Assembly: GCA_023382715.1 (NCBI GenBank)
Contig: JAHDWP010000026.1
Location: 1-46,817, forward strand
Reading direction: 5' to 3'
From: Anaerolineae bacterium
GTDB taxonomy: Bacteria > Chloroflexota > Anaerolineae > Aggregatilineales > Aggregatilineaceae
Length of the DNA stretch: 46,817 nucleotides
Below are positions 1-46,817 of this stretch, piece after piece (within the stretch, counting starts at the first letter, position 1; each line of letters starts with the position of its first letter). The notes below the pieces were generated by a model that saw only the letters and a program-made list of their open reading frames with translations, ran no database searches and was not told the origin of the DNA. Position numbers and translations under genes: made by a program.

Positions 1-167
1 TCCCCCTTAACCATGCGATAATTGTGTCCAGCTTTATGGGTCCACTACAAGACGCACGACTTCTCGAACAGCCGCTGGCGCAACAGACTCGTTTACGGGG
101 GCAGTTCGCCAATAGTATCCCTCAGGGGGCCGGGCCAGGCCGCGCGCCCGTTTCTGCCCTGACGTGC

Positions 168-1322
168 TTAGTCCTCGGCGTGCGGATTGTCGGGCACCGA
201 GGGGGTGTCGCTGCCCTTCCAGCCCGCCGGCGGCTTGACCGTGCGGCTGTTCTCGCCGCGAATGAACGCCTCAACGCTGTTGCGCGCCACGTCATCCGGC
301 ATCTGCACCGGCGGTGACTTCATGAAATACGCAGCGGGCGCTTCCAGCGTGCCGCTCAGCCCGCGATCCAGGCCGATCTTGGCGCAGCGCACCGCGTCTA
401 TGATCACGCCGGCGCTGTTGGGACTGTCCCACACTTCCAGCTTCAGCTCGATGTTGAGCGGCACGTCGCCGAAGGCCGAGCCTTCCAGGCGGATGTGCGC
501 CCATTTGCGGTCGGTCAGCCAGGGCACGTAGTCGCTGGGGCCAATGTAGACGTTGTCGGGATCGAGCGGGTAGGGGAGCTGGCTGGTGACGGCGTTAGTT
601 TTGGAGATCTTCTTGCTTTCCAGGCGCTCGCGCTCCAGCATGTTGTAGAAGTCCATGTTGCCGCCCACGTTAAGCTGGCTGGTGCGCTCCAGGCGGATGC
701 CGCGATCGTTGAAGAGGTTGGTCAGCACGCGGTGCAGGATGGTCGCGCCGACCTGCGACTTGATGTCGTCGCCGATCAGCGGCAGGCTCTTTTCGGCGAA
801 ACGCTGCTGCCAGTACGGCTCGCGGGCGATGAAGACGGGGATGGCGTTGATGAAGGCGCAGCCGGCGTTGAGCACCTGCTCGACGTACCATTTGGTCGCC
901 TGCTCGCTGCCCACCGGCAGATAGCTGACGACGACATCGGTGCGCGTGTCTTTCAGAATCTGGACGATGTCCGCCGTCGGGCCGGGGGCTTTGCTGATCT
1001 TCTGCTTGAGATACTTGCCCAGGCCGTCGTGCGTCATGCCGCGATGGACGGGCACGCCCAGGCGCGGCACGCCGGCGAACCTGATCGTGTTGTTCTGGCC
1101 GCTCCAGATCGCTTCGCTGAGGTCTTTGCCGACCTTCTCCACGTCTATGTCGAACGCGGCGCTGAACTCGATGTCGCTGATGTGATAGCCGCCGAGCGTC
1201 ACGTGCATCAAGCCGGGAATCGTCTCGTCGGGGTGGGCGTCGTGGTAATAGTGCACGCCCTGCACCAGCGAGTTGGCGCAGTTGCCTACGCCGATAATGG
1301 CGACACGAACCTTGTCGGACAC
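168..1322 (-). CDS. ino1: myo-inositol-1-phosphate synthase (bacterial type)
   Basis: NAD-dependent cyclisation of glucose-6-phosphate to inositol-1-phosphate in the cytoplasm, the first step towards inositol lipids and inositol-based solutes. The 384-residue product opens with a Rossmann loop GVGNCANSL at residues 11-19. It later carries the family blocks [10 protein letters not shown] and [18 protein letters not shown], and the length fits the short actinobacterial/chloroflexal form rather than the roughly 500-residue eukaryotic form. The start is a GTG preceded by AGGGAGG. The frame stays open 48 codons further upstream, but that extension is Arg/Pro-rich and lacks family similarity. The gene stands alone: its 3' side faces the window edge, and a VOC gene on the same strand lies 299 bp upstream with a palindromic repeat between them. 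Function is secure from sequence; physiological use (phosphatidylinositol or osmolyte) is not visible here. Confidence 0.95.
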
Positions 1323-1469
1323 GGGAACCTCCCTGTTCCTTTGGGGACTGCTGTCGGCCCGTCCACGCGCAGAGGGGTGGGCGGGCGCAGGCTGGCACAC
1401 GCGGACGCTGCCGCGCCTCCCGCCGGCACGCGGGGCGATGGCGCGGCCAATGGTCCGCTCAAGCATTGG

Positions 1470-1499
1470 AGTCTACCGCCGGAGTGCGGACAATTCCAA
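1470..1499 (-). promoter_or_regulatory. candidate sigma-70 promoter of ino1
   Basis: Minus-strand TTGGAA, 18-bp spacer, TAGACT, giving a leader of about 140 nt before the ino1 GTG. The match is moderate. The rest of the 299-bp gap holds only the palindromic repeat at 1522-1553. Confidence 0.35.
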
Positions 1500-1521
1500 T
1501 TCCTGGGGGGCGTTACAGCAA

Positions 1522-1553
1522 GACTTCCGAAGTCCGCGCAGACTTCGGAAGTC
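1522..1553. repeat. dispersed palindromic doublet, copy 1
   Basis: GACTTCCGAAGTC, six bases, then GACTTCGGAAGTC. Each 13-mer is itself a palindrome around one central base, and the two arms are exact reverse complements, so the element can form one 13-bp hairpin or two small ones. Related copies lie at 2159, 12280, 25877, 27052 and 33744, all between genes. Confidence 0.85.
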
Positions 1554-1621
1554 GCATTGAAACGGTGCCCGGTGCTCGTAGGGGCGTATGGCCCTGGTCG
1601 CCCAAACAAAAAGCAGCGGAG

Positions 1622-1993
1622 CTACGTCCCGGCCTGCTGGTCTTCCTGCATCATGCCAAAGAGGGTACCTTCCACGTCCTGGCAATAGGCCAGCCAGCCC
1701 ACCCCGGGGACCAGGTGCTTGTCCATGACAACCTCGCCACCGCTCGCCTTGACTTTAGCCAGATAAGCGTCGAGATCGTCCACTTCAAGCGTGTTGATCG
1801 TGCCGCTGACAGGCCCTTCTGGAGTATAGAGGCCGCCGTTGATGCCCGGCGTGCCTTCCTCACCGGTGATGACCAGCCAATATTCGATTGGCCCCTGCCA
1901 TTTCTCCACCGTCCAGCCGAATACCTCGCGGTAGAAGGCGGCGATCTTCTCCGGATCGCGGGCGGGAATCTCGAAATGAACGATACGTGGCAT
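1622..1993 (-). CDS. VOC-superfamily (glyoxalase/bleomycin-resistance fold) protein
   Basis: A 123-residue single-subunit VOC protein. The start MPRIVHFEIPARDPEKIAAF is the classical first strand and helix of the fold, with a candidate metal-ligand His at residue 6. A second beta-alpha-beta-beta-beta unit follows (INTLEVDDLDAYLAKVKASG, then the closing block DVEGTLFGMMQ). The chosen ATG has AAGGAGG six bases upstream; an in-frame ATG 11 codons earlier has no ribosome site. This subgroup is usually annotated as a glyoxalase-like hydrolase or predicted enzyme, and the substrate cannot be read from the sequence. It is divergent from the nucleotidyltransferase gene at 2281, with a palindromic doublet in the shared 287-bp gap. 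Confidence 0.9.
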   Translation of the reverse strand: MPRIVHFEIPARDPEKIAAFYREVFGWTVEKWQGPIEYWLVITGEEGTPGINGGLYTPEGPVSGTINTLEVDDLDAYLAKVKASGGEVVMDKHLVPGVGWLAYCQDVEGTLFGMMQEDQQAGT

Positions 1994-2158
1994 GGTGAAC
2001 CTCCTTGCGCTGTCATGGAAGAACAATGCGGTAGGTTCTCAGATGATAGCACAATGGGGGAATGGACGCAAACATTTGTTCTAATAGGGTGCGTGCAAAG
2101 GTTGTCAGCGACTCGCTGGACGCGGGGCATTGGCCTCACCCCCGTCCGGCCCGAAACC

Positions 2159-2192
2159 AGACTTCTGAAGTTTTCGAAAACTTCGGAAGTCT
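2159..2192. repeat. dispersed palindromic doublet, copy 2
   Basis: A 34-bp inverted repeat with 17-bp arms and no loop. The single non-Watson-Crick position is a T/G wobble. The core is the same GACTTC-N-GAAGTC motif, with each arm extended by TTTC/GAAA. It lies in the divergent gap between the VOC and nucleotidyltransferase genes. Confidence 0.85.
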
Positions 2193-2280
2193 CTTTCTGC
2201 GCGCCGGCGCGAGCGGGGTCAGGTAGACCAGCCGCGCCACACGGCGATGTGGTACAATAGGCCAGGAGGAGACCTGGCCC

Positions 2281-2601
2281 ATGAGCCTTCAGATTGCGCT
2301 TCCTCATGACGCGCTGCGGGCGTTTTGCCAGCGTTGGAGAGTCAGCGAACTGGCGCTGTTCGGGTCAGCCGTGCAGGGTAATTTCCGCCACGACAGCGAC
2401 ATTGACATGCTGGTTCGCTTCGCGCCGGACGCCCGTTGGGCACTGCTCGATTTCGTCCAGATGCGCGACGAACTGAGCGACATCTTCGGGCGCAAAGTCG
2501 ATCTGGTCACGCGCCGCGCCGTCGAAGCCAGCAAGAATTCTCTCCGCCGCAAGGCCATCCTGGAGTCGGCGCAGGTCATCTATGCTGGCTGCGCCCTCTG
2601 A
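2281..2601 (+). CDS. MNT-type minimal nucleotidyltransferase domain protein
   Basis: A 106-residue Pol-beta-fold nucleotidyltransferase. The signature GSAVQG lies at residues 28-33 and the metal-binding DSDID at 38-42 (Asp40 and Asp42 the likely ligands), followed by the helix and strand that complete the minimal fold. In known systems (MntA) such proteins AMPylate and neutralise a HEPN toxin (HepT) encoded next door. Here no HEPN gene follows: the next gene is glmS, convergent and 31 bp away. The protein is therefore an orphan by context. GGAGGA precedes the ATG, and TACAAT at 2253-2258 could be the -10 of a very short leader. Catalytic residues look intact. Substrate and partner are unknown. 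Confidence 0.85.
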   Translation: MSLQIALPHDALRAFCQRWRVSELALFGSAVQGNFRHDSDIDMLVRFAPDARWALLDFVQMRDELSDIFGRKVDLVTRRAVEASKNSLRRKAILESAQVIYAGCAL

Positions 2602-2632
2602 TCGCTGATCACCGACTACTGATCACTACTCC

Positions 2633-4474
<1,842 letters not shown>

Positions 4475-4680
4475 GGCAGGTTCCCTCCCAGGGATGGCGG
4501 CACGGCAGCGGCGGGCGGGCAAGCTCTGCCCAGGGCAGCGGGCGCGCCGGGCGTGCGCAGAAGTAAAGGCGTGACGTGTTTGGGTCGGGATGCCACGACC
4601 GCGCTGATTGGGCCGCCGTCACCGGCGGTGTTTGGGGCGCGGCTTGGGTTGGGAGGGAAGGAGAAGGGGTGTGGCACGGC

Positions 4681-4805
4681 CCCTGGCGGCATCCGCAGAT
4701 CGTTCGATTTTCCCCCGGCGGGCCGGGGTTAGGCGCGCCTTGCGACGCGCAACCGCCACCTCGTATCCCTGCGCGGCGCGGGCAGCGGGCGCAGGGCCTT
4801 GCGCT
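4681..4805 (-). ncRNA. divergent glmS ribozyme core in the glmS leader
   Basis: Read on the minus strand, the leader follows the order of the self-cleaving glmS ribozyme. It has A then GCGC (cleavage expected between 4805 and 4804), an 8-bp P1 (4789-4796 with 4767-4774), ACGAGG (4759-4764), a P3-like pair UGGCGG/CCGCCA (4753-4758 with 4684-4689), AUCGA (4704-4708), then a 14-nt joining stretch ending GCGGAUG. The P2.2 pseudoknot is preserved by a double change: CGCA (4803-4800) pairs with UGCG (4697-4694), where the reference I remember has CGCC and GGCG. Differences are AU instead of UG before ACGAGG and a 44-nt segment (4709-4752) where the reference has about 3 nt. No clear P4/P4.1 was recognised towards the glmS start. 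Position and orientation match the family; activity is untested. Confidence 0.72.
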
Positions 4806-4861
4806 AACATTCCCTCATTGGAGCAGCGGGGCACCTCCTGGCGTGGCTGGACGATAGGCCC

Positions 4862-4867
4862 AGTATA
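4862..4867 (-). promoter_or_regulatory. candidate -10 element for the glmS leader
   Basis: TATACT on the minus strand, with only a poor -35 (TAGCAC at 17 bp). A start here would give about 50 nt before the expected ribozyme cleavage site. The rest of the 4806-5286 gap holds the repeat at 5089 and the terminator at 5196. Confidence 0.4.
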
Positions 4868-5088
4868 CTTCCCGAACGGTCATTGTGCTATTAAATTGTT
4901 GCAAAAATGGGAGCCGAGAGCAGGACATGGCGCGTGCCAAGCGGATTTCCGCCGAGAGGCCGTTTGCGAAACCCTGACGGGCGGGTTTACCTCCCCCCTA
5001 AGTCTCCTCTCCGTGTGTGTGGAGAGGGCGGCGAAGCGCGCCCCCACCCCACCCGGCGCCGGACTCTGGAGCAACGGATCACCGCCGA

Positions 5089-5160
5089 GGCGCAGAGAGC
5101 GCGGAGATGGGTAAAGAGTACGTTCTTCTCTGCGTTCTCTGCGCCTCTGCGCCTCTGCGG
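5089..5160. repeat. CGCAGAG-type dispersed repeat forming a hairpin
   Basis: GGCGCAGAGAGCGCGGAGA faces TCTGCGTTCTCTGCGCC across a short AT-richer loop, ending in CTCTGCGCCTCTGCGG. Single-arm relatives occur near 12136-12165, 33607-33640 and 35130-35158, always outside genes. It is not coding on either strand as far as can be seen. Confidence 0.6.
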
Positions 5161-5195
5161 TTCCAGAATCCCGCATCTCCGGCCAGCCGCCCCCC

Positions 5196-5234
5196 AAAAA
5201 GCGCCCGACCGGAACTGGTACAGTCCGGTCGGGC
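5196..5234 (-). terminator. rho-independent terminator of the sigma-factor gene
   Basis: On the minus strand, the 11-bp stem GCCCGACCGGA/TCCGGTCGGGC is followed by GC and five T residues. It lies 52 bp past the sigma-factor stop codon. Confidence 0.85.
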
Positions 5235-5286
5235 CAACGCCATGAGGGGAAATCACGACGTGAAGTGGTCGGGTGAGGGCGGGCGG

Positions 5287-6354
5287 CTACTCCAGGTATT
5301 CGGCCAGGCCGTACTCGGTCTGCATCTGGCGCAGCTTGTTCAGCGCTGCGTGCTGAAGCTGGCGAATCCGCTCGCGGCTGTACCCCATCAACTGCCCGAT
5401 CTGCGACATGCTGTGCGTGTCGCCGTTCTCCAGCCCGAAGCGCAGGCGGATGATGCGCGCCTCTCGCAAGGGCAGCGCGCCCAGCAGGAAGCTGATCGAC
5501 TCGACGAGCAGCTCGCGAGCAGTCGCCTCTTCGGGCAGCTCGCTTTCCTGGTCGGCGACCAGGTCGGCGCGCGGGCGGTTCTCCTCATCGCCCACCAGCT
5601 CATCGAGCTGCACCGGCTCGCGCGCGGCGAGCAGGGTCGTCTCCACCTGGTCGGGCGTCAGGTTGGCCTCGTCGGCCAGCTCTTCGGTCGTAGGCTCGCG
5701 GCCCAATTCCTGGGCCAGCCGCTCGCTGGCGCGGCGCAGGCGGCCCCAACGCTGCCCCTGATTGATCGGCAGGCGGATGGTGCGGCCCCGGTCACCGGCG
5801 GCGCGGGCAATCGCCTGGCGAATCCACCAGGTCGCGTAAGTGCTCAGGCGCACGCCGCGCGCCGGATCGAAGCGGTCAACCGCCTTCATCAGCCCCAGGT
5901 TGCCTTCCTGGATCAGGTCGGGCAGGGGCAGGCCGCGCCCCTGGTACTTCTTGGCGATGGAGATGACCAGGCGCGTGTTGGCCATGATCAGCTCCTGGCG
6001 GGCGGCTTCGCCCAGCTCGATCACGTCGCAATACTCGTCATCCATCGAGTCGCAATCCACTTTGCCAACCGCCAGTTGCTCCTGCGCGCGGTTGCCGGCC
6101 TGCACCAGGCGGGCGAGCGCCTGTTCGCGCTCCACGTCAATTGGCTCGGAGATCGGACGGATGTCGCGGAAGTAGAACTGCAACAGGTCGGCATCGGTTT
6201 GGGGCATGGGCGTGCTGTCATCGGGCGGCGCCTGCTCTTCTGCCGCCTCAGCCTCGCTGCCGAACGCAAACTCAACGTCGCTCTCGAAAGAATCGTACTC
6301 GGAACGCCAGTTCAGGCGGGAGTCCGTCGTAGACTGGGAGATCGTTTGGCTCAT
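5287..6354 (-). CDS. RNA polymerase sigma factor, RpoD (sigma-70) family
   Basis: A 355-residue sigma-70 group 1/2 factor that directs core RNA polymerase to -35/-10 promoters. Region 1.2 is at about residues 54-88 ([20 protein letters not shown]). Region 2 is at 118-188, with [12 protein letters not shown] at 171-182 in the -10-melting part. Region 3 is at about 195-275, and region 4 ends in the helix-turn-helix [20 protein letters not shown] at 316-335. The first 50 residues are acidic and there is no recognisable region 1.1. The ATG chosen has only a weak AAGGCAGG upstream; the frame extends 30 codons further but through the likely leader. A good promoter (6453-6481) and terminator (5196-5234) make it a single-gene unit. 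It could be the primary sigma or a stationary-phase paralogue; the window cannot decide. Confidence 0.95.
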
Positions 6355-6452
6355 CGCAACCACGGGTGCCTGCCTTTGGATTAGGGCGGGCACCAGGCCC
6401 GCCACTCTTTCGGCGAATGGGGTGCGGCATCGAAGTGTCTTCAATTACCCTC

Positions 6453-6481
6453 ATGATACGAGTTTTTCAGATAAAAATCAA
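6453..6481 (-). promoter_or_regulatory. sigma-70 promoter of the sigma-factor gene
   Basis: Minus-strand TTGATT, 17-bp spacer, TATCAT, in an AT-rich island, leaving a leader of about 90 nt. This is one of the best promoter matches in the window. Confidence 0.7.
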
Positions 6482-6544
6482 TTTATTTAGATTAGAATAT
6501 GGTAAAAATCCGAAGACAAGTGGGCGACGATGAGCGGCGGCGGG

Positions 6545-6727
6545 GCAACGCGGGCATCACAGGTGCCTGTTGGATGCGGCTTTCGGCGGCCCGGGTGCAT
6601 CTAAAGGAAGCGCGCGCAACATTTGCCCGCGAAGGGCACTGCTCTGTCGCACCCCGCAGGAGCGTAGTGCAATACGCCCCGGAATCTCCCTTCGCGCAGT
6701 GTCCAACGAGTCGCCGCCAACCGTTGC
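6545..6727. other. candidate structured RNA or structured intergenic DNA
   Basis: Four nested complementary pairs span this gene-free stretch: GCAACG/CGTTGC (6545-6550 with 6722-6727), a 10-bp pair with G-U wobbles (6568-6577 with 6699-6708), a perfect 9-bp pair (6628-6636 with 6688-6696), and an 8-bp pair with a 2-nt bulge (6637-6644 with 6660-6669). Extent and shape resemble a single extended hairpin of 6S-RNA size, but I found no diagnostic 6S, SRP or tmRNA sequence. Strand is undecided. An AT-rich tract lies to the left, and TACAAT at 6774-6779 may be the -10 of the downstream CPBP gene. Confidence 0.25.
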
Positions 6728-6820
6728 GTGCATCCTCCAGGGGCGAGTCTGTGCCCTTTTCAGCCTCACCTACTACAATACCAGTGCAGCATGAGAATCC
6801 CGTAGACGCTTCCTGAGGGG

Positions 6821-7453
6821 ATGATGAGTGTGCCCGACGCTCCGCCGCCGGTTGCCAGCCCTGGCCACCTTCTCCGCCTGCACCCGCGCGTGCTGGTCGG
6901 CTATGGCACGCTACTGGGCGCGGTGATGCTGGGGCTGGGCTTCGGCTGGGCGTTGCTCGCCGGAGGCGAAGGGCCGGGCGCGTGGTTCCCGCGCCAGCAC
7001 TGGCTGGCCGATCTGCTGCTGGGCGCGCTGCTGGGGGCTGCGTTTGCGGCGGCGGCGTGGGGCCTGTTCGGGCGCATTCCCGCCCTGCAGCGCATCGAGC
7101 GCCGCCTGGTCGCCTTGCTGGATATGCCCGCCCTGCGCCCTCACCACGCGGTCATCTTCGGCCTGCTGGCGGGCGTGCCGGAAGAAATTCTGTTTCGCGG
7201 GGCGCTGCAACCGACACTGGGCCTGCTGGTCACGTCACTGGTGTTCGGCGCGCTGCACGCGGTGACGTTCGCGTACTTCGTCTACGCGGGACTCGCCGGG
7301 GCGCTGCTGGGTGCGCTGGCGCTGTGGCGGGGCGCGCTGTGGGCACCTGTCGCCGCGCACACGGCTGTTGACGTGATCATGTTCGCTTTGCTCATCCGCC
7401 GCTGGCAGGCGCAAGCGCGCGCCCAGGAAAGCCCTTCGCCGCGCCCTGAGTGA
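6821..7453 (+). CDS. CPBP-family intramembrane metalloprotease (Abi/CAAX-protease-like)
   Basis: A 210-residue integral membrane protein with the CPBP catalytic motifs in order: EEILFR (121-126), FGALHA with His146, and HTAVD with His180 and Asp184. About five to six hydrophobic segments surround them. Family members cleave prenylated or other membrane substrates, or act in bacteriocin immunity and signalling; the substrate here is unknown. GAGGGG lies directly before the first ATG, so the second ATG (6824) or a GTG three codons in is also possible. It stands alone, followed by a 321-bp gap containing a CTCACCCCC-type repeat and the promoter of the next gene. Confidence 0.9.
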   Translation: MMSVPDAPPPVASPGHLLRLHPRVLVGYGTLLGAVMLGLGFGWALLAGGEGPGAWFPRQHWLADLLLGALLGAAFAAAAWGLFGRIPALQRIERRLVALLDMPALRPHHAVIFGLLAGVPEEILFRGALQPTLGLLVTSLVFGALHAVTFAYFVYAGLAGALLGALALWRGALWAPVAAHTAVDVIMFALLIRRWQAQARAQESPSPRPE

Positions 7454-7697
7454 TCTCACCCCCGCCCGGTGCTGACGCGGCGCGTTTCCCCTCTCTTTGA
7501 CTCCGCGAGGCATAGCAGAGCAGCGCCCTTACGCGAAGCGGGGATCAGGGGCCGCCTGGTCTGGCGGCGGACACCGCCGCCCCTTTCTCCGCCCCGGGCA
7601 CCCTCTAGAGTGCTCCGCCTGCTCCTCTTACCCCACGCTTGGGTTGCGCTCGTCGCGAGGTTATAAGTTTCAAACGGTGCTATAAAAAAGACTCCCA

Positions 7698-7703
7698 TAT
7701 AAT
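7698..7703 (+). promoter_or_regulatory. candidate -10 element before secreted SH3-like protein
   Basis: A perfect TATAAT in an AT-rich stretch 72 bp before the ATG at 7775; no convincing -35 at 16-18 bp. Just downstream is a 10-bp palindrome GAGTCGACTC (7713-7722), and CGGTGCTAT occurs twice (7675 and 7740). The remainder of 7454-7774 holds only a degenerate CTCACCCCC repeat. Confidence 0.4.
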
Positions 7704-7774
7704 AATTAACCAGAGTCGACTCATATAGAACATTGGATTCGGTGCTATCCGAGGTACAGAAGGAGTGGAGTGCA

Positions 7775-8503
7775 ATGCGTGCCAGATGGGTTTCCCTTGT
7801 TGTGCTGCTCGGCCTGGCGCTGACGCTGGCCTATGTGCCCCAGGCCGGGCAGGTTCGCGCGGCGGGCGAGCAGTGGCTCGTCATAGACCGCATCTCTTCG
7901 GGCTGCCTCAGCGGCCAGACGGGCTTTGAGGTGGCGTTCCGCAACCTGACTCCAGGCGAGGTTTACTACGCCGATACCATCGTCAAGGACTTTGCCGGTG
8001 TCGTCTACATGGACGAGTATTTCTCGGCCACGGCTCCCGGCCCCTTCGACAATGACTGGTCTATATTCAATCGCAACGATCGCGGCTTGCAGACCGGCTC
8101 GTTTCCTATGCCGGAGAACCAGGTGCTGATCCTGGTCGTCACCCTGCGCGACAAGCACCAGCAGGCATTGTGGACGACCGAAGTGCGCTTCACCTGCAAC
8201 GCCGATGATTTCGACGTGACCAGCATCGCCGGCTGCGATCAGTACATGCCGATCACCGCGTCCTCGGTGGTGGGCACCTTCGTGCTCGACACGCCACTCT
8301 ACTGGGCACCCGGTGAGCTAGTCCAGCCCTACACCACCGTCCCGGCGGGCAAGACCGCCTGGGTGCTAGGCATGGATGCTACGGGCGCGTACTACAAGAT
8401 CGTGTGGGTGTGCGACGTGCTCTACGTGCCGCGTGGCACGATGGGGCCGAATTTCGACGCAGTGTGGGGTGGCAGAGCGCTGCCGACCACCAACGCCAAG
8501 TGA
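7775..8503 (+). CDS. secreted protein with C-terminal SH3-like module (distant family member)
   Basis: A 242-residue exported protein. Residues 1-30 form a signal peptide with a hydrophobic core VVLLGLALTLAY and likely cleavage after QVRA. Residues 31-150 form a beta-rich domain of unknown type. The C-terminal part from Cys154 (YWAPGELVQPYTTVPAG, then GAYYKIVW and FDAVWGGRALPT) is the same module found in the five proteins at 25.1-30.4 kb, at roughly half identity. I read it as an atypical bacterial SH3 domain. The ATG has AAGGAG upstream; an in-frame ATG 14 codons earlier would bury the signal peptide. The terminator uses the same stem as the distant relatives. Function is unknown; extracellular or envelope-attached binding is the likely role. 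Confidence 0.85.
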   Translation: MRARWVSLVVLLGLALTLAYVPQAGQVRAAGEQWLVIDRISSGCLSGQTGFEVAFRNLTPGEVYYADTIVKDFAGVVYMDEYFSATAPGPFDNDWSIFNRNDRGLQTGSFPMPENQVLILVVTLRDKHQQALWTTEVRFTCNADDFDVTSIAGCDQYMPITASSVVGTFVLDTPLYWAPGELVQPYTTVPAGKTAWVLGMDATGAYYKIVWVCDVLYVPRGTMGPNFDAVWGGRALPTTNAK

Positions 8504-8530
8504 TCGGCAGACGCCCGCAGACAGCGCGCA

Positions 8531-8560
8531 CGCCCCGGCCAGCAACCGGGGCGTTGTGTT
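8531..8560 (+). terminator. terminator with the shared CGCCCCGG stem
   Basis: CGCCCCGG, a 7-base loop, CCGGGGCG, then GTTGTGTT. The same 8-bp stem and loop length recur after the related genes at 26921, 28218, 29335 and 30453. Confidence 0.75.
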
Positions 8561-8588
8561 GCCGGGGTGCGGCAGAGGGATCGCCGCG

Positions 8589-11500
8589 CTACGCCTGGCG
8601 CTGGAACGCCAGGAAGCGGACAATCTCGCGGTCACTCAGATCGCGCGGCGGGGCGGCGAAGTAGTATCCGTCCGCCCACAACGGCTGCCCGAAGGCCAGG
8701 TCGGGGAATTCATCGGCGCTGCGCTGCGCGGTGGCGGCCATCAGCCGGGCGATGGCCGCGTCTGGATGGGTCTTCTGCGGCACATCGAGCGACACCAGCA
8801 CGTAATCCGTCTGCACGTCGAGCGCCAGCACCCGCCAGCGATCCGCCTCCGCCGCGTCCACAATCCACTCCCGCAGCGAATCGGCGAATTCGCTGCGCAG
8901 CTCCAGGCGCGGATCATGAGGCACCCACAGGCAGGTATAGCCCGTGTACGGCCCCTCGTCGGTTTGCGGAGCGGCGTCCTGGGCGGGCACGGCAGCCTCG
9001 GCTTCGACAGCGGCGGCGACCGGCTCGGCGGCCAACCCCTCCGGGCGGCGGGGCCTGGTGCGCGCGGCTGGCGCTTCTGCATCGGCAGCGGGCAATTCGG
9101 CCATCAGGTTGAGCGACTCGCCGAGCCGGCGCGCCTGGCGGCGGATGGTGCGCAGAGGGGTGTTGGTGCCGAAGACCATGCTCAGCGTCATGTCCGCCTC
9201 GACGCGCGTGCTATAGAGCAGGAATTCGCCCGCGTCTGGCAGCGCGACGAAGCGGATCAGCGCGTCGGAAGCGGCAGGGCTGGTGCGCCAGGCCGCGTCA
9301 ACCGCGCTGAGCAGCCGCGCAATAGCCGCCGCGGGCAGGTCGCCGGCGCTGGCCAGCAGCCGCCCCGGACGGCTGAGCAGCGTCGCCTGAGCCGAGCTTT
9401 CGAGCGAGTACTGCGTCAGGCGCAGCGCCGCCTGGGCGATGTCCGCGTCGGCGGCGTCCTCGTCTGGTTCTGGGACGGCAGCCGCTCTCTCTGGCGCGTC
9501 TGGCGCAGCGGAACGCTCCCCGGCGGCGAAGGTGGGCGCCGGGGGGGCAAGGGGCGGGGCTGCGACGGGCTGCTCCCAGTCCGGCTCTGGCGAGAGCATC
9601 ACGGCGGGCTGTTCCTCGCTGGCGCCGATCTCTTCCCAGTCCGGCTCTGGCGGAGCCATCTCCGGCAGCGACTCTTCAGGCGGCGCGGACGCAAATGAGT
9701 CCACCGGCTCCGGCCATTGCGGGATCTCGGCGAACTCGAAATCGGCTGGTTCGGCGTCGGACGGCTTCGCGTCGGACGGCTCGGCGAAGTCCCAGGAGTC
9801 CTGGCGCACCCCGGCGTAGAACAGCTCGGCGACGCTGGCTTCTGACACGGAAGCATCGGCGACCAGGTGCGCGGCGTCGGCCAGGTCGCGCAGCTCGTCG
9901 GGGAAGACCTCTTCGCCAAACTCGCCCGCTGATGCAGGCTCTGGCGCGCCGAAGATCGCGTCCAGGTCGAGCGTCGCCGCGTCCGTGTAGGCGTCCGGGG
10001 AGAAGGTCGGGCGCGTGTCTTCGAGCGACGGCTGTGGCTCGCCGCCCTCGGCCCCTTCCATCTCATCGAAGATCGTCTCCAGATCGCGCACGTCGCCAAG
10101 CCCCGCGTCGCTGTCCCACGACGGCAGCGGCTTCAGGCGGGGGCGATCCACCTGCAAGGGGGGAAGCTGTCCTTCGATCTGCTCCAGAAGCTGGGTGAGC
10201 GAAAAATCGTCGCCATCCTCGGCGCTGGCGACCGCGGCAAGGGCCGCCGTAGCCGGGTAATGGCGCGAATCCTGCGGCGTGGTCGGCGGCTCGTCGAACA
10301 GCTCTACCGACTCGCCCAGCGCCGGCCCCGCCGCGTCATCCGGCAGGGCAGACGCTTCGCGCTCGTAGTTGGTCAGCCAGGCCGGGCTGCTATCGTCAAA
10401 GGTCTCTTCGCTCGCCATCTGCTCGGTGGCACCCGGCACGGCGGAGAGCCGGGAGTAGCTCGGCTCATCGTAGTCTTCGTCGCCCACGTCCTCTCCGGCC
10501 AGGGCCGCCAGCACGCCCTCAAAGGACGGCTCGAACAGCCCTTCGATGACATCGCCGATGGTCGTGTCGTCCAGCGCCGCCTCGTCCGGCGCTTCTCCTT
10601 CCTGGATGGGCGGCCCCGCCCGACGGATCGCGTCGAGCACGTAGTCAATGGCCGCGCCGCTGTCGGCGGGCTGCTCTGGCTCGCCGCTGTCGGCAGCGAT
10701 GGACGCCAGCAGCTCGTCGAGCCGCGTGCGCCGCTGTTGGGCGGCGTCGCGCGGGTGCAGCGACTCGACCAGATCGTGAAAAGCGCGATCGTCGGGCGAG
10801 CGCTCGTACTCCTCCGGCGAAGAGCGAGCCACCGCGTCGAGCACATCGTCGAACTCGTCGGCGTCGTGCGCGCTGTAGTCGGTGGCCAGGAATTCGCGCA
10901 GGTCGTCCAGGTCGGGCGACCCCGCGTGCTCCGGCTGGGCAGAGCGCCCCGACCAGGGGCGCGTCTCCAGCAGCGTCCCCAGTGAATCCGTGTCCGCCAG
11001 CCGGCGCGTCTCTTCAGGCTCTTCCCCGTCGTCCAGCAGGCGGGTTTCGGGCGGTTCTTCCACTGAATCGAGCTGGCGCGTGGCCGGCGTTTCTTCCGGC
11101 CAGGCCAGCGCGCTTGTCGCGCCGGACTGCTCTTCAGCATCCCAGGGCAAAACTTCGGCGGCGTCGAGCGCGCGCGTGGTCGGCGCTTCCTCCGGCCAGG
11201 CCAGCGCGCTTGTCGCGCCGGATTGCTCTTCGGCGTCCCAGGACAGGAGATCGGCGACGGGCGATTCTTCGTCTGCGGGGAAAGACTCCGCAAGCGGGCT
11301 GATCGTCTCCCAGTCGCTGCTCTGATCGTCCTGAAGGCGGCCAAGCTGCCCCGTCTGGATGCGCTCGAAGACTTCGAACTCGGTCAGCAGCTCGTCTCCC
11401 TGCAACGGTGACGACTCCGCTTCTTCGCCGGCCAGGGCGTCGCCCGGCCCCCCCAGTTCATCCAGGTCGTGCAATCCCTGCTGAATCTGCGCGCGCTCTT

Positions 11501-12029
11501 CCGCGCTGAAAAGCTCGGTGGGGCGGCGTTCGGGCGCGCTCGGTGGGGATTCTTCGTCCGGCTCGACGGGCGACGACGCGCCCGTCTGCCCCTGAACGAC
11601 AGACGGCATCTCTGGCGGGACAAATTCGTCGCGGACCACGCCATCGGGCGGGGCGATGACCGGCCCTTCTGCGCCGCCGACGAGATCGCGCAGAGAAGCG
11701 ATCAGCTCGCGCGCTGTGAACGGCTTGGCCAGCAGACCCTGCACATCTTCCGCCTGGGCGCGCTCAAGCTGCTCCATATCGTCCGACATCATGATCACGG
11801 GCAGGCCCGGCCTGATCTGGCGGATCACATCCACCAATGCCTGAGACCCTATGTCGGCCAGGTCACAATCGAGCAGGGCGGCGTGATAATGGCTGTGCAG
11901 CAGGGCTTCCTGGGCGGCCTGGCCATTGGCCGCCAGGTTGACGCGAAACTGGCCCGTGCTCTCCAACGCCTGCTTGAGCGTGACAATGAACGAGATATTG
12001 GCATCAATCAGCAAAAGACGAGTGATCAT
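8589..12029 (-). CDS. receiver / acidic linker / Roadblock / inactivated IS200-type transposase-domain fusion
   Basis: A 1,146-residue protein with four parts. Residues 1-117 are a CheY-like receiver with phospho-acceptor Asp54 (HAALLDCD), Ser82 and Lys102 (AKPF). About 740 acidic, Pro/Ala-rich, probably disordered residues follow, with a 32-residue duplication and several TR-x-L-D motifs. Residues 861-975 resemble a Roadblock/LC7 domain. Residues 1028-1146 match the IS200/IS605 Y1 transposase fold: opening strand YTCLWVPHDPRLEL, then LDVQTDYVLVSLDVP, EFPDLAFGQPLWADGYYF and SDREIVRFLAFQ. The HUH pair reads Tyr1076 and Leu1078, and the catalytic Tyr position is Phe1139, so nuclease chemistry is lost. 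Probably a signalling scaffold with a domesticated transposase fold. The ATG has a weak GAGCGGG site; promoter at 12068-12096. Its partner may be one of the histidine kinases at 14.7-19.8 kb (inference). Confidence 0.85.
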   Translation of the reverse strand: MITRLLLIDANISFIVTLKQALESTGQFRVNLAANGQAAQEALLHSHYHAALLDCDLADIGSQALVDVIRQIRPGLPVIMMSDDMEQLERAQAEDVQGLLAKPFTARELIASLRDLVGGAEGPVIAPPDGVVRDEFVPPEMPSVVQGQTGASSPVEPDEESPPSAPERRPTELFSAEERAQIQQGLHDLDELGGPGDALAGEEAESSPLQGDELLTEFEVFERIQTGQLGRLQDDQSSDWETISPLAESFPADEESPVADLLSWDAEEQSGATSALAWPEEAPTTRALDAAEVLPWDAEEQSGATSALAWPEETPATRQLDSVEEPPETRLLDDGEEPEETRRLADTDSLGTLLETRPWSGRSAQPEHAGSPDLDDLREFLATDYSAHDADEFDDVLDAVARSSPEEYERSPDDRAFHDLVESLHPRDAAQQRRTRLDELLASIAADSGEPEQPADSGAAIDYVLDAIRRAGPPIQEGEAPDEAALDDTTIGDVIEGLFEPSFEGVLAALAGEDVGDEDYDEPSYSRLSAVPGATEQMASEETFDDSSPAWLTNYEREASALPDDAAGPALGESVELFDEPPTTPQDSRHYPATAALAAVASAEDGDDFSLTQLLEQIEGQLPPLQVDRPRLKPLPSWDSDAGLGDVRDLETIFDEMEGAEGGEPQPSLEDTRPTFSPDAYTDAATLDLDAIFGAPEPASAGEFGEEVFPDELRDLADAAHLVADASVSEASVAELFYAGVRQDSWDFAEPSDAKPSDAEPADFEFAEIPQWPEPVDSFASAPPEESLPEMAPPEPDWEEIGASEEQPAVMLSPEPDWEQPVAAPPLAPPAPTFAAGERSAAPDAPERAAAVPEPDEDAADADIAQAALRLTQYSLESSAQATLLSRPGRLLASAGDLPAAAIARLLSAVDAAWRTSPAASDALIRFVALPDAGEFLLYSTRVEADMTLSMVFGTNTPLRTIRRQARRLGESLNLMAELPAADAEAPAARTRPRRPEGLAAEPVAAAVEAEAAVPAQDAAPQTDEGPYTGYTCLWVPHDPRLELRSEFADSLREWIVDAAEADRWRVLALDVQTDYVLVSLDVPQKTHPDAAIARLMAATAQRSADEFPDLAFGQPLWADGYYFAAPPRDLSDREIVRFLAFQRQA
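11091..11239. repeat. 96-bp in-frame tandem duplication inside the linker
   Basis: Two near-identical blocks (11091-11143 and 11187-11239) offset by 96 bp encode a repeated WDAEEQSGATSALAWPEE unit followed by a TR-x-LD motif. The linker length has therefore changed by duplication. Confidence 0.8.
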
Positions 12030-12067
12030 GGTCGGCCCGCTCGGTCTTGGATAGCGTGTGTGCTTCG

Positions 12068-12096
12068 ATTGTACTGCGAGCCAGGATAGGGGGCAA
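12068..12096 (-). promoter_or_regulatory. sigma-70-like promoter of the receiver/Roadblock gene
   Basis: Minus-strand TTGCCC, 17-bp spacer, TACAAT, 39 bp from the ATG. The same TTGCCN/TACAAT type recurs before the lipoprotein gene at 33477. Confidence 0.6.
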
Positions 12097-12279
12097 TCGG
12101 GCAGTTGGGCGGGGACGGACGTGGGGCGGAATACCGGAACCGCAGAGGCGCAGAGGACGCGGAAGGGGCGGGCGCTCGAACGGCGATTGCGCCGCGTCCG
12201 TGAACGATGCGCTTCTCTCCAGCCGAGCCGGAGAGGGGCCTTGTGGTGACGAGATCCGCAGCGGCGGACGCTCGAAAGG

Positions 12280-12315
12280 CAGACTTCGGAAGTCTCCGCA
12301 GACTTCCGAAGTCTG
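12280..12315. repeat. dispersed palindromic doublet, copy 3
   Basis: 16-bp perfect arms around a 4-base loop, containing GACTTCGGAAGTC and its complement. It lies in the 352-bp gap between the TolB-like gene's 3' end and the receiver gene's promoter; a CGCAGAGGCGCAGAG repeat arm is nearby (12136-12165). Nothing else was recognised in the gap. Confidence 0.85.
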
Positions 12316-12381
12316 GTTGTGCTGCACCCCGCACGGGGGGAAGCTAGGCGGCTTCCCCCCTACTCTGACTGCTGCCTGGAA

Positions 12382-14397
12382 CTAATGGATGTCGATCGTG
12401 GCAGACAGTGTGCAACTGGAATTCATTGTCACTGAAATCGCGGGTGAAGTGCCAGAGACACCGCAACCAGACCAGTGCACAACGCAGATTTGGGCGAGAT
12501 CGAATCCCTGCACGATAACCGTACTGCCCGGCAGCCACTGGTTTTTACCGCAGTTGGGGATGCTCATCACCCCCACAGATGCATTGGGGCATCTTTGGGT
12601 GTTCCGGGTGACAGAGAGTGATAGCGTATAGCACTCCCCAGTGGTCGGCGGCGCGCAGGTGGCCGGGTCCCACAGGCACGCGCCGTCGGGCGAGGTCACG
12701 CACTCGCTGGCCGGGCCGCCGCAGGTGCTGCATGAGCCGCACGGCCCCCAACCGGGAGGCGGCGTCGGCCCACCACCTGGCAGGTCGGGGATGATCGGCG
12801 GAATCTCGCCCTGCGGGACGGCGGGGCAGTTGCCGATCTCGTCCACTTCCTCTTCGGCCACCCACAGCGACGCCGCGAACTCGCTGTCGGGCACCTCGTC
12901 CTTGTCAAGCTGCCACCAGGTCTTGCCCTGGTCGTCGCGCGCCTGCCCGATCACGGTGAAGTCCTGCCGGGCGGGCAGCCAGTCGAAGATGCCGCGATTC
13001 TCCCCCGGCCCCACGCGCACCCGCGCGAACCGATCGAACTCGGTGCGCACCAGGCACGTCGTCGGCAGCGGCTCGAAGACGGGCCGCCAGTCGGGATCGT
13101 AGTTCTCATTGGTCTCGTCGGTCAGGCGGAAGGTGTGCTGCGCGTCGCGGTCCATCACGTACAGGTTGGCGTAGCCGCTGCGCCCGGACATGAAGGCGAT
13201 CCAGTCCCCATCCGGCGCCCAGTCCATGCTGCCCAGGCGGTCGCTCTGCTCGGTCATGCGCAGCGGTTCAGCCCCTTCGTTGGTCATGCGGTAGATGTCC
13301 GCCTGGCGGTCGCGCTCGGTCTGGAAGGTCATCAGCAGGCCGTTCGGGGAATAGGCCGGAACCCAGCCGTTCGCGCCGAACAGGTTGGTGATGCGGCGCA
13401 CGTTGCTGCCGTCGGCGTCCATGAGGTGAATCTCGGCCACACCATCGCGCATGGACGAGAAGGCGATGGTTCTGCCGTCCGGCGACCAGGCCGGCTGCGT
13501 GTCAAGGCCGGGGCTGTCGGTCAGGCGCTGCACGTTGCTGCCGTCGGCGTTCATGACGTACAGCTCTTCGTTGCCATCACGGTCGGAGACGAAGAGGATG
13601 CGCGAACCGTCCGGCGACCAGTCCGGCTCGGAATCGCTGGCCGGGTGGTCGGTCAGTCGCTGCGGGCTGCTGCCGTCGGCGCTCATCACGTAGATTTCCA
13701 GGTTGCCGTCGCGCGCCGAATGGAAGGCGATGCGCGCCCCGTCCGGCGACCAGTCTGGCGCGCCGTCCAGGAAATCGCTGGTGGTCAGGCGGCGGGGATT
13801 GCTGCCATCGCCGTTGATCACGTAGATTTCGGGGTTGCCGTCGCGCTCGGAGGTGAAGGCCACTTCCCATTCGTTGTCCGGCGGCGAGAAGAAGGCGATC
13901 TTGCCCGTCTCGAAGACGGTGACCGCCGTGCCCTGCCCGCTGGAGGCCAGCAGCGCCCCGTTGGCGTCGGTGATGTCCAGCGTCTCGATGGTGAAGGCCG
14001 CCTCGCCGGGGATCAGCCCGCCCACTTCCAGCGTGAACAGCACATCGCCTGTGGCGGCGGGCGCTCCCTGCGCGGTGTAGGACAGGCGCACCACTCCGGC
14101 GGCGTTGTCCACCAGCACCTCGCGCTCCAGGGTGCTTTCGCCCAGGTATGGGCCGGCGCGGGCCGTCCACACGCGGGCTACGGCGCGGTCGAAGCGGATA
14201 GTCACGGCGAAGGCGGCGCAGCTTCCAGCGGGGCAGGCGATGCGCCCCTCGATGACCGCCGTCTCGGCCACGCCGACCTCTGCCGGAGTGAGCGTCACCG
14301 TGACGCCGGTCTGGGCGCGGCCCAGGCCGGCCCCGCCCAGCAGCGCGATGGTGAAGACTGCGCACCAGCATGCTGACAAAACGCGCTTATGTTGCAT
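12382..14397 (-). CDS. secreted TolB-like beta-propeller with cohesin-like, SH3-like and Cys-rich parts
   Basis: A 671-residue exported protein. A signal peptide occupies residues 1-28 (ending GLGRA). Residues 29-160 look like a cohesin-type beta sandwich (VGGLIPGEAAFTIETLDITD near its end). About six WD40-like PD40 repeats follow with the typical IYVINGDGSNPRRLT and PDWSPDGARIAF pattern, forming a propeller. Then come an SH3-like segment (VRVGPGENRG ... WWQLDKDE), a Pro/Gly linker and a Cys-rich tail with more than ten Cys. The ATG is preceded by GGGAGGAAGG. In known proteins such propellers bind partners or carbohydrate rather than catalyse. The tail may be disulphide-bonded outside the cell. 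No operon partner is evident; the three histidine kinases begin divergently 349 bp away. Confidence 0.85.
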   Translation of the reverse strand: MQHKRVLSACWCAVFTIALLGGAGLGRAQTGVTVTLTPAEVGVAETAVIEGRIACPAGSCAAFAVTIRFDRAVARVWTARAGPYLGESTLEREVLVDNAAGVVRLSYTAQGAPAATGDVLFTLEVGGLIPGEAAFTIETLDITDANGALLASSGQGTAVTVFETGKIAFFSPPDNEWEVAFTSERDGNPEIYVINGDGSNPRRLTTSDFLDGAPDWSPDGARIAFHSARDGNLEIYVMSADGSSPQRLTDHPASDSEPDWSPDGSRILFVSDRDGNEELYVMNADGSNVQRLTDSPGLDTQPAWSPDGRTIAFSSMRDGVAEIHLMDADGSNVRRITNLFGANGWVPAYSPNGLLMTFQTERDRQADIYRMTNEGAEPLRMTEQSDRLGSMDWAPDGDWIAFMSGRSGYANLYVMDRDAQHTFRLTDETNENYDPDWRPVFEPLPTTCLVRTEFDRFARVRVGPGENRGIFDWLPARQDFTVIGQARDDQGKTWWQLDKDEVPDSEFAASLWVAEEEVDEIGNCPAVPQGEIPPIIPDLPGGGPTPPPGWGPCGSCSTCGGPASECVTSPDGACLWDPATCAPPTTGECYTLSLSVTRNTQRCPNASVGVMSIPNCGKNQWLPGSTVIVQGFDLAQICVVHWSGCGVSGTSPAISVTMNSSCTLSATIDIH

Positions 14398-14746
14398 AGA
14401 GCCTTCCTCCCTGAATACTCATACCTCCAGCGAACTTGCGCTGATGACGGCACACTCCTCCCTACTGTCACATCATATCACCTAAATTCGTAAAAATGTG
14501 TTCAGAAGCGAAAAAAAACCTGTCAGACGGCTTGCTGAGAGGCCGTTGGCGACGCCCTGGCTGGCGGGTTTATCTCCCCCTGCGCGCGGGAAGTGGGCGG
14601 ATTTACCTCACCCCCTGGCTGCTCGAATGATCTCTCGGCCCCCGCGCCGCCCCGCACCGCTGGCTCAGATCAGCGCTGAAACGTGCTACAATTGGGCAGA
14701 GCCAGACACGCATCTGAACGTCCACTCTGATCCCAGCAGATTTCTG
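14398..14746. other. divergent intergenic region between TolB-like and histidine-kinase genes
   Basis: Contains minus-strand TATGAT (14472-14477) as a possible -10 for the TolB-like gene, a CTCACCCCC-type repeat fragment (14547-14630), a 10-bp palindrome TCAGCGCTGA (14670-14679), and TACAAT (14687-14692) as a -10 candidate for the kinase operon. No -35 is convincing on either side. No gene was recognised. Confidence 0.5.
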
Positions 14747-16582
14747 ATGACCATCGGCCCCGCCACTCTAGCCAGTCTTGTTGTCAGCCCGATGTTAAGT
14801 ATCTGTGGGGCGGCGTTGGCGTTGCTCGTGCTGTGGCATAACGCGCGGCGGCCCAGCAACCTGTGCTACGCCCTGGGCATGGTCACGCTCAGCCTGTACG
14901 GCCTGGCCAATACCGTCTTCACCGTCGCGCAGCCGCTGGCGCTGGACCCCGACCCTCTGCGCAAGAGCGTCACCTCTCTGTATGTCCTGAGCGTCACGCT
15001 GCTCTTCGGCTTCATGCTGAGCTTCGCCGAGATACCCGCCCGCTTGCAGCGCGCTCAGATGGCCCTCATCGTCTTGGTGGCTGCCCTCGGCCTGATCCTG
15101 GTCTGGCAGGGCGCTATCTTCAAGCGTTTCGAAGCGTACGACGCCTACAGCTACGAGTACCGCTTCACGTCAACCGGCGTCCTGGGCGCGGGGCTGGCCG
15201 CCCTGTGCATGATCTCGGTCATCGCGGCGGTGTACCGCCAGCGCAACGCCCGCGCTCGTGCGCTGGCCTGGCCGCTGGCGGCCATGACCGCAGGCGTGGC
15301 AGCGTTCGCGGCGCTGCCGGTCACGCGCACCTACTCGCTCAACGCGCTGATGCTCACCGCTGCCGCCATCATGCTGGGCCGGCTGGTGATCATCTTCCAG
15401 GTTTTCCAGCCGCTCACCGATCTCAACGCGGCACTGGCCGCCAAGAACGACGAGTTGCGGCGGGCCACGCGGCTCAAGAGCCAGTTCCTGGCGACGATGA
15501 GCCACGAGCTGCGCACGCCGCTCAACTCGATCATCGGCTACACCGACCTGGTGCTGCTCGGCACCTATGGCGACCTCAACGCCCTGCAACAGGATCGGCT
15601 GCAAAAGGTTGTTCGCAACGGGCGGCGCCTGCTCGAGCTGATCAACGATGTGCTCGATCTGAGCCGCATCGAGGCCGGGCGACTGGCGCTGACGATCACC
15701 CGCGTGCCGACGGTCGCCCTGCTCGACGAGCTGCTGGCGGCCCACGCTGAGGCGGCGCAGGCCAAAGGGCTGGCGCTGGTGCGCGGCTATGCGGCGCTGC
15801 CCGATCTGGCCGTAGACCGGGGGCGGGCTTACCAGGCGCTCGACAACCTGCTCCAGAACGCGATCACCTTCACCGAGCGGGGGGCAGTCATCGTGCGCGG
15901 CTACTTTGACAGCATACGCGACCAGGTGGTGCTGTGCGTCGCGGACAGCGGCCCTGGCATCGAGCCGGCGCAGCAGGAGCGCATTTACCGCGCGTTTTAC
16001 CAGCCGGACGGCACGCTGACTCATCATGAGGACGGCACGGGCCTCGGCCTGGCCATCGCGCAGCGGCTGGTGGCGCTGCACGGCGGCAATCTGTGGTTCG
16101 CCACCACGCCCGGCAAAGGGACGGCTTTTTACGTCGCCCTGCCGGCAGCGCCCGGCACTCCCGTCCCGCCGCCCATCCTGACTCCGGGGCGTCGCACCAG
16201 CGGGCCGCTGGTCGTGCTGATGGATGGCGACGGCGACCGGCTCGCGGCGCGGCGGCGCGCCCTGGAGCGCGCCAAGTGTCGCGCTTTCGGCGCGCAGAGC
16301 GCCAGCGACGGCCTGCGCCTGATCTGCGAGCAGCACCCCGCCCTGGTCGTGCTGGATTTCGGCCTGGCCGAGCTGGGCGCGGCGTACCTGGTGCGCAGTC
16401 TGCGCCACGACCCGGCGTTGGGCGGGATGCCCATCCTGGTCATCGCCGCGCCTGAAGTGGCCGGGCAGGCGCGTGCGGCTGGGGCCAGCTCCGTTCTGAT
16501 CAGCCCGGTCACGCCGGGGGCGGTGTCCGCCGAGGCCGTCCGGTTGCTGGCCGATCGGGCGCTGGAGGAGGGGGCGTCCTAG
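14747..16582 (+). CDS. 7TM-sensor histidine kinase with degenerate C-terminal receiver
   Basis: A 611-residue hybrid-type kinase. Residues 1-215 hold about seven hydrophobic helices (HisKA_7TM-like sensor). A short coiled linker leads to the HisKA domain with His253 in SQFLATMSHELRTPLNS. The HATPase domain has DNLLQNAITF, DSGPGIE and GTGLGLAIAQRL. The last 125 residues resemble a receiver: acidic DGDGD at the start and the acceptor-like Asp in VVLDFGLAEL are present, but the conserved Lys is Ser (VLISPVTP), so phosphotransfer chemistry is doubtful. The ATG chosen follows a plausible -10; the frame is open 83 codons upstream through repeat DNA. It is two bases from the next kinase, so certainly co-transcribed. 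Confidence 0.9.
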   Translation: MTIGPATLASLVVSPMLSICGAALALLVLWHNARRPSNLCYALGMVTLSLYGLANTVFTVAQPLALDPDPLRKSVTSLYVLSVTLLFGFMLSFAEIPARLQRAQMALIVLVAALGLILVWQGAIFKRFEAYDAYSYEYRFTSTGVLGAGLAALCMISVIAAVYRQRNARARALAWPLAAMTAGVAAFAALPVTRTYSLNALMLTAAAIMLGRLVIIFQVFQPLTDLNAALAAKNDELRRATRLKSQFLATMSHELRTPLNSIIGYTDLVLLGTYGDLNALQQDRLQKVVRNGRRLLELINDVLDLSRIEAGRLALTITRVPTVALLDELLAAHAEAAQAKGLALVRGYAALPDLAVDRGRAYQALDNLLQNAITFTERGAVIVRGYFDSIRDQVVLCVADSGPGIEPAQQERIYRAFYQPDGTLTHHEDGTGLGLAIAQRLVALHGGNLWFATTPGKGTAFYVALPAAPGTPVPPPILTPGRRTSGPLVVLMDGDGDRLAARRRALERAKCRAFGAQSASDGLRLICEQHPALVVLDFGLAELGAAYLVRSLRHDPALGGMPILVIAAPEVAGQARAAGASSVLISPVTPGAVSAEAVRLLADRALEEGAS

Positions 16583-16584
16583 CC

Positions 16585-18000
<1,416 letters not shown>

Positions 18001-18164
18001 GGCGCTCGCCTTCGCCAGGATGAGCGCCGAGAATTCTTGGCGCCTCCGGCGTGGGGCGGCGCAGGATGCCGCCCCCGCCAAATAAGACACGGGGCACAGG
18101 CCGGCAGTGGCGCGGGATCAGCCCCCGCAGCCGGGCCGGACGCTTCACCGAGGAGACGGTTTCT

Positions 18165-19775
18165 ATGGCTGAGCATCCCTCTCTGCCCACGCATGACGAC
18201 TTCGAGCCTGGCGAGGGAGTGCTGCGCGACCGGATCGCCATGCTGGAAGCTGCGCTGGCGGAGGCCACTGCCTGCCTGAACGAAAACACGCTGCGCCAGC
18301 AGACGCTGCAAGAAGACCAGCTTTCGCTTGAGGCGCTGCTTGACAACCTGCCGGGCATGGCCTATCGCTGCCTGAACGATGCCCAGTGGACCATGCTGGT
18401 GGTCAGCAACGGCTGTGCGGCTCTCACTGGCTATACGCCAGACGAACTGCTCTACAATCGTGTGGTGTCCTTCAACGATCTCATTCATCCTGAAGATCGT
18501 CCGCATGTCTGGGAGACGACGCAGCGGAGCATCGCGATAGGGCAGCCCTTCACCTACACTTACCGCCTGCGGACGCGCGATGGCCAGGAGAAATGGGTCT
18601 GGGAGCAGGGCTGCCTGGTGGCGCAGCCCAACGGTCAGCAGGTGATGGAGGGGTTCATCACCGATGTCACCGGGCAGCGGCTGGCCCAGCAGGCGCTGCG
18701 CCAGAGCCAGGCGCAGTTGCAGGCCATGTTCGATAACGCGGCCAGCGCCATCGCCCTGCTCGATGCCCAGGGGCACTATCTGCAGGTCAACGAGCGCTGG
18801 CATGATATGTTCGGCTACGACTCCCTGGCGGGACTCGCATCTCTGGACATCATCGCGCCGGACGATGTCAGCCGCACCGTCCGGCAACACCAGGCCCTGC
18901 AGACGGGGGAATTGGACGCTTTCCAGCACGAGGAACGCTACATTCGGGCCGACGGCAGCGAGTTCTGGGGGCTGGTCTCGGCCAGGGCCGTGCGCAGCGC
19001 CGATGGCCTGGCAGACCGTATCGTGCAGACCATTGTGGACATCACCGACCGCAAGAACGCCGAAACAGAGCGGTTGAAGCTGGCGCTGGAGCGGGAGAAG
19101 GTTAACATCCTGGCGCACTTCATCGAAGACGCCTCGCACGAGTTCCGCACCCCGCTGGCGGTGATCTACACCGGCCTGGAGCTGATCGAGCGGGCGCTCC
19201 AGCCCCCGCCCGAAACTGCGCAGCGCATCAGCGCCATGAAAGACCAGGCGATGTACATCGGCAAGCTGATTGACGACATGCTGGCCATGTCGCACTTCGA
19301 CAGCGGGCCGATGATGATGACCACGCTGCTCGATATCAATTTCCTGCTGCGCGATCTGCACGCCGGGTTCGAAGCGGCGGCCCAGGCAAAGAACATCACG
19401 CTGGAGTTCAAGCCAGCGGATGGGCCTGCGTTCATCCGCGCCAGCCTGCCCGACCTGTATCGCGCGCTGGAGGCCATCGTGCAGAACGCGCTGGACTTCA
19501 CCGCGTCGGGGGGCACCGTGACGCTGGAGAATGTGCTCGCCAGGGATACGGTGACGGTGCGCGTCGCCGATACGGGAGTTGGCATCTCGGCGGACAATCT
19601 GCCGCGCATCTTCGACCGCTTCTTCCGCGCCAACCAGGCTCGCACCGGGCGTCACGCCGGGCTGGGCCTGACCATCGCCCGGCGCATCATTGAACTGCAC
19701 AGCGGGGAAATCCGCGTGACCAGCGAGCCGGGACGGGGTAGCGTCTTTCACGTGGTGCTGTCCCTCGGCGGGTGA
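18165..19775 (+). CDS. double-PAS soluble histidine kinase
   Basis: A 536-residue kinase with no membrane segment. A short coiled N-terminus precedes PAS 1 (about 55-180, LLDNLPGMAYRCLND, then VWEQGCLVAQPNG and FITDVTGQ) and PAS 2 (about 185-305, MFDNAASAIALLDAQG to VDITDRKNAE). HisKA follows with His325 (EDASHEFRTPLAVIY), then HATPase (IVQNALDF, DTGVGISADN, AGLGLTIARRI). The ATG has GAGGAG nine bases upstream. It lies 164 bp after the second 7TM kinase, with a GGCGCTC/GAGCGCC inverted repeat in between that may end the first transcript. No cofactor site for the PAS domains is evident. Confidence 0.93.
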   Translation: MAEHPSLPTHDDFEPGEGVLRDRIAMLEAALAEATACLNENTLRQQTLQEDQLSLEALLDNLPGMAYRCLNDAQWTMLVVSNGCAALTGYTPDELLYNRVVSFNDLIHPEDRPHVWETTQRSIAIGQPFTYTYRLRTRDGQEKWVWEQGCLVAQPNGQQVMEGFITDVTGQRLAQQALRQSQAQLQAMFDNAASAIALLDAQGHYLQVNERWHDMFGYDSLAGLASLDIIAPDDVSRTVRQHQALQTGELDAFQHEERYIRADGSEFWGLVSARAVRSADGLADRIVQTIVDITDRKNAETERLKLALEREKVNILAHFIEDASHEFRTPLAVIYTGLELIERALQPPPETAQRISAMKDQAMYIGKLIDDMLAMSHFDSGPMMMTTLLDINFLLRDLHAGFEAAAQAKNITLEFKPADGPAFIRASLPDLYRALEAIVQNALDFTASGGTVTLENVLARDTVTVRVADTGVGISADNLPRIFDRFFRANQARTGRHAGLGLTIARRIIELHSGEIRVTSEPGRGSVFHVVLSLGG

Positions 19776-19818
19776 GGGGGGCGCTTTCGGCTGCGTCCTG
19801 GCCGGGCGCGGGAGATGT

Positions 19819-21177
19819 TCACCAGCCGGGCAGCGATGGCACTGGCACGCGGTACGCCCCGTGATGCACCGTGCCGATCACGGCCAGCGTCGCGCCGCCC
19901 CACGCGCCGACGACGGCGACCCCAAGCAGCGCGCCCCAGATGACGAGGCCGTCGCGGGCCAGCGGCACATCGCCGGGGTCTGGCTCCACCGCGCTGAAGC
20001 GCTCCTCGAACAGGGTGATCTCCGGGTACGCCTCGCGCAGCGCGGCCTGGTGTCCGTCGTCGCCTAAGTAGACGTAGGCCACTGCCCCCAGCACCAGCGC
20101 CAGCAGCAGGCTGAGCGCCAGCAGCGCCCCACCAAAGAGCGCCCAGCGGCGGCCCGCCCGCGCTCGCTCGCGCCGGATGTGTGCCGCGCCCGGTCCGTCC
20201 TCATAGACGCGCCCATCCGCTTCCAGGGTGATGTAGACGCGATCGCTGGCGAAGCCGCTCAAGGCCAGGGTGAGCAGATACCAGGCAAAGCCGATCCCCG
20301 TGATCAACGCCAGCATCCACCCGCCGACGCCCAGGTTCTTCCCGCAGGAGAGCACCGCCTGGGCCGGTGAGTGGTCGTGCACGCGATAACCGCCCTGCAC
20401 GTATTCAGCCACGCGCTGCTGCAAGTAGGCGTAGCCGGAGACGGGCGCAGGGCCGTAGACGGCGGGCATCGGCGGCGGCGTGAAGGGCGGTGGCGTGTAG
20501 GGCGCGGGCGGCACGATGTAACCCGGCCCGGCGAACTGGCGACTCGGCGTGATCTGCGTGCGCCCCTGGGGCGGCTCCAGCTCAGCGGGCGGAGCGACAG
20601 GCTCTGCGCTTGCCGGGTGCGTCGGCGTGTCCTCGTGGACGGCCTCCGGCGCGCGGCGATCCGTGTCTTCGAAAGGCAGGCGCGCCTCCGCCTCGACCTC
20701 CTCCGGCGGGAAGAGCGCGGTGAAGTCCGGGGCGGGCACGGCGCCGCTGTCCTCGTCATGGGCGGCGGGCGCTTCTTCTGCCGGGCCGGGCATCACTTCC
20801 GGCGGCTGTGGGCGCGCTTCGGCGCGCCCTGGCGCGGCGAAGTCGCCCGGCGGCTCGCTTTCGAAGAGCGGGGTGCTGCCCTCGCTGGCGGTTGCGTCGG
20901 CAGCGGGCAAGCCGGCCTCCTCCGCCGCTTCGGGGAAGATGGCCGTCTGTGAGTCGGGCGGGGCGCTCTCTTCCTCTGGCGCGGGGAAGATGGCCGTCTG
21001 CGGCTCAGGCGGGGCGCTCTCTTCCTCTGGCGCGGGGAAGATGGCCGTTGGCGGATCGGGCGCTACACCCTCGCCCGGCGCCGTCGGTTCCAGGGGATGA
21101 TCGCAGCGTGGGCAAATGGCGTCGCCGCCCAGCACATACGCACCGCAGTGGGGGCACTGTTGTAGTTTCTGGCTCAC
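19819..21177 (-). CDS. zinc-ribbon membrane protein with Thr-Ala-Ile-Phe-Pro repeats
   Basis: A 452-residue protein of unknown function. The N-terminal zinc ribbon uses Cys8, Cys11, Cys22 and Cys25 (CPHCGAY, CPRCDH). Residues 30-240 are acidic and Pro-rich, and begin with three spaced TAIFP units inside near-identical PEEESAPP repeats. A Pro/Tyr-rich stretch follows, then at least three transmembrane segments (about 290-310, 345-372 and 412-435). Start is GTG with AAAGGA upstream. It converges on the PAS kinase gene, 43 bp apart. Zinc ribbon plus repeated Thr motifs in a membrane protein suggests a scaffold or kinase target, but this is inference. TACAAT at 21223-21228 (minus) is a possible -10. 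Confidence 0.85.
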   Translation of the reverse strand: MSQKLQQCPHCGAYVLGGDAICPRCDHPLEPTAPGEGVAPDPPTAIFPAPEEESAPPEPQTAIFPAPEEESAPPDSQTAIFPEAAEEAGLPAADATASEGSTPLFESEPPGDFAAPGRAEARPQPPEVMPGPAEEAPAAHDEDSGAVPAPDFTALFPPEEVEAEARLPFEDTDRRAPEAVHEDTPTHPASAEPVAPPAELEPPQGRTQITPSRQFAGPGYIVPPAPYTPPPFTPPPMPAVYGPAPVSGYAYLQQRVAEYVQGGYRVHDHSPAQAVLSCGKNLGVGGWMLALITGIGFAWYLLTLALSGFASDRVYITLEADGRVYEDGPGAAHIRRERARAGRRWALFGGALLALSLLLALVLGAVAYVYLGDDGHQAALREAYPEITLFEERFSAVEPDPGDVPLARDGLVIWGALLGVAVVGAWGGATLAVIGTVHHGAYRVPVPSLPGW

Positions 21178-21410
21178 GAAGCGAATCCTTTGGTCTGATA
21201 TTTGACTGGTGGTTGTGGCTTCATTGTACCGCGCTTCGGGGCATATCCCCGACGGTTGACCCGCGATCGGCGGACAATCGCAGCGAACGAGGCCCTGTCT
21301 GAGGCGCGAATCTCACTATCACCCGACATAGGGTTTTGCTACGGAATCCGGTCATGGGGTTTTACCCTCTGTCGGTGGCGACACGAGCGACCGTGTCGCG
21401 CCAGAAGCCG

Positions 21411-21609
21411 GTTGACCTCACCCCCCGGCCCCCTCTCCACACGCGGAGAGGGGGAGGTCTGGTGCTGTCAGGAGTAGGTTCTTAACGGTTTGGGCGAGAA
21501 CATACAGGGTTGCTCTTCGCTCAAAAAGTTAAAGATCTACCCCTGAGAGGAGGTCTGGTGGGGTTCCGTCCCCTCTCTCCGCGTGTGGAGAGGGGAATGA
21601 GGGGTGAAG
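21411..21609. repeat. CTCACCCCC/GGAGAGGGG hairpin repeats
   Basis: Two elements, at 21411-21460 and 21551-21609, each with a CCCCTCTCC...GGAGAGGGG hairpin around CACACGC or GCGTGTG. Other copies or fragments lie at about 4990-5035, 7454-7500, 24640-24960, 43530-43640 and 46664-46817. The rest of 21178-21662 shows no gene. The second hairpin could end polA transcription. Confidence 0.65.
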
Positions 21610-21662
21610 CAAATCCGTCCGCTTCCCGCGCCGGCCCGGCATAATTCTACGGCGGATGACGC

Positions 21663-24491
21663 TCACCCGCGCCCCCATCGCTCCATCTGCGCCCAGCTTG
21701 GCCCGACGTTGGCATCGGCGACCAGCGGCGCGTCCAGCCGGAACGCGGCTTCCATCACCTCGACCACCAGCGGCACGACGCGCTCCAGCTCGTCGTCCGG
21801 CACTTCGAGCACCAGCTCGTCGTGCACCTGCAGGATCATGCGCGCCCGGCGGCGGCTTTCGCGCAGCGCCCGCGCCAGGTCAATCATGGCGATCTTGATG
21901 ATGTCCGCCGCCGTGCCCTGGATCGGCATATTGATCGCTTCGCGCTCGGCGCGCTGCCGCGCCTGGAAGTCCACCTTGCGCCCCAGCTTCTCGCTCAGCT
22001 CCGGGAAATAGCGGCGGCGGCCCAGCAGCGTCTCGACGTAGCCCAGACGAGCGGCGCGCGCGCGCGCCTCGTCCAGGTAGGCGCGCACGCCGGGGAACTG
22101 GGCGAAATAGGCGGCGATGAAATCCTCAGCTTCGGCCAGGGTGAGGTCGCTGTCGCGGGCCAGGCGGAAGGCGCCCATGCCGTACATCAGCCCGAAGTTG
22201 ACCGCCTTGGCGAAGCGGCGCTGCTCGTAGGTCACCTGGTCGAGCGGCACCTGGTAGACGGCGGCGGCGGTCGCCCGGTGAATGTCCACGCCGTCGTGGA
22301 ATGCCTTCAGCAGGGCGGCGTCCTGGCTGTAGTGAGCCAGGATGCGCAGCTCCACCTGGCTGTAGTCCACCGAGAGCAGCCTGTGCCCCGGCGGGGCGAT
22401 GAAAGCCTGGCGCACGCGGCGGCCTTCCTCGCTGCGGATGGGGATGTTCTGCAGGTTCGGGTCGCTGGACGACAGCCGCCCGGTGACGGCGCCCGTCTGG
22501 TTGAAGTTGGTGTGCACGCGCCCGGTGACCGGGTGAACCAGGGCGGGCAGCGCGTCCACGTAGGTGCTGCGCAGCTTGTCCAGCTCGCGCCAGGCCAGGA
22601 TCAGCCCGACGATGGGATGCTGGTCCTTGAGCGCCTCCAGCGTGCTCGCGTCGGTGCTGAAGCCGTGCGTTGTCTTGCGCAGGCCCTCGGTGGGCAGGCG
22701 CAGCTTGCCGAACAGCACGTCGTTGAGCTGCTTGGGACTGCCCAGGTTGAACTCGCCATAGCCGCTGCTGTCGTAAATCTCCTGTTGCAGCGCGGCCAGC
22801 CGCGCGCTCAGGTCGGCGCTGAGCGCGCGCAGATAGGTCACGTCGAGCAGCACCCCGGCCATCTCCATGTCGGCGAGGACCGGCACCAGCGGCATCTCGA
22901 TCTCGCTGAACAGCTTCCACACCTGGCGCTCCTCCAGCTCTGGGCGCAGGATGTCCACCAGGCGGCAGGTGAGGGCGGCGTCGGCGGCGGCGTAGGGTGC
23001 GGCCCGCTCGACCGGCACGCGATCCATCGTGATCTGCTCGCGCCCGGAGCCGATCAGCTCGTCAATGGGCGTCATCTGCGCGCCGGTGCGCACCCAGGCC
23101 AGCGCCTTCAGCCCCAGGTTGCGGCTGGACGGGTCGCTGACCCACTCGGCGATCATCGTGTCGAAGGTGATCGGCGTCACGTCAATGCCGTAGCGGCGCA
23201 GCATCACCAGGTCGTAGCTGGCGTTATGGGCCACTTTGGGGAGGCGTGGGTCGGTCAGGGCGGGGCGCAGCGCAGCGATCACCTTCTCCAGCGGGAGTTG
23301 GCGCGGCGTGTGCCCGGCCAGCAGGTCCGGCTGGCCGGCGGAGCCATGCGGCGGGGCATTGGGCGCGATATGCCCCACAGGGATATAGAAGCCGCCTTCG
23401 CCATCTGTGGCCAGGGAGATGCCCACCAGGTCGGCGCGCATCCGGTCGGTGGAAGTCGTCTCCACGTCGAAGGCGATCATCTCCACCGACTCAAGCTGTC
23501 TGATCAGCGCGGTGAGCACGTCCGGGCTGTCCACGATGGTGAAGTCCACCAGCGGCTCGCGCTCGGCAGCCTGCTGTTGCTCCTGGTGCAGGTCGAACAT
23601 GCTGAGCTGCTGGCCGCCGGGGGCAGGGCGGGGCAGGCGGTCTGCCAGGCTGCGGAACTCCAGCGCCCGGAACAGCGACTCCACATCCTCGTAGCGGTAA
23701 TCGTGGGCGACGCAGGCCGCCAGGTCGAGCGTCACCGGCACGTCGCGCTGGATGTGCGCCAGGTTGCGCGAGAGGAAAGCGCTGTCGCGCTCGGCGGCCA
23801 GCTTGTCGCGCAGCGCCCCCTTGATCGCGTCCAGGTGCTCGTAGACGCCGGCGACGCTGCCGTGCTCGGCGATCAGCCTGGTCGCCGTCTTCTCGCCAAC
23901 GCCCTTCACGCCGGGGATGTTGTCCGACGAGTCGCCCATCAGCCCCTTCATCTCGACCAGTTGCCCCGGCTCCAGCCCGTATTCGGCGCGGAAGCGGGCC
24001 AGGTCCCACAGCTCCGGCCCGTTGCCCTGCCGCCGGGCGGGAAGCTGCACGGTCGTGCGCTCGCTGAGCAGTTGCAGCAGGTCGCGGTCACCGGTGATGA
24101 TGCGCACGTCCACGCCCTGCGCCTCGGCCTGTGGCGCGACGGAGCCGATCACGTCGTCGGCCTCGTAGCCGTCCAATTCCAGGATGGGGACGTTGAAGGC
24201 GGCCACCAGCTCGCGGATGCGGCGGAGCTGGAGGCGCAGGTCGTCGGGCATCTTCTCGCGCGTGCCCTTGTAGTCCGGGTACAGGTCGCCGCGCCCGGAT
24301 AGCCCCTGGTCGAAGCTCACGGCCAGGTAGTCGGGCCGCTCGTCGAGCAGGTCGAGCAGGGTGCGGGCGAAGCCGTAGACGGCGTTGGTCGGCTCGCCGG
24401 CTTTGGTCTGGAAGCCCTGCGCCGGCAGAGCGAAAAACATGCGGTAGGCCAGGGCGTGGCCGTCAATCAGCACGAGGGTAGGGCGGGGCAT
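21663..24491 (-). CDS. polA: DNA polymerase I
   Basis: A complete 942-residue family A polymerase for gap filling, Okazaki-fragment processing and repair. The 5' nuclease domain is N-terminal (VLIDGHALAYRMFFALP, later VKGVGEKTATRLI). The proofreading 3'-5' exonuclease looks active: IAFDVETTSTD supplies the D-x-E pair, then AHNASYD, and APYAAADAAL for the last Asp. The polymerase domain has SVDYSQVELRILAH (motif A), RRFAKAVNFGLMYG (motif B with Lys, Phe and Tyr in place) and LQVHDELVLEV (motif C). The ATG has AGGAGC upstream. It is monocistronic, with repeat-filled gaps on both sides. Confidence 0.98.
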   Translation of the reverse strand: MPRPTLVLIDGHALAYRMFFALPAQGFQTKAGEPTNAVYGFARTLLDLLDERPDYLAVSFDQGLSGRGDLYPDYKGTREKMPDDLRLQLRRIRELVAAFNVPILELDGYEADDVIGSVAPQAEAQGVDVRIITGDRDLLQLLSERTTVQLPARRQGNGPELWDLARFRAEYGLEPGQLVEMKGLMGDSSDNIPGVKGVGEKTATRLIAEHGSVAGVYEHLDAIKGALRDKLAAERDSAFLSRNLAHIQRDVPVTLDLAACVAHDYRYEDVESLFRALEFRSLADRLPRPAPGGQQLSMFDLHQEQQQAAEREPLVDFTIVDSPDVLTALIRQLESVEMIAFDVETTSTDRMRADLVGISLATDGEGGFYIPVGHIAPNAPPHGSAGQPDLLAGHTPRQLPLEKVIAALRPALTDPRLPKVAHNASYDLVMLRRYGIDVTPITFDTMIAEWVSDPSSRNLGLKALAWVRTGAQMTPIDELIGSGREQITMDRVPVERAAPYAAADAALTCRLVDILRPELEERQVWKLFSEIEMPLVPVLADMEMAGVLLDVTYLRALSADLSARLAALQQEIYDSSGYGEFNLGSPKQLNDVLFGKLRLPTEGLRKTTHGFSTDASTLEALKDQHPIVGLILAWRELDKLRSTYVDALPALVHPVTGRVHTNFNQTGAVTGRLSSSDPNLQNIPIRSEEGRRVRQAFIAPPGHRLLSVDYSQVELRILAHYSQDAALLKAFHDGVDIHRATAAAVYQVPLDQVTYEQRRFAKAVNFGLMYGMGAFRLARDSDLTLAEAEDFIAAYFAQFPGVRAYLDEARARAARLGYVETLLGRRRYFPELSEKLGRKVDFQARQRAEREAINMPIQGTAADIIKIAMIDLARALRESRRRARMILQVHDELVLEVPDDELERVVPLVVEVMEAAFRLDAPLVADANVGPSWAQMERWGRG

Positions 24492-25022
24492 GGCACGCTC
24501 CTATCGTCCGGCGATGCCTGAACAGATGTGCGTAGTATACCACAGCGGGGGGCGGATGGGGCGAGTAAGGAAGAGCGGGCAAGGCAAGCGCATCAAACGC
24601 ACGCCGTTCTACCTCATTTCCCGGCCTTGCTGCGCTCTTGGAGGGGCGGGTTTCGACCCCCCCTACAGTCCTGCCCCTCGCCGGGTGTGGAGAAGGGGCG
24701 GCTACCCCCAGGCAATCCCCTTTTGGCGGGGTGCGTGCAAAACCTGCCAGAGACCGTTCGAGAAGTCGCGCGCCCGCCTTTGCCCCCCATCCCCGGCCCT
24801 TCCCCCACGGGGGGGGGAAGGGAGAAGAGCGCCGGCCCTAAGCCCCTCTCTCCTTGTGGGAGAGGGGTTTGGGGTGGGGGGAAACAGCTTCTCAAATGGC
24901 CCTTCAGGGTGCTGTCCTGCTGCGCCCTGGTTGACCTCACCCCCGCCCGGCGAGTCGCTGTCAACCTTTGCACGCACCCTTTTGGCTGGGATCGTGGACT
25001 TACATAAGATAGCGCCATATAC
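24492..25022. other. gene-free, repeat-rich region upstream of polA
   Basis: Holds several CCCTCTCC/GGAGAGGG-type inverted segments (24640-24960), including G-runs of nine. On the minus strand TATACT just upstream of polA could be its -10. No RNA gene or credible open frame was recognised. Confidence 0.5.
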
Positions 25023-25052
25023 TTGACTGAAATGGTTTATTGTGATGATAAT
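25023..25052 (+). promoter_or_regulatory. promoter of first secreted SH3-like gene in the cluster
   Basis: TTGACT, 18-bp spacer, GATAAT, 60 bp before the ATG, in an AT-rich stretch. Confidence 0.65.
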
Positions 25053-25112
25053 AAAGATGGTAGCCAAAGTTATTGACTGTATGAGGAGCCAAGCGGCTCA
25101 GGAGAGCACCTG

Positions 25113-25829
25113 ATGAGAGCATTCCGTCTGATCACATTAATGGCCCTGCTAGTGATGGCACTGAGCGGCGTGCTCGCTCCCCAGCGCGCCGAAACCGCGA
25201 GCGTCGATCCGTCGTGGGAAATCCTGGAAGGCAAGCCGGATTCCTGTTTCAGCGATGGGAGCGGCGGTTTCATGATCATGGTTGAGGTGCAGGCGTCTGC
25301 CCTGGCCTCCGAAAAGGGCCAGTTCGTGGTACCCGGTTACGGGCAGGTTGGGTATACGCAAGACAACGCATTTTCTGGGGCGGGGGTGTTCTCATTCATG
25401 ATGTTTGCCAGCGCTCCCTATTCCGTGCCGGACCACACGCCGGTCACGCTGACTGTGACGACCTACAACGGCACCAACTTCACGGGCGGTGTCTCGTATG
25501 TCAGCACTCTGACCTGGGATTGCACCACCGGCGAAACGATCGTCGTCGAGAAGCCCGGCTGCGACGCCCTGCTGCCCATCCCGGCGACGGCGGTCGGCGG
25601 GACGTTCGTGGCCGATGCGCCGGTTTACTGGGCGCCGGGCGAGCTGACCAATCCGCTGGTGACGATCGCGGCGGGCAACTCGGCGCGGGTGCTCGGCCTG
25701 GACGCCAGCGGGGAGTACTACAAGATCATCTGGGGATGCAACCTCTTGTGGGTGCCCAAAGCGACGCTGGGGCCGAACTACGACGCGGTGTGGCACGGTG
25801 CGCCGCTGCCGACGGGGGTGGTGCAGTAA
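25113..25829 (+). CDS. secreted SH3-like family protein, member A
   Basis: A 238-residue exported protein. The signal peptide covers about residues 1-28 (LMALLVMALSGVLAP). A unique beta-rich N-terminal domain of about 120 residues matches nothing I recognise. From CDALLPIPATAVGGTF to the end (about residues 150-238) it carries the family module: ADAPVYWAPGEL, TIAAGNSARVLGLD, EYYKIIWGCN, LLWVPKATLGPNYDAVW. I read this as an atypical bacterial SH3 domain with two conserved Cys. The module is almost identical at DNA level to those of the next four genes, while the N-terminal domain is not shared. GGAGAG lies before the ATG. Secretion is clear; function is unknown. Confidence 0.88.
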   Translation: MRAFRLITLMALLVMALSGVLAPQRAETASVDPSWEILEGKPDSCFSDGSGGFMIMVEVQASALASEKGQFVVPGYGQVGYTQDNAFSGAGVFSFMMFASAPYSVPDHTPVTLTVTTYNGTNFTGGVSYVSTLTWDCTTGETIVVEKPGCDALLPIPATAVGGTFVADAPVYWAPGELTNPLVTIAAGNSARVLGLDASGEYYKIIWGCNLLWVPKATLGPNYDAVWHGAPLPTGVVQ

Positions 25830-25876
25830 GCGCCTCCTCTCTGCGCTGAGAGACTAACACGAGACAGCACCAAGAC

Positions 25877-25902
25877 TTCGGGAGTCCGTGTGGACTCCCG
25901 AA
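25877..25902. repeat. dispersed palindromic doublet, copy 4 (degenerate), possible terminator
   Basis: TTCGGGAGTCC, loop GTGT, GGACTCCCGAA: a perfect 11-bp stem 47 bp past the stop of member A, followed by ACTTGTTT. The sequence is a variant of the GACTTC-N-GAAGTC element and sits where the other family genes have their CGCCCCGG terminator. Confidence 0.7.
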
Positions 25903-25976
25903 ACTTGTTTCAAAGCCGGGCCATATATGTGGATGAATCGAACAGTCCTCCAATAGTTAAAATGTTATAAAATAAC

Positions 25977-26004
25977 TTGCATAAAAATGATCATAATCTA
26001 CAAT
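25977..26004 (+). promoter_or_regulatory. promoter of secreted SH3-like member B
   Basis: TTGCAT, 16-bp spacer, TACAAT, 37 bp before the ATG, in the most AT-rich stretch of the window. Confidence 0.65.
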
Positions 26005-26040
26005 AACAATCATCGCCAATTGTTTAGATGGAGGAATCTC

Positions 26041-26865
26041 ATGCGTAACAAGCTATTCATCTTCGTCATTATCGCATTACTGGCCAGCCTGATCGCCATA
26101 ACAGGGACGGCGCTGGCCTACTCCACCGGCTTTGACGAGTTTAGCAGCGGGACTCTCGCCGAAGCGCTGACCGTGCCGGGCATGACCTTCTCCAGCACGC
26201 CATCTGGCAATTTCATGGTAGTACCCAGCAGCTTTTCGAGCCTGACCGGTCAGGTGCTGCTCAATCCTGTCGGCGGGGAAGTAGCGGCGCCAGCCCTTCA
26301 AGAAATTGAGATATGCCACGGCAGCGTGCTGCGCATCGCCTTCGCCTCCCCACAGGCCAACGTGATGTTCAATTTCGCCACCGAGTCCCCGTCGGGGCTG
26401 CTCTCGGTGCGCGGTCTGTACAGCGGCGGGCAGGTCTTCTCTCAGACATTTGCGGGGATCGTGCCTGGCGGCTTCATCTTTCCTGAAGGCGTGGCCAGCG
26501 TCGGCGCAACAGTTGACGCGCTTGAGCTTTCGACACCTGATGGCGGCTGCTTCGCCATTGACAACATCCAGACCGGCCTCGCCGTCCTGCCCGGCTGCGA
26601 CGCCCTGCTGCCCATCCCGAAGACGGCAGTCGGCGGGACGTTCGTGGCCGATGCGCCGGTCTACTGGGCGCCGGGCGAGCTGACCAATCCGCTGGTGACG
26701 ATCGCGGCGGGCAACTCGGCGCGGGTGCTCGGCCTGGACGCCAGCGGGGAGTACTACAAGATCATCTGGGGGTGCAACCTCTTGTGGGTGCCCAAAGCGA
26801 CGCTGGGGCCGAACTACGACGCCGTGTGGAACGGCGCGCCCCTGCCGACGGGGGTGGTGCAGTAA
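26041..26865 (+). CDS. secreted SH3-like family protein, member B
   Basis: A 274-residue exported protein. The signal peptide (1-22) ends GTALA before YSTG. A roughly 160-residue N-terminal domain follows, opening GFDEFSSGTLAEAL and containing FNFATESPSGLLSVRG, a pattern like extracellular beta-sandwich domains that begin with a Gly-Phe-Asp block. The final 90 residues are the constant SH3-like module, nearly identical in DNA to member A. The ATG has GGAGG six bases upstream; an earlier ATG at 25987 lies at the promoter and is unlikely. Terminator at 26921. Function is unknown. Confidence 0.88.
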   Translation: MRNKLFIFVIIALLASLIAITGTALAYSTGFDEFSSGTLAEALTVPGMTFSSTPSGNFMVVPSSFSSLTGQVLLNPVGGEVAAPALQEIEICHGSVLRIAFASPQANVMFNFATESPSGLLSVRGLYSGGQVFSQTFAGIVPGGFIFPEGVASVGATVDALELSTPDGGCFAIDNIQTGLAVLPGCDALLPIPKTAVGGTFVADAPVYWAPGELTNPLVTIAAGNSARVLGLDASGEYYKIIWGCNLLWVPKATLGPNYDAVWNGAPLPTGVVQ

Positions 26866-26920
26866 GCGCCTCCTCTCTGCGCTGAGGTGGAGTGACGGCA
26901 GCTTCACCCGACCTACACCA

Positions 26921-26948
26921 CGCCCCGGATGCTCTCCGGGGCGTTTTT
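26921..26948 (+). terminator. terminator of member B
   Basis: CGCCCCGG, 7-base loop, CCGGGGCG, then five T. This is the strongest version of the family stem. Confidence 0.9.
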
Positions 26949-27051
26949 GTGCCAGCAGCAGGGTATCGGGCCTCAATCAGGGCAAGCGCATCCAAACCTG
27001 GCGCGCAACACGAGCGATCTCACCCCGCTCTGCTGCGCCCGGCCCCCATCC

Positions 27052-27084
27052 AGACTGCCGAAGTTTGCGAAACTTCGGCAGTCT
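27052..27084. repeat. dispersed palindromic doublet, copy 5
   Basis: 15-bp perfect arms around GCG. The core is changed in both arms together (CTGCCGAAG / CTTCGGCAG), so pairing is kept although the sequence differs from the other copies. Confidence 0.8.
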
Positions 27085-27176
27085 AGTGCCGGCGCGCCAG
27101 CGCCGAGTGGGGTGCGGTAAACCGGGGCGCGGCACACGGCCTGGCACATGTTGCACGCACCCCGCCCTCAAACCGC

Positions 27177-27206
27177 TTGCGCGCCCGGCGTAAGCGATTA
27201 TATAAT
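27177..27206 (+). promoter_or_regulatory. promoter of secreted SH3-like member C
   Basis: TTGCGC, 18-bp spacer, perfect TATAAT, 94 bp before the ATG. Confidence 0.6.
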
Positions 27207-27299
27207 GGTTGCAACAAGCGCACTCATCGTAGAACGCAATGAGACGAAATTCATCGAGTCATGCATCCGGTTCTTGCACCAACCCAAAGGAGTTCCTTA

Positions 27300-28136
27300 A
27301 TGACCAGAAAAGTCGCGATTTCAATTATCCTGATTGGTTTGCTCGTAGGGTTCATCGTCGTGCCCGCCCAGGCCGACATCGCCGGGTCTGCCCTGAGCGC
27401 GGTCAGCCCGGCCCCTGTAGTCTATGGCACGACATTCGACATCACCTTCACCGTCAACCTCCTCTCCTCAGACTACGAGTTCCTGGACTTCGTGGACGTG
27501 ACCGTTCCCAGCCAATGGACGATCAACACCGTCTACAACACACCCGCTAGCTCAAATTTTTCCTGCGTCACTTCTACCCAGGGCACGGTGGGCCAGACCA
27601 TCTTCTGGGCCACTGGCTGTCCCTTTGCTACTGGTCAAGGTGCCTGGCTCCCCGGAACGATCAACTTCGTGGCCAACGTGACCGTCACCAGTTGTGAGGG
27701 CGCGCCATGGTCCCTCCCCTGGAACCTCAACGGGGATGAATGGCTGATAGCTGTCCCGCCCCACAACGTCTCCGGCACCTACCCCATCAGCGTAGTAGGC
27801 TGCCCAGGATCGGAGCCGGTCGTCGTACCCGGCTGCGACGCCCTGCTGCCCATCCCGGCGACGGCGGTCGGGGGGACGTTCGTGGCCGATGCGCCGGTTT
27901 ACTGGGCGCCGGGCGAGCTGACCAATCCGCTGGTGACGATCGCGGCGGGCAACTCGGCCCGCGTGCTCGGCCTGGACGCCAGCGGGGAGTACTACCAGAT
28001 CATCTGGGGATGCAACTTCCTGTGGGTGCCCAAAGCGACGCTGGGGCCGAACTACGACGCGGTGTGGCACGGCGCACCGCTGCCGACAGGCGTGATCGAG
28101 GTCCCGGTTGCCGGTGCGCGGGATGGAGGGGGATAG
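27300..28136 (+). CDS. secreted SH3-like family protein, member C
   Basis: A 278-residue exported protein. The signal peptide (1-25) ends VVPAQA. The following domain (26-175) looks like a DUF11-type or adhesin-like beta sandwich (SPAPVVYGTTFDITFTVN, DVTVPSQWTINTVYNTP, VANVTVTSCEGAPW). The constant SH3-like module follows from CDALLPIPATAVGG. The first about 160 bp and the last about 325 bp are almost identical to members D and E, whereas the middle differs at many residues and by small insertions, giving a mosaic. AAAGGAG precedes the ATG. It ends with a Gly-rich tail (VPVAGARDGGG) not present in A or B. Function is unknown. Confidence 0.88.
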   Translation: MTRKVAISIILIGLLVGFIVVPAQADIAGSALSAVSPAPVVYGTTFDITFTVNLLSSDYEFLDFVDVTVPSQWTINTVYNTPASSNFSCVTSTQGTVGQTIFWATGCPFATGQGAWLPGTINFVANVTVTSCEGAPWSLPWNLNGDEWLIAVPPHNVSGTYPISVVGCPGSEPVVVPGCDALLPIPATAVGGTFVADAPVYWAPGELTNPLVTIAAGNSARVLGLDASGEYYQIIWGCNFLWVPKATLGPNYDAVWHGAPLPTGVIEVPVAGARDGGG

Positions 28137-28217
28137 CGCTGATGCACGCAGGGCTGCGGCGCCCGCCAGCGCAGTGACCGCAGTCAAGGCGTGACAGCAG
28201 TCCAGCCAAGACAAGCA

Positions 28218-28242
28218 GCGCCCCGGAGAGCATCCGGGGCGC
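28218..28242 (+). terminator. terminator of member C
   Basis: A 9-bp stem GCGCCCCGG/CCGGGGCGC with loop AGAGCAT, followed by TTCACTCC. The T-tract is weak. Confidence 0.7.
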
Positions 28243-28292
28243 TTCACTCCTGCAACAGGGTGCCAGCACCAGGCGATTGGGCCTCGCACCGC

Positions 28293-28321
28293 TTATCTGT
28301 GCACAGTAAATCCTGTATACT
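28293..28321 (+). promoter_or_regulatory. promoter of member D
   Basis: TTATCT, 17-bp spacer, TATACT. A 10-bp palindrome CTGTGCACAG (28297-28306) overlaps the -35 and could be an operator. Confidence 0.55.
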
Positions 28322-28398
28322 AGCTTGTGAGTTTGTTCACTGATCGTCATGTCTAACGGGCGGTACCAGCTCTTGCACCTGATAAAAGGAGTTCCTCC

Positions 28399-29253
28399 AT
28401 GACCAGAAAAGTCGCGATTTCAATTATCCTGATTGGTTTGCTCGTAGGGTTCATCGTCGTGCCCGCCCAGGCCGACATCGCCGGGTCTGCCCTGAGCGCG
28501 GTCAGCCCGGCCCCTGTAGTCTATGGCACGACATTCGACATCACCTTTACCGTCAACTTCATCTCACCGGGTGGTGTGCACACTGGCGAATACATGGACT
28601 ACATGGACGTGACCGTTCCCGATCAGTGGACGATCAACGCGGTCTACAACACACCCCACACAATTCCCGACGGCTTCGAGGGCTGCACCAGCACGTCCGA
28701 GGGCACGCTGGGCCAGACCATCTACTGGGCCTCTGCCTGTACCGGCGACTTGGCAGGTGCCTGGCCTCCGGGAACGGTTGATTTTGTGGCCAATGTGACC
28801 GTCACTAGTTGTGAGGGCGCGCCATGGTCCCTCCCCTGGAACATCAGCGGAGATGAATGGAGGTACATCCCGCCCCACGACGTCTCAGGCAACTACTTAA
28901 TAGGCTGCTCAGTGCCAGGGCCAGATCCGGAGCCGGTCGTCGTACCCGGCTGCGACGCCCTGCTGCCCATCCCGGCGACGGCGGTCGGGGGGACGTTCGT
29001 GGCCGATGCGCCGGTTTACTGGGCGCCGGGCGAGCTGACCAATCCGCTGGTGACGATCGCGGCGGGCAACTCGGCCCGCGTGCTCGGCCTGGACGCCAGC
29101 GGGGAGTACTACCAGATCATCTGGGGATGCAACTTCCTGTGGGTGCCCAAAGCGACGCTGGGGCCGAACTACGACGCGGTGTGGCACGGCGCACCGCTGC
29201 CGACAGGCGTGATCGAGGTCCCGGTTGCCGGTGCGCGGGATGGAGGGGGATAG
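28399..29253 (+). CDS. secreted SH3-like family protein, member D
   Basis: A 284-residue exported protein with the same plan as member C: signal peptide ending VVPAQA, a beta-sandwich domain with a different central stretch (SPGGVHTGEYMDYMDVTVP, SEGTLGQTIYWASACTG), and the constant SH3-like module with a Gly-rich tail. AAAGGAG precedes the ATG. The coding sequence is identical to member E. Small differences from member C cluster in the middle third, the part expected to be the exposed domain. Confidence 0.88.
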   Translation: MTRKVAISIILIGLLVGFIVVPAQADIAGSALSAVSPAPVVYGTTFDITFTVNFISPGGVHTGEYMDYMDVTVPDQWTINAVYNTPHTIPDGFEGCTSTSEGTLGQTIYWASACTGDLAGAWPPGTVDFVANVTVTSCEGAPWSLPWNISGDEWRYIPPHDVSGNYLIGCSVPGPDPEPVVVPGCDALLPIPATAVGGTFVADAPVYWAPGELTNPLVTIAAGNSARVLGLDASGEYYQIIWGCNFLWVPKATLGPNYDAVWHGAPLPTGVIEVPVAGARDGGG

Positions 29254-29334
29254 CGCTGATGCACGCAGGGCTGCGGCGCCCGCCAGCGCAGTGACCGCAG
29301 TCAAGGCGTGACAGCAGTCCAGCCAAGACAAGCA

Positions 29335-29359
29335 GCGCCCCGGAGAGCATCCGGGGCGC
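29335..29359 (+). terminator. terminator of member D
   Basis: Exact copy, 1,117 bp on, of the hairpin at 28218. Confidence 0.7.
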
Positions 29360-29409
29360 TTCACTCCTGCAACAGGGTGCCAGCACCAGGCGATTGGGCC
29401 TCGCACCGC

Positions 29410-29438
29410 TTATCTGTGCACAGTAAATCCTGTATACT
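29410..29438 (+). promoter_or_regulatory. promoter of member E
   Basis: Exact copy of the element at 28293-28321, including the overlapping palindrome. Confidence 0.55.
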
Positions 29439-29515
29439 AGCTTGTGAGTTTGTTCACTGATCGTCATGTCTAACGGGCGGTACCAGCTCTTGCACCTGAT
29501 AAAAGGAGTTCCTCC

Positions 29516-30370
29516 ATGACCAGAAAAGTCGCGATTTCAATTATCCTGATTGGTTTGCTCGTAGGGTTCATCGTCGTGCCCGCCCAGGCCGACATCGCCG
29601 GGTCTGCCCTGAGCGCGGTCAGCCCGGCCCCTGTAGTCTATGGCACGACATTCGACATCACCTTTACCGTCAACTTCATCTCACCGGGTGGTGTGCACAC
29701 TGGCGAATACATGGACTACATGGACGTGACCGTTCCCGATCAGTGGACGATCAACGCGGTCTACAACACACCCCACACAATTCCCGACGGCTTCGAGGGC
29801 TGCACCAGCACGTCCGAGGGCACGCTGGGCCAGACCATCTACTGGGCCTCTGCCTGTACCGGCGACTTGGCAGGTGCCTGGCCTCCGGGAACGGTTGATT
29901 TTGTGGCCAATGTGACCGTCACTAGTTGTGAGGGCGCGCCATGGTCCCTCCCCTGGAACATCAGCGGAGATGAATGGAGGTACATCCCGCCCCACGACGT
30001 CTCAGGCAACTACTTAATAGGCTGCTCAGTGCCAGGGCCAGATCCGGAGCCGGTCGTCGTACCCGGCTGCGACGCCCTGCTGCCCATCCCGGCGACGGCG
30101 GTCGGGGGGACGTTCGTGGCCGATGCGCCGGTTTACTGGGCGCCGGGCGAGCTGACCAATCCGCTGGTGACGATCGCGGCGGGCAACTCGGCCCGCGTGC
30201 TCGGCCTGGACGCCAGCGGGGAGTACTACCAGATCATCTGGGGATGCAACTTCCTGTGGGTGCCCAAAGCGACGCTGGGGCCGAACTACGACGCGGTGTG
30301 GCACGGCGCACCGCTGCCGACAGGCGTGATCGAGGTCCCGGTTGCCGGTGCGCGGGATGGAGGGGGATAG
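29516..30370 (+). CDS. secreted SH3-like family protein, member E (exact duplicate of D)
   Basis: 284 residues, identical in protein and DNA to member D, including leader, promoter and ribosome site. Lack of even silent differences means the copy is very recent, is being homogenised by recombination, or is an assembly error. If real, it doubles the dose of one family member. Confidence 0.85.
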   Translation: MTRKVAISIILIGLLVGFIVVPAQADIAGSALSAVSPAPVVYGTTFDITFTVNFISPGGVHTGEYMDYMDVTVPDQWTINAVYNTPHTIPDGFEGCTSTSEGTLGQTIYWASACTGDLAGAWPPGTVDFVANVTVTSCEGAPWSLPWNISGDEWRYIPPHDVSGNYLIGCSVPGPDPEPVVVPGCDALLPIPATAVGGTFVADAPVYWAPGELTNPLVTIAAGNSARVLGLDASGEYYQIIWGCNFLWVPKATLGPNYDAVWHGAPLPTGVIEVPVAGARDGGG

Positions 30371-30452
30371 CGCTGATGCACGCAGGGCTGCGGCGCCCGC
30401 CAGCGCAGTGACCGCAGTCAAGGCGTGACAGCAGTCCAGCCAAGACAAGCAG

Positions 30453-30484
30453 CGCCCCGGAGAGCATCCGGGGCGTTTGTTATT
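30453..30484 (+). terminator. terminator of member E
   Basis: Same stem CGCCCCGG/CCGGGGCG, followed here by TTTGTTATT, a better T-tract than in the duplicated copies. Confidence 0.8.
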
Positions 30485-30508
30485 CGCGGCAGGGGAAGCC
30501 GCGCGCAC

Positions 30509-31201
30509 CTAACCGCTCACCGGCACGGCGTCGCACTGGCCCTCCACCTGGAGCCACTGCGCGTTGTTGACGGCCCATGCCTGCTGAGCGTTGGCGCGCT
30601 GTACCTTCCACCAGCCGGAGTCGGCGCTGCGCCCGATGACCGTCACCGTCTCGCCGAGCGCGAACTGGCCGAGCCGCGCTGCACCGGTGCCCGGCCCTTC
30701 GCGGAAGTTGAGGCTGTCCACCACGACGCGCCCCACGCAGCCGGCCACGCCGCCGGGAGCCGGGCCGCTGGCCACCCCGCTGACTTCCACGATCAGGGCG
30801 GCGGGCTGGCTGGCGGCGGGGCCGTTGAAGGCGACAACCTGGACTGTGTAGGTCCCCTCGCGATCGGGCGTCCAGGTGAGGATGGCCTGGGCCGGGCCGG
30901 ACTGTTCGGGGGGCAGCGCTTTGGACGTGGCGACGCGCCCGCCCACGCTCATCAGGAGGCTGGTTGTCGCGGCGTCAGTGGCCACGGTGATATCCAGAGG
31001 CTGCCCGGCGGCCACCCGCACCCCGCTCGCCGGCTCGACGATGTGCACGGTCGGCGCCGGGCCGGACGCGCTCCCGCCGCTGCCGGGCTGTGCGTCCGGC
31101 GAGCCATCTTCGAAGGTGGCTGTGCAGGCCAGCGCCGCCCCCGTCAGCAGGGTCACCACGATCAGCACTGCGAGGCGCGTAGCACGCCGGGCATGGCTCA
31201 T
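30509..31201 (-). CDS. SH3-domain lipoprotein
   Basis: A 230-residue lipoprotein. The signal peptide ends in AALAC with lipidated Cys26. Residues 45-140 form an Ig-like domain (VHIVEPASGVRVAAGQPLDI, then WTPDREGTYTVQVVAFNG). Residues 155-220 are a bacterial SH3 domain (SLNFREGPGTGAARLGQFALGE, SGWWKVQ, AWAVNNAQWLQVEG). The start with GAGAGG upstream is preferred over an ATG 12 codons earlier that would place charged residues ahead of the signal peptide. It lies 20 bp after the larger lipoprotein gene, shares its domain order and probably its transcript. Binding to cell-wall or extracellular ligand is likely but unproven. Confidence 0.88.
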   Translation of the reverse strand: MSHARRATRLAVLIVVTLLTGAALACTATFEDGSPDAQPGSGGSASGPAPTVHIVEPASGVRVAAGQPLDITVATDAATTSLLMSVGGRVATSKALPPEQSGPAQAILTWTPDREGTYTVQVVAFNGPAASQPAALIVEVSGVASGPAPGGVAGCVGRVVVDSLNFREGPGTGAARLGQFALGETVTVIGRSADSGWWKVQRANAQQAWAVNNAQWLQVEGQCDAVPVSG

Positions 31202-31221
31202 GTTCTGCCTCTCACGGGTGC

Positions 31222-33477
31222 TTAGCCCACACCCCACAGCAGCACGGCATCGGCAGCGCCGCCGGAAGCGAGGCGCGTGCCGTCCGGGCTGAAGGCGACC
31301 GCCTCAACCGTGCCGCCGGCGCTCAGCGCGGCGACCTGGGCGCTCGTGTTGAGCTGCCACAGCCGCACCGCTCCGTCAATCGCTGTGCTGGCGAGCAGCG
31401 CGCCCCCCGGGTTGAAGGCCAGGCCGGTCACCGCGTTGGAGCCATGATCGAGCATCGCCATTGGCACCCCGCCGCTCGTCCACACCCGCGCGATGGCGTT
31501 TCCCGCGCAGATGTCCTGCTGGCTGCTGGCCGCGATCAGGCCGCTCGCGGGATCAAAGGCCAGCCGGTCGAACGTCGGCCCTTCGGCCAGGGTCAGCGAC
31601 GCCTCCGACGAGCCGATCTCAAACAGCGCCACTTCGCCTCCGCCCAGGCTGCAATCTTTGGCGGCGGTAGCGATCACCAGCGTATTGTCGCTCAGGAAGC
31701 TGACGCCCGTCACCACGCCGAAGGTCTGGAACGAGTCGATCTCCACGCCCGATCGCGCGTCCCACACGCGGGTCAGCCCGCTCAGGCCGCCGCCGGCGTC
31801 CGGGTTTTCGCCCGCCGAGGCCACCCGCGATCCATCGGGGCTGAAGGCCGTGCGTTCCACCGGCGCGCCGTGCGCCAGCGTCAGCAGCGCCGCGCCGCTG
31901 GCCGCGTCCCACAGGCGCACCGTCCCATCGAGGCTGGCCGAGGCGACCTGGTCTCCCAGAGGGCTGAAGGCGACGTCCTGCACCCGGTCAGTATGCCCGG
32001 CCAGGGTGAGCCGCTCGCTTTGCAGGTAGACATCCCACAGACGGATCGTCCCGTCGCGGCTGGACGAAGCGAGCAGCGCCCCCGTTGGATTGAAGTCCAG
32101 GCCGGTGATGGTGCCGCCGTGGCCCGGCATGGCCGCGATCTCGGTCACCTGGCCGGCATTGGCCGGGCTGATCGGGCCGAGGGCGGCGGGCGGCTGTGCC
32201 TGGGCCTGTGGCACAGTCTGCGGCTCGGCGACGAGCGGGCTGACGCCCTCAGCGGGCGCTTCCGGCGGCGCGCTCAGCGCGCCGGACGTGTCCGGCAGCT
32301 CCGGGGTGGGGGGCGGCGTGCTTGTCGCCGGGCCAGGGTTCACCGCCACGTCACGGTACGCCTGGTTGTTGGCTTCGTTGCTCTCGGCGACCACATTCTG
32401 ATCGTCCACCGTCACCAGGATGCGGGCCACACCGGGCGTGTTGAAGACGACGATGAAGCCGCCCGGCGCGGGCACGTCCACCGTCTGGCCGGGAGCCAGC
32501 CCCGGCACGTTGAAGTAGTCCATCTGGCCGTCTGGCTTGAGCACGGCCACGCGGAACGGCCCGGCGTTCTGGCCGCCGCCATTGCGCACCTGCATGGCGA
32601 AATTGGCCTGGGCAATGCCGCCCGCGCCAAGCTGTATCTCCGAGACGCCTTCCAGCAGCGTCAGGAACAGGTCGGGCGGGGTGGGGGTGATCGTCGTGCC
32701 CGGCTGGGTCGGCGGCGGCGTGACGCTGGGCGGAGGTGTGGGCGAGGCCGGCACCACCGCCGGCTGGATCGCGCCGCAGTTGCCCAGTTGAGTCGTGTAG
32801 GCGGCGGCGGTCCAGTAGCTGGATCCGAGCCACGAGACCTGCCACCAGCGGCCATCGCTGCGATCGGCGTAGCCCGTGATCAGCGGCTCGTCTCCGGCGT
32901 TGAAATTACCCTTGATGTCGTATTCGGTGCCGGGGCCGCTGCGCATACGCAAGCCGCCGACATTGACGCGCGCCCGGCAGACCGGGTTGAAGATGGTGGC
33001 TGTGGCCTGCGGCGCTGGGCCGGCGGTGCCCGCCCCGCCAGGGCCAGGCGACAGCGCCGGCAGGACGGTGATCGTGCGCTGCGCGGGCACGCCCACGATC
33101 TGCCCGCTGTACGCCTGCACGGCCAGCACGACCGTGCCGGGACGGTCGGGCGTGTAGTCCATCACCACCTCGACGACCGTCGGGTTGAGCGACTCGGCGG
33201 GGAGCTGGCTGTTGACGCGCACGTTGTTGACCAGCAGTTCGACGAGCGTCACGCCGGAAGGACTGGTCGCTCGCGCCCGCACCGACACGGTCTGGCCGAC
33301 GGCGAGCGTCTGCCCTTCCGCCGGCTGTAGAATCTCGACGGAAGGGCGCTGCAACGGCGGGCTGGCTGTCACGTCGGCGCCCCCTTCGCCGCCGATTTGC
33401 AGAGTGCAGGCCAGCGCTGCCAGGGTCAGGGTGACGAGCACCCAGGCCGCGCGAAAGAGAGGGGTCCGGCTGCGCAT
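31222..33477 (-). CDS. lipoprotein with Ig-like, SH3, CARDB-like and WD40 domains
   Basis: A 751-residue surface lipoprotein. The lipobox AALAC has Cys24. Residues 45-140 are an Ig-like domain (VEILQPAEGQTLAVGQTV). Residues 165-235 are SH3 (VGGLRMRSGPGTEYDIKGNF, WWQVSWLGSSYW). Pro/Thr-rich linkers flank a CARDB-like domain at about 270-380 (FAMQVRNGGGQNAGPFRVAV, VAESNEANNQAYRDV). The last 290 residues form a WD40 propeller with clear repeats (LLASSSRDGTIRLWDV, QVASASLDGTVRLWDA). The combination suggests an extracellular ligand-binding or scaffold protein. GGAGCG precedes the ATG, and a promoter of the TTGCCT/TACAAT type lies 62 bp upstream. First gene of a two-gene operon. Confidence 0.9.
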   Translation of the reverse strand: MRSRTPLFRAAWVLVTLTLAALACTLQIGGEGGADVTASPPLQRPSVEILQPAEGQTLAVGQTVSVRARATSPSGVTLVELLVNNVRVNSQLPAESLNPTVVEVVMDYTPDRPGTVVLAVQAYSGQIVGVPAQRTITVLPALSPGPGGAGTAGPAPQATATIFNPVCRARVNVGGLRMRSGPGTEYDIKGNFNAGDEPLITGYADRSDGRWWQVSWLGSSYWTAAAYTTQLGNCGAIQPAVVPASPTPPPSVTPPPTQPGTTITPTPPDLFLTLLEGVSEIQLGAGGIAQANFAMQVRNGGGQNAGPFRVAVLKPDGQMDYFNVPGLAPGQTVDVPAPGGFIVVFNTPGVARILVTVDDQNVVAESNEANNQAYRDVAVNPGPATSTPPPTPELPDTSGALSAPPEAPAEGVSPLVAEPQTVPQAQAQPPAALGPISPANAGQVTEIAAMPGHGGTITGLDFNPTGALLASSSRDGTIRLWDVYLQSERLTLAGHTDRVQDVAFSPLGDQVASASLDGTVRLWDAASGAALLTLAHGAPVERTAFSPDGSRVASAGENPDAGGGLSGLTRVWDARSGVEIDSFQTFGVVTGVSFLSDNTLVIATAAKDCSLGGGEVALFEIGSSEASLTLAEGPTFDRLAFDPASGLIAASSQQDICAGNAIARVWTSGGVPMAMLDHGSNAVTGLAFNPGGALLASTAIDGAVRLWQLNTSAQVAALSAGGTVEAVAFSPDGTRLASGGAADAVLLWGVG

Positions 33478-33539
33478 AACACGCTCCTCGAGCGCCGTGC
33501 TGCGGCGCGCTGCTGGGCGGGATTTCTTCGTTCATCTGC

Positions 33540-33567
33540 ATTGTAATGCAACTTGGGGCGCAGGCAA
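33540..33567 (-). promoter_or_regulatory. promoter of the lipoprotein pair
   Basis: Minus-strand TTGCCT, 16-bp spacer, TACAAT. The remaining gap to 33823 holds a CGCAGAG-type repeat arm (33607-33640) and the palindromic doublet at 33744. Confidence 0.6.
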
Positions 33568-33743
33568 AACAATCACAGGTGGGGCGTGGGGTGTGCGCGG
33601 GGCGAGAGTGCGGAACCGCCGAGACGCAGGGGCGCAGAGCAGAGCGGGCGCAGAGATCGGCCAGGATTGGGCGAGCCGGGTGGTGAGCCGGGAGTTCTGA
33701 GCCGGTGGGTCTTAGGGCGGCGGCGGCCAGATTTCCGAGAGAG

Positions 33744-33776
33744 AGACTTCCAAAGTCTCGAAGACTTCGGAAGTCT
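33744..33776. repeat. dispersed palindromic doublet, copy 6
   Basis: 15-bp arms AGACTTC-C-AAAGTCT and AGACTTCGGAAGTCT around CGA, with one mismatch. It lies between the lipoprotein promoter and the 3' end of the small membrane-protein gene. Confidence 0.8.
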
Positions 33777-33823
33777 GATTCTTGGTCGGGCGCAGCAGAG
33801 CAGCACCCACGAGCGGGGCGCAG

Positions 33824-34225
33824 TTACCCTTCTTGCCCTTCGCGGTAACTGGGTTCGTCGCTGAGGTCCTGTCTCAGGGCGATCTCGCCGTCATCCGCCA
33901 GCCGAAACTCCCGGTTGCCGCGCTTGGCCTTCTCCCCGATCAGGCCGTAGAGCGCCATCTGCTCGTATTCCTTCTGAACGGCCCGGTCGGCAGCCTTCTT
34001 CCCGGAGTAGTCGGCGCCCATGAAGATGGCTCCCATCCCAAACAGCGCGGAGATCACCAGGGAGATCGCGGCCAGCGTCCCGTGCCCCGTGCTCAGCAAG
34101 GCGACGCCGATCAGCGCCGCGATCACCGCCGTGACCAGGCAGGCCATGATCACGGCGCGCAGCTCGTACAGCTCCTGAATCTGCTTCACGCGCCGCTTCA
34201 GATAGTCTTCATCGAACGGCTGCAT
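33824..34225 (-). CDS. small membrane protein with two transmembrane helices
   Basis: 133 residues. A charged amphipathic N-terminus (DEDYLKRRVKQIQELYELRA) leads into two hydrophobic helices (about 25-46 and 50-70), then a charged cytoplasmic tail (KKAADRAVQKEYEQMALYGL, ending SDEPSYREGQEG). No family recognised. GGGAGG lies before the ATG. The upstream gene on the same strand (V4R protein) ends in a terminator, so this gene probably has its own start. Helix-turn-helix or enzymatic motifs are absent. Confidence 0.75.
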   Translation of the reverse strand: MQPFDEDYLKRRVKQIQELYELRAVIMACLVTAVIAALIGVALLSTGHGTLAAISLVISALFGMGAIFMGADYSGKKAADRAVQKEYEQMALYGLIGEKAKRGNREFRLADDGEIALRQDLSDEPSYREGQEG

Positions 34226-34301
34226 TGGTTCCTCCCATTGCGCATTGGACTTCGACTATCTATACGTGCGATGCGGCACCGCGTTGCGTTGTTCCGCCAC
34301 C

Positions 34302-34326
34302 AAAAACCCCCGCGCGAGGGCGGGGG
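34302..34326 (-). terminator. rho-independent terminator of the V4R gene
   Basis: Minus-strand CCCCCGC/GCGGGGG stem with a 6-base loop and five T. It ends 26 bp past the stop codon. Confidence 0.88.
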
Positions 34327-34351
34327 CATGATCGGCGAAGGATGGCGGCGC

Positions 34352-34981
34352 TCAGTCAATCGGGTCCTTGAAGACGTAGTACCGTCCTATGTCGTCGCCT
34401 TTGGCGATGCACGTTGCCAGGTCCACTTTGAACTCGTGCCCGCCAGACACCCAGCGCAGCGACTCCTGCAGCAGGCCCTGGCCGACATAGCACACCGGGC
34501 GGTCGGCCTTGCGATTCCAGCACATGGGGCAGCGTTCCAGGGTATAGATGTATTTGTCGCCGTCGTCGTGCACGTTGGAGATCTGGTCGGAGAACTGGTT
34601 GAAGATGTTGGCCATGGCCGGCAGGCCGATGCGCAGCTTGGCCGCCAGCGGCAGCACCTTGAAAGCCAGGTCGCCCACGCCGGCCAGCGCCCCGAAGCCG
34701 CGCAGTGCGTCGGCGAAGGTCGCCCGGCCCGCGCGCAAAGCCAGCCCACGCCCGCCGCGCGGCCCGTACATCTCTTCCAGCGCTACGCACAGCGCGGTGA
34801 AGTAGGCGAAGTCGAACTGTTTATCCAGGTTTTCCGGCGGATAGTTATTGATGTATTGAGGTAAGTTCGCCAGGTGCAGAATGGCGTTGAAGCCATTCTT
34901 GCCCATCACCTCTTCAAGCGACTTGAAGATGATGCGAGCGAATTTGTTGGGGTAGTTGAAGCCGCTTGGTTCCGGTGGCAT
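34352..34981 (-). CDS. V4R (4-vinyl-reductase-like) domain protein
   Basis: A 209-residue protein. The N-terminal half is helical (NYPNKFARIIFKSLEEVMG, later ALCVALEEMYG). The C-terminal 70 residues fit the V4R ligand-binding domain: Cys151 and Cys154 in RCPMCW, Cys164 in VCYVGQGLLQESL, a turn WVSGGHEFKV, and Cys191 in TCIAKGDD. In known proteins the V4R fold binds small hydrophobic or tetrapyrrole-like molecules and controls partners; the Cys set may bind metal. The start with GGAGG upstream is preferred; the frame is open 33 codons earlier without a site. TATACT at 35069-35074 (minus) could be its -10. It is probably a sensor, target unknown. Confidence 0.8.
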   Translation of the reverse strand: MPPEPSGFNYPNKFARIIFKSLEEVMGKNGFNAILHLANLPQYINNYPPENLDKQFDFAYFTALCVALEEMYGPRGGRGLALRAGRATFADALRGFGALAGVGDLAFKVLPLAAKLRIGLPAMANIFNQFSDQISNVHDDGDKYIYTLERCPMCWNRKADRPVCYVGQGLLQESLRWVSGGHEFKVDLATCIAKGDDIGRYYVFKDPID

Positions 34982-35367
34982 GGTGCCTGACCCTCCGCGA
35001 AGTATGCCGGTCTGGGCGGCGCCGCTGAATGGCGCTGCGGACGCCCTGCGCCGGGCACCCGCAGCTTCAGTATACGTCAATTCTGTGATAGCGCCAGAAG
35101 CAACGCGGCGGGGTGCGAAATGCCTGGATCGCAGAGGCGCAGAGAGTGCGGAGATGGCTGGGGGGTGGTTTTGTGGACGGCGGCGCTGTCGGGAGCGCGT
35201 TCTGCCGTCAGCCGATACCCCTGGCGCACGATCATGGCGCGGAATCCGGTTGCCTCGGAAAGGCCGCGCGCTCCCGTTGTCCTGATGATCGAAATTGGAT
35301 TAAGATTAGAGCGACTCTCTCACTGGCGTGGATTCTCACCACCCCTCCTGATCGGCAGCAGAACGCC
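34982..35367. other. divergent intergenic region between V4R and GNAT genes
   Basis: Holds the V4R -10 candidate, one CGCAGAGGCGCAGAG repeat arm (about 35130-35158) and weak promoter-like TTGTCC/TTAAGA before the GNAT gene. Frames entering from the left are open but lack a ribosome site and family similarity. Confidence 0.5.
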
Positions 35368-36345
35368 ATGCGCATCCGCGACTACCGGCCCGACGACGAC
35401 CCCGCGCTGATGATCCTGGAGCGCCTCAGCCCGCGCGGGCTGCCGGAACCATTCGTCCACTATCGCCGGCGGTTCATTGACCGCGCGGCCCTGTTCGCCG
35501 AGCATTACCTTCTGGTCGCCGAGGAGGGCGGTGAGGTGATCGGCTGCCTCGCGGTCGGCCTCAAGCAGACGCATATCGGCGGGCAGCCGGTGCGCCTGGG
35601 GTACGTCTTCGATGCGCGGACGCACCCCGCACGGCGGCGGCAGGGCATCGGCTCGGCGCTGGTCTCGGCGCTGGACGAGGCCTTGCGGGAGCGCGGAGCG
35701 GACGGCGTCTACGGCCATATTGTCGCCTCGAATGTGGCCTCGCTGCACCTGTTCGCCAAGTGCGGCTACCAGCGGCTGCGCCAGTTGATCCTGCTGACCT
35801 TTCAGCCTGTCCCGGCGGTGATTCCCCCGGAATGGATGCCGCGCCACGTGGCCGACTTCCTGGCCGACCAGGAGCGCGTGCGCGCCGCCCATGCCGCGCG
35901 CGACCTGTACGTCCCGGAGGTCGCGGCGCGCCTGGCCGAGTACGATTTCGAGCGGTGGAGCGTTGACCTGGGCGATGGGCAGTGCGCCGGGCTGAGCGTC
36001 TTCGACCAGAGCCACGTCTTTCAGCAGTGGCCCGCCGACCTGCCCTTCCCTTCGCCGGAAACGATGCGCGCGCGGCGGCAGGCCAGCCTGCGCCTGTTCG
36101 ACGAGGTGGGGGGGCAGCACCCGGCCCTGCTGCGGGCCATCTTCGACACGCTGCGCGACCAGGCGGTCGCCGCGCGGGTGAGCAAGCTGTCGCTGCTGCT
36201 CGACCGGGCAGATCGCGTGCCCGCTTTCCTGTTCGCCGAGGCGGTGGCGCAGATGGATTACTGGATGGTCTTCAAGCGCCTGAACCCAGACTGGGTGCCG
36301 CGCTGGCAGGACGCCCCGATCTACGTGGACACGCGCGAGCTGTAG
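35368..36345 (+). CDS. GNAT-family N-acetyltransferase
   Basis: A 325-residue protein. Residues 1-150 form a GNAT domain: MRIRDYRPDDDPALMILERL start, strand LGYVFDARTHP, acetyl-CoA loop RRRQGIGSAL at 89-98, and ASNVASLHLFAKCGYQR in motif B. The C-terminal 170 residues form a second, less conserved domain with a GNAT-like course (CAGLSVFDQSHVFQQWPADL, KLSLLLDRADRVPAFL), so this may be a tandem GNAT. Substrate is unknown. The start is the ATG immediately before the domain; no strong ribosome site is visible. The following kinase gene has its own promoter. Confidence 0.88.
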   Translation: MRIRDYRPDDDPALMILERLSPRGLPEPFVHYRRRFIDRAALFAEHYLLVAEEGGEVIGCLAVGLKQTHIGGQPVRLGYVFDARTHPARRRQGIGSALVSALDEALRERGADGVYGHIVASNVASLHLFAKCGYQRLRQLILLTFQPVPAVIPPEWMPRHVADFLADQERVRAAHAARDLYVPEVAARLAEYDFERWSVDLGDGQCAGLSVFDQSHVFQQWPADLPFPSPETMRARRQASLRLFDEVGGQHPALLRAIFDTLRDQAVAARVSKLSLLLDRADRVPAFLFAEAVAQMDYWMVFKRLNPDWVPRWQDAPIYVDTREL

Positions 36346-36434
36346 GGCGGCGCTCGCGCCGGGCCGCCCGTGAATTCCGCGTGAAAAATGCCGGGCATCG
36401 GCTGAATGACGGATCAGAGCGTGCCGCTTGCCAC

Positions 36435-36463
36435 TTGGCCTGCCGCCGCAGAATCCATATACT
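36435..36463 (+). promoter_or_regulatory. promoter of the SUMF1-linked kinase
   Basis: TTGGCC, 17-bp spacer, TATACT, 40 bp before the ATG. Confidence 0.6.
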
Positions 36464-36503
36464 GCACGTAATTTGCACCGATGCGTCTCGCATAGGGGGC
36501 CGC

Positions 36504-39500
36504 ATGACGCTGCAAGACCTCACCGGGCAGATTTTCGGGCAATACGAGCTGCGCCAGTTGATCGGCGTGGGCGGCATGGGCGCCGTCTACCGCGGCTTCC
36601 AGGCGAACCTGGAGCGCGAGGTGGCGATCAAGGTGCTCTCCACGGCGCTCGCCAGCGAGACGGGGTACATTGAGCGCTTCTATCGCGAAGCCAAGACCGC
36701 CGCCGCGCTGGAGCATGCCCACATCGTGCCCGTCTACGATTACGGCATTCAGCGCGACATCAGCTATGTGATCATGCGCCTGCTCGCCGGCGGCACGCTG
36801 GCCGAGCGGGTGCGCTTCTGCCTGGAGCGCGAGCGCTCGCTGCCCGCTCCCAGCGAAGTCGGGGAATTACTGCGCCAGGTCGCCAGCGCCCTCGATTACG
36901 CGCACAGCCAGGGCGTCATTCACCGCGACATCAAGCCCTCCAACATCATGTTCGACAACCAGGGCAACGCCTACCTGGTGGACTTCGGTATCGCCAAGCT
37001 GATGGAGGCGACCAGCTCGCTGACCGGCACCGGCGTGGCGATGGGCACGCCGATCTACATGCCGCCGGAGCAGTGGCGCTCCGAGAATCTGACACCCGCT
37101 GCCGACCAGTACGCGCTGGCGGCGACGGTCTACGGTCTGCTGACCGGCCGTGCGCCCTACGAGGCCAGCACACCCTTCGGCCTGATGCACAAGCACCTCA
37201 ACGAGACGCCCACGCCGGTGCACCTGCGCCGTCCGGGGCTGCCGGAGTCGGCCAGCGCGGTGCTGGAACGGGCGCTGGCCAAAGCGCCGGGCGACCGCTT
37301 CGCCACTGTGACCGCCTTTGCCCAGGCGTATACGAGCGCCATCGCCGGGAGCGAGGGCAAGCCGACCGGTTTCTTCACGGTTAAGCTGCCGGAGAGCGCT
37401 CGCCAGGAGGGGCCGCCCCGGACGCCCTCTTCGCCGCGACCGCCCACACCATCATCGGGCGGCGCGCCACGCGGCGCACCGCCGCCCTCAGAGCCGTCGC
37501 TGCCGGCCATGCCGACGGGCGCGGGCAAGCCAATCCACAGAAGTCCGGTGGTCTGGGCGCTGGCCCTGGGCCTGGTCGCAGCGCTGGCGGTGATCGGCTT
37601 CCTGGTGCTGGGCCAGGGGGGAGACGGTGGGGCAAAAACGCCGGCCCCCGGTGACCTGACGGGGACTGCGCTCGTCGCCGTGCCGACGCCCACCGAGACG
37701 CCGACCGTGCCCGCCCTGGTGACAGCAACTCCGCTGCCCTCCAAGACGCCCGAACCGACGGCGACGCCGGAACCGACGGAGACGCCGGAACCGACGGAAA
37801 CCGTTACCGCGACGGACACCGTAACGGCCACTGCGACGGACACGCTGCAACCGACGGAGACGCCAACGGTCGCGGTGGGGCTGATCGTGCTCTCGCCAAC
37901 CTACACGCCAAGCGATACGCCTGCTCCGACCGACACGCCGACGCCATCACGCACGCCCCGGCCCGCCGCCACGCCCTGGCCGACGCGCACACCTAGCAGC
38001 ACGCCTGCGCCGACCGACACGCTGACGCCATCACGCACGCCCCGGCCCGCCGCCACGCCCTGGCCGACGCGCACACCTAGCAGCACGCCTGCGCCGACCG
38101 ACACGCTGACGCCATCACGCACGCCCCGGCCTGCCGCCACGCCCTGGCCGACGCGTACTGCGCCGACAGGTACGCGAACGCCCACAGCGACGCGCACGCC
38201 CACAGCGACGCGCACGCCGACACCGAGCGAGCGTTGGGGCATGACCGTTGAGAACGCGGCGGATGCAGCCTGGAGATGGGAAGAGGTGATTCTGGCGGCG
38301 TGGCTAAACCCCTCGGCAAACCACGCCCGTTACCTGTTGCGCCTGACACAGGTTGAGACCTTTGTGGGTACGTGTGAATACAGCAAGATGGGTTTCGGCC
38401 CTACTACGTTCACCCTGAGGCGTTACCGGGTACGGGTGACCGCGAGCATCACCGACTTGAGCAACCGGGCGTTGCTTGCAACGGAGACTTTCACCACTGG
38501 CTCATTGGGCGAGTGTCCTTCGTTTGTCACCCACTTCGAAAACGAGACCAGCCGGGACGATTACTACCCGCCGGATAGGGCGCTGTTTGAGACATGGTTC
38601 TCGCGTGTCATGGGCGGCAACATGACCGGCCTGGCGACCATCACGCCCACGCCAACAGCTACTTTTACGCGCACGCCAACCCCGGAAGGGGCAGAGGATG
38701 CCTTCGTGGTCGTGACTTCGCCAGCAGGAGCAGAGGTGCGCTCCGAGCCAGGGCGCGAGGGGGCTGTACTGGGTCGAGTTGAGCACGGCGATGGGCTGGC
38801 CGTGACAGGTCGCACGGCTGATCAGAGATACTTCCAGGTCCAGTTCCAGGGTCAGCTTGGCTGGGTCTTCTGGACGTATGTGGAGTTTGAGGGCGACCTG
38901 GAGACTGTGCCTGTCGTGGTGCCAGGAGCGGGGCTGGTCGCCACCAACACGCCCAGGCCCGCCGCCACGCCCTGGCCGACGCGCACGCCGACGCCCACCC
39001 CCCGGCCAGTGGCATACCCTGCCGGCGCGCCCAACGCGGACTGGACGCCGATTGTGCGCGAGTTCAATGGCCTGCCGATGGTCTACGTGCCCGCCGGATG
39101 CTTCGTGATGGGCAGCACCGACCCGCAGATTGATGCGGCGCTCGAACAGTGCAGAGCGGACTATGGCCCGTGCGAGCGAGACTGGTTCACGGATGAGAAA
39201 CCCCGCTCTGAGGTCTGCCTGGATGCCTTCTGGATCGGGCAGACTGAGGTGACGAACGCGCAGTATCAGGCTTGCGTGCAGGCAGGCGCTTGCAGCCCGC
39301 TGAAGGACAGGCGTTACGCAGGGAACGCCGACCATCCCGTCGTGTCTGTGGACTGGTTTCAGGCGCGCGACTACGCCGCGTGGGTGGGCGGAGCGTTGCC
39401 CAGCGAGGCGCAGTGGGAATACGCCGCGCGCGGGCCGCAGGGCTTGCAGTACCCCTGGGGCGAGGAATTTGACGGCAACCGAGCCAATTACTGCGACGTG

Positions 39501-41138
39501 AACTGTGTGAACGGATGGCGCTATGCTGCCTACAACGATGGATACGCGCAGACCGCGCCGGTGGGGAGCTTTCCAGCGGGCGCATCATGGGTTGGGGCGC
39601 TCGATCTGAGTGGCAATGCGTGGGAGTGGACCAGCACTCTCTACCGGGAGTATCCTTACCGTGCCGGCGACGGGCGTGAGGACCCGGCAAGTGCCGGTTG
39701 GGGGCGGGTGCTGCGCGGCGGCTCGTGGACCGATGGGCGGTTCAACGCGCGCGCCACTGACCGCCTCTGGCTACAACCGTCCACCACAGACTTCCACTAT
39801 GGCTTTCGGATCGTGATGGCCGAGAGCGGCCCCGCGCCGGACGCCGGAGCGGTTGAGACTGCGTCGGAACCAACCGGCGTGATGCTGCGCGTGTGGGGTC
39901 AGCAAACGCCGCTGCGCGCGGCCCCTACGGCCGGCGCTGCCGAAATCGCCCGGCTGTCCGCGGGAATCCAGCTGGAGATTCTTGGCAGGAACGCTGAGGC
40001 GAACTACTTCCTGGTGTCGTATCAAGGGCAGCAAGGGTGGGTGCGGCTATCCTACGTCTCTATCCTGGGCGATCTCAGCGCCGTGCCGGTGGTCGAAATG
40101 GAGGCGGAGGCGGAGGGTGTGCTGGCGCTGGTTGGGCCGCGCGCGGTGATCATCTATGCTGCGCCAGACCTGTATGCGGACAGGCTTGAGACGGTCGAGA
40201 ACGTGGAGCTACCGGTCACCGGGCGCACGGCGGATGGCGGGTGGTATCGCGTCGAGTGGCAGGGGCGCGAGGCGTGGATCGTCAACAGCTACTACCTGCG
40301 AGTACAGGGCGATAAGAGCACCATTCCGGTGGTCGAAGTGGAGGCGGAGGAGGAAGTTGCACCCACGCTAACCGCCGCCAATACGTTCCTCGGCGTCATC
40401 CTGCAGGCAGATTTCTCTGGCCCAATCAGCGAATTCTCCACAGCAGCTGAAGGCTGGTATGTCAGCAGGACGTGGGGCACCCCTGTAATATGTGTGCGGG
40501 CACCATCTGATACGTCCAGGCGCTTGGTATTGGACATGCCGGCAACACTAGGTGACTATCTGGTCGAAACCGAGGTGCGCTTCGTCAGCCCGTTCGGCCG
40601 TTTGGCCCTGCTGACGCGTCTCGACTCTTCAGGCGCTGGCTATCGTCACGAAATGGAATTGACCCCAACTGACAGAACTGTGCGCCAGTACTACTACCCT
40701 CCTTCAGGTGACCTTGGCAGTTTGAGCGGATATGCGACGACGGCCACACAGCATATCTTGCGCGCCGAAGTGCAGGGTGACACCATCCGCACTTATCTGG
40801 ACGGAAGGCTCGTAGGTGCTGCCACTGATCCTAATCGCTCGGCAGGTTCTGTAGCGGTTGAGGTTGGCCCTAACACTCGTATATGCATTTTCCAACTGAC
40901 TGTACGGTCTTTGCACAGTTCACCCGAAGCAATGCGTAATGCGCAGATAGCAGAGGCAATGAGAGACGCCAATCTACGGAGCGGTCCAGGGACTGACTAT
41001 CGAATTGTGGGTGAGGTATCTGCGGGCGATCGGCTGTTTATCATGGAATGGAGTCTCGACCGCTCCTGGGCATACGTTCGTACTGATCGCGACTACTCTC
41101 ACGCCTGGATCTGGACAAAACTGATTCGCGAGCAGTAG
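36504..41138 (+). CDS. Ser/Thr protein kinase with SH3, SUMF1-like and LamG-like extracellular domains
   Basis: 1,544 residues. The cytoplasmic kinase (about 14-275) is complete: GVGGMGAV at 21-28, Lys43, HRDIKPSN from His140, DFG from Asp160. One membrane helix (about 348-370) follows a Pro-rich linker, then Thr-Pro repeats and an unassigned domain of about 140 residues. Outside lie SH3 1 (731-807), an FGE-sulfatase/SUMF1-like domain (845-1105, MVYVPAGCFVMGS to VLRGGSWTDG and YGFRIVM), SH3 2 and 3 (1126-1198, 1208-1278), a LamG-like sandwich (about 1293-1470) and SH3 4 (1478-1544). The block after RGGSW lacks the Cys pair of true formylglycine-generating enzymes, so it is probably a binding fold. 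The DNA from about 40370 on is visibly less GC-rich, suggesting later acquisition of the last domains. AGGGGG precedes the ATG. Confidence 0.93.
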   Translation: MTLQDLTGQIFGQYELRQLIGVGGMGAVYRGFQANLEREVAIKVLSTALASETGYIERFYREAKTAAALEHAHIVPVYDYGIQRDISYVIMRLLAGGTLAERVRFCLERERSLPAPSEVGELLRQVASALDYAHSQGVIHRDIKPSNIMFDNQGNAYLVDFGIAKLMEATSSLTGTGVAMGTPIYMPPEQWRSENLTPAADQYALAATVYGLLTGRAPYEASTPFGLMHKHLNETPTPVHLRRPGLPESASAVLERALAKAPGDRFATVTAFAQAYTSAIAGSEGKPTGFFTVKLPESARQEGPPRTPSSPRPPTPSSGGAPRGAPPPSEPSLPAMPTGAGKPIHRSPVVWALALGLVAALAVIGFLVLGQGGDGGAKTPAPGDLTGTALVAVPTPTETPTVPALVTATPLPSKTPEPTATPEPTETPEPTETVTATDTVTATATDTLQPTETPTVAVGLIVLSPTYTPSDTPAPTDTPTPSRTPRPAATPWPTRTPSSTPAPTDTLTPSRTPRPAATPWPTRTPSSTPAPTDTLTPSRTPRPAATPWPTRTAPTGTRTPTATRTPTATRTPTPSERWGMTVENAADAAWRWEEVILAAWLNPSANHARYLLRLTQVETFVGTCEYSKMGFGPTTFTLRRYRVRVTASITDLSNRALLATETFTTGSLGECPSFVTHFENETSRDDYYPPDRALFETWFSRVMGGNMTGLATITPTPTATFTRTPTPEGAEDAFVVVTSPAGAEVRSEPGREGAVLGRVEHGDGLAVTGRTADQRYFQVQFQGQLGWVFWTYVEFEGDLETVPVVVPGAGLVATNTPRPAATPWPTRTPTPTPRPVAYPAGAPNADWTPIVREFNGLPMVYVPAGCFVMGSTDPQIDAALEQCRADYGPCERDWFTDEKPRSEVCLDAFWIGQTEVTNAQYQACVQAGACSPLKDRRYAGNADHPVVSVDWFQARDYAAWVGGALPSEAQWEYAARGPQGLQYPWGEEFDGNRANYCDVNCVNGWRYAAYNDGYAQTAPVGSFPAGASWVGALDLSGNAWEWTSTLYREYPYRAGDGREDPASAGWGRVLRGGSWTDGRFNARATDRLWLQPSTTDFHYGFRIVMAESGPAPDAGAVETASEPTGVMLRVWGQQTPLRAAPTAGAAEIARLSAGIQLEILGRNAEANYFLVSYQGQQGWVRLSYVSILGDLSAVPVVEMEAEAEGVLALVGPRAVIIYAAPDLYADRLETVENVELPVTGRTADGGWYRVEWQGREAWIVNSYYLRVQGDKSTIPVVEVEAEEEVAPTLTAANTFLGVILQADFSGPISEFSTAAEGWYVSRTWGTPVICVRAPSDTSRRLVLDMPATLGDYLVETEVRFVSPFGRLALLTRLDSSGAGYRHEMELTPTDRTVRQYYYPPSGDLGSLSGYATTATQHILRAEVQGDTIRTYLDGRLVGAATDPNRSAGSVAVEVGPNTRICIFQLTVRSLHSSPEAMRNAQIAEAMRDANLRSGPGTDYRIVGEVSAGDRLFIMEWSLDRSWAYVRTDRDYSHAWIWTKLIREQ
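37920..38157 (+). repeat. 84-bp in-frame tandem repeat in the kinase linker
   Basis: Nearly three units with starts at 37920, 38004 and 38088, each encoding a 28-residue Thr/Pro/Arg-rich stretch (TPSRTPRPAATPWPTRT is its centre). A single RPAATPWPTRT unit recurs at about 38955-38990, before the SUMF1-like domain. Confidence 0.9.
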
Positions 41139-41165
41139 ATCGGTTGTTGTGTGTTTCGGAGCAAC

Positions 41166-41195
41166 GCGGCTCCCACATGGGAGCCGCTTCGTTTT
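41166..41195 (+). terminator. terminator between converging kinase and miaB genes
   Basis: GCGGCTCCC, loop ACAT, GGGAGCCGC, then TTCGTTTT on the plus strand. It may also slow minus-strand transcripts from miaB, though the T-tract there is poor. Confidence 0.8.
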
Positions 41196-41208
41196 CCTGG
41201 GGAACGCC

Positions 41209-42633
41209 TCAGTGCCAGTTCAGCGCGCCGGGCGAGGTCGCCTCGACAGAGGCGGGCGAGGTCGGCGCGCGATCAGCGTCCACCAGCCGCGCCTGCATAC
41301 TCCAGGGGCCGGTCCACGTCACCTGCACCTGGGCAAGCTGCCCGCGCCAGTCGCGCGAGTCGTCGCCGAAGAAGACCAGCTTGTTCTGCGGGGTGCGCCC
41401 GCGCCACTTGCCCTTCACCTGATCCTCGACCAGCACCTCGACCGTCTGCCCCAAATACTGCCGGTTGATCTCGGCGACGACCTGCTCCTGCAGTGCTTCC
41501 AGCGTAGCGAGTCGGCGCTTTTTCTCTTCGGCGGGCACGTCGTCGGGCATTGTGCGCGCGCTGACCGTGTGCGGGCGCGGGCTGTAGCGGGCCAGGTGCA
41601 CCTTGTCCAGCTTGAGGTCGGCCAGCAGGTCGTAGGTCTCCTGGAACTGCGCCTCTGTCTCGCCGGGGAAGCCGACGATCACATCGCAGTGAATGGCCAC
41701 GCCGGGGATGCGCGCCCGGATGCGCGCTACCAGGTCGCGGTACTGCCCGGCGGTGTAGCCGCGCCGCATCCGCGCCAGCACCTCGTCGCTGCCCGCCTGC
41801 ACAGGCACCTCGATCTGCGGCATCACGCGCGGCAGCCCGGCCACTGCATCCAGCAATTCATCGGTCATCCAGTTGGGATGGCTGGTTAGGAAACGGATGC
41901 GCTGGAGACCCTCCTGCTCGGCAGCGTCGTGCACGATGCGCAGCAGCGCCGAGAGATTCGGGCCGTCGGACACGTCCTTGCCGTAGCGATCCACGATCTG
42001 CCCCAGCAGCGTCACTTCGCGCACGCCCTGGCGGGCCAGGCTGCGCACGTGCCCGACGATCTCGCCGACCGGGCGCGACTTCTCGACGCCGCGCCGGTAG
42101 GGGATGATGCAGAAGGTGCAGGCGTGCGAGCAGCCGTAGACGACCGGCACATGCGCGCTGACCAGCGTCCCGCGCTCGCCCTCTGGCAGCAGAATGGCGC
42201 CGGGCGCTTCGTCAACAGAGTCCTGCAGGTGATCGCGGGCGGCGCGGGCGGCGGCGTCCTGCGCGCGCGCTTCCCCTTCGGCGGCGCGCTCACCCAGAAA
42301 GGCGACCATCGGCGCGGGGTCGGACGGCGGCAGAAAGACGTCCACCTGCGGCAGTTTCTCGCGCAGCCGCAGCGGGTCCTTCACCCCGACCAGGCAGCCC
42401 ATCAGCCCGATGACCTTGCCCGGATCGGCGCGCTTGACCTGGGCCAGCTCGCGCAGCCGCCCATACGCCTTGTCTTCGGCGGACTGGCGCACCACGCACG
42501 TGTTGATCACCAGGATGTCGGCCTCGTCGTGGTCAGCGGCGGCTTGATGCCCCAGCCGCTCCAGCTCCGAGGCGAGCCGCTGCGTGTCGGCGACGTTCAT
42601 TTGGCAGCCCAGAGTCCAGATGTGGTAGCGCAT
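41209..42633 (-). CDS. miaB: tRNA-2-methylthio-N6-dimethylallyladenosine synthase (MiaB family)
   Basis: A 474-residue radical-SAM methylthiotransferase that modifies adenosine 37 of tRNAs. The N-terminal UPF0004 domain supplies Cys10, Cys46 and Cys80 for the auxiliary cluster. The radical-SAM domain has CSHACTFC (Cys168, 172, 175), and the C-terminus has a TRAM domain (YLGQTVEVLVEDQ, then GRTPQNKLVFF). An Ala-rich insert at about 115-145 separates the first two domains, longer than usual. MiaB is preferred over MtaB or RimO from the overall motif pattern and start. A GAGGGAG lies unusually far (about 14 bases) from the ATG. It follows the DUF488 gene by 39 bp on the same strand. Confidence 0.93.
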   Translation of the reverse strand: MRYHIWTLGCQMNVADTQRLASELERLGHQAAADHDEADILVINTCVVRQSAEDKAYGRLRELAQVKRADPGKVIGLMGCLVGVKDPLRLREKLPQVDVFLPPSDPAPMVAFLGERAAEGEARAQDAAARAARDHLQDSVDEAPGAILLPEGERGTLVSAHVPVVYGCSHACTFCIIPYRRGVEKSRPVGEIVGHVRSLARQGVREVTLLGQIVDRYGKDVSDGPNLSALLRIVHDAAEQEGLQRIRFLTSHPNWMTDELLDAVAGLPRVMPQIEVPVQAGSDEVLARMRRGYTAGQYRDLVARIRARIPGVAIHCDVIVGFPGETEAQFQETYDLLADLKLDKVHLARYSPRPHTVSARTMPDDVPAEEKKRRLATLEALQEQVVAEINRQYLGQTVEVLVEDQVKGKWRGRTPQNKLVFFGDDSRDWRGQLAQVQVTWTGPWSMQARLVDADRAPTSPASVEATSPGALNWH

Positions 42634-42672
42634 AGTGGGCTTCGATGTCTCCCTCAGGGTGCGGATAGAGCG

Positions 42673-43020
42673 TCAGAGTCGGGCTTGCAGGTAATCGCGC
42701 AGCGCGACAGCGTTGCTGTGCTCAACGTCGCGCGCGGCGAAGACCAGGGTGATCGTCCCGCTGCGCGCCGCTTGCAGCAGCGGCTCCCACGCCTCCGGCC
42801 TGGCGTCCAGTTCGGCCCCAAAGCGGCGGCGGAACTCGTCCCAGCGGGCCGGGTCGTGGCCGAACCACTTGCGCAGCTCCGCGCTGGGCGCAACGTCGCG
42901 CAGCCAGGCGGTCAGGTGCAGCGCGTCTTTTTTCACGCCGCGCGGCCACAGGCCGTCCACCAGGTAACGCGCGCCGTCGCCCGGCTCCGCTTGTTCGTAA
43001 GCACGCTTCAGCTTGATCAC
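42673..43020 (-). CDS. DUF488-family (YeaO-like) protein
   Basis: A 115-residue protein of a widespread family without established biochemistry. Recognised by RYLVDGLWPRGVKKDALHL, the WFGHDPARWDEFRRRF helix and the end LVFAARDVEHSNAVALRDYL. Start is GTG with GGGAGGAGC directly upstream; an ATG 12 codons earlier has no site. Likely co-transcribed with miaB. Confidence 0.9.
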   Translation of the reverse strand: MIKLKRAYEQAEPGDGARYLVDGLWPRGVKKDALHLTAWLRDVAPSAELRKWFGHDPARWDEFRRRFGAELDARPEAWEPLLQAARSGTITLVFAARDVEHSNAVALRDYLQARL

Positions 43021-43170
43021 GGTGCTCCTCCCGAGCTTCTGGCTTCGGCATACCAATAATATACAGGGATTTTAGACAAATTCGCCCCATAAGACCAGGG
43101 CGGATTCGGGGCGCGCGCAGAGGTCGTCTGGGGGCAGGGACTCTGCCCCCGGCCCCGCTGCGCGCAACTC

Positions 43171-43509
43171 TCATTCTGCGACGGGCAGGTGTTGCTCGCC
43201 GAACGTCTTGATGGCCTCGATGATCGGCAGCAGCGCCTCCCCTTTCTCGGTCAGGGCATATTCCACGCGCGGCGGGATTTCGGCGAAGGCGTGGCGCGAG
43301 ATCAGGTGGGCCGCTTCGAGCATCTTCAGGCGCTGCGAGAGCGTCTTGGGGCTGATGCCAGCCAGCGACTCTTCCAGTTCACTGAAGCGCCGGCTGCCGT
43401 GCGTCAGATCGCGCACGATCAGCAGCGTCCAGGTGTCGCCGACGAGATCGGCGGCGCGGGCGATGGGACAGTGGTCGTGAGAATGGTGAATCATGGTCGG
43501 TGATCCCAT
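43171..43509 (-). CDS. HxlR-family transcriptional regulator
   Basis: A 112-residue winged-helix repressor/activator. The domain starts CPIARAADLVGDTWTLLIVR; the Cys at this place (residue 14) is the redox or aldehyde sensor in studied relatives. The recognition region is FSELEESLAGISPKTLSQRL and the wing is PPRVEYALTEKG. A second ATG five codons in (43494) is an equally good start. It is divergent from the DoxX gene, which in this family is a common regulated partner; an inverted repeat at 43704-43744 is the likely operator. Confidence 0.92.
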   Translation of the reverse strand: MGSPTMIHHSHDHCPIARAADLVGDTWTLLIVRDLTHGSRRFSELEESLAGISPKTLSQRLKMLEAAHLISRHAFAEIPPRVEYALTEKGEALLPIIEAIKTFGEQHLPVAE

Positions 43510-43529
43510 CTGTTAAAGGGTGTCTGGTC

Positions 43530-43640
43530 AGCTCCCCTCATCCCCCAACCCCTTCTCCCTCCAGGAGGAGAAGGGGAGCAAGGCACAGGATTTCCCCTCG
43601 CCCCGGTGAGGGAGAGGGGTGCAGGGGTGAGGGGTTTCGT
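43530..43640. repeat. CCCTCTCC/GGAGAGGG-type repeat
   Basis: Two adjoining inverted segments (CCCCTTCTCCCTCC...GGAGAAGGGG and CCCCTCGCCCC...GGGAGAGGGG) belonging to the same dispersed family as at 21411 and 24640. They lie between the HxlR start and its putative operator. Confidence 0.6.
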
Positions 43641-43703
43641 ACACGCTCTTAGAGTTTCATCAGAAGATGCCTTGCGCCATTGACAGAGCGCTCTTCTCAC
43701 CAT

Positions 43704-43744
43704 TATACTTTATATTGTGAAGGAGCTTCCATACAGAAAGTATA
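43704..43744. promoter_or_regulatory. candidate HxlR operator before the DoxX gene
   Basis: TATACTTT (43704-43711) and its exact complement AAAGTATA (43737-43744), centres 33 bp apart (about three helical turns), in the only AT-rich part of the divergent gap. TTGTGA (43715-43720) and TATAAG (43741-43746) could form a weak DoxX promoter overlapping it. Confidence 0.5.
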
Positions 43745-43783
43745 AGTATGGCAGCCTGACGTTAAATCACCTGGAGGAGACAC

Positions 43784-44173
43784 ATGACAGACGCACTCTT
43801 TCTCATTGGTCGGATCGTGTTTGGTCTGTTCTTTCTGCACAACGTATCGAACCACTTCCTGAATCTCAAGGCGATGACGGGCTACAGCCGCTCAAAGGGC
43901 GTCCCGATGCCGGCGCTGGCCACCCTGGGGACAGGGGCGATGATGCTCGTAGGCGCGCTGAGTATCATCACCGGCCTGTACCCCGGTGTAGGCGCCGCTT
44001 TGCTGGTGGCTTTCCTGGTCCCCACCGCCTTCATCATGCACAACTTCTGGGCGATGAGCGATCCCCAGGCCCGCGCGATGGAGAAGATACATTTCGGCAA
44101 AGACCTGGCCCTGGCAGCGTCGGCGCTCATGTTCCTGGCCATCCCGGAACCCTGGGCGTTGTCGCTGGCCTAA
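43784..44173 (+). CDS. DoxX-family membrane protein
   Basis: A 129-residue protein with four hydrophobic helices. Family marks are LIGRIVFGLFFLHNVSNHF at the start, a central GTGAMMLVGALSIITGL and HNFWAMSDPQARAMEKIHFG. DoxX relatives act at the membrane in redox or thiol-stress responses; the exact reaction is not established. GGAGGAG lies six bases from the ATG. Control by the divergent HxlR regulator is likely from layout. Confidence 0.9.
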   Translation: MTDALFLIGRIVFGLFFLHNVSNHFLNLKAMTGYSRSKGVPMPALATLGTGAMMLVGALSIITGLYPGVGAALLVAFLVPTAFIMHNFWAMSDPQARAMEKIHFGKDLALAASALMFLAIPEPWALSLA

Positions 44174-44191
44174 ACAGCGCGCAACAACAGG

Positions 44192-44227
44192 CAGAGGCCG
44201 CAGCGCACTCCGCGCAGGCGGCCTCTG
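44192..44227. terminator. shared hairpin between converging DoxX and kinase genes
   Basis: A 10-bp stem CAGAGGCCGC/GCGGCCTCTG with an inner GCGC/GCGC stem. Flanks are only mildly T-rich on either strand, so it would be a weak bidirectional terminator. Confidence 0.55.
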
Positions 44228-44233
44228 TGGTCT

Positions 44234-46579
44234 CTACGGCCAGGGTTCCATCCAATACTGGCCCGGCTCACCCTCGGCCACCCAGCCTTCCAGCCGCTCC
44301 GTGCGCACCAGCCACCACCGCAACTGGCGGGTCGTGTCGCACACCGGCCCCGACACCACTGTGAACTGTCCCCCCGGCTGAATCAAGCCGATGACATTGC
44401 CCGACTGCACGCGCGGCACACTGCGCACGCGGCTTTCCAGCGGCGGCGTGAAGGTGATGCGTCCTGTCTCGCCGGGCACCAGGCGCGGCGCCAGCGCGCC
44501 GGGGCAGGATACCGGCCCTGTCTCGAACGGCTCGATCCAGTATGTGCCGTTCTGCCCCTCACCGATCCAGCCCGTCCACAGCCCGCTGCGGTCGTATACC
44601 TTGATCTCCCACCAGGCGAGGCTGTTGGCGCACTGCGGCCCGGAGATGACCTCGAACATCTGGCCCGGCGGTATCTGGCGGAGAAGTGGGCCGTCCATGC
44701 CTGGCGCGCTTCGCACATTGGTGTTCAGCCGGGGATAGAGCGTCGTGCGCCCGCCTTCGCCTGGCTCCATACGGAAAGGCATCTGGTTGCAGAGAGCCGG
44801 GCCGGTCGGCGACGGCGAGAACGTGGGGCGCGGCGTTTGCGAAGGCGGGGGCGTCAGCGTGGGGCTGGGCGTGCGAGTGGCGGTCGCCGTGAGCGAGGGT
44901 GTCGCCGATGGCGTGAACGTGGGGGTGGCGGTCGGCGTATCCGTCCAGCTTGCGGCGGTCTGGGTCAGGCGCAGCGCCAGCAGCGCTTCGGTTGTCGCCT
45001 CAAGATCGGGCGTGGGCGTATCCGTCCAGCTTTCCGCCGTCTGGCTCAGGCGCAAGGCCAGCAGCGCCTCCGCCGTCGCCTCGAGATCGGGCGTCGCCGA
45101 CGGCGTGAGCGTGGCGCTGGGTGTCTCGGTCGGGCGCGCAGTCTCGCTCGGCGATGCGGTGATGGTTGCCGTCAAGGTGGCGGTAGGCGACGGGGCGGGC
45201 GTGTCTGTTGCGGGCGCTGTCGGGGAAGGCATGAGGCTGGGTGTCTGGCTCGCCGCTGGCACCGGGCTGGCGCCGCCATCGCCCAGCGGGCCGCTGCTGC
45301 TCGTCGCTGTGCGTTCCGGCAGCGCCGTGATCGAGTCGGCGCGCGCTGTGCTATCCGGCGGGTGGACGATCAGCCCGCTGGTTGGCGTCGCCGAGGGCAG
45401 GGTGGCGATGGCCGCTGCCGTCTGCGTGCCCGCCGTGTCGCGCCGGGGCACAGTCTCCTCGTCGTCTCCACTGAGCGCCACAAACGCCAGGATCGCCGCC
45501 GCGATGACCACCAGCGCCAGGATCACCCCCCCGATCAGCCAGCCGCGCCCGCGCGCCCGCCTGTCGTGCAGCGCGGCAGCGGTGGCGCCGGCCCACGAGC
45601 GCTCATCCCATGCGCCATGCTCCAGGCTGGTGGGTGGCTCTGGCGGCGGGATGACCCCCGCCCGTGTCCCGGCGGGCGGCGTCGCCCGCTCAAGCTGCTC
45701 TGGCGTCGCGCGCGGCAGCGACTTCTCGCACAAAGCGGGCGGCAGCGCGATCACAGCCGCCGCGAAGTCGTCCGCCATCTGCCGGGTGGACTGGAAGCGC
45801 TCGCCGGGCTGCTTGGCCAGGGCGCGCAGCATGACCCGTTCCAGGGTGGGCGGCAGGGCGGGGTTGATCAGGCTGGGCAGTGGTGGCGGCGTGTCGAAAT
45901 GCTTGTACATCATGCCGAAGGGAGTCTCGGCCTGGAAAGGCAGCGCGCCCATCAGCATCTCGTAAAGGATCACGCCCAGGGCGTAGATGTCGGTGCGCGC
46001 GTCCACCGACTCGCTGCGCCACTGTTCCGGGGCCATGTAGGCCGGCGTGCCCATCACGCTGCCGGTCGCCGTCAGGCTGTGCGCGCTGGTGGTTGAGCCA
46101 GCCAGCATCTTGGCGATGCCGAAGTCGGTCAGGTAGACATTGTCCAGCTCGTCGAGCAGGACGTTGTTCGGCTTCAGATCACGGTGGATCACGCCGCGCT
46201 GATGCGCGTACTCCAGCGCCGAGGCGATCTGGCCCAGGAAGCGGTTGGCCTGGCTGATGGACAGCGTGCTGGCGCGCAGGCGGTCGCTGAGGATGCCGCC
46301 CTCGACATAGCGCATGACCAGGTAGATGTGCTCGTCGCTGCGCCCGAAGTCAATCACGGGCAGAATGTGAGGATGCTGGAGTCGGGCGATGACTCGCGCC
46401 TCGCGCTCGAAGCGGGCGACGAACTCGGCATTGTGACTCAGCGTCGTCGCCATCACCTTGATGGCGACATCGCGGTCCATAGACTCCTGGTGCGCGCGAT
46501 AAACGCTGGCCATCCCACCCCGGCCAACTAATTCGCCGAGGTGGTATTGGCCCAGTTTGTGGCCGCTTAGCTCTGCCAT
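44234..46579 (-). CDS. Ser/Thr protein kinase with two C-terminal SH3-like sensor domains
   Basis: A 781-residue membrane kinase. The kinase domain (about 10-270) is complete: GRGGMASV at 19-26, Lys41, HRDLKPNN from His132, DFG from Asp152, GTPAYMAPEQW. One helix (about 345-370, GGVILALVVIAAAILAFVAL) leads to a long Ser/Thr/Pro linker that contains a duplicated 27-residue unit (EALLALRLTQTAASWTD; 81 bp offset, about 44938-45098). The outer part ends in two related SH3-like domains (PRLNTNVRSAPGMDGPLLRQ ... WWEIKVYDRSG and PPLESRVRSVPRVQSGNVIG ... WWLVRTERLEGW). The ATG with GGAG upstream is preferred over one 28 codons earlier. Architecture parallels the kinase at 36504 without the SUMF1-like and LamG-like parts. 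Confidence 0.93.
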   Translation of the reverse strand: MAELSGHKLGQYHLGELVGRGGMASVYRAHQESMDRDVAIKVMATTLSHNAEFVARFEREARVIARLQHPHILPVIDFGRSDEHIYLVMRYVEGGILSDRLRASTLSISQANRFLGQIASALEYAHQRGVIHRDLKPNNVLLDELDNVYLTDFGIAKMLAGSTTSAHSLTATGSVMGTPAYMAPEQWRSESVDARTDIYALGVILYEMLMGALPFQAETPFGMMYKHFDTPPPLPSLINPALPPTLERVMLRALAKQPGERFQSTRQMADDFAAAVIALPPALCEKSLPRATPEQLERATPPAGTRAGVIPPPEPPTSLEHGAWDERSWAGATAAALHDRRARGRGWLIGGVILALVVIAAAILAFVALSGDDEETVPRRDTAGTQTAAAIATLPSATPTSGLIVHPPDSTARADSITALPERTATSSSGPLGDGGASPVPAASQTPSLMPSPTAPATDTPAPSPTATLTATITASPSETARPTETPSATLTPSATPDLEATAEALLALRLSQTAESWTDTPTPDLEATTEALLALRLTQTAASWTDTPTATPTFTPSATPSLTATATRTPSPTLTPPPSQTPRPTFSPSPTGPALCNQMPFRMEPGEGGRTTLYPRLNTNVRSAPGMDGPLLRQIPPGQMFEVISGPQCANSLAWWEIKVYDRSGLWTGWIGEGQNGTYWIEPFETGPVSCPGALAPRLVPGETGRITFTPPLESRVRSVPRVQSGNVIGLIQPGGQFTVVSGPVCDTTRQLRWWLVRTERLEGWVAEGEPGQYWMEPWP

Positions 46580-46614
46580 GAAGTCCGCTCCGGTGGGCAC
46601 AGTGACGTGCTCAT

Positions 46615-46643
46615 AGCATAACGATATGGCCAAGCGGGGGCAA
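46615..46643 (-). promoter_or_regulatory. promoter of the second kinase
   Basis: Minus-strand TTGCCC, 17-bp spacer, TATGCT, 36 bp before the ATG. Confidence 0.6.
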
Positions 46644-46663
46644 ATTGGAGCGCGAGCCGTCAC

Positions 46664-46817
46664 CTGACCTCACCCCCGCTCGGCGCTGACGCGCCTCGCC
46701 GCCCCCTCTCCACACGCGGAGAGGGGGCAAGCCAAGCGTAGCGCGGCTGGGGGTGAGGTAAAGCTCTGCCGCGCCCTGGCTGACCTCACCCCCGCTCGGC
46801 GCTGACGCGCCTCGCCG
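46664..46817. repeat. direct repeat of the CTCACCCCC family at the window end
   Basis: A 38-bp segment beginning CTGACCTCACCCCCGCTCGG occurs at 46664-46701 and again at 46780-46817, 116 bp apart, with a CCCCTCTCC...GGAGAGGGG hairpin between. It may continue past the window. Confidence 0.7.

Follow-up and report, generated by a model that had tools for sequence, protein, structure and literature searches.

A conserved Anaerolineae receiver protein with a Roadblock-like domain and an apparently dead TnpA domain

To our knowledge, the domestication of transposases is usually told for proteins that retain DNA binding or chemistry. TnpA-REP proteins, or RAYTs, are described in the available excerpts of one source as Y1 descendants kept by their hosts (PMC8266576). 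According to the accessible part of its text, another survey restricted its analysis to proteins that contain the HuH as well as the Y motif and excluded long fusions (PMC6006769); therefore, it could not reveal fusions that contain a dead Y1 domain. The closest signalling systems are found in Myxococcus and Streptomyces. In Myxococcus, RomR is a response regulator (PMC4316618), and RomR and MglB/MglC bring a regulator and a homodimeric Roadblock protein onto one GTPase; the portions of the two papers at hand mention no Y1 domain (PMC9481161, PMC4316618). The Streptomyces conservons, composed of a kinase, a Roadblock protein and a GTPase, likewise tie a Roadblock protein to a histidine kinase, but they consist of separate genes, and neither a response regulator nor a transposase fold is mentioned in the excerpts (PMC4316618). 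Among open-licence PubMed Central papers, as far as their text was available, we found no description of a signalling fusion with a dead Y1 domain.

Here, we describe such a protein from the window, the whole stretch of 46,817 nucleotides that was analysed. Unlike RomR and MglB, it joins a receiver and a Roadblock-like fold in one chain, for which a GTPase partner in Anaerolineae is a candidate. With the IS200/IS605 TnpA enzymes (2f4f, 2ec2, ISDra2 2xm3 and IS608 2a6m/2vju), its C-terminal domain shares the fold, the length and the order of elements, as well as the conserved residues Trp1118 and Tyr1122. Unlike these enzymes, the dead domains contain no HUH pair, mostly carry Phe in place of the nucleophilic Tyr and have lost a His and an Arg specific to live enzymes. 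Furthermore, they are negatively charged in the taxonomic order to which the window belongs and are fused to a Roadblock-like domain, in 87 of 89 cases together with a receiver.

Receiver, linker and Roadblock-like domain

The gene occupies positions 8589–12029 of the minus strand, stop codon included, and encodes a protein of 1146 residues from an ATG start; all features below lie on the same strand. Residues 1–120 (11670–12029) constitute the receiver, assigned from residue columns and from Pfam Response_reg, which spans residues 6–113 with an E-value of 7.9e-12. An earlier note, made from the sequence alone, had called its Asp54/Lys102 pair intact. Both residues are indeed present, along with Asp9 and Ser82, but Ala10 stands directly after Asp9, where we take a second acidic, Mg-binding residue to be usual, the position being transferred from CheY. 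Across 33 aligned rows, the Asp54 column holds Asp in 30, whereas Asp occupies the Asp9 column in 11 and Lys the Lys102 column in 20. With its acidic pocket incomplete, the receiver of many members probably operates without normal phosphorylation.

The linker (residues 121–855; 9465–11669) comprises 735 residues, with 179 Asp/Glu against 36 Lys/Arg and a net charge of −143; it is presumed to be disordered, and a Pfam scan of the window protein detected no domain in it. Two conserved motifs stand out: motif 1 at residues 489–514 (10488–10565) recurs in 35 of 86 linkers, and motif 2 at residues 611–638 (10116–10199), which ends in RPxLKPLPSW, in 43 of 86. These counts were obtained at a lenient threshold, with the three of 89 proteins whose linkers have 50 residues or fewer left out.

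The Roadblock/MglB-like domain (residues 861–980; 9090–9449) is recognized by its predicted fold. In the AF2 models, its elements follow the order H-E-E-H-E-E-E-H, as in the α-β-β-α-β-β-β-α arrangement of Roadblock/LC7 proteins, and MglB is among the top Foldseek matches (E 1.5e-5) and the best Roadblock match by fold. The models are middling, with pLDDT values of 61.6 and 69.4 from three near-identical sequences, and both contain a stretch near the C-terminus below 50. By sequence, the likeness is weak: MglB appears at E 0.024 in a PDB profile search, Pfam Robl_LC7 finds no match in the window protein and one among 30 members (E 0.067), and a receiver–Roadblock relative, L032, reaches 18.8 bits, under the cut-off of 23. 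An hhalign comparison of the Roadblock profile with the genome's own Robl_LC7 protein gave no signal (probability 0.3%). The Roadblock-like domain of the earlier note thus stands by fold and is weak by sequence.

A TnpA fold without its chemical residues

The C-terminal domain (residues 1027–1146; 8592–8951) is assigned by profiles and predicted structure. Pfam Y1_Tnp (PF01797) matches residues 1031–1125 with 29.1 bits (curated cut-off, 23 bits) and E 1.2e-6 in the full window protein, or E 1.9e-8 when the C-terminal part is searched alone, and it matches 29 of 30 relatives at E ≤1 and 24 of 30 at E ≤1e-4. The profile-profile comparison proposed in the earlier note, carried out with hhalign, aligned the dead domain to the Y1 family with 99.3% probability and E 1.3e-20. 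A PDB profile search placed it on TnpA (E 1.5e-20); all eight clear matches are TnpA, and the remaining four lie at E 0.04 or worse. Foldseek retrieved 2f4f (E 1.3e-6) with the predicted domain, and the likewise proposed structural overlay yielded VIA Z-scores of 12.6–14.4 over 103–118 residues for 15 TnpA entries. Beyond them, the matches drop to RAYT, also a host-kept Y1 descendant, at only Z 8.1 (4er8), and then to unrelated structures at Z 7.5. This gap (12.6 versus 7.5–8.1) and the clear profile matches to TnpA only rule out an unrelated ferredoxin-like fold. The Y1/HUH fold assigned earlier by pattern recognition is confirmed by Pfam, profile-profile and PDB profile searches and by the predicted structure (Z 14.4), and the domain belongs to the IS200/IS605 Y1 transposase superfamily by homology.

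The HMM columns place the two HUH histidines at Tyr1076 and Leu1078 and the nucleophilic Tyr at Phe1139 (8613–8615), in agreement with the earlier reading; the former HUH motif, residues 1075–1078 (8796–8807), reads Asp-Tyr-Val-Leu where Asp-His-x-His is expected. None of the 89 collected fusions carries both histidines. There was no bias against HUH in the search, as 15 live transposases that carry DH[VIG]H were retrieved by the same HMM. The nucleophile column contains Phe in 60 fusions, Tyr in 25, another residue in three and a gap in one; the loss of all three chemical residues therefore holds for the window protein but not family-wide. Trp1118 is invariant (89/89), and W1065 is present in 87 of 89. 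Gln1143 is retained in the window protein at the site of the third metal ligand, which in Y1 enzymes sits in a Y---Q arrangement, according to the consulted part of PMC6006769.

A His in β-1 and the Arg of a PKxR motif are each found in 15 of 15 live enzymes and in none of the 89 dead domains. The live enzymes have a mean net charge of +5.7 (n = 15; range 2 to 13), whereas the dead domains of the window's order average −8.0 (range −19 to 0; 60 of 61 members, the one row outside the mean having a charge of −8), and that of the window protein is −9. These losses and the negative charge in the window's order favor docking or dimerization over DNA binding, which weakens the DNA/RNA half of the earlier guess of a DNA/RNA-binding or dimerization module. 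Since the dead domains of family f32 are positively charged (n = 24; mean +2.4) and Tyr persists in 25 of 89 fusions, a loss of nucleic-acid binding is probable, as judged from residues and charge, for the window's order and is not claimed family-wide. The β-clamp motif QL[SD]LF, named in PMC6006769 and, in the excerpt available, described there as not conserved in TnpA, occurs in none of the 89 fusions and is ruled out as a docking contact.

Distribution, origin and genomic neighbors

At least 89 distinct Roadblock/Y1 fusions, obtained from 123 fused ORFs by collapsing identical C-termini, are spread over ten families of Anaerolineae, with fused loci chosen among the matches listed. A receiver is encoded in the same ORF in 87 and missing from it in two, so the same domain order, which the earlier note proposed to look for in other Chloroflexota, does recur. 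All fused forms among the matches listed from a 400-genome sample of the phylum fall in this class, and one scan of genome contigs with the full protein gave two close relatives. Among the matches listed, a genome usually has one dead-Y1 fusion gene, G262 having two. The window's own genome has a single one, and its only other PF01797 match is a 131-residue open frame with an intact HUH motif. In 17 of 19 further small-ORF matches the HUH pair is intact, the exceptions being L165 and L169. Ordinary transposase read-through is ruled out for the fused set, as all 89 ORFs match both the Roadblock and Y1 profiles.

The Y1 domain has a dN/dS of 0.154 against L003 and 0.130 against L004, the two closest relatives, compared with 0.277 and 0.289 for the linker; in the comparison with L095, which is more distant, the Y1 value (0.341) is no lower than that of the linker (0.355). 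Purifying selection on the Y1 domain is thus shown among close relatives. For the tree, the 89 dead domains were thinned at 72% identity to 51, and L165 and L169 are counted among the 34 rows labelled "live". A branch with 99/94 support separates all 59 dead rows, fused and stand-alone, from the rest, the groups follow taxonomic families, and the genome's own IS200 gene falls with the live enzymes. The arrangement is consistent with one old domestication, and the transposase fold was probably captured once, long ago. A single clade of fused dead rows alone was rejected (AU test, p 0.011); the stand-alone copies fall inside.

In 50 of 84 evaluable loci, polA is the next gene downstream on the same strand, the five of 89 loci with fewer than 800 downstream bases being omitted. 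The median distance from the fusion stop codon to the first Met of polA is 100 nt. The pairing of a dead-Y1 signalling gene with polA, absent from the earlier note, is new here, and it places a signalling gene in an apparent polA operon. We know of no polA link for RomR or MglB/MglC. The two genes adjoin in 22 of 24 members of f32 but in only one of 14 evaluable loci of family f1. In the window's own genome, the pairing is absent: 9.6 kb separate the gene from polA (21666–24491), which sits on its upstream side and is identified by Pfam DNA_pol_A (E 1.4e-152) together with both exonuclease domains. In the two closest relatives, polA is found 2 kb away on the opposite strand. The displacement of polA in the window genome and in f1 indicates that the coupling is not needed there. 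Receiver–Roadblock genes without Y1 adjoin polA in four of nine genomes followed up: in G009, the stop codon and the polA start overlap by 4 nt, and in G267, G276 and G285 the genes adjoin by coordinates. The pairing with polA suggests an ancestral receiver–Roadblock protein that supported the production or activity of DNA polymerase I and acquired Y1 only later.

Stand-alone dead Y1 copies, seen in one family, adjoin kinase, chemotaxis or receiver genes, and four of them belong to gene runs that also include an Mrr-type nuclease. A receiver reading of a short ORF in G178 found no Pfam support. The conserved upstream neighbors, a CARDB/SH3 protein and a UPF0004/radical-SAM protein (read as miaB), gave no functional lead, nor did carbamoyltransferase and TPR genes.

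Proposed role and competing explanations

We consider it fairly probable that the protein is a conserved signalling adaptor of Anaerolineae, presumably cytoplasmic, which captured a TnpA fold, lost the cleavage residues and retained the domain as a C-terminal interaction module. The recruitment into signalling proposed in the earlier note gains support from the 89 conserved homologues, 87 with a receiver, and from the stand-alone copies beside signalling genes. In the adaptor, the receiver would take the signal via Asp54, and the long acidic linker would carry short docking motifs. The Roadblock-like and dead Y1 domains may hold the protein as a dimer, as the studied relatives of both are dimeric, and bind partner proteins, among them possibly a Ras-like GTPase encoded elsewhere for the Roadblock part. 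The dead Y1 would serve in dimerization or docking instead of acting as an endonuclease; for members of the window's order, nucleic-acid binding is improbable as well. The family provides a new case in which cell regulation has reused mobile DNA, and the retention of HUH-less Y1 domains in ten families offers a test case for the use of the HUH fold without catalysis.

A recently inserted IS200 copy, decaying and functionless, has next to no probability as an account of the Y1 domain: an intact IS200-type transposase gene exists elsewhere in the window genome, but the 89 distinct members in ten families, the invariant tryptophan, the low dN/dS among close relatives and the deep split from the live enzymes, with which that gene groups, rule it out. 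A domain that still binds structured ssDNA or RNA, in a response regulator acting with Pol I at sites of replication or repair, appears unlikely. The retained TnpA fold, Gln1143 in the window protein, the polA neighbor, the positive f32 domains that mostly adjoin polA and the four stand-alone copies grouped with a gene for an Mrr-type nuclease are in line with it. Against it, all 89 dead domains lack the β-1 His and the PKxR Arg that are invariant in the 15 live enzymes, the window domain carries −9, and the β-clamp motif is absent, although the accessible text of PMC6006769 describes that motif as unconserved in TnpA, too. Equally doubtful is a two-component-type regulator co-made with DNA polymerase I that uses the dead Y1 to recognize a replication or repair structure or machine, through which signalling controls Pol I. 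If so, a signalling pathway would directly govern the work of Pol I across much of a bacterial class, and copies of the dead domain would subsequently have become independent signalling modules, encoded next to kinases, chemoreceptors and Mrr-type nucleases.

Somewhat more plausible, while still improbable, is that the activity resides in the Roadblock domain, the protein being a GTPase regulator resembling MglB/RomR, with Y1 only setting the oligomeric state and the polA synteny old but functionally meaningless. In Myxococcus, the GTPase on which RomR and MglB act is MglA, as stated in the excerpts of PMC9481161. The best Roadblock match by fold is MglB, and the window's own genome encodes a Ras/Arf-like GTPase adjoining a DUF4388 gene. 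Such a GTPase is present in 27 of 31 genomes with a recognized fusion (hand count) versus 158 of 296 genomes of the class overall. On the other hand, four fusion genomes (G191, G252, G288 and G034) give no GTPase match, the sequence likeness to MglB is weak, and the fusion and GTPase genes adjoin in none of the loci read, an incidental observation made outside any targeted search. Pfam Roc returned no MglA-type GTPase above its cut-off; the GTPase was picked up by Arf instead.

Architecture and distribution of the fused protein

The gene at 8589–12029 (minus strand) is a single ORF that starts with ATG and encodes 1146 residues. Pfam matches identify a receiver at residues 6–113 (E 7.9e-12) and Y1_Tnp at residues 1031–1125, scoring 29.1 bits against a cut-off of 23. 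The acidic linker (residues 121–855; 179 Asp/Glu versus 36 Lys/Arg) contains two motifs, which a lenient search threshold detects in 35 and 43 linkers, respectively, out of 86. In the window protein (P0001), it also carries an exact 18-residue repeat at residues 264–281 and 296–313 (window about 11091–11240). The structure of residues 857–1146, predicted from the sequences of the window protein and its two closest relatives (L003 and L004) only, exhibits the Roadblock element order followed by that of Y1; Foldseek aligns it best with IS200 transposases (2f4f, E 1.3e-6) and MglB (6izw, E 1.5e-5).

The assignment of the C-terminal domain to the Y1 transposases, proposed in the earlier note, exceeds chance and was borne out at the levels of both fold and family. 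A separate model of the domain (pLDDT 69.4) overlays on 15 IS200/IS605 TnpA entries with Z scores of 12.6–14.4; the next matches are RAYT 4er8 (Z 8.1) and unrelated proteins (Z ≤7.5). In the profile–profile comparison, the dead domain, which lacks the HUH pair, matches 11 live transposases from the window's order at 99.3% (E 1.3e-20), versus 0.2% for a control Roadblock alignment. The eight best PDB matches of a profile of 30 relatives are all TnpA chains (best E 1.5e-20; ninth match E 0.043), and Y1_Tnp is matched by 29 of these relatives at E ≤1 and by 24 at E ≤1e-4.

Fused loci were collected from 298 genomes of the class (protein query), 121 of the order (PF01797), and 400 of the phylum (dead-domain profile). 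The matches listed include at least 123 fused ORFs, or 89 once identical ends are collapsed. The domain order noted in the window recurs in other Chloroflexota: Roadblock-like and Y1 domains share one ORF in all 89 members, together with a receiver in 87, the two others (G130 and G223) both belonging to family f32. The members fall into f1–f5 and f61 within the window's order and f32, f39, f56, and f62 elsewhere in the class. Two relatives of the window protein are named, one from an Anaerolineae MAG, the other from a MAG bearing the label Thermoflexus sp.; the window accordingly very probably falls within class Anaerolineae of Chloroflexota.

Loss of catalysis and origin

None of the 89 fused members retains both HUH histidines, and four keep one of the two. 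The nucleophile column is occupied by Phe in 60, Tyr in 25, Leu in 2, Val in 1, and a gap in 1. Since the same HMM recovers 15 transposases with DH[VIG]H, selection by the search does not explain the HUH loss. The β1 His and the PKxR Arg are each present in 15/15 live enzymes and 0/89 dead fused domains. Conserved positions in the fused members are Trp1118 (89/89), Trp1065 (87/89), Tyr1122 (86/89), and Arg1144 (82/89). The mean net charge of the domain is +5.7 in the 15 live enzymes, −8.0 in the window's order (60 of its 61 members; window, −9), and +2.4 in the 24 f32 members. The dN/dS values of the Y1 domain are 0.154 and 0.130 for the window versus L003 and L004, with linker values of 0.277 and 0.289; against the more distant L095, the Y1 domain has 0.341 and the linker 0.355.

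A tree of 94 domains comprised 51 dead fused, 8 stand-alone, and 34 transposase-type domains and one odd fusion. The dead fused and the stand-alone domains all lie on one side of a branch with 99/94 support, opposite the transposase-type domains and the odd fusion. This topology is consistent with, without proving, a single loss of catalysis, provided that the root falls among the transposases. Because the f32/f56 group encloses the dead domains that stand alone in f32 genomes, these are probably later copies of the fused domain. A Receiver-Roadblock architecture lacking Y1 is found in f15, f21, and f57 (L032, L033, L159, G009, G267, G276, and G285, the last three counted by open-frame length), and thus Y1 is probably a later addition to an older protein.

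Several other Y1 proteins were observed. The transposase-type set includes L165 (502–903, minus) and L169 (384–791, minus), stand-alone proteins outside the dead clade without a full HUH pair, which possibly represent separate losses. A squalene-hopene-cyclase-like protein of G332 (L119:1274–3400, plus) is a separate fusion; its Y1 domain, at the C-terminus (68 bits), retains one His and the Tyr and is positioned at the live/dead border of the tree. An Eco57I-type restriction-modification methylase ORF (L102:5636–9397, minus) contains a Y1 domain with DHVH, and a similar stretch lies near 8463–8660 (plus) of L106 within a 663-aa ORF.

Association with polA

The fused gene lies directly upstream of polA (same strand, gap <500) in 50 of 84 evaluable loci: 22/24 in f32, 20/30 in f2, 4/4 in f4, 2/2 in f56, 1/14 in f1, 1/6 in f3, and 0/4 in the single-member f5, f39, f61, and f62. 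The median distance from the stop codon to the first Met of polA is 100 nt. polA lies farther downstream in 10/84 loci, and no same-strand polA was found in 24/84 stretches, some only about 1.5 kb long. In the window, polA (DNA_pol_A, E 1.4e-152) is 9.6 kb away on the upstream side, while in L003 and L004 it is 2 kb away on the opposite strand; as far as seen, the pairing is missing from the window's genus. The pairing with polA suggests a tie to DNA synthesis or repair, but cannot be essential, since the window has the fused gene without it.

Among the matches listed, nine genomes with a Receiver-Roadblock gene but no Y1 were followed up, and in four of them this gene adjoins polA: G009, where the two overlap by 4 nt, and G267, G276, and G285, judged by coordinates. 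The genes are about 8 kb apart on one contig in G121 and on separate contigs in G045, G077, G101, and G177. A Roadblock-profile gene just 5′ of polA was found in 1 of 22 genomes (G009), most of them picked because the fusion was absent or distant. In G178, a 145-aa ORF immediately 5′ of polA (L190:4547–4981, minus) is receiver-like by eye, without a Pfam match, and may be what is left of the fused gene.

Signalling context and proposed working

Across 33 receiver rows, Asp occupies the Asp54 column in 30 and the Asp9 column in 11, and Lys the Lys102 column in 20; the latter two counts suggest that many members are probably atypical receivers. In f32, a conserved gene run at L077:4273–9371, L078:3327–8224, and L082:3679–8548 joins the stand-alone dead domain to genes for an Mrr-type nuclease, a TPR protein, and a histidine kinase of 7TM/PAS/GAF type, the run being identified by Pfam in L077 and by BLAST to L077 in the others. 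The L079 run (4923–9199) has the nuclease and the TPR protein, with one more ORF in between and no kinase seen. This run, with its Mrr-type restriction nuclease, may be a unit of signalling or defence not described before. Other stand-alone domains adjoin a receiver-kinase and an OmpR-type regulator (L080), MCP genes with CheW, MotA, and MotB (L081), or an MCP (L083). The window's own genome encodes a DUF4388 protein, which we take to be PATAN-related, followed by a Ras/Arf-like GTPase (L180:390–1890, contig C46). Of 296 sampled genomes of the class, 158 have a GTPase match. The genes of MglA groups 1 and 5 lie near those of PATAN proteins, according to one study (PMC4316618).

The whole protein most likely acts as a dimeric adaptor without cutting activity, in which the receiver would provide the input, the linker motifs and Roadblock domain would serve as contact points, and the dead Y1 domain would mediate dimerisation or docking. 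The dimeric state is assumed by analogy with the studied relatives MglB, a homodimer (PMC9481161), and TnpA, which forms dimers (PMC6006769). Domesticated transposases and response regulators with odd outputs are already known kinds; the accessible portions of open-licence papers yielded no description of a non-catalytic Y1 domain that serves as a stable module in signalling.

Elsewhere in the window, positions 27821–30462 hold an exact tandem duplication with a 1117-bp unit, preceded by a diverged third paralogue at 27261–28136. The copies are 100% identical, each encoding a 284-aa secreted-looking ORF without a Pfam match, and represent either a recent duplication or an assembly artefact.
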